Virus record (IMG/VR): IMGVR_UViG_3300037487_000895
Location: 1-27,362 of that record
Direction: 5' to 3' (one strand)
Length of the DNA: 27,362 nucleotides
Origin: a virus
A model generated the notes under the pieces. That model ran no database searches. It was given only the letters and a program-made list of their open reading frames with translations, and had not been told where the DNA came from. Both the position numbers and the translations under genes were made by a program. Shown in pieces: positions 1-27,362 of the stretch. The first letter of the stretch is position 1, and each line of letters opens with the position of its first letter.

Positions 1-635
1 GTGCTATTACTGCCACTGGTACATATGCCGCTTTCGCATCTCATAAAACCTCCGCCGGAGTTGTTTGGCCGATTGGTTTGTATATGCAGAGTGGCTCTGT
101 TACTAAAGCCGCTGATTTAACTGCTGTTTCCGATGGTGTTTATGTCACTGTCGGAACTCTTGGAGTTACAAATGGTCGTGTCGCAAAATTTGCTGGCTCG
201 GTAGCCGCTCCTGCTCATGCTGACGGTTATGGAGCAGTTGAAATTGATATTACTGCATCTGGAACTTTTTCCGGGCCGTATGCTACTGCTTCTTCAACTT
301 GGTTGAATTTAGCATCTGGGTCAGTTCCTGGTGGAAATATTGTTACTCCGCGTAATGATGGAATTTATGTTCCGACTGGAGTTACCACATCAAGCGCAAA
401 GATGATTATGGGTGCAAGAATGCATTATGTAGATGATGGTGGTAATCAACCTGCTGGATTATTCTTATTCTCTACCAATATCTTTTCGAATGTGTTGACC
501 GCTATGTTTGATATCAATGCAATCGTTGATACCGGTGGTTCGGCAACCGCCGCTTCCGGAAACGACTATAAGATTCCGTTTATTAAAGAAGGAAGTACTG
601 GTCAGATTTGGTATCTCAATCTTTATCATTCATAA
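1..635 (+). CDS. Probable virion structural protein, 5' end outside window
   Basis: The reading frame is open from base 3, so the gene starts upstream of the window; the ATG at 78 is internal. About 210 residues are visible and end at TAA 635. The protein is rich in Ala, Gly, Thr, Ser and Val and predicted mostly beta, with no enzymatic motif. Its DNA is richer in GCT, GTT and GCC codons than most neighbours and resembles the capsid, decoration and tail tube genes here, so I infer an abundant virion protein. Its place before the head protease would suit a head-associated or fibre protein. The exact role is unknown. A perfect 30-nt palindrome follows the stop. Confidence 0.6.
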   Translation, partial: AITATGTYAAFASHKTSAGVVWPIGLYMQSGSVTKAADLTAVSDGVYVTVGTLGVTNGRVAKFAGSVAAPAHADGYGAVEIDITASGTFSGPYATASSTWLNLASGSVPGGNIVTPRNDGIYVPTGVTTSSAKMIMGARMHYVDDGGNQPAGLFLFSTNIFSNVLTAMFDINAIVDTGGSATAASGNDYKIPFIKEGSTGQIWYLNLYHS

Positions 636-653
636 ATTGTATTGAATAAATAA

Positions 654-683
654 AGGATAAGTGTTTAATTAAACACTTATCCT
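654..683. repeat. Perfect 30-nt intergenic palindrome
   Basis: The arm AGGATAAGTGTTTAA is followed directly by its exact reverse complement, between the stop at 635 and the ribosome binding site before 716. No U-run follows immediately, so it is a poor match to a standard intrinsic terminator. It may be an RNA processing or stabilising hairpin, or a protein-binding palindrome. It is one of seven such elements in spacers of this window. Confidence 0.7.
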
Positions 684-715
684 ACCAATTTAAATTTTTA
701 TTAAAGGAGAAAATA

Positions 716-1030
716 ATGATTTTAGATGTACTTGAAAGATTGGTTTTACTTTCTATCCTTCCTAAAGAGGGCGATTTTACAACATTGAAAATTGTCAGAA
801 AATTGAGAGAAGACCTTTCTTTTACAGAGGAAGAACACGCTGTCTTAAAATTTGAAGATGTTGAGAACGGCGGAGGGGTTAAATGGAATTATACCGCTGA
901 AGATTCTAAAGAAATTCAAATAGGAGAAAAGGCAAGCGATGTTATTTCTAAAGTTTTGGAAAAGTTAAGTTCCGATAAAAAACTAGGAGAGCATCATCTT
1001 TCTCTTTATGAAAAATTTGTAGACAAATAA
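716..1030 (+). CDS. Hypothetical protein, 104 aa
   Basis: ATG at 716 has a good ribosome binding site (AAAGGAG, 7-8 bases upstream). The product is a small acidic-basic soluble protein. Residues 1-35 look helical and a Val-Lys-Trp-Asn segment lies in the middle. There is no signal peptide, membrane segment or metal motif. I do not recognise the family. It sits alone between two palindromic spacers, so it may be transcribed or processed as a separate unit. Its codon pattern and clean signals support a real gene. Confidence 0.7.
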   Translation: MILDVLERLVLLSILPKEGDFTTLKIVRKLREDLSFTEEEHAVLKFEDVENGGGVKWNYTAEDSKEIQIGEKASDVISKVLEKLSSDKKLGEHHLSLYEKFVDK

Positions 1031-1034
1031 ATAG

Positions 1035-1071
1035 ATATCAGACAATATATTTTAAATATATTGTCTGATAT
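1035..1071. repeat. Near-perfect 37-nt palindrome before ferritin gene
   Basis: An 18-nt arm (ATATCAGACAATATATTT, 1035-1052) and its exact reverse complement (1054-1071) flank a single central base. The element is followed by AAATAAAATGG rather than a U-tract, which argues against a simple rho-independent terminator on the plus strand. It lies in the 68-bp spacer upstream of the ferritin-like gene. Confidence 0.7.
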
Positions 1072-1098
1072 AAATAAAATGGAGGTGGTGACTAAATT

Positions 1099-1593
1099 AT
1101 GGAAAAACCACTAATTGAAGAAAATTTAGAAAATGCTTTACATGAGCAAATCGCCCATGAAATTACGAATAGTCATATTTATTTGTATATTTGTGGTTAT
1201 TTACGTAATAAAGGATTCGACAATCTTGCCAAGCTATTTATGAATCAATACGAAGAGGAACAATCTCACGCCAAAATTATCTTTGATTTATTAACAGATT
1301 TGAATACAAATTTCAGTTCTCTTCCAATTGAATCTGGGGATTTTCAAATTAACTCAATCGTAGACGTAGCTAAACTATATCTAGAAAGAGAAATATTGAC
1401 AACAGAAAGTTTGAAAGAAATTAGAGACTTGGCAATGGACGAGGGAAATGTAATTGTCGAAGAAAGAATGAGAGAAATGATTAAGCTTCAGCAAAATGAA
1501 ATGGAAGAGAGCACGACCTTCATGGATAAAGCTGAAATATGTGGTTCTAACTGGATGAATGTTTTAATATGGGATGGAACCCTAAAGGGGTAA
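1099..1593 (+). CDS. Ferritin-like non-haem iron protein
   Basis: The 164-residue length and motif layout match bacterial non-haem ferritin (FtnA type), a four-helix protein that oxidises Fe(II) and stores Fe(III) in 24-subunit shells. Visible ferroxidase candidates are Glu21 (HEITNSHIYL, with Tyr28), Glu54 and His57 (EEEQSH), Glu98 (LEREIL), and Glu134/Glu137 (NEMEES), spaced as in FtnA. The tyrosine seven residues after the first Glu is also kept. It starts at ATG 1099 after GGAGGTG and sits in the phage head module, between an unknown gene and the protease operon. Iron storage in the host, protection from oxidative damage, or incorporation into the virion are all possible; none is shown by the sequence. 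A member of the broader ferritin-like superfamily with a different role cannot be excluded. Confidence 0.85.
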   Translation: MEKPLIEENLENALHEQIAHEITNSHIYLYICGYLRNKGFDNLAKLFMNQYEEEQSHAKIIFDLLTDLNTNFSSLPIESGDFQINSIVDVAKLYLEREILTTESLKEIRDLAMDEGNVIVEERMREMIKLQQNEMEESTTFMDKAEICGSNWMNVLIWDGTLKG

Positions 1594-1597
1594 CACC

Positions 1598-1798
1598 ATG
1601 TATATACAAAATATAGATATCATAAAATCAAAAAAATTAGAATGTAATAAAATTATTTCCGATTATTTGGTGTCTCGGAGCATTCCTTTATTGAGTAGAC
1701 AGGGGGAAATTTATATATTTAGTTTTACTGATATAGTAGAGGAATTAATACAGAATATTCCGAAGAAATTGAAGAAGGAGGGTTATAAAATCATATGA
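1598..1798 (+). CDS. Hypothetical small protein, 66 aa
   Basis: ATG at 1598 follows the ferritin stop by four bases, with AAAGGGG upstream. The stop overlaps the start of the protease gene (ATGA at 1795-1798), so the two are probably translationally coupled. The protein has an Ile/Lys-rich N-terminus, a central short beta-like stretch (GEIYIFSF) and a basic C-terminal helix. I recognise no family. Its place next to the protease suggests a head-related role, as inference only. Confidence 0.65.
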   Translation: MYIQNIDIIKSKKLECNKIISDYLVSRSIPLLSRQGEIYIFSFTDIVEELIQNIPKKLKKEGYKII

Positions 1799-3372
1799 CA
1801 AAATTAAAGTTTGCAGTAGAAGATTATGAAATTGAAGAAAATCCCTCTTCTCAATTCGCATTGTTGAATATGAAAATTGTTTCCAGTGGAATGAATGCCC
1901 ATAAACTCCCTATAACAGTTGAGGCAGTAAAAAAATCTGCCTCCAGTTTATTTGGAAAGCCTGTTCTCGCTAATTATTTAGAAGATGAAGAAAAGTTGGG
2001 CGGTCATGATAAAACGGAAATACCCATAGGAACATTCCTAGATACAAATGTTGAAATAACTGAAGAAGATGGAAGAACATGGTTAAGTTCAAAAGCGTGG
2101 ATATGGAAGCGTTATTTTCCTCATATAATGGATGTATTCAAGAAAGACGGGGGGAAAACAAATATATCCATGGAGATGGAAGTAACGGATAGTGGGTTTG
2201 AACTAGATGGATTTGAATGGATTAAGTCATTTGATTTTTTGGGTGTAACGGCAATTGGAATATCTCCGGCCATTTTTGGAAGCGGAGCAACCGTACTTCA
2301 ATTTTCCAAACTAAAAGATTTAGCCCAACGAGAATTTTCAAACAAATATGAAGATATTGATTTTACCGTTCCCGAAAAGATAAAGGAATGGTGCAACAAA
2401 GGTTTGTCTTACTCCAAAAAAGGAGGTGGTCATTCTGTCTCTTTAGCTGTCGCAAGACATCTAATTAATAATAATGTTGCTTCTCCTCAAAAAATTTTAC
2501 AAATGAAAAAGTTTTTTGATAGAAATAAGGATTTTCAATTTGAGGAATCTGAAAGTCCAGATATCAAACAAATTTCATATATGCTCTATGGGGGAAATCT
2601 AGGAAATAAATGGTCGAATGATGTTTGGATGTCAATGAAAGAAATCGATGATAAAAAATGCTCATTCTTTTCAGATGAGTTTTTTAATTTAAATAAGGAG
2701 GAAGAAGAAGGTATGAAGAAAACTATAGATTCTGCCGCCCCTCCACTAAAAGAAGACGAAGAGAAAGAGGAAATGTCTGCTGAAAGTGGTGAAGAAAAAG
2801 AAGAACCAAAGCAAGAAGAAAAAATGTCAGAACAAAAACCAGATGAAGTTGAAACGCCCGAAGAAGATAAGAAAGAAAGCAAAGAAGATGAGAAAAAAGA
2901 AGAAATGAGCTTAAATGCATATGCCGATGTTGCGGCATTTCTTTCATATTTAGAAAGCGAAACAGAAGAACATGAAACAATGTCTCAGATGTTTTCATCC
3001 AAGGAAGTTTCTCCTGAGAAAATGTATTCTGCTTTTGCTTCATTGGCTAAGAAGTTCTGTAATCAGAAAATGGAAATGGAATCTTTAAAGAAATTTAAAG
3101 CCGAAGTTGAAGAAAAAGAATTTGCTGAAAAAGTTAAAGCATCCATTAATCAGGTATATTCAGTCTTAACAAAAGAAGAACTGGAATCTCAGGTTGAAGA
3201 GTCAAAGAAATTTACTTTGGCTACTTTCTCTGAATGGGACAAAACTTTGAAAGCGTTTGCTTTTGACAGTTCTAAAAATAAGAAGACGGAAAAGAAACAA
3301 GAAGAACATATTCATGTTCCTTTTGAGAATCTTATGAAAAAATCAACCACAGAAAAATATCTGTGGAAATAA
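1795..3372 (+). CDS. Prohead protease fused to scaffold-like domain
   Basis: This 525-residue protein has three parts. Residues about 20-170 resemble phage prohead serine proteases of the herpesvirus-assemblin/U35 fold: His71 lies in GGHDKTEIPIG, like the H...PIG catalytic region, and Ser125 in NISMEM fits the nucleophile strand, followed by a G-x-S-P strand at 154-158. Residues about 192-277 match a domain I know from phage head proteins (GL-x-Y/W...G.G.S...ARHL...S...K...FF.R...YGG..G..W), function unclear. Residues 300-525 are Glu/Lys-rich and coiled-coil prone, as in scaffolds. The protease would trim the scaffold and itself during capsid maturation. Start ATG 1795 has AAGGAGGG upstream. 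The decoration and capsid genes follow. Confidence 0.8.
   Translation: MTKLKFAVEDYEIEENPSSQFALLNMKIVSSGMNAHKLPITVEAVKKSASSLFGKPVLANYLEDEEKLGGHDKTEIPIGTFLDTNVEITEEDGRTWLSSKAWIWKRYFPHIMDVFKKDGGKTNISMEMEVTDSGFELDGFEWIKSFDFLGVTAIGISPAIFGSGATVLQFSKLKDLAQREFSNKYEDIDFTVPEKIKEWCNKGLSYSKKGGGHSVSLAVARHLINNNVASPQKILQMKKFFDRNKDFQFEESESPDIKQISYMLYGGNLGNKWSNDVWMSMKEIDDKKCSFFSDEFFNLNKEEEEGMKKTIDSAAPPLKEDEEKEEMSAESGEEKEEPKQEEKMSEQKPDEVETPEEDKKESKEDEKKEEMSLNAYADVAAFLSYLESETEEHETMSQMFSSKEVSPEKMYSAFASLAKKFCNQKMEMESLKKFKAEVEEKEFAEKVKASINQVYSVLTKEELESQVEESKKFTLATFSEWDKTLKAFAFDSSKNKKTEKKQEEHIHVPFENLMKKSTTEKYLWK
2695..2715 (+). promoter_or_regulatory. Internal ribosome binding site for a nested scaffold
   Basis: AAGGAGG at 2695-2701 precedes an in-frame ATG at 2713 (codon 307 of the protease gene) by 11 bases, at the exact junction between the protease part and the charged scaffold-like part. 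The spacing is slightly long, and the purine-rich run could also arise from Glu/Lys codons. The layout parallels the lambda C/Nu3 arrangement. Confidence 0.5.
2713..3372 (+). CDS. Putative nested capsid scaffold protein, 219 aa
   Basis: Translation from the internal ATG at 2713 would give the C-terminal 219 residues of the protease-scaffold polyprotein. The product begins MKKTIDSAAPPL, continues as a Glu/Lys-rich low-complexity stretch, then forms helical coiled-coil segments rich in Lys, Glu, Met and Phe. This composition is typical of phage scaffolds. In lambda and relatives a free scaffold is made from an internal start in the protease gene, and I infer the same here. The strict alternative is that only the fusion is made. 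Confidence 0.45.
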   Translation: MKKTIDSAAPPLKEDEEKEEMSAESGEEKEEPKQEEKMSEQKPDEVETPEEDKKESKEDEKKEEMSLNAYADVAAFLSYLESETEEHETMSQMFSSKEVSPEKMYSAFASLAKKFCNQKMEMESLKKFKAEVEEKEFAEKVKASINQVYSVLTKEELESQVEESKKFTLATFSEWDKTLKAFAFDSSKNKKTEKKQEEHIHVPFENLMKKSTTEKYLWK

Positions 3373-3388
3373 TTGGAGGATATAGAAA

Positions 3389-3934
3389 ATGACACATGCA
3401 GTTTTAGTTTTTCGCGATGGTGCAAGCAAGGATATTCGTTCACTTAATAAGTATGCAGTTGCCCCAGTAGATTCAATTGATAATGGCTGGCTGGTTTCTG
3501 CTGAGGCTCACTCTGCTACGGCTGGAGAAACAGAAGTTTGGACTGCGGTAAAACCCGCTACAGCCACTCTTGCAAAAATGTGGATGGCATACACCCCCGA
3601 AATTAACGTTACCGTTGATGGAACAAAACAATTTCGTGGAATCAATGTAGACCCGCTAGACTTCACAAATCTTGCTCTTAGACCCTTTGGTATTTTCAAA
3701 CCCCAGGTAGAGGATATTATTCGCCTTACCGCTGATGGCTTTACTACTGGTTCTGGTGCGGCTTCTGCTTTTGGTGTTGCCGTGAACGCAGATTACAAAT
3801 TGAATTGGTCAGCAACCGCTATTTCTGGATTGACCTTTGCCTATATCGGTACAGATTACATTTCTCTACCTTCTGGCGCAATCAACACTCAAAGAGTTAT
3901 CGCCTATACAATGCGTTGCGTTGCAGTTGCCTAG
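3389..3934 (+). CDS. Putative head decoration protein
   Basis: This 181-residue protein is encoded between the protease-scaffold and the major capsid gene, the usual place for a capsid decoration or stabilisation protein. ATG 3389 has TTGGAGGA upstream. The sequence is beta-rich with many Ala, Thr and Val, has no membrane segment or catalytic motif, and uses the same GC-richer codon set as the capsid gene, consistent with high expression. The role is inferred from position and composition; no motif identifies a named decoration family. Confidence 0.6.
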   Translation: MTHAVLVFRDGASKDIRSLNKYAVAPVDSIDNGWLVSAEAHSATAGETEVWTAVKPATATLAKMWMAYTPEINVTVDGTKQFRGINVDPLDFTNLALRPFGIFKPQVEDIIRLTADGFTTGSGAASAFGVAVNADYKLNWSATAISGLTFAYIGTDYISLPSGAINTQRVIAYTMRCVAVA

Positions 3935-3966
3935 TTTAAATAAAAATAATTGGAGGAAATAATAAT

Positions 3967-5085
3967 ATGATTCGTTTACCTAATAACGTCCTCGCTTTCA
4001 GCGGTGGAAAAACAACTGTGTATGAACAGTTTGTTGATTACTACAATCATGCCCAATCCGCAAACGGTGCAAAGGGGCGCACCTATAGTTTCCAGGATAA
4101 GAAAGAAGATGGAACTCTAATTTCATTTTCTGAAAAAGAAAATGCCATGAATGAGGCTCTAAAATTTGAAATCATGCGCGTTGCTGGTCTTACCAGCCTT
4201 GATGGTTTCCCTCTTGAGACCTGGCAGTCACATCCTACGTTGAAGTGGGCTACCTTCGCTATCGTCTCGGCTATGATTGACATGATTCTTCCCGATGCCC
4301 TGCTTCAGAGCACAGGTATTTATGCTGATGTTCGTGGTATTGGCTTTGGGGATTCTGCTTCATTCGAAGTTAAGCCCCGTGACCTTTTTGTTGTTTCTAA
4401 GGGTGGCCTGACCAAGAGAACAGCAGAAATTCAGAAGCAGTTTAACGGCCAAGTTACAATTCTCCCCGAAATGAGACAGTTGAGCGTTGAAGTTTCGTTG
4501 TATAAAGTTCTCGCTGGTAAAGAAAGTCTTTCTGATTTTGTTGCGAAGGCAGTTAAGTCAATGGAAGTTGCTGTTGCCACCGATGTTTATACTACGTTCA
4601 ATACCGCTATGGGCGTTCTTGACAATGCTGGCGATGACCTTCTTCGTGTTGCTGGCTATACTCAGGCTGATTTGATTGGTTTAGGTCAAAAGGTTACTGC
4701 TTGGAATGGCGGAAGTAAAGCGGTTATTATCGGTACTCAGCTTGCTCTTCAGAACATTCTTCCGAGTGATGCTAACTATCGCTATACTTTGGAAAGTGAC
4801 TATGTTAAACTTGGGTACATCCAGAACGTATTTGGTTTTGATGTGATGCTGTTACCCCAAGTTGCTGATTATAGCACTCCATTTAAGACTCTTTTGGATG
4901 ACACTCGCATTTATATTGTGTCTCCTTCAGTCAACAAATTGGTGAAAGTTGTTCTTGAAGGTTCGACTCTCAGTAATGTTGATGCCCCGTATGCTAACGC
5001 CAATCTTAGCCAGAGTGCTACGTTGTGGAAATCTTGGGGAACTGGGATTGCAACAAACGCCGTCGCCGCTTTGATTGACATGTAA
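3967..5085 (+). CDS. Major capsid protein (HK97-fold type)
   Basis: This 372-residue protein directly follows protease, scaffold and decoration genes, as major capsid genes do. It has a helical N-terminal third, a central beta and spine-helix region, and a stretch around KAVIIGTQLALQNI (A-domain-like) typical of HK97-fold capsid proteins. A 3' hairpin at 5091-5131 follows. There is a strong ribosome binding site (TTGGAGGA) before ATG 3967. Codon use is GC-richer than in the surrounding genes, as expected for the most abundant virion protein. No obvious protease cleavage site can be named by eye, although the N-terminus may be trimmed by the adjacent protease. Confidence 0.85.
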   Translation: MIRLPNNVLAFSGGKTTVYEQFVDYYNHAQSANGAKGRTYSFQDKKEDGTLISFSEKENAMNEALKFEIMRVAGLTSLDGFPLETWQSHPTLKWATFAIVSAMIDMILPDALLQSTGIYADVRGIGFGDSASFEVKPRDLFVVSKGGLTKRTAEIQKQFNGQVTILPEMRQLSVEVSLYKVLAGKESLSDFVAKAVKSMEVAVATDVYTTFNTAMGVLDNAGDDLLRVAGYTQADLIGLGQKVTAWNGGSKAVIIGTQLALQNILPSDANYRYTLESDYVKLGYIQNVFGFDVMLLPQVADYSTPFKTLLDDTRIYIVSPSVNKLVKVVLEGSTLSNVDAPYANANLSQSATLWKSWGTGIATNAVAALIDM

Positions 5086-5090
5086 AAATA

Positions 5091-5131
5091 TTTTATGTAG
5101 AGGGTGGTATTTAATCACCCTCTACATAAAA
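5091..5131. repeat. 16-bp perfect stem-loop after capsid gene
   Basis: The arm TTTTATGTAGAGGGTG (5091-5106) pairs exactly with 5116-5131 around a 9-base loop. The plus-strand 3' side is an A-run, not a U-run, so it is not a classic terminator in the gene direction. On the minus strand the flank is somewhat T-rich. A role in capsid mRNA processing or 3' end protection is an inference. Confidence 0.7.
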
Positions 5132-5151
5132 AAAAAGGATAAAATAAAGAA

Positions 5152-5727
5152 GTGAAAACAAAAAGCAAAACCACCGACAATTCTTCAAAAGAAATACAAG
5201 AATTGAAAGAAAAAATAGCAGAATTGGAAAAACAAAAAGTTTTAGAGCCAATTTTGTCAGATGAAAGAATTCCCGTAATGAGCTTATGTATGAATAAATT
5301 AAATCTAAGCGTAGAGCCAAATGGCAAGGGAAGAAATCATTCCTTTAGCGAATTTGGACAAGTTAAAAGAATTCCGTATGGCGACCTTGCCAATATTATC
5401 AATAGTCAAGAAAGATTTATGGCATCTGGGCTTTTTTATATTATGGATTCTCGCGTTTTAGAAAAGCATAATCTTCAAGAATTATACGAGCGAATTCTTT
5501 CAAAGGAGATGTTGGAGAAAGTATTTTCTCTTTCCAAAGAGGCGGTTACATTATATCAAAAGGCTAATCATTCACAAAGAGAACTTGTTCACCGATTCCT
5601 TCTTGATAAAATGATTAAGGAAGAACTTCTAGATTTAAATGTGGTCTCAGAGATTTCTAAAATTTCTGGAATTGACCTATTATCCCAAGGCAGAGATGCT
5701 AAAGAAAGATTACGTGAACAAAAATAA
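5152..5727 (+). CDS. Hypothetical structural protein with N-terminal coiled coil
   Basis: The start is GTG 5152, with AAGGAT about 11 bases upstream; no ATG fits better before the conserved-looking part. The 191-residue product has a Lys/Ser-rich tail, a coiled coil at about 12-32, then a segment with P-V-M-S-L-C-M-N and FGQVKRIPYGDL at about 55-80, and a helical C-terminal half. It lies between the capsid gene and head-tail adaptor genes. I believe it belongs to a phage family conserved at this position but cannot name its function. It could be a head-inner or connector-associated protein. Confidence 0.65.
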   Translation: MKTKSKTTDNSSKEIQELKEKIAELEKQKVLEPILSDERIPVMSLCMNKLNLSVEPNGKGRNHSFSEFGQVKRIPYGDLANIINSQERFMASGLFYIMDSRVLEKHNLQELYERILSKEMLEKVFSLSKEAVTLYQKANHSQRELVHRFLLDKMIKEELLDLNVVSEISKISGIDLLSQGRDAKERLREQK

Positions 5728-5751
5728 ATATTAATAGGAGGTGTTCAAAAT

Positions 5752-6213
5752 ATGGCTACATCTTATCAAGACATCTTTGACATCTTCCTTTTACAAATCG
5801 AAGATTACAGATTAGTTGAGTTATATAAAAATAGTCCTGCAAATCTCACAACGTATTTAACTGGATTTTTAATTCTAGCGATACCCGAATTCATAAAATG
5901 CGACCAAGACTTGACCGATAGAAATGATACTACATATTTATTTAATTTTACTGTATCTGATATAAATAAAAAAATACTTTCAAAATTAATGGTCAAGGAA
6001 TGGTTGGGTAAAGAAATAAAAGATATTCTTCAAATGAGATGGAATATAACCGATACGGATTTCAAACATTATTCAGAAGCCCAGAATACAAAGAGCAAAC
6101 AGGACTTGTTTATCGCTTTACAAGAAGAATGCTCTCAATTGTTAATGGATTATTATAATCAAACTAATGATTGGAGTTCTTGGATAAACAGTGGAATTTT
6201 TTATGTCCCATAG
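5752..6213 (+). CDS. Putative head-tail adaptor
   Basis: ATG 5752 has an excellent ribosome binding site (AGGAGGTG). The 153-residue, largely helical protein begins YQDIFDIFLLQIEDY and contains an acidic-hydrophobic pattern and KEWLGKEI near residue 80. Size, helical make-up and position (first small gene after capsid and before head-closure and tail genes) fit the type 1 head-tail connector/adaptor that docks under the portal. The assignment rests on gene order and overall pattern. Confidence 0.55.
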   Translation: MATSYQDIFDIFLLQIEDYRLVELYKNSPANLTTYLTGFLILAIPEFIKCDQDLTDRNDTTYLFNFTVSDINKKILSKLMVKEWLGKEIKDILQMRWNITDTDFKHYSEAQNTKSKQDLFIALQEECSQLLMDYYNQTNDWSSWINSGIFYVP

Positions 6214-6226
6214 GAGGAATCGATAA

Positions 6227-7507
6227 ATGACTTATAGATTTTTAGATTCCTCTTTAACAATTAAAAAATCACCAAAGGAAACATTTACCTCAGATTTTCA
6301 GAATGCCCTATCTAAAGATTTTAAAACATCTTCGGACTGGTTTACTATCGAAAGGGAAATGCCCTATGGTTCTGGAATATATGAAGATATTGATGTTAGA
6401 ATAAACAGAACGTTTGAAGGGAAAATAGCCGTTGCTTCCTCCGATGATTATAAGAAACTTCTTTTCGAAAGTCCAGACGACAATCCATCTCTGGGTTCAT
6501 TGTTTCAATTCGATAGCAACTATTGGATTGTTCACAACATTGAAGCCATAAAGAGTTTGGCGACAACCTGCGTGGTAAGAAGATGTAATAATATCTTAAG
6601 ATGGAAAGATTTTGATACTGGGGTTATTTATAATCAGCCCTGCGTTGTCGACTATCTTATTAAAGAAACGAGGGATTATAGCACAGGTGGTTCGGCATTA
6701 GTTCAGCCATCTGGATTCCTAGAAGTTCTTTGTCAATTCAATTCGAATAGTAATAAAATAAGACCAAATAGGAGATTCCTATTTGGAAATCTATATAATT
6801 GGAACGCCTTTAAGATAATGGGTGGTGGGATAAATAACTATAATAATCTTTTTACCAGCAATATGATGAGTACTGGAATTTTAAGATTATCGATGTTGGC
6901 AAATCAGGTTAGTGATGATACGGATGATTTAACGAACGGCATAGCCGATTCATCCGAATACATATATACTGTATCTCTCAATAAAAATACGCTTTCTTTG
7001 ACTTCGGGAAGTTCGTATAACTTACTCGCAACAGTTGAATTGAATGGGCAAGTTGTTTCGAAAAATATAAATTGGTCAACAAGTAATTCTTTGGCGGTAA
7101 CGGTTTCTAATGGAATTTTAACACCAATTTCGGTTGGAACTTCTATTATAAAGGCAGAATTATCAGATAACCCATTGGTTTACGATGATTGCCATGTAAC
7201 AGTTACTTCAGTTGGAACCAACAATTATGTTGTTGTTTTATCTCCCAATAGGGACTATTTATATCAGGATGAAGAACAAACATTTACTACAACACTTTAT
7301 TTGAATGGTTCTGCCCAAGGTTCAACTTTTACCTACAGTGTAAATAACAATGGTGTTCCGGCAGGAAAGTTCGACTATAGTGTTTTATCTGGAAATACAT
7401 TTAAAATTAAAAATCTAGAAAGACATGATGGAAACCCAATATATGTGATAGCCACATCTGGTGCTACAAGTCTTCAAATACCGATACGACTTAGAGGTGC
7501 ATGGTGA
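6227..7507 (+). CDS. Neck/head-closure-like protein with two Ig-like domains
   Basis: This is a 426-residue protein. Residues 1-220 form a beta-rich structural domain. Residues about 248-327 match a bacterial Ig-like (BIG2) domain: VSLNKNTLSLTSGSSY, then N-W-S-T-S-N, G-I-L-T-P and G-T-S-I-I-K-A strands. Residues 334-426 look like a second, divergent Ig-like domain. BIG2 domains are common on phage surface proteins and may contact polysaccharide. The position after the adaptor fits a head-closure or neck protein. It starts at ATG 6227 after AGGAGGAAT, and its stop overlaps the next gene by seven bases. Confidence 0.6.
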   Translation: MTYRFLDSSLTIKKSPKETFTSDFQNALSKDFKTSSDWFTIEREMPYGSGIYEDIDVRINRTFEGKIAVASSDDYKKLLFESPDDNPSLGSLFQFDSNYWIVHNIEAIKSLATTCVVRRCNNILRWKDFDTGVIYNQPCVVDYLIKETRDYSTGGSALVQPSGFLEVLCQFNSNSNKIRPNRRFLFGNLYNWNAFKIMGGGINNYNNLFTSNMMSTGILRLSMLANQVSDDTDDLTNGIADSSEYIYTVSLNKNTLSLTSGSSYNLLATVELNGQVVSKNINWSTSNSLAVTVSNGILTPISVGTSIIKAELSDNPLVYDDCHVTVTSVGTNNYVVVLSPNRDYLYQDEEQTFTTTLYLNGSAQGSTFTYSVNNNGVPAGKFDYSVLSGNTFKIKNLERHDGNPIYVIATSGATSLQIPIRLRGAW

Positions 7508-8058
7508 GTACATTACAACAATTTGACAGAACAGCATATTCAAAAGCAACCGGATTTAAGGAATTTTCTTATAATTGCATTTTGCACATGATGGAAAACA
7601 ATGATGAAATCTGGAAACTTTTATATTACAATCAAAGTGATGCTTGGAATCGTACCGCACTTTCTCTCACAGAGAAAAGGTCTCTTATCTATGCCGGAGA
7701 GCCGGACGAAACATTGTTTAGGGTTTTTTCTTCGGATAAGCAACCTAACGCGTGGGTAAGTGAAGCCTGTATATTGAGAATTTTCCCATATCAAATAGTA
7801 CCGGAAAATAGAACCATAAATACGACTACGATGTGTTTTGATGTTTATACCCATTATAGAATAAACACTCTTTCTAATTACTACACTAGAAACGATACTC
7901 TAGTTGAAGAAATAATCAACCTTTTCAATGGCGCAAACATAGGGGGATTGGGAAGATTATTCTTTGATGCGGGAGCGAGTAGGGCAGATTCTTCTCGTGA
8001 AATTGGGCAAAGTCCATTTGGGGGGAAAAGAGTTGCTATGTCCACCAAGCAAAATTAA
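7501..8058 (+). CDS. Putative neck/tail-terminator protein
   Basis: ATG 7501 overlaps the end of the preceding gene by seven bases (ATGGTGA), with AGAGGTG upstream, so translation is probably coupled. The 185-residue product has a helical N-terminus, a beta-rich centre (ACILRIFPYQIVPENRTI, then CFDVYTHYRIN) and a Gly/Arg-rich tail. The central strands plus a helical segment resemble tail-terminator or tail-completion folds, and the position just before the tail tube gene supports this. The precise role is unproven. Confidence 0.5.
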   Translation: MVSTLQQFDRTAYSKATGFKEFSYNCILHMMENNDEIWKLLYYNQSDAWNRTALSLTEKRSLIYAGEPDETLFRVFSSDKQPNAWVSEACILRIFPYQIVPENRTINTTTMCFDVYTHYRINTLSNYYTRNDTLVEEIINLFNGANIGGLGRLFFDAGASRADSSREIGQSPFGGKRVAMSTKQN

Positions 8059-8063
8059 ATATT

Positions 8064-8816
8064 ATGGAAAACTTTCACATTAATAGTTTTATTTTTGATG
8101 AACCTTATGAGTATTCTGGACTTAAGTTTCATCCTGTAAGACTCAGAGACTATTTATTGTTCATCAACGCGATAGATTGTTTGTTGATAGACAAAAATAG
8201 CATACCAGATGCTAAAATTATTTCAATGAGTTATATGGAATATCTACTACTGAGTTCAAATGAAGAAAATGGTAATATTGAAAAACTATTTGCTCTTCTC
8301 TCCATTTGTTTGAAAATAGATTTCAAAGAGATTAAGATAATAGAGAATGAAAATAAAAAGTTGATACTTTATCTATCTGGTGTAGAAATAAATTCTGATG
8401 GCTTTGAAAATATAAAAAGAATCATATTGGAACAAAATTCTGTTGACGTACCTGACTACAGCATACAAAAAGAAATAAGAGACAGAATAGAAGAAGGTAA
8501 AAGAATGAGTTCTAGGGGCGGAGCAAAAATGGCATCATTTGAAGACCAAATTGTTTCTTTGTCTGTAGCAAGCGGGATTCCAATGGAACAAATCTATGAT
8601 ATGACATGTAGGAAATTCTTGAAATCCATTTCAAGAATGGATTTATTAATTCACTATAAGATATATTTACAAAGCTCTTTATCAGGCATGATTACATTCA
8701 AAGATACCAATTTTATAAAACATTGGTTGACGCAAGCAAAAGACGATAAAGATGATAATGGTCTTTTGGAATTGGATGCTGTGAAAGATAAGATGAACTT
8801 CAAAGATAAAAAATAA
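8064..8816 (+). CDS. Hypothetical protein upstream of tail tube
   Basis: This 250-residue helical protein starts at ATG 8064, six bases after the previous stop and with only a weak ribosome binding site, suggesting coupling. It has an N-terminal mixed domain (1-135) and a strongly patterned helical domain at about 155-225 (SLSVASGIPMEQIYDM, RKFLKSISRMDLLIHYKIYLQ) that looks like a conserved phage family. There are no catalytic or metal motifs. Its place before the tail tube gene suggests a role in tail assembly. I cannot name the family. Confidence 0.6.
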   Translation: MENFHINSFIFDEPYEYSGLKFHPVRLRDYLLFINAIDCLLIDKNSIPDAKIISMSYMEYLLLSSNEENGNIEKLFALLSICLKIDFKEIKIIENENKKLILYLSGVEINSDGFENIKRIILEQNSVDVPDYSIQKEIRDRIEEGKRMSSRGGAKMASFEDQIVSLSVASGIPMEQIYDMTCRKFLKSISRMDLLIHYKIYLQSSLSGMITFKDTNFIKHWLTQAKDDKDDNGLLELDAVKDKMNFKDKK

Positions 8817-8830
8817 AACGGAGGAAAAAT

Positions 8831-9865
8831 ATGACAAAGAAATTTTTAGTTTCTACTGCTGATGTGTACGGTTATGATAATTCAAGTAACCTTATTGTTA
8901 GCGGTAAGACTCTCCTCGACTCTTCAATCGAAACAACTTTGGCAAATAAAGATGTTAGAGCGGGTCGTGGAAATCAGTTGCAATATGTGTACTATCATAC
9001 AACTGAAATGAATGTTAAGATTAATGATGCTCAATGGAACCTCGACTTTATTGCTCAGAATGTTGGAGCGAGCAAGGTAACGGGAGCAAATATCTATAAA
9101 GAAGAAACAATCGTACTTGATGCCGGAAAAGGCGGAAGTGTTACTGACACTCCTCTTGCCGTTTCTGGAACAACCGTTTATGGATGGGTTACATTAGCCA
9201 GCGGCGTAGTTGAAAGAGTTACTTTTGCCACCAAGGCTTTTACCACAACTGGTGGAGTATTGGGGGAATCGGTTTGTGTTAGATACTATAAGCTTGATAC
9301 TGCCGCAAGTTCAGTTACCATTCCAGCGAATGTTATTCCTGGAATTATAAGATTGGTTCTTGTTGCTCAACTTGCTTCAAGTGATTCCTCAACTAATATT
9401 ATCGGGGAAGTTCAAATTGAAATTCCAAAAGCAACTCTAAGTGGCGCTTTTACAATTGCTTTGACTCCTGATGGAGTTGCATCCACTCCTCTTACTGCTA
9501 GAGCTTTGGCTTCCACCGATTCGATTGTTGGATGTTCTTCATCTCCAACCTACGCCACAATTAAAGAAGTTCTTTATTTGGCTAATTGGTATGATAGCGT
9601 TATTGCATTATCAATTGTTGGAGGAGATTTTACATTGGCAAATGGTTTAACTCGTCAGCTTGTAGTGTACGCTATTCCTACTTCGGGCGCGGCTTTTGTA
9701 CCCCCCGTGACAGGACTCACATTTGCGTCATCTGTTGTGGGAGATGCCACAGTTAGTGCCAGCGGACTTGTTACTTGGATTAGCGATGGTGAAACCACCA
9801 TCAAAGCATCCATAACAGCCAAATCTGCCATTGATGCAAATATTGTTGTTACTTGCTCTGCGTAA
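8831..9865 (+). CDS. Major tail tube protein with C-terminal Ig-like domain
   Basis: The protein has 344 residues, with ATG 8831 after CGGAGGA. Residues 1-290 are beta-rich and Ala/Thr/Val-rich, with the N-terminal pattern (secreted-like strand, then VRAGRGNQLQYVYYHTTEM) common in tail tube proteins. Residues about 291-344 form a BIG2-like domain (VTGLTF, G-D-A-T-V-S-A-S-G-L-V-T-W, TTIKASI). Tail tube proteins of several siphophages carry such a decorating C-terminal Ig-like domain on the tail surface. GC-rich codon choice and a 3' hairpin, shared with the capsid gene, suggest very high expression. Confidence 0.75.
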   Translation: MTKKFLVSTADVYGYDNSSNLIVSGKTLLDSSIETTLANKDVRAGRGNQLQYVYYHTTEMNVKINDAQWNLDFIAQNVGASKVTGANIYKEETIVLDAGKGGSVTDTPLAVSGTTVYGWVTLASGVVERVTFATKAFTTTGGVLGESVCVRYYKLDTAASSVTIPANVIPGIIRLVLVAQLASSDSSTNIIGEVQIEIPKATLSGAFTIALTPDGVASTPLTARALASTDSIVGCSSSPTYATIKEVLYLANWYDSVIALSIVGGDFTLANGLTRQLVVYAIPTSGAAFVPPVTGLTFASSVVGDATVSASGLVTWISDGETTIKASITAKSAIDANIVVTCSA

Positions 9866-9871
9866 TTAATA

Positions 9872-9905
9872 TTACACCCAATATCTAAAAAGATATTGGG
9901 TGTAA
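9872..9905. repeat. 15-bp perfect stem-loop after tail tube gene
   Basis: TTACACCCAATATCT (9872-9886), an AAAA loop, and the exact complement at 9891-9905. The downstream flank is GACAAAAC, with no U-tract. It has the same placement as the hairpin behind the capsid gene. Confidence 0.7.
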
Positions 9906-9925
9906 GACAAAACAAGGGATTTATT

Positions 9926-10147
9926 ATGAAAATAAAAAAACTATTAAAAATAATTTTAGTTGCCCCATCATATTTGATTGTATCTTATAATGGAAATAAT
10001 AGAACTGTGTACTGTGATTCGAGCAGTTATAGTACTGGAGATATGTATGAATTGGAAGAAGATTCTGCTATTGAGCCCAAACCCATTTCCATTAAAAAAG
10101 AAAAATTCAAATCTATAAATGATGGAGAACAAAAAAAAGAGGTATAG
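9926..10147 (+). CDS. Hypothetical small protein, 73 aa
   Basis: I place the start at ATG 9926, with AAGGGA upstream; a TTG at 9896 in the same frame lies inside the hairpin and is unlikely. The product has a basic, hydrophobic N-terminus (KIKKLLKIILVAP), a middle with VSYNGNNRTVYC, and a charged tail. The N-terminal stretch is too short and interrupted to call a signal peptide or membrane anchor with confidence. No family is recognised. The next gene follows after two bases. Confidence 0.55.
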   Translation: MKIKKLLKIILVAPSYLIVSYNGNNRTVYCDSSSYSTGDMYELEEDSAIEPKPISIKKEKFKSINDGEQKKEV

Positions 10148-10149
10148 AT

Positions 10150-10434
10150 ATGATTTTTATACCGACAGGGTTTGTAATCATATTTGGAAGCTTGGCTGTA
10201 TTAAGAGAAATGAGGGCGGTTTTCTTTTTTCATAACTACAAGAGTTTTGGAGAGTTATTTGCCTATCTCTGGACACTGATTATATATTTGTTTATATTCA
10301 ACCCACCCGAAGGATTTATGGGGCAACCATTTATAAGAATTGGGATTTTTCTTATGTTCTTGGATAAATCAATAATTTTTATTTCAGAGATATATCCTTT
10401 ATTAATAAAAAATATAAAAAAAACTTTAATGTAG
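10150..10434 (+). CDS. Small membrane protein, three predicted TM segments
   Basis: This 94-residue protein has hydrophobic segments at about 2-18, 33-50 and 62-78 separated by charged loops, and a basic C-terminus (KNIKKTL). The start is ATG 10150, with AGAGGT upstream. Size and topology would suit a holin or a membrane-acting accessory protein. The location, within the tail operon and without an adjacent lysin, does not confirm this. The next gene also has an N-terminal membrane segment, so the two may act together. Confidence 0.6.
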   Translation: MIFIPTGFVIIFGSLAVLREMRAVFFFHNYKSFGELFAYLWTLIIYLFIFNPPEGFMGQPFIRIGIFLMFLDKSIIFISEIYPLLIKNIKKTLM

Positions 10435-10444
10435 GAGAGGGTTG

Positions 10445-10996
10445 ATGGAAGATATATTATCAAAATTAGCTATAATCGGCGGAATACTCTCTCCCTTTTT
10501 AAGTGTTTTAGGAATTGCAATTTCAAGAATAATAGATGCGAGAGAAAAGAAAAAAAAACTAGACAATGAAACAAAGATGACAGATTCCGCGATAGAAGAA
10601 CAAGAAGCCAGAATGAGAAAACTTTCTATTGAAACAAGTTCTGCTCAATTGGAGCACGTTAACAAAATTGTTGAAGATTTGAGGTCAGAAGTAGAGCAAT
10701 ATAAAAACAGAACTATAGACTTAGAATCCAGGTTGGAGAAATCTAATCTTAGAATATCCGAACTTGAATGTAATTTGAGTAATTCTGATACGCGAATAGG
10801 AGAATTGCAGGTAAGACTTATTCAATCTAACAATAGAAATTCTATTTTGGCCGACGAGAACGATGAACTAAAAAAGCAAATGGAGTTCCAAAAGAAAGAG
10901 AATATTACCCTAAGAAAGAAGGTAGAGTTTCAACAAGTAGAAATAGACGAATTGAAGAAGAAAATTTACAAACTATCAGTGGGACTTCTATTTTGA
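10445..10996 (+). CDS. Membrane-anchored long coiled-coil protein
   Basis: I prefer ATG 10445 over the adjacent TTG 10442, with TAGGAGAGGG just upstream. The 183-residue product has one membrane segment at about 4-27 and then an almost unbroken charged coiled coil from about 33 to 175 (repeated LESRLEKSN, ELECNLSNSD, ELQVRLIQSN blocks). It could be a spanin-like, infection-exclusion or structural rod protein; nothing in the sequence decides. Its 3' end is duplicated in decayed form just downstream (11008-11134), which shows recombination at this site. Confidence 0.6.
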   Translation: MEDILSKLAIIGGILSPFLSVLGIAISRIIDAREKKKKLDNETKMTDSAIEEQEARMRKLSIETSSAQLEHVNKIVEDLRSEVEQYKNRTIDLESRLEKSNLRISELECNLSNSDTRIGELQVRLIQSNNRNSILADENDELKKQMEFQKKENITLRKKVEFQQVEIDELKKKIYKLSVGLLF

Positions 10997-11007
10997 TAGG
11001 TTAAAAC

Positions 11008-11134
11008 GATGAACTTAAAAAGAAGAGAATATTACCCTAAAAAGCGGGTAAAGCTTCAACAAGTAGAAATAGATGGACTAAAGCAAAAAATAAGTATTTT
11101 AGAGCAAAAAAGGCATAAAATACCAAATACATGA
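11008..11134 (+). pseudogene. Decayed duplicate of the coiled-coil gene's 3' end
   Basis: Bases from GATGAACTTAAAAAG at 11008 to about 11110 align with 10861-10970 of the preceding gene. The longest identical pieces are GAGAATATTACCCTAA and TTCAACAAGTAGAAATAGA. The copy has a gap of about a dozen bases near its start and a one-base deletion that shifts frame. A 41-codon open frame (ATG 11009 to TGA 11134) still encodes VKLQQVEIDGLKQKISILEQ, close to the parent VEFQQVEIDELKKKI, but it has little ribosome binding site. I read it as a remnant, not a functional gene. Confidence 0.6.
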
Positions 11135-11158
11135 ATGAAATGGGTATTTCATTCATGT
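11129..11158 (+). terminator. Stem-loop, possible terminator
   Basis: ACATGAATGAAAT (11129-11141), loop GGGT, complement at 11146-11158, then TTCTATACC. The stem is 13 bp but AT-rich, and the U-run is short. This is one of the better terminator candidates in the window, lying between the duplicated coiled-coil region and the tail-chaperone candidate. Confidence 0.45.
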
Positions 11159-11219
11159 TTCTATACCAAATAATGATATATACTATATATATAAATAATT
11201 AATTAAAAATGGAGAAAAA

Positions 11220-11747
11220 ATGGATAAAAAAATTTTATTATTTCAGGTCGGAGAACCAGAATGTGAAACTGTGACTTTTCAAAAACAAGATATTAAAGTA
11301 AAGAAGCATCTTTCTATGGATGATATCGTCAAATTGGTTTTATTGTATGTACAAGAATACTTCGATGTCTCAGAAACAAATCAGCAAATTGTTTTTGCAG
11401 AATACTTTTTTAAATCAAATATTTTTGAACTTGTCACAGATTACACTATTCAGACAGAACAATTTAACGAAATTATGTCTTCCAATCTTTTGAACGAAGT
11501 CATGTCTAAGGTGGATAACGTAAATGAAGCTAGAGAAATTATCTTAAAAACAATTCAAAAGATGGAAAAAGAGAATTCATTCGATGCAAAACTCGGAAGT
11601 CTTGTAGATAAGGCTACTGAAATACTCAATAAACTATCCGAAGTTGATTTTGACAAGGACGTTCTTGAATCTTTAACCAATACTCTAAAAGACGCTAAGA
11701 AACTTGTCGATAAAGAAGAAGCCAAGATTTACGGAGAAGAAGGATAA
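11220..11747 (+). CDS. Putative tail assembly chaperone
   Basis: This 175-residue acidic, mostly helical protein starts at ATG 11220 (GGAGAAAAA upstream). It has a short N-terminal beta part, a central helical domain, and a C-terminal coiled-coil-like stretch (LSEVDFDKDVLESLTNTLKDAKKLVDKEEAK). Size, acidity and position between the tail tube and tape measure genes fit a tail assembly chaperone. Such genes often make a longer form by programmed frameshift. I see no clear slippery heptamer in the short overlap with the next frame, so I do not call one. Confidence 0.5.
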   Translation: MDKKILLFQVGEPECETVTFQKQDIKVKKHLSMDDIVKLVLLYVQEYFDVSETNQQIVFAEYFFKSNIFELVTDYTIQTEQFNEIMSSNLLNEVMSKVDNVNEAREIILKTIQKMEKENSFDAKLGSLVDKATEILNKLSEVDFDKDVLESLTNTLKDAKKLVDKEEAKIYGEEG

Positions 11748-11757
11748 TCTTTTTATA

Positions 11758-12048
11758 ATGAGCAATCTCAAAGGAAAGTTTAGAAAAAGCTTAGATGGAA
11801 GATGTCCCGATTGTGAAGAGAAAAAACTTCAACTCCGAGAAAAAGAAGGAGTCGTTTATGTTGTGTGTACTGTTTGTGGATATGAAGAACCAGATATCGC
11901 AAATAATAAACACAACGTAGATGAGATGAGGAGGGTAAAAAATGCCGATAAAGTACGCGACGACAACAGGAGAACTTCAAGCCCAAATCTCAAGAAAAAT
12001 GAACAAGGTATTAAACCAAGTTGGAAAAGACCTTTTGCAAAGACTTGA
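11758..12048 (+). CDS. Zinc-ribbon protein, 96 aa
   Basis: I take the start at ATG 11758, about 14 bases after AAGGA; a TTG at 11704 in the same frame is possible. Cys16-x2-Cys19 and Cys37-x2-Cys40 form a textbook zinc ribbon (RCPDCEEK ... VCTVCGYEE). The basic C-terminal half, about 35 residues, is encoded by DNA that also encodes the start of the next gene in another frame. Zinc ribbons bind nucleic acid or protein. The function here is unknown; a small transcription or assembly factor are both conceivable. Confidence 0.65.
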   Translation: MSNLKGKFRKSLDGRCPDCEEKKLQLREKEGVVYVVCTVCGYEEPDIANNKHNVDEMRRVKNADKVRDDNRRTSSPNLKKNEQGIKPSWKRPFAKT

Positions 12049-12445
12049 AAAAAGAATCCAGAAAGATGTTTATGACGTTGAGAAAACTCCAAATACCGTG
12101 TATGAAAGAAGAAATGAATTTATAAAAGCTTGGAAAAAGAGCATAGCAAAAAACATTAATTCTAAAACTTCTCAAATAACTATAAGTTATGACCCATCTA
12201 AAATAGATATTGACCATCATAAATCTATCGTAAAAGGAAAAACTCCTTTTAAAGTAGAATTATTTGATAAAATGTTGAATGTAGATGGATATACGAGTTC
12301 TCTTATGACTCCCAGTGGTAAAAGACATGTTTCTAAACTTAGAAGACTTTATTGGAATAGATTTATTAATAATGATGTCAAGAGAGGGAGTCTGAAAAGA
12401 CTTATTGTACAAAGAGCCAAAGAAGAAGGAATGAATGTGTTGTGA
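11942..12445 (+). CDS. Putative neck/tail-completion protein
   Basis: ATG 11942 has a strong ribosome binding site (AGGAGGG, six bases away) lying inside the zinc-ribbon gene, and the genes overlap out of frame by 107 bases. The 167-residue basic product has an N-terminal helix (QAQISRKMNKVLNQVGKDLLQRLEKRI) and then D-V-Y...Y-E-R-R. This pattern is common in HK97-gp10-like or minor neck proteins of siphophages. The assignment rests on this pattern and gene order. Later in-frame ATGs would shorten the overlap but lack such a good site. Confidence 0.55.
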   Translation: MPIKYATTTGELQAQISRKMNKVLNQVGKDLLQRLEKRIQKDVYDVEKTPNTVYERRNEFIKAWKKSIAKNINSKTSQITISYDPSKIDIDHHKSIVKGKTPFKVELFDKMLNVDGYTSSLMTPSGKRHVSKLRRLYWNRFINNDVKRGSLKRLIVQRAKEEGMNVL

Positions 12446-12449
12446 TAAG

Positions 12450-12486
12450 TATAGGGTTGTTTAATGGGTAAATGAACAACCTTATA
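12450..12486 (+). terminator. Stem-loop with U-rich tail, probable terminator
   Basis: TATAGGGTTGTT (12450-12461) pairs with AACAACCTTATA (12475-12486), 12 bp with one G-U pair, and is followed by TTTATATTTT. This is the best intrinsic-terminator match of the window and separates the neck-like gene from the resolvase gene. Confidence 0.55.
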
Positions 12487-12526
12487 TTTATATTTTAATT
12501 ATATAAAAAAGGAGAAATATATCTAA

Positions 12527-12973
12527 ATGAAAGAATATACGATAATTATAAATAATTATGTTTTGGGAGAATATAGTAAATATTATTTTAGTAAGTATCC
12601 TAAGAGGAGAGTTTTGCCGATAAAGAAACCCATTCCTCCATCGTTTAACTACTTTACGTCCATAAAAAGAATTGTTCAAAACGCATTAAAACAAAATTAT
12701 AAAGAGTTTTCAATTTGGCTGGCAAGCTATTATAATGTTGCTAATCTCAATTTAGATAAAGCAGAATTTACATATACATTTTATTTTCCAGACCATCGGA
12801 GAAGAGATGTTGATAACTTACTGCTTACGCCAAAGTTTATAAATGATGGACTAGTGGAAGCGGGGGTTTTAGTTGATGATAACGGAGAAAATTTGAGATT
12901 GATGTTCAATCCCTTTCAGTATGATAAATTAAATCCGAGAGTTGAATTTATTATTAGGGATATGAGAGTGTGA
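12527..12973 (+). CDS. RusA-like Holliday junction resolvase
   Basis: This is a 148-residue protein. Residues 84-120 carry the RusA signature: a strand followed by R-R-R-D94-V-D96-N-L-L, then N-D107-G-L-V-E-A-G-V-L-V-D117-D118. RusA enzymes are dimeric, metal-dependent endonucleases that cut Holliday junctions symmetrically, using these aspartates. It starts at ATG 12527 with AAAAGGAGA upstream. Phage resolvases debranch DNA before packaging or support recombination. Finding it between neck-like and tape measure genes, instead of in a replication module, is unusual. The pairing with the recombinase downstream suggests a shared DNA-processing role. Confidence 0.85.
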   Translation: MKEYTIIINNYVLGEYSKYYFSKYPKRRVLPIKKPIPPSFNYFTSIKRIVQNALKQNYKEFSIWLASYYNVANLNLDKAEFTYTFYFPDHRRRDVDNLLLTPKFINDGLVEAGVLVDDNGENLRLMFNPFQYDKLNPRVEFIIRDMRV

Positions 12974-12974
12974 T

Positions 12975-13916
12975 ATGAGAGAAAAAATTAGTGGAATATA
13001 TTGTATTGAGAATCTAATTAATGGTAAAAAATATGTCGGTAGAGCAAAAGACATATATCAAAGATGGAGAGGACACCGAAGTGATTTAAACAAGAAAATA
13101 CATAAAAATCATTATCTCCAAAATTCTTGGAATAAGAACGGAGAGGATAGTTTCAAGTTTTATATATTGGAAAAATGTATGAACGAAGAATGCAAAGAAA
13201 AAGAAATATATTATATAGAAAAATTGGAATCATTATCTTTAAAAAACGGATACAACTTAACAAGAGGCGGAGACGGACTAAGTGGTGCGACAGAGGAAAC
13301 AAGAAAGAAACTATCTGTTTTTAGAACAGGAATGAAATATAGTGATGAAGTGAAAGCAAATATATCAAAAGCAGGAATGGGAAGAATTGTTTCTGAAGAA
13401 ACCAGAAAGAAAAAATCGATTTCGATGACTGGTAAATTTCATTCAATTGAAACTATTTTAAAAATATCCAATTCTAAAATCGGACATGTAGTAACAGATG
13501 ATACTAGGCAAAAAATATCGGAATCCAATAAGAATAAACCTAGAAATTTCTCCAAAGAGTATATGATTAGGCTAAAAGAAAATTTTATGGGAGCAAATAA
13601 TCCTAACTACGGTAAACCTATGAGACAGGAAACAAAAGATAAAATGATTGCAACCAAGTTAAAAAACAGGAAACCTAAGCCGCCGAAAAAAACGAAAAAA
13701 GAATTAAGAGACGCCAGGAATTTTACAAGTTCCTTTTGGGGTGTTTCTTATAGAAAAGATAAGAAAAAATGGAGGTCTTATTTATTTTTAAATAAGACGC
13801 AAATAAACTTAGGGGTTTTTAAAAAAGAAATAGATGCCGCAATCGCATACGATGAATATATAGTTTTCAATCAAATCAATAAGGAATTAAACTTTCCAGA
13901 AAGGAGCATGAGATGA
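12975..13916 (+). CDS. GIY-YIG homing endonuclease with NUMOD3 and AP2-like domains
   Basis: This 313-residue protein has an N-terminal GIY-YIG nuclease: G7-I-Y, Y20-V-G, Arg30, Glu77 in KEIYYIEKL, and GYNLTRGGDG. About four NUMOD3-type repeats follow (EETRKKLS, SDEVKANISKA, SEETRKKKS, TDDTRQKIS) and bind DNA. The C-terminal part, from about 250, is AP2/ERF-like (GVSYRKDKKKW, INLGVFKKEIDAAIAYD, LNFPE). It is a free-standing mobile gene: it starts one base after the resolvase stop with no good ribosome binding site and ends in an ATGA overlap with the recombinase gene. It probably cuts a related phage allele lacking the insert. Confidence 0.9.
   Translation: MREKISGIYCIENLINGKKYVGRAKDIYQRWRGHRSDLNKKIHKNHYLQNSWNKNGEDSFKFYILEKCMNEECKEKEIYYIEKLESLSLKNGYNLTRGGDGLSGATEETRKKLSVFRTGMKYSDEVKANISKAGMGRIVSEETRKKKSISMTGKFHSIETILKISNSKIGHVVTDDTRQKISESNKNKPRNFSKEYMIRLKENFMGANNPNYGKPMRQETKDKMIATKLKNRKPKPPKKTKKELRDARNFTSSFWGVSYRKDKKKWRSYLFLNKTQINLGVFKKEIDAAIAYDEYIVFNQINKELNFPERSMR
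13900..13915 (+). promoter_or_regulatory. Ribosome binding site embedded in GIY-YIG gene end
   Basis: AAAGGAG at 13900-13906 lies in the last codons of the endonuclease gene (Pro-Glu-Arg-Ser) and is six bases from ATG 13913 of the recombinase. The insert therefore supplies the start signal of the gene it precedes. Confidence 0.7.
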
Positions 13917-14911
13917 CAAGACAGACATACCGAAAAGTAATAGTGACACAAGAACTCCTTGAAAAAATAAATCCAATTAACAAGAAGTTGGTTGACCGAT
14001 TCCTAAAAGAGAAGGCTACAAGAACAAGCCCAAACACGATAAAAAACTATCGTTCTTGTGCTAATATTTTCTTTGTTTGGAATCTTATACATAATGACAA
14101 TAAATCATTTGTGGAAATTAGGAAGTTGGAATTTTCCGATTTTTTTTCTTACACGGTTGAAGAACTTAAATGGGGTTCAGCCAGAAATAATGGAGCGAGA
14201 AGTTTCCTATCTTCGATGTCGGCTTTCATTGAAAAATTTCTGGATAGTGAATATCCCAATTTCAAAAATATTGTTTTAAAAACAATAGAAAGTGTTCCAA
14301 GAGAAGCAAGAAGAGAAAAAACTATATTAACTGATGAACAGGTAGAAAACTTATTGAAATATCTATCTGAAAAAGATTCTCAAAAAGCATTATGGGTTGC
14401 GTTGGCAGTTTACTCTGGTTCTCGTTTTGCAGAACTTCTTAGATTTACAACGGAAAATATAGATATAAATAATTTAGCATTCGGAGACCTTTTCTTGGAA
14501 ACCAAAGTTAAAATAAAAACAAAGGGACGCGGAAGAGAAGGAAAAATGTTATTTAAGTATATTCTTCGTGAAAAATTCCTTCCCTACTATGAGGCATGGT
14601 TAGCTGAACGCGAAAAGATAATGGTAAAAAATAATAAAAGTCATACCCAGATATTTATCAAAGAAAGCGATGGGGAACCCGCTTCAGAGGCAACAGTTCG
14701 TTCTTGGGTTAAGACAATTGAAACCTATTTGGGTATTTCATTTTATCCGCACTGTCTGCGGCATTTCTTGGTTACAGAGTTGGCTAAGAAAAAAATTCCC
14801 ACAATACTTATTAAGGATTTATTCGGCTGGTCTAGTTTAGAAATGGTTAATATTTACGACGACTCGACAAGCAAGGATAAGGTCTGGTCGGAACTTGAAA
14901 ACTTAAGATAA
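13913..14911 (+). CDS. Tyrosine recombinase (phage integrase family)
   Basis: This 332-residue protein has an N-terminal SAM-like core-binding domain (about 25-125, S-P-N-T-I-K-N-Y) and a C-terminal catalytic domain. Catalytic residues are Arg171 (SGSRFAELLRF), a lysine near 204, His280-x-x-Arg283 (PHCLRHFLVTEL), Trp306 in place of the second His (accepted in this family), and nucleophile Tyr315 (VNIYDD). Such enzymes cut and join DNA at specific sites for integration, inversion or dimer resolution. It overlaps the GIY-YIG stop by ATGA. No excisionase, repressor or attachment site is visible nearby, so a role in lysogeny is not supported by this window; resolution of genome multimers or DNA switching are alternatives. 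Confidence 0.88.
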   Translation: MTRQTYRKVIVTQELLEKINPINKKLVDRFLKEKATRTSPNTIKNYRSCANIFFVWNLIHNDNKSFVEIRKLEFSDFFSYTVEELKWGSARNNGARSFLSSMSAFIEKFLDSEYPNFKNIVLKTIESVPREARREKTILTDEQVENLLKYLSEKDSQKALWVALAVYSGSRFAELLRFTTENIDINNLAFGDLFLETKVKIKTKGRGREGKMLFKYILREKFLPYYEAWLAEREKIMVKNNKSHTQIFIKESDGEPASEATVRSWVKTIETYLGISFYPHCLRHFLVTELAKKKIPTILIKDLFGWSSLEMVNIYDDSTSKDKVWSELENLR

Positions 14912-14984
14912 ATACAATTAACATAATAAATAACACATATAAAACATCAAATCATACAATTGATTTAGAAAGGAGGTATTCCTT

Positions 14985-15928
14985 ATGGCAAATAGTGAGG
15001 AGTTTATGGTTGCTGTAAAAGCAGTAATCAATAAAGTTGATAATTCAATTCTTAAAAATAGAACAGAAACAATTAAACTAAAATTTTTAATAAATGAAGA
15101 TGCTATAAAAGAAGCCCAGAAAAGAATAGTAATAGCGGAAGCAAATTTAAATAAAATAAAACAAATGGGTGCTTTGGGTGTTATGTCTGGACGAACGCCT
15201 TTCGGGAGCGGAGATAAGGCACTAAAGGAATTAAATGCGGCAACCAATCAATATAATAGAGCAATGGTTCAAAAAGCGAAATTGACCGCTCAAGACATAG
15301 ACAATACCAACAAACAAACAAATGTCCACAAAACATTTGCTAGTGGTCTGCAAAGTTCTATCACCAGAATTGCTCAATATGCAATTGCTTCCGGTGTTCT
15401 GTATTCTGCTTTAGCTGAATTGAGAAAACAAATTCAATTTATTATTGATTTAAATAAAGAGATGACCAACATTCAAATTGTTGGTGGATATTCAAAAGAG
15501 CAAGTTCAACAAATGGCTAAGGGATATAATGAACTCGGCAGAGAAATGGGTGTTAGTACGTTAGCTATCGCTCGCGGAAGTTTAGAGTTTATTCGGCAGG
15601 GAAAGACCGCTGAAGAAACAGCAATATTAATCAAGAACTCAACAATGATGAGTAAGCTTGGTAATATGGAAGCCGCTCAATCTTCAGAAGCTTTAACAGC
15701 TATTATGAACGGTTATAATATGACTGTCGAAGAAACCGGAGATGTTGTGTCAAAGCTGGTTACGCTCGACAATAATTTTGCGAGTAGTGTAGAAGAGATA
15801 TCTACGGCTATGAGATATGCTTCTTCATCTTCGAAGCAAGTAGGAATCGATTTCGACCACCTTGCGGCGTACATTACGGTAATCTCGGCAAAAACTCGGC
15901 TCCCGGCTGAGTCTATAGGACAATCCTT
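14985..15928 (+). CDS. Tape measure protein, exon 1
   Basis: ATG 14985 has a strong ribosome binding site (AAAGGAGG). The exon encodes about 314 residues with helical coiled-coil segments and a region from about 105 onward typical of phage tape measure N-terminal domains (AIASGVLYSALAEL, KEMTNIQIVGGYS, AARG-like repeats, DFDHLAAYITVISAKTRLPAESIGQS). The homologous reading continues only at 17453, and in between lie an in-frame TAA (15939-15941) and an intron with its own ORF. I place the splice site after T15928. The tape measure fixes tail length and passes through the tail tube during DNA ejection. Without splicing only a 318-residue truncated protein could be made. Confidence 0.8.
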
Positions 15929-17452
15929 CCCCCTTCAATAAAGGGCAGAGGCAATTGGGAATAAAACATAATCCCAATATGAAAATTTTCTTTAATGATT
16001 TTATTTCTTATCCCATGAGAAATAAATGTTCCGAAGAGCCTGTGGTGGGCAAACGGAGTAGAAGGTATGTGATTATAAAACATAAAAAGGAGAAATAAGA
16101 TTGAAGAAATTCAATAGAAAATGCAAAGAATGTAATAAAAGTTTTATAGCAATGAATGTTCAAAAAGTTTTTTGTTCAAATGCTTGTAGGGTCAGGAATT
16201 CAAAGAAAAACAACCTGAAAGACCATAATCATATTTGCGAACAATGCGGAATTTCTTTTGTTAATCAAATTAAAAAAACTAGATTTTGCTCCCATATCTG
16301 TACAGGAGTTTACAAAAACAGTAAGGGAACTGGGAAATATTTTAACTGTAAGGAATGCAATAAAAAATTCAAACAGAAACATGGTAGACATTTTTTCTGT
16401 TCTAATAGATGCAAATCCTTATTTGGGATAAAAAACACGGAAAAAGTTACTGTCGCTTGTTCGAATTGCGGTTGCGATATAATAAGAGACATATATGATG
16501 CAAGAAAAGATAAGAACTTTTTCTGCACTCGAAAATGCGAATCAACATTCAGGGAAAATAAATCTAATCAACTTAGAATCTGTGAATTTTGTAAAAAAGA
16601 ATTTAAATGTAAAAAACATGACAAACTTAGATTCTGTTCGATGAGTTGTCAATCTGAATGGCAAAAATTAACTGGCTTTGGTAAAAACCATCCTTCATAT
16701 AAACACGAAATAACGGATAAAATTAGAATCAAGAAATGTGAATGTTGTGGGAAGGATATGATTGGAACACCAAGAAGATTTGAAACAAATAGATATTGCT
16801 CATATTCTTGTAAAACAAAGTCTAATCCGAGAACAATGAGTTTTCCACACTTAGAAGTCATAAGAATATTAAAAGAACTCAACGTAAAACAGGAATCGGA
16901 AGTAGAGTTAGAAAGATATTCGATTGATTGTCAAATAACCAACTCCAATTTGATGATAGAAGTTATGGGGGGTTTTTGGCATTGCGATAATAGATTATAT
17001 GATTCTCCAGTGAGTGATATACAAACAAAGTCAATTAAAAGAGATGCGAAAAAGAAAGAAAGAATATTATCAAATGGATTTATTCCAATATACATTTGGG
17101 AGAAAGATATAGTTGAAAACTACGATGTTTGTAAGAAACTAATATCTTATTTTATTGAGAGAAATGGGAAGCTCAATAATTATAATTCAATGAATTATGA
17201 ATTGATAAATGGAAAATTAAAATTAAGAAATAAAATTTTAGTTCCATTTTTTGAAAAACAAAAATAATCACACACCACTATTAACGACTGAACAAGAAAA
17301 TTCCATTGTTAAATGGAAATGCAACAGTCTGAACTGCGACTATAAAACCAATGAACGAGAAATCGCAGAGAATAGGTCAAGTGTTAAGACACTTTAAAGA
17401 AGCACCTATTCCGCTACTTAAAATAAAAAGTAGTCATAAAAGTAACAGAATG
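15929..17452 (+). mobile_element. Group I intron in tape measure gene
   Basis: Boundaries of 1524 bp are inferred. Exon 1 ends in U (15928), the intron would end in G (17452), and joining gives an open 1266-codon frame with the expected ESIGQS-LKTI context. A possible P1 pairs CCTT (15925-15928) with GAGG (15948-15951), with an extension CCCTT/AAGGG (15931-15935/15941-15945). Further stems are ATTGGGA/TCCCAAT (15954/15972), TTCCATT/AATGGAA (17301/17312), GAATAGGT/ACCTATTC (17370/17404) with an inner AAGTGT/ACACTT, and CTACTT/AAGTAG (17414/17428). GACTA 17338-17342 and TAGTC 17431-17435 could form P7. A full core was not folded. It encodes a homing endonuclease. Confidence 0.75.
16101..17267 (+). 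CDS. Intron-encoded EDxHD homing endonuclease with six zinc knuckles
   Basis: This 388-residue protein starts at TTG 16101, eight bases after AAAAAGGAG. Residues 8-237 hold six CxxC...CxxxC units (starting at Cys8, 47, 83, 120, 161 and 213), a DNA-recognition array. Residues 245-340 match the Vsr-like EDxHD nuclease family: Glu252 (HLEV), Asp276 (SIDCQ), His294 (GFWH) and Asp315 (KRDAKKK), then a final strand PIYIWEKD. EDxHD enzymes such as I-Bth0305I, encoded in a phage recA intron, cleave intron-less alleles to spread the intron. Here the target would be the uninterrupted tape measure gene. All key residues are present, so the enzyme is probably active. Confidence 0.85.
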   Translation: MKKFNRKCKECNKSFIAMNVQKVFCSNACRVRNSKKNNLKDHNHICEQCGISFVNQIKKTRFCSHICTGVYKNSKGTGKYFNCKECNKKFKQKHGRHFFCSNRCKSLFGIKNTEKVTVACSNCGCDIIRDIYDARKDKNFFCTRKCESTFRENKSNQLRICEFCKKEFKCKKHDKLRFCSMSCQSEWQKLTGFGKNHPSYKHEITDKIRIKKCECCGKDMIGTPRRFETNRYCSYSCKTKSNPRTMSFPHLEVIRILKELNVKQESEVELERYSIDCQITNSNLMIEVMGGFWHCDNRLYDSPVSDIQTKSIKRDAKKKERILSNGFIPIYIWEKDIVENYDVCKKLISYFIERNGKLNNYNSMNYELINGKLKLRNKILVPFFEKQK

Positions 17453-20309
17453 AAAAACTATAGAAATGAGAATGGTTGCCATCAAAAATATGAAGGCTTT
17501 CGATGAAGAGGGTGAAGCAATTAACAAAGTTGAAGCATCTTTGCAAGGTGTCGGAATATCACTAAGAGATTCCAATGGCGGCTTTAGAGATATGCAAGAT
17601 GTTATTGGAGAAGTAACGAAAAATTGGAGTTCTTTCAGTAGAGAAAATCAAATTTTTATCGCGCAACAATTGGGAGGAGTAAGGCAAGCCGACAAGGTAC
17701 TCGCGTTACTGGGTTCCCAACTTGAAATTGAAAAAGCATTAAGAGTAGAAAAAGAATCCGCCGGACTCGCAGAAGAACGATATAAAATATACCTAGAAAG
17801 TATTGAAGCGGCACAAGGAAGATTTGTGGCAACATGGGAAGAACTTGCTCAAAGCGGAGCTACTTCTGATATAGTCATCGGGTTTTATGATTTATTGACA
17901 ACAATTTTAGAAGTGGTAAATGCCATTGGAGGATTGAAAGCAGTTCTTATTTTAGCTACAACTGCTTTTGTTGTTTTTAATTCTGCTACAATAGGCTCTG
18001 GAATTGCTGGATTTCTTTCTCTTGTTCAAACTATAGCTACAATATATATTCCTGTTTTGATATCAGAATTGAATGGTGCAACAATAAGTCAATGGTTATT
18101 AAATGCGGCAATGGCGGCCAATCCAGCCACAATAGTCGTTAGCGCATTGGCTTTACTTGCTGGAACGCTTGCTATAGTCGCAATCAATAGTGAATCAGCA
18201 AGCGAAAAAATGGAAAGATTAAATGCCGTTATTTCAGACTACACAAAAGAATTAGATGATTTAAATTCGAAAAAGAAATCGATTGAAGACCTGAAAAAAG
18301 AATATGATGACTTAAATAAAATAACGGGAAAAACAACTCAACAAACAGAAGATTTTACAAAAGTTCAAAATGACTTAAAGGCTCTTGTTCCGTCAATATC
18401 AGGAGATTTTGACGATTATGGAAATTTTCTCTTTACTGCCAAAACCAATATGGAGAATTTGACTTCAGCAACACAAAGTCAGATTGACGCATTGAAAGCA
18501 TTGGACGCAGAAAAGGCTAAGGGGGCGGCAACAGATTTAGCGAAGTCTCTTTTGGAGCAACAGATAGAATCTACAAAGCCTCAAGGAGCATTGAAGGGAC
18601 AAGAAGAATTGAATATTCCTGCTTGGTTAAAACCAAGCACTCCAATTGGAGGAATGGAAAAAGAAAAAGAAGCATTAAGAAACGAAATGAACTTGGAATT
18701 GGCACAAGCTAACGCTGATTGGGTAAATCAATTAGAATCAATGAAGACTACGTTTAGCAATTGGGGAAAAATTGGTGCGAAAGAGGCGCAATTAAACTTC
18801 ATTAAAGAATTAAATATGTCTGAGGCGGGAAGAAAATTAGTAAAAGATGTGTTTGAACCAATGCTCAATAATGTTCAAGAAAAACTAAACGAGAATCCAT
18901 TAGCGATACCACCTCTCGATACCTCCAAGGTCGTATCCGAAGAATCAAAAGCGGCTTTTGACGAAATCTTAAAAGATACAATTAACATGCTCAAGCAGAT
19001 TGCAAATGCCAAGAAAGATGCTTTGCAACTGGAATTGAAAAATCTAAATGAATTAAACGAAAAACAAAAGGATTATTATAGATTCCAGCTTGACAAAATT
19101 AAAAACGTAAACGAAGAAAAGAAGATAGCTATTGAAAGAGAGATAGATGCTCAAAACGAACTCTATGATTCACAGAAAAGAGCCATAGAAGAACAATTAA
19201 GTGCTTATGAAAAAATAATCGATAGCCAACAAGAAAGTCTTCGTTTAAAAAAAGAAGAAACAAATTACAACAACACAAAAGCAGAAAAAGAAAAGAAACT
19301 AGCCGACTTATTAACTCAAATAGAAATATTGAAATTAGACAATAGTTCAGAAGCAATAGCGAAAAGACTCCAACTTGAAGAACAAGCCGCACAATTAGTG
19401 GGGGAAATGGGAGAAGATGCGGCTGATAGAGAATATGAACTTCAACAACAAGCCTTAGAAGCGGAAAAACAAAGAGTTAAAGAAGAGGCGGAATTAAGAT
19501 TACGAGAAATTGAAGAAAATCAAAGACAGTATGAATTAGGCGCAAAACTCAGGGAACAAGAAATTGAGGATGAAAATAGAGCCGCAGAACGAAGATACGA
19601 GATAATTATCACAGGATTAGACGGGGAATATAATTCCAAGAAATTGAGTCTCGAAAACCAAATATCCCAAATAGATACTTATCTAAGTCAAGAAGGTTTA
19701 ATAAGAAAAGAAGCGTTAGATAGAATGAAAGCAGACAATACTTCTTTATATGAAGAATTATTAGCGTGGAACAAACTATATGGAACGGGAATAGATGAAG
19801 ACATTATAAATCGATGGGATTTGGCAAAACAAGCTTTGGAGGAATACAAAAACAAGTTAAGTGAGGTTGCCAATGTCCTAAATGACATGGGAGATGTTCC
19901 TGGTACTGGTGAGGGTGGCGATTCTCGTCTGATTATTCCAGGAGACGACCCAGGAACAGTAACACACCCTCGTCATAGCGGAGTTAAAACTGGTTTTGTT
20001 GGAGGAGTTTCAAAATTAAAATCCAATGAAGAGTTTGCGAAACTATTAAAAGGAGAATTGGTTTTAACAGAAGAACAAATGAATAAATTCATGATAGGTA
20101 CTCTCCCCTCTTTAATGGGAGCACCCTCGTTTTCATCTAATGCTTCTGGTGGAAATATTTCTGTTAATATGCCGATAAATGTTTCAGGAAACCTAGACTC
20201 AAGTGTTATACCAGATATAAAAAAGATAAGTGAAAGAGTTATGGCAGAAATAAATTCGGCTATGATACAGAGGGGATTCAATAGACGAGCCGATGCATTT
20301 TCAATTTAA
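17453..20309 (+). CDS. Tape measure protein, exon 2
   Basis: Exon 2 begins at 17453 (third base of the split Leu codon); the ATG at 17466 is internal and lacks a ribosome binding site. It continues the conserved N-terminal domain (NKVEASLQGVGISLRDSNG, FIAQQLGGVRQADKVLALLG), then hydrophobic membrane-like helices (about 17880-18190), then a long coiled coil (about 18200-19880). The Gly/Pro-rich end includes RHSGVKTGFVGG and LLKGELVLTEEQMNKFM, a motif common at tape measure C-termini. Spliced length is 1266 residues. At roughly 1.5 angstrom per residue this implies a tail near 190 nm. Stop TAA 20309; the next gene follows closely. Confidence 0.85.
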
Positions 20310-20330
20310 AAACAATAGAGGAGAAATTGA

Positions 20331-20711
20331 ATGAAGTTGAAATTAGGAACTATTATTAATTCCAAGGAAGCATTTCAAGAATTGCTAAAAGAAAAACTTC
20401 CAATAAGAAAAGCTTTCAAAATTAAAGAGGTTCTAAAACTGATTGAACCCAAATTTGAAATGTATGAGGATTTACGTTCAAAATTGATTATGGAAAAGTA
20501 CGGAGAACAAGAAGGAGAAACCGGAAATTGGAAGGTAAGAGATTCTATGTCTAAGAAATTCTTTCTCGAACTTCAAGAACTACAGTCTGAAGATATAGAG
20601 CTAGATACCGTAAAAATAAAACTACCGGATGATGACAGCATAAAGATTACCTCGGCCAATATGTATCTTCTTGAATGGATAATTGATTTTGAAGAAGGGA
20701 AGCAAGAATAG
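20331..20711 (+). CDS. Hypothetical tail-associated protein, 126 aa
   Basis: ATG 20331 has AGAGGAGA upstream. The helical, charged protein begins MKLKLGTIINSKEAFQELLKEKLP, and includes a segment YEDLRSKLIMEKYGE and a later DTVKIKLPDDDSIKI strand. I recall this overall pattern (short N-terminal KLGTI strand, LP-helix, R..L...YGE) from small phage proteins but cannot assign a function. Its position between tape measure and Dit genes suggests a tail or tail-assembly role. A hairpin lies downstream. Confidence 0.65.
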   Translation: MKLKLGTIINSKEAFQELLKEKLPIRKAFKIKEVLKLIEPKFEMYEDLRSKLIMEKYGEQEGETGNWKVRDSMSKKFFLELQELQSEDIELDTVKIKLPDDDSIKITSANMYLLEWIIDFEEGKQE

Positions 20712-20761
20712 GTATATAATGTAGCATAAAAATATTGTGAATACTAATAATAATTAAATAA

Positions 20762-20799
20762 AATAACACCCTTACATCTTTATATGTAGGGGTGTTATT
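20762..20799. repeat. 16-bp stem-loop before Dit gene
   Basis: AATAACACCCTTACAT (20762-20777) pairs with 20784-20799 around a six-base loop, with one G-U pair. TTC then AAAAGGAGG follow, so there is no U-tract, and the Dit ribosome binding site starts about three bases later. It could shield that site or mark a processing point. Confidence 0.65.
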
Positions 20800-20818
20800 C
20801 AAAAGGAGGTAAAGTGAT

Positions 20819-21619
20819 ATGGCATTCTTTGGCCGAAGTTTTGTTTATGGCGGGGTCGTATCGGATTATTACGGCCTATCAATCGGGGAGCTCGATGCCT
20901 CCGGCGCAAATGAATCTATGGGCAGTTCCGGTATGGAAATCAAAGAACAGAAAATTTTTAGACGACCCACTCCCTTTTTCTTAGGAGCTACGCCCTCCCC
21001 CAAGCTGTCCTTCAGCATGTCAGCCTTTTCCGAGGACGAAATTACGGCGGATTTTTTTGCATTGATTCAAAAAATTTTCTTTTCAAGTAGGACATATAAG
21101 AAGTTACAAATTTTACAAGACGACGTTGCAGAAATTTACTTTGATTGCATTTTGAATGACCCTAAAATTATCAGGGTTGGAAATTTACTCAGGGGGATAT
21201 CTTTTACGGTTAATTGTTCGAGTCCTTTTGCATTCAACTTTCCTAAAACAACAACATATACATATACAACTCCAGTTGTTAATAATACCGTAGTCTTTAA
21301 CAATTCCTCGGATGACAATGACTCGTATTTATATCCATCAAATATAATCACGATGAACTCATTTGGGGGGAATATGAGCATAACAAATTTGTCTGATAGT
21401 AATAGAGTTTTTCAATTTACTGGATTGAGTGCCAACGAGGTCATTACAATAGACAACAGCTTACAAACTTTGACATCGTCAACTGGATTAAAAAGATTAT
21501 CTACGTTCAACAATCATTATTTGAGGCTGATTCCGGGGTTAAATAGTTTAAGAATTCAAGGTTCTGTCGCTTCGGTAACTATGACTTGTCAATTTGTAAG
21601 TCGAAAGATATCTGGGTAA
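20819..21619 (+). CDS. Distal tail protein (Dit-like)
   Basis: This 266-residue protein lies directly downstream of the tape measure cluster and before the tail-tip hub, the standard Dit position. The N-terminus has the S-F-V-Y-G-G...Y-Y-G-L-S-I pattern and an early R-x-P-x-F strand typical of the siphovirus tail (Dit) N-terminal domain. The second half is a beta-rich, Asn/Thr/Ser-rich galectin-like region. Dit forms the ring joining tail tube to tip. ATG 20819 has AAAGGAGGT upstream. The stop (21617-21619) is followed after four bases by an inserted GIY-YIG gene. Confidence 0.75.
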   Translation: MAFFGRSFVYGGVVSDYYGLSIGELDASGANESMGSSGMEIKEQKIFRRPTPFFLGATPSPKLSFSMSAFSEDEITADFFALIQKIFFSSRTYKKLQILQDDVAEIYFDCILNDPKIIRVGNLLRGISFTVNCSSPFAFNFPKTTTYTYTTPVVNNTVVFNNSSDDNDSYLYPSNIITMNSFGGNMSITNLSDSNRVFQFTGLSANEVITIDNSLQTLTSSTGLKRLSTFNNHYLRLIPGLNSLRIQGSVASVTMTCQFVSRKISG

Positions 21620-21623
21620 TGAT

Positions 21624-22388
21624 ATGAATCAATCTGGTATTTACTCTATTGAAAATAAAATAAATAAAAATAAATACATTGGAAAATCCATAGAACCGAA
21701 CAATAGGTGGTATAAGCATATATCAAAACTAAGAAATAATAATCATGAAAATCAATATCTCCAAAATGCCTGGAATAAATATGGAGAGGAAAACTTTAAA
21801 TTTTGCATAATAGAAGAATGTGAAAAATTATATTTATCTGAAAGAGAAATATATTATATAAAAAAACTAAATACGAAAAGACCCAATGGATATAATTTGA
21901 CCGATGGAGGAGATGGATTATTAGGGAGAAAGGTTTCTAAAAAGACAAGGGAAAAAATGAGCAAAAAAAGAAAAATTAGACTTTCTAATCCGAAAAATCA
22001 TCCTATGTATGGAAAAAAACATTCGGAAAAGGCAAAGAAAAAGATGTCCTTATCTCATAAAAATATATCAATAGCAACAAGAAAAAAAATGTCAAATAGC
22101 GCAAAGGGAAACTCTTCCCACTTGGGATATCCCCGCTCTGAAGAAACAAAGAACGGATTAAGACAAAAAGCAATTGGTTCAAAGCATAAAAATGCAACAA
22201 GTATTTTTTCTGGAGTTGCATGGGATTCTTTTAATAAAAGGTGGATAGTCTCCATATGGAATAAAAAAAAAGAGCATATAGGAAGATTTGAAGATGAGAA
22301 AATTGCATCTTTCGCTTATGATGATAGATGCTTTGAAATATATGGAGATTTATCTAAATTAAATTTTCCTGAAAGGATGGCTGAATGA
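21624..22388 (+). CDS. GIY-YIG homing endonuclease with NUMOD3 and AP2-like domains
   Basis: This 254-residue protein has G5-I-Y, K-Y-I-G, Arg28 (NNRWYKH), Glu in SEREIYYIKKL and GYNLTDGGDG, all parts of a GIY-YIG active site. NUMOD3-like Lys/Ser-rich repeats (SKKTREKMS, SEKAKKKMS, ATRKKMS, SEETKNGLR) follow. A C-terminal AP2-like domain has GVAWDSFNKRW, HIGRFEDEKIASFAYD and LNFPER. It shares architecture with the genes at 12975 and 25482 but has diverged in sequence. No ribosome binding site precedes ATG 21624, so expression is probably low and coupled to the Dit gene. Its TGA overlaps the tail-hub ATG. Confidence 0.9.
   Translation: MNQSGIYSIENKINKNKYIGKSIEPNNRWYKHISKLRNNNHENQYLQNAWNKYGEENFKFCIIEECEKLYLSEREIYYIKKLNTKRPNGYNLTDGGDGLLGRKVSKKTREKMSKKRKIRLSNPKNHPMYGKKHSEKAKKKMSLSHKNISIATRKKMSNSAKGNSSHLGYPRSEETKNGLRQKAIGSKHKNATSIFSGVAWDSFNKRWIVSIWNKKKEHIGRFEDEKIASFAYDDRCFEIYGDLSKLNFPERMAE
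22372..22387 (+). promoter_or_regulatory. Ribosome binding site embedded in second GIY-YIG gene
   Basis: AAAGGA (22372-22377) lies within the last codons (Pro-Glu-Arg-Met) of the endonuclease, seven bases before ATG 22385 of the tail hub gene. This is the same arrangement as at 13900. Confidence 0.65.
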
Positions 22389-25084
22389 TTTCTCAATTCG
22401 ACTTTTTCAATTACCCCGAATACCCCTCCCTCACGTTGACGAATCCAGATAAGAGTGAAATTTTCTCTTTGGGGCTTGCCTTTGAAACTAATTTAGTAGA
22501 AAGATTTAATGCACTCTCTGAATTTTCGTTCAAATTCCCAAAAAGTATTGACGGTGGACAAAATTCCCTAGAGGCATACGATTACTTAAATAACAAAAGA
22601 TTAATAAAAATCGAAGGCTATGGATATTTTCAAATTGTTAATAGTGAAGAAAGTGCCGATGGAAGTACGCCTATAAAAACTGTTTCTTGCGAGTCTCTGG
22701 AGACAGAACTTATTCAAAAGAAAATAACTGGATTCGGGGGGACTAAGAAACTTTGGGATATCTTGGATTCAGCCGGAACAATTCTTCGGCATGTAATTGA
22801 TTTGGCTCCCAATTGGACAGTTGGTACTATAGATACATCTCTCTTGATAAAGTATAGAACATTTGAAATATCCGACTCTACATTATACAACTTCTTAATG
22901 AACGATATCGCCAAAGCCTTCGATTGCGTATTTATCTTCGACACAGACCTTAGAACCATATCTGCAAAAGCAGTTTCTACATCTACTACAACTAGTGATA
23001 TATTTCTATCTTTCGATAACGTTATAAAATCATCAACATTTTCAGAGAAATCAGATGAAATTGTAACTTGTCTTTCTGTTTATGGTGGTGGAGATTTAAA
23101 TATTCGCGCAGTCAATCCATTGGGAACAGATAAAATTTATGATTTTTCATATTATAAAACAACAAGTTGGATGAGTCAGGCATTAATTAACGCGATTACG
23201 GCATGGGAAAACTTGGTATTATCTAATCAGGCAGGATACTCGAACCTTTTAACATTGCTCAGAGGTTATAATTCAGAGTTAATAACTTTGCAATCTGGAC
23301 TTTCAACTTTTCAAACTGCCTTGACCGTCTTGGAAACAACAAAAAAAGTATTAATACAAACAAACGGTAACTTGACATCTATTAATTCGCAAATGGCTAT
23401 TAAGCAATCTCAGATAGATGCTCAAATAATATTAATCGCAAATAAACAATTACAAATAGATTCGACAACTCAAAATTTGGTAAATATAAATAACGTCGTT
23501 TCCTTTGATGCAAATTTTACAGACCCTCAACTTTTAGAATTAGACAATTTCATATATCAAAACACATATAAAGATGAGAATATTATTCAAACCGATATAA
23601 TGACTGATGTTGAAATTCAAGATGCCGAACAAGATTTATATGATAAAGCACTCATAGTTTTAGATAAAGTAAGTCAACCAAGATATGAGATACAAATAGA
23701 TTCTGCTAACTATATATCCCTTCCGGAATTTATAACCTTTACAAATCAAACAGAATTGGGAACCGAAATAACATGCGAAATTAATCCAGGGGTATATATA
23801 CAAACTGTTCTTTTAGAAATAGATATGACTTTTGATGACCCAGAGAAGTTTTCAATTCTTTTAAGTAACCGCGTTAGAAAAGATGGTGCTGGATTTACAT
23901 ATTCTGATTTGATGGGGCAAGTTGTAAAAACTGGTTCATCGGTGTCTTTTGATAATTTAAAATGGTCTAATTGGGAGAATAATCATAAAGATGATGTTAC
24001 CACATTCATAACCTCAGCCTTGAATACAACAACAAACAATCTAATAAATAATTCCAACCAAGAGATTTTGATTAATCAAAATGGACTCAGGGGTAGAACA
24101 TATAATCCGTCAACGGGTCAATATGCGCCAACTCAAGTGTGGTTGACGAGTAGTGTTTTAGCATTTAGTGATGATGGATTTACAACGAGTAAATTAGCCT
24201 TGGGTTCTGTGAACACCTCTGCTGGAATAAAATTTGGTTTAGTCGCGGAAATTTTAGTTGGAAATTTAATTGCTGGAAATACACTAACAATATCAAACAC
24301 AAGACTAGATGGACAACCAACAAACTTTATTTTAAATCAAACAGGAGCAACATTATATAACGCCAAATTTACAATATCTAACAATAACTCAAAAATATTA
24401 TTAGACCCTAACGATTCACAGGGAAGAATTTTTAGAATTCAAAAAAATGAAAATACTATTTGGAATGATAAATTTTGGGTAGATAATACTGGTAATGTTA
24501 ATTTCGCTGGTGTTTTATCCGGTGCTTCGGGAACTTTTTCAGGGAGCCTTTCTGCGGCAACAGGAACGTTTAGGGGTTCTTTATCTGCCGCAACTGGAAC
24601 ATTCAGTGGTTCTTTATCTGCGGCCAGCGGAAGTTTTATCGGTGATATTTCTGGTGCAAGCGGAACTTTTAGTGGAAATGTTTATGCTGATAGATTATAT
24701 GGTTTGGTTAGTTATAGTCAATTAACCGATATTCCATTTAATAAAATTACATCTGGAACTGCAGAGACAGGGGTTGTTCTTCAATGGCCGGGAAATGTAA
24801 AAGTTTCATCTACTCAAAGTGGATTTATTAGTATTGCCGCCCCACAAGAAATTGAGATTTCTTCAAATAACGGAAGTTCTTTTATTTTACTTGATTCTGG
24901 TGGAATAAATATGTATTCAGATTTTGGAATAGTTTTAAATAATGTTTCTTGGATACATTCCGATTCAGGCGGAAATTATCCTGGGGCGGGTCTTAGTAAT
25001 ATTTCTGTTGTTGCAAAAACTCTAGGGGGAGCAAACGTGATATTACGATTCGACAACGGAATATTAACTACATATGACCCATAA
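22385..25084 (+). CDS. Tail-tip hub / tail-associated protein with 11-residue repeats
   Basis: This is an 899-residue protein. Residues 1-260 fit the gp27-like hub fold of siphophage Tal proteins (beta-rich, L-G-L-A-F-E-T-N-L, WDILDSAGTILRHVI, YNFLMNDIAKAFDCVFIFDTD). Residues about 265-400 include a coiled-coil stretch. Residues about 560-700 are beta-rich. Residues 712-766 are five 11-residue repeats of the form SGASGTFSGSL, followed by a beta C-terminus. The hub closes the tail tube and anchors receptor-binding proteins. I see no clear peptidase or lysozyme motif. It starts at ATG 22385, overlapping the GIY-YIG stop. Confidence 0.75.
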   Translation: MISQFDFFNYPEYPSLTLTNPDKSEIFSLGLAFETNLVERFNALSEFSFKFPKSIDGGQNSLEAYDYLNNKRLIKIEGYGYFQIVNSEESADGSTPIKTVSCESLETELIQKKITGFGGTKKLWDILDSAGTILRHVIDLAPNWTVGTIDTSLLIKYRTFEISDSTLYNFLMNDIAKAFDCVFIFDTDLRTISAKAVSTSTTTSDIFLSFDNVIKSSTFSEKSDEIVTCLSVYGGGDLNIRAVNPLGTDKIYDFSYYKTTSWMSQALINAITAWENLVLSNQAGYSNLLTLLRGYNSELITLQSGLSTFQTALTVLETTKKVLIQTNGNLTSINSQMAIKQSQIDAQIILIANKQLQIDSTTQNLVNINNVVSFDANFTDPQLLELDNFIYQNTYKDENIIQTDIMTDVEIQDAEQDLYDKALIVLDKVSQPRYEIQIDSANYISLPEFITFTNQTELGTEITCEINPGVYIQTVLLEIDMTFDDPEKFSILLSNRVRKDGAGFTYSDLMGQVVKTGSSVSFDNLKWSNWENNHKDDVTTFITSALNTTTNNLINNSNQEILINQNGLRGRTYNPSTGQYAPTQVWLTSSVLAFSDDGFTTSKLALGSVNTSAGIKFGLVAEILVGNLIAGNTLTISNTRLDGQPTNFILNQTGATLYNAKFTISNNNSKILLDPNDSQGRIFRIQKNENTIWNDKFWVDNTGNVNFAGVLSGASGTFSGSLSAATGTFRGSLSAATGTFSGSLSAASGSFIGDISGASGTFSGNVYADRLYGLVSYSQLTDIPFNKITSGTAETGVVLQWPGNVKVSSTQSGFISIAAPQEIEISSNNGSSFILLDSGGINMYSDFGIVLNNVSWIHSDSGGNYPGAGLSNISVVAKTLGGANVILRFDNGILTTYDP
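24518..24682 (+). repeat. Five 33-bp tandem repeats in tail hub gene
   Basis: Five consecutive 11-codon units encode SGASGTFSGSL, SAATGTFRGSL, SAATGTFSGSL, SAASGSFIGDI and SGASGTFSGNV (residues 712-766). The units are similar but not identical in DNA, so the array is not a very recent expansion. They probably form stacked turns of a beta-helix or fibre-like shaft. The repeat number could change by slippage or recombination. Confidence 0.85.
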
Positions 25085-25111
25085 ACAACAGAAAGGAGAA
25101 TCTTAAACAAA

Positions 25112-25468
25112 ATGACATATACATCATTTTCAAATATAAATTCTTTAGAAGAATTTTCATTCATTGCAGGAAGTCAATATACATTAGATTTTACCGTTTA
25201 TGAATCGGATGGATTTACTCCTATGGGTTTAGGCGGAGCTACAATCTATTGGGTTTTAGCTCCATATGGACAGCCTGATTATAGGGTTGCAAAAATAACG
25301 GCATCGATAACGGGAACAAATACTTTCACGGTAACAATACCATCGGCAACAACGGCAACCTTTTCAGGAAAATACATACATCAACCAGTAATTATTTCTT
25401 TTGCTGGAAAAGTATATTATCCCTGTCAAGGAATAATTTTAATCTTAAGTAAAATTTCATACGCATAA
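25112..25468 (+). CDS. BppU-like or fibre-associated tail protein, 118 aa
   Basis: ATG 25112 has AAAGGAGA about 13 bases upstream. The small beta-rich protein contains a strand layout (GSQYTLDFTVYESDG, GGATIYWVLAP, TFTVTIPSATTATFSGKYIHQPVI, YPCQGIILI) that resembles the N-terminal Ig-like domain of baseplate upper proteins and similar tail-fibre anchors. It follows the tail hub gene, as these proteins do. It probably lies in the distal tail; receptor contact is not shown. The third GIY-YIG gene follows after 13 bases. Confidence 0.6.
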   Translation: MTYTSFSNINSLEEFSFIAGSQYTLDFTVYESDGFTPMGLGGATIYWVLAPYGQPDYRVAKITASITGTNTFTVTIPSATTATFSGKYIHQPVIISFAGKVYYPCQGIILILSKISYA

Positions 25469-25481
25469 CTAGTTAATAATT

Positions 25482-26333
25482 ATGGTTTCAAAATATTACG
25501 AGTATCAATTTTCCGGAATATATTCTATAAGAAACACAATTAATAATAAAGTGTATATTGGAAGTTCTAAAAATATTCACCTAAGAATGCTTCATCATAG
25601 ATATGAATTAGAAAGCAATTGCCATCATTGTGATTACTTCCAAAAATCTTTCAATAAATATGGAATTAATAATTTCAAGATAGAAATACTTGAGAAAATC
25701 GATTTGAATATTTTTAATGAAGATTATTTATATGAAAGGGAAAAATACTATATTAATTTATATAATTCAGCCGATTCTAGATTTGGATATAATATGACAA
25801 CTGGGGGAAAAGGAAGGGCGGGGATTCCAATGTCTAAAAAGATAAAAAAGGCATTGAAAGAAGGAAAGAAGCCCGTAAGTGAAATAACCAGAAAGAGAAT
25901 CTCCGATGCTGGAAAAGGAAGAAAACATACAGCGGAAACAAAAGAAAAAATGTCGAAGTCTAGAAAGGGTGTCTTCCAATGGTGGAATATGAAAGGTCAG
26001 AAGAAAAACTTAAGCGAAGAAGAAAGAAAAAAGATAGGGGATAGAACAAGGGGAATTCCTAGAACTATGGAACAGAAACTAAAAAGTTCTAAATCAAGTA
26101 GGGGAATAAAGAAATATCCAAATGGGACAAAAACATCGAGTGAATATACCGGTGTTTCAAAAATGAAGAATAGAAAAAAATGGAACGCCTACATTCAAAT
26201 CAATTTTAAAAGAGTTCATTTAGGATATTTTGAAAATGAAATAGACGGGGCACTTGCCTACAATAGGAAAGCACTAGAAATATATGGGAAAGATGCCAAA
26301 ATAAATAATATAAAAAAGGAGATAAATATATGA
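25482..26333 (+). CDS. GIY-YIG homing endonuclease with NUMOD3 and AP2-like domains
   Basis: This 283-residue protein has a GIY-YIG core with G12-I-Y, V-Y-I-G-S, an Arg in HLRMLHH, Glu in YEREKYYINLY and GYNMTTGGKG. NUMOD3-like repeats (SEITRKRISDAGKG, TAETKEKMSKSRKG, SEEERKKIGDR) and a C-terminal AP2-like domain (GVSKMKNRKKW, VHLGYFENEIDGALAYN) follow. It is the third free-standing member of its type in the window. No ribosome binding site is visible before ATG 25482. It ends in an ATGA overlap with the next tail gene. The N-terminal extension of about five residues differs from the other two. Confidence 0.9.
   Translation: MVSKYYEYQFSGIYSIRNTINNKVYIGSSKNIHLRMLHHRYELESNCHHCDYFQKSFNKYGINNFKIEILEKIDLNIFNEDYLYEREKYYINLYNSADSRFGYNMTTGGKGRAGIPMSKKIKKALKEGKKPVSEITRKRISDAGKGRKHTAETKEKMSKSRKGVFQWWNMKGQKKNLSEEERKKIGDRTRGIPRTMEQKLKSSKSSRGIKKYPNGTKTSSEYTGVSKMKNRKKWNAYIQINFKRVHLGYFENEIDGALAYNRKALEIYGKDAKINNIKKEINI
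26316..26332 (+). promoter_or_regulatory. Ribosome binding site embedded in third GIY-YIG gene
   Basis: AAGGAG (26316-26321) lies in the last codons (Lys-Lys-Glu) of the endonuclease gene and eight bases before ATG 26330 of the next gene, completing a threefold pattern. Confidence 0.7.
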
Positions 26334-26743
26334 GTATCACCACATTTTCCAGTAATCGATTATTAGACTATAACTTTGGTTCCACCGCTTATTCTGGTGG
26401 TTTGCCCGCAACATATTATGTTGGATTATCAACTACGACAATTAATTTTGACGGAACAGGGGCAACCGAACCTTCGGGAGGAGCATATGCTCGTGTTGCT
26501 TTCACGAACAATAAAACAAATTTCGGAGTGGCCTCAAATGGAGTTTTGGTAAATTCTGTAGCTGTTACTTTTGCTGAAAGTTCCGCTTCTTTTGGAACAA
26601 TCACCTATGTAGGACTCTGGGACGCATTGACGGTAGGAAATATATGGTGGTTTGATGTATTAACACCGTCAAGGGCTGTTGCTTCATTAACTACGGTAGT
26701 TTTTGCGGCAGGAGCCATTACGGTAACATTTAATAATACATAA
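26330..26743 (+). CDS. Putative minor tail or fibre protein, 137 aa
   Basis: This beta-rich 137-residue protein shows the pattern YYVGLSTT...TEPSGGAYARVAFTN...FGTITYVGLWDA...NIWWFDVL. I know this from small phage virion proteins found among tail-tip and fibre genes (lectin-like or fibre-attached). ATG 26330 overlaps the GIY-YIG stop and uses its embedded ribosome binding site. There is no membrane or catalytic motif. The next gene starts nine bases after its stop. Confidence 0.65.
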   Translation: MSITTFSSNRLLDYNFGSTAYSGGLPATYYVGLSTTTINFDGTGATEPSGGAYARVAFTNNKTNFGVASNGVLVNSVAVTFAESSASFGTITYVGLWDALTVGNIWWFDVLTPSRAVASLTTVVFAAGAITVTFNNT

Positions 26744-26751
26744 GAGGAAAT

Positions 26752-27240
26752 ATGACAGGTACTAAAAGCTCATTCTCGATAACCAATGTTTATTCGAAAT
26801 CATTTTCGTTTATACTTGGAGCATTTGACTATGCTGTAACATTTTTATTTAGAATAACACAACAAACCCCAATATTATTTGTGTCAAGCGCGATTTCAAA
26901 ATTGGCATCTTCTTTTAACATAAAAAAAATAACAATATTGTTTATAAGTAATGTTATAGTAAGCCCAATTCAGGCGATTGTAATTAAGAAGATAAAACTA
27001 GATTTTGTAATTCGAGAAATTGGCAAGGTGTTATATTCAATCACAATAAAAAAAATTCAACTTGGATTCACATCTAAAGCAATACAAAGACTTATATCGG
27101 CTTTTATAATTAAGAAAATAAAAATTGGATTTGTTGCATTGTATGGTACATTTTATACATTGGGTATATATGACCCTCAAACACTGGGAACTTTAGATAG
27201 TAAAACATTAGGGGAAATGGATTTCACAGTTATACCCTAA
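26752..27240 (+). CDS. Repeat-containing tail protein, 162 aa
   Basis: ATG 26752 has AGAGGAA upstream. From residue about 33 the protein is built of four to five units of 22-23 residues, each starting near IKKI-x-L-x-F (NIKKITILF, IKKIKLDF, IKKIQLGF, IKKIKIGF), with the first degenerate unit RITQQTPILF. The C-terminus has a separate motif in triplicate: LGIYD, LGTLD and LGEMD. The repeats alternate hydrophobic and basic residues, which suits stacked beta strands more than membrane helices. I recognise no named family. Its position among tail-tip genes suggests a fibre or tip component. Confidence 0.65.
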   Translation: MTGTKSSFSITNVYSKSFSFILGAFDYAVTFLFRITQQTPILFVSSAISKLASSFNIKKITILFISNVIVSPIQAIVIKKIKLDFVIREIGKVLYSITIKKIQLGFTSKAIQRLISAFIIKKIKIGFVALYGTFYTLGIYDPQTLGTLDSKTLGEMDFTVIP

Positions 27241-27255
27241 AAAGGAGGATAAATT

Positions 27256-27362
27256 ATGACTGCTGGAGGAACAACTCCGACAATTACGCTTACGTTATAT
27301 GATGGTTCTGCAACAGACCAAGCGGCTACGTTTTCATCATTTCGTGCCGTTCAGTCTGGTTC
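27256..27362 (+). CDS. Start of next tail/fibre gene, 3' end outside window
   Basis: ATG 27256 has a perfect AAAGGAGGA ribosome binding site. The 35 visible residues begin MTAGGTTPTITLTLYDGSA and are Thr/Ala/Ser-rich with beta character. The frame stays open to the window edge. The composition fits a structural tail or fibre protein; no more can be said. Confidence 0.6.
   Translation, partial: MTAGGTTPTITLTLYDGSATDQAATFSSFRAVQSG

Follow-up and report, generated by a model that had tools for sequence, protein, structure and literature searches.

The window, that is, the whole 27,362-bp IMG/VR virus record, carries a tape measure protein (TMP) gene in two pieces, and all features of the interrupted gene given below lie on the plus strand. 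The upstream frame spans 14985-15941, its stop codon ending at the 13th base counted from 15929, and the downstream frame (17466-20309) begins about 1.5 kb past that stop. The Pfam domain PhageMin_Tail (PF10145) is divided over both frames, with profile positions 5-138 matching the first (8e-22) and 153-201 the second (1e-3), and the PHROG profile for the tail length tape measure protein matches 17466-20309 at 2e-37; the gene is thus recognised as a tape measure gene by both the PhageMin_Tail domain and a tape-measure profile. When 15929-17452 (1,524 nt, i.e. 3 x 508) is removed in silico, exon 1 (14985-15928), whose open frame otherwise runs on to the stop ending at 15941 within the removed segment, and exon 2 (17453-20309) form a TMP frame of 3,801 nt, or 1,266 codons, with a single terminal stop. 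The joined sequence, ...AESIGQSLKTIEMRMVAIKNMKAFDEEGEAINKVEASL..., reads AESIGQS-L-KTIEMRM, and the predicted ligated exon junction connects ...CAATCCTT to AAAAACTATAG.... The start of exon 1 (14985) is preceded by AAAGGAGG and that of the ORF within the removed segment by AAGGAG, whereas no purine-rich ribosome-binding site was found upstream of the first ATG of exon 2 (17466). An earlier note on this DNA had given the same frames, stops and restored 3,801-nt frame, and all its coordinates proved correct, as did its statements that removal of 15929-17452 restores the phase and that exon 2 lacks a ribosome-binding site. Its further claim that splicing would be needed to make the TMP is likewise supported.

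The segment between the two TMP frames encodes a protein of 388 aa (16101-17267), with a TTG start at 16101 and the ribosome-binding site AAGGAG at 16087-16092. Its N-terminal part is an array of tandem Cys-pair zinc-finger-like units, presumably serving in DNA binding, and its C-terminal part is an EDxHD/Vsr-type nuclease domain. The nearest solved structure is that of I-Bth0305I, which we take to come from a recA intron. A profile of eight homologues matched this structure (PDB 3r3p, 8.5e-7) as well as Vsr endonucleases, at about residues 236-342 of the profile, and the AlphaFold model of the ORF product (mean pLDDT 80, pTM 0.42) matched 1vsr, 1cw0 and 3r3p, with a Foldseek E of 6e-4 and a TM score of 0.81 on the target. 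Residues E287, H294, D315 and E334 are invariant in the eight homologues, and the catalytic fold together with these conserved acidic and histidine residues places the protein among EDxHD (Vsr-like) homing endonucleases, an assignment made from fold and from conservation among the homologues. PHROG assigns the ORF to HNH/homing endonuclease families; the HNH label was set aside because profile and fold indicate EDxHD/Vsr. A tblastn search of phage records with the endonuclease returned nothing. One relative, in locus L002 (3334-5087; also in L003), lies between apparent intein halves in a dUTPase-like gene, which suggests that the same nuclease family has moved between introns and inteins; L002, L003 and L004 do not carry their relatives in introns of the kind found in the window.

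Within 15929-17452, the elements of a group I intron could be assigned one after the other. P1 (15925-15951) pairs the exon bases CCUU (15925-15928) with the internal guide GAGG (15948-15951), placing a U15928.G15948 pair at the splice site, and encloses an inner hairpin (15931-15935/15941-15945). It is followed by the P2 hairpin AUUGGGA/UCCCAAU (15954-15978), by the 5' strand of P3, UUUUCUU (15986-15992), and by an extra hairpin in the P3-P4 interval (16000-16026) that is present too, as judged by eye, in relatives L120, L100, L103 and L134. By-eye comparison with relatives also gave P4-P5 (16029-16058), with P4 formed by UUCCG (16029-16033) and CGGA (16054-16057), P5 by 16038-16041/16047-16050, and the A-rich joining segments J4/5 (AAGA) and J5/4 (AAA); compensatory differences occur here in L120, L100, L103, L115, L099 and L134. 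The endonuclease ORF sits in the loop of P6, whose strands (16057-16076 and 17264-17282) share a 9-bp core UGUGAUUAU/AUAAUCACA, the 3' strand overlapping the ORF stop codon (17265-17267). Downstream come the 5' strand of P7 with the R element AACGACUG (17286-17290), the 3' strand of P3, AAGAAAA (17294-17300), the P8 hairpin UUCCAUU/AAUGGAA (17301-17318), J8/7 (AUGCAA, 17319-17324) and the 3' strand of P7 with the S element (17325-17329). The region 17334-17434 comprises P9 (17334-17339/17363-17368), P9.1 (17370-17411), which carries the motif GUCAAGUGUNAAGACACUU at 17376-17394, and P9.2 (17413-17419/17428-17434). The intron ends in a terminal G (omega G, G17452); many relatives end in GUAACAGAAUG or similar, those at the same site in the same phase. 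A first P7 candidate, GACUA at 17338 with UAGUC at 17431, was dropped in favour of 17286-17290/17325-17329 after comparison showed that its bases belong to P9 and P9.2, and two alternatives for P3 (UUUCUU, 16004-16009, and UGUU, 16027-16030) were rejected by the positional rule described below. We found no P10 helix with exon 2.

The relatives on which the comparison rests were reached through the 3' end of the intron. BLASTN with this part matched an unannotated gut phage record (MT835481.1), the match ending exactly at the proposed 3' splice base, and the 19-base motif common to both introns is the P9.1 hairpin; with the 5' part, phage records yielded weak short matches only. Scanning IMG/VR with the 19-base motif gave 60 loci, and all readable ones have the same 3' domain except L086, which was discarded as a chance occurrence of the motif. 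A covariance model of the 3' domain (R1), built from 47 relatives with the window left out, matched the window at 17281-17408 with 114.8 bits (E 4.7e-22), the runner-up scoring 15 bits. R1 found no second intron of the same class across the window. On the same 47 sequences, RNAalifold predicted P7, P8 and P9 unprompted and with covariation. In P7, the final pair is A-U in 22, G-C in 22 and U-A in 3 relatives, and the next one is U-A in 46 and C-G in 1. Since the loci were chosen by the P9.1 motif, which the window shares, the P9.1 hairpin provides no independent support, whereas P7, P8 and P9 do. P3 was examined by a fixed positional rule, which pairs the seven bases preceding U[AG]AU with the seven bases starting three past the 5' strand of P7. 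With the 5' strand picked by position in this way, all seven pair in 17 of 21 loci and six in another two, whereas random re-pairing of strands gave a mean of 1.9 and a maximum of 8 in 10,000 trials. In the window, UUUUCUU and AAGAAAA pair at all seven positions across the ORF. Covarying P7 and P8, together with P3 as given by the rule, make up the pseudoknotted P3-P7-P8 core of group I introns.

Stock Rfam models were silent at this locus. RF00028 did not match the window, either at the gathering threshold or up to E 10, and Rfam as a whole gave only snoRNA-like chance matches there up to E 10. RF00028 was equally silent up to E 10 in the ORF-less relative L099, and a scan of 30 relative loci at the gathering threshold matched none of their class introns, its two matches there (in L131 and L134) lying outside them. 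The silence is likely due in part to the length of the ORF in the P6 loop (about 1.2 kb), too great for a covariance model to bridge easily, and in part to a limit of RF00028 itself, as ORF-less relatives are missed too. The Rfam check proposed in the earlier note was negative with the stock models, an outcome that the note had named among its refuting conditions, whereas R1, built from relatives, matched strongly. The two kinds of model meet in the TMP gene of the gut phage (MT835481.1, locus L085), which has two group I introns of different lineages, at L085:799-1157 and at about 1795-3075. The former is Rfam-positive (75 bits), and the latter is of the window class, contains an endonuclease ORF and shares the 3' end of the window intron. 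On the Rfam-positive intron, R1 and RF00028 assign P7 to identical residues (GACUA/UAGUC), which ties the class to known group I introns. The window intron has the P3-P4-P5-P6-P7-P3'-P8-P7' order and the R and S elements in common with RF00028 members, but it and the scanned ORF-less members go unscored by that model.

The insertion site itself is shared. Seven phages (the window, L120, L100, L115, L112, L103 and L133) have the same TMP codon interrupted after its second base, the split codon being L, F or M before KT or RT, and L112, L115, L120 and L133 align with the window TMP as far as residue 315. All seven introns retain a U.G pair at the 5' splice site, with compensatory changes in P1 (CCUU/GAGG, GCCUU/GAGGC, GCCCU/GGGGC and AGCAU/GUGCU). 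The codon, phase and U.G pair seen in six other phages thus provide independent support for the splice sites, and the U and G that the earlier note had expected at the intron ends are indeed there (T15928 and G17452); together with the R1 match and the covariation, the same-site relatives support its group I reading and its boundaries. A further locus, L114, is nearly identical to L100 and has the same 5' site, its contig ending before exon 2. Homologues of the window endonuclease occur at this 5' site in L120 (56% identity) and in L100, L114 and L115 (36-37%), and a further one (29%) in L088, where the TMP is interrupted near the same site, whereas the intron of L112 is empty, i.e. without an ORF. 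A comparison with homologues that have no intron at this position, as the earlier note had recommended, showed uninterrupted TMP sequence there in L101 and L085. The TMP intron of L147 lies about 9 nt upstream and was not counted.

The locus could also be read as a TMP made as two separate proteins, with the middle ORF as a free-standing endonuclease gene between them, given that three complete frames are present and that apparently free-standing GIY-YIG genes occur elsewhere in the window. This is very improbable, as a single Pfam domain is cut by the break, exon 2 lacks a ribosome-binding site, a covarying group I core is formed by the flanking DNA and homologues run continuously over the site. 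We consider it just as unlikely that the intron has decayed and lost the ability to splice, leaving the TMP inactive in this genome. Splicing is read here from an IMG/VR DNA contig, but the core helices are all preserved, the reading frames of the two exons and of the endonuclease are open, and the 3' domain of the window scores slightly above those of relatives at TMP sites (114.8 bits against 107.8 for L103 and 103.5 for L088). Some other intervening element has a negligible chance of being correct, for although the endonuclease relative in the apparent intein of L002 means that the nuclease alone is no proof of a group I intron, no Rfam group II match was obtained up to E 10, an intein and translational bypassing face a positively identified group I core, and the in-frame stop that ends at 15941, ahead of the middle ORF, rules out an intein.

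We are thus highly confident that the TMP gene is interrupted by a mobile group I intron encoding a homing endonuclease, while splicing itself is something we infer. The element would have inserted at one TMP codon, between ESIGQS-L and KTI (residue 315), with its endonuclease gene in the P6 loop. As judged from the anatomy and covariation, the RNA would fold after transcription and a guanosine would attack after U15928, which is paired with the guide G15948; the freed exon end would then attack after G17452, giving joined exons and a TMP of 1,266 aa. Translation of the endonuclease would start from a separate ribosome-binding site within the intron, and in co-infections the enzyme would cut intron-less TMP alleles, into which the intron would be copied. 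Ribosomes translating exon 1 would terminate within P1 (15939-15941) and ribosomes on the endonuclease ORF within P6, so that translation and splicing probably hinder one another.

Directly upstream of the TMP gene, at 12527-14911, the tail module contains three consecutive genes, for a RusA-like resolvase, a GIY-YIG/NUMOD3 endonuclease and a tyrosine recombinase; this is an unusual place for an integrase. The window has three apparently free-standing GIY-YIG/NUMOD3 endonuclease genes in all, at 12975-13916, 21624-22388 and 25482-26333.

Beyond the shared site, TMP homology adjoins 34 of 74 motif-bearing sites, on both sides in 13, which is an indication only, since the sites were selected by one motif and compared with one TMP query. 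A scan with exon-2 peptides gave 80 TMP loci, and R1 was run on most of these together with L002-L004 and L085. Among the 67 loci so searched (from exon-2 peptides, endonuclease relatives and the first BLASTN match), only L085 has a class intron, which means that the class is uncommon among TMPs overall. In L104, three R1 matches (1072-1185, 1631-1719 and 2023-2143, minus; 92.7, 36.8 and 40.4 bits) fall within a stretch of about 1 kb in a single TMP region, which suggests that this TMP gene has at least three introns. Class introns by TMP-like sequence also occur in Paenibacillus genome contigs (L147:6743-6761; L153:4176-4194 and 5072-5090), which are probably prophages. At L099:5441-5564 and L087:159-282 (minus), the 5' exon resembles, by reading, an anaerobic ribonucleotide reductase, and the class therefore probably extends beyond TMP genes. 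A viral contig that bears a class intron, L113, contains in addition an Rfam RT-2 RNA (8288-8537, 128.8 bits).

The earlier note had called an intron in a tape measure gene less expected, which holds only in part. The TMP gene of Vibrio phage ICP1 has three introns whose splicing was verified by RNA-seq and RT-PCR, and TMP has been termed a frequently interrupted gene (PMC10448857); introns in TMP genes, with homing endonucleases, are therefore already known. The two systems are alike in that the TMP gene is split by introns, one of them with a homing endonuclease inside, but ICP1 differs in the number of its introns, three, and in the HNH-3 type of its nuclease (PMC10448857), whereas the window nuclease is of the EDxHD type. 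R1 did not recognise the ICP1 TMP intron region, which probably belongs to a different intron lineage. I-Bth0305I, an EDxHD homing endonuclease (PMC3943268; 3r3p is entitled 'Mobile intron protein'), resembles the window protein in catalytic-domain profile and fold, but the latter has the long N-terminal Cys-pair array and sits in a TMP intron. In the introns of Staphylococcus phage Twort at 16.8-17.6 kb, probably orf142, a tail tube gene according to PMC11878797, R1 aligned marginally (E 0.07-0.4) to P7-like pairs, but the P9.1 motif is absent from the aligned stretches.

Routine annotation of the window would give two truncated tape measure genes, and recognising the intron restores the protein that sets tail length. 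The same-site set, with filled, empty and intron-less alleles and different endonucleases, forms a natural series for homing into an essential late gene. Given the ICP1 precedent, the added interest is modest and lies in an intron family that RF00028 misses and that is found repeatedly in a structural gene. A 2025 survey based on Rfam and GISSD models (PMC11878797) raised the question of why only genes of nucleotide and DNA metabolism are colonised by introns, and pointed out that the available models do not fully cover phage introns; an Rfam-invisible family found beside TMP homology bears on this question. We tentatively suggest, as a possible rather than a probable reading, that these introns form an uncatalogued, distinct phage group I lineage, with a highly conserved P9.1 (a feature that was selected for), apparently no P7-P3 helix and no visibility to RF00028, which has repeatedly homed into late structural genes and above all into one TMP codon. 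If this were true, the impression that phage introns reside mainly in DNA-metabolism genes would be partly a detection bias.
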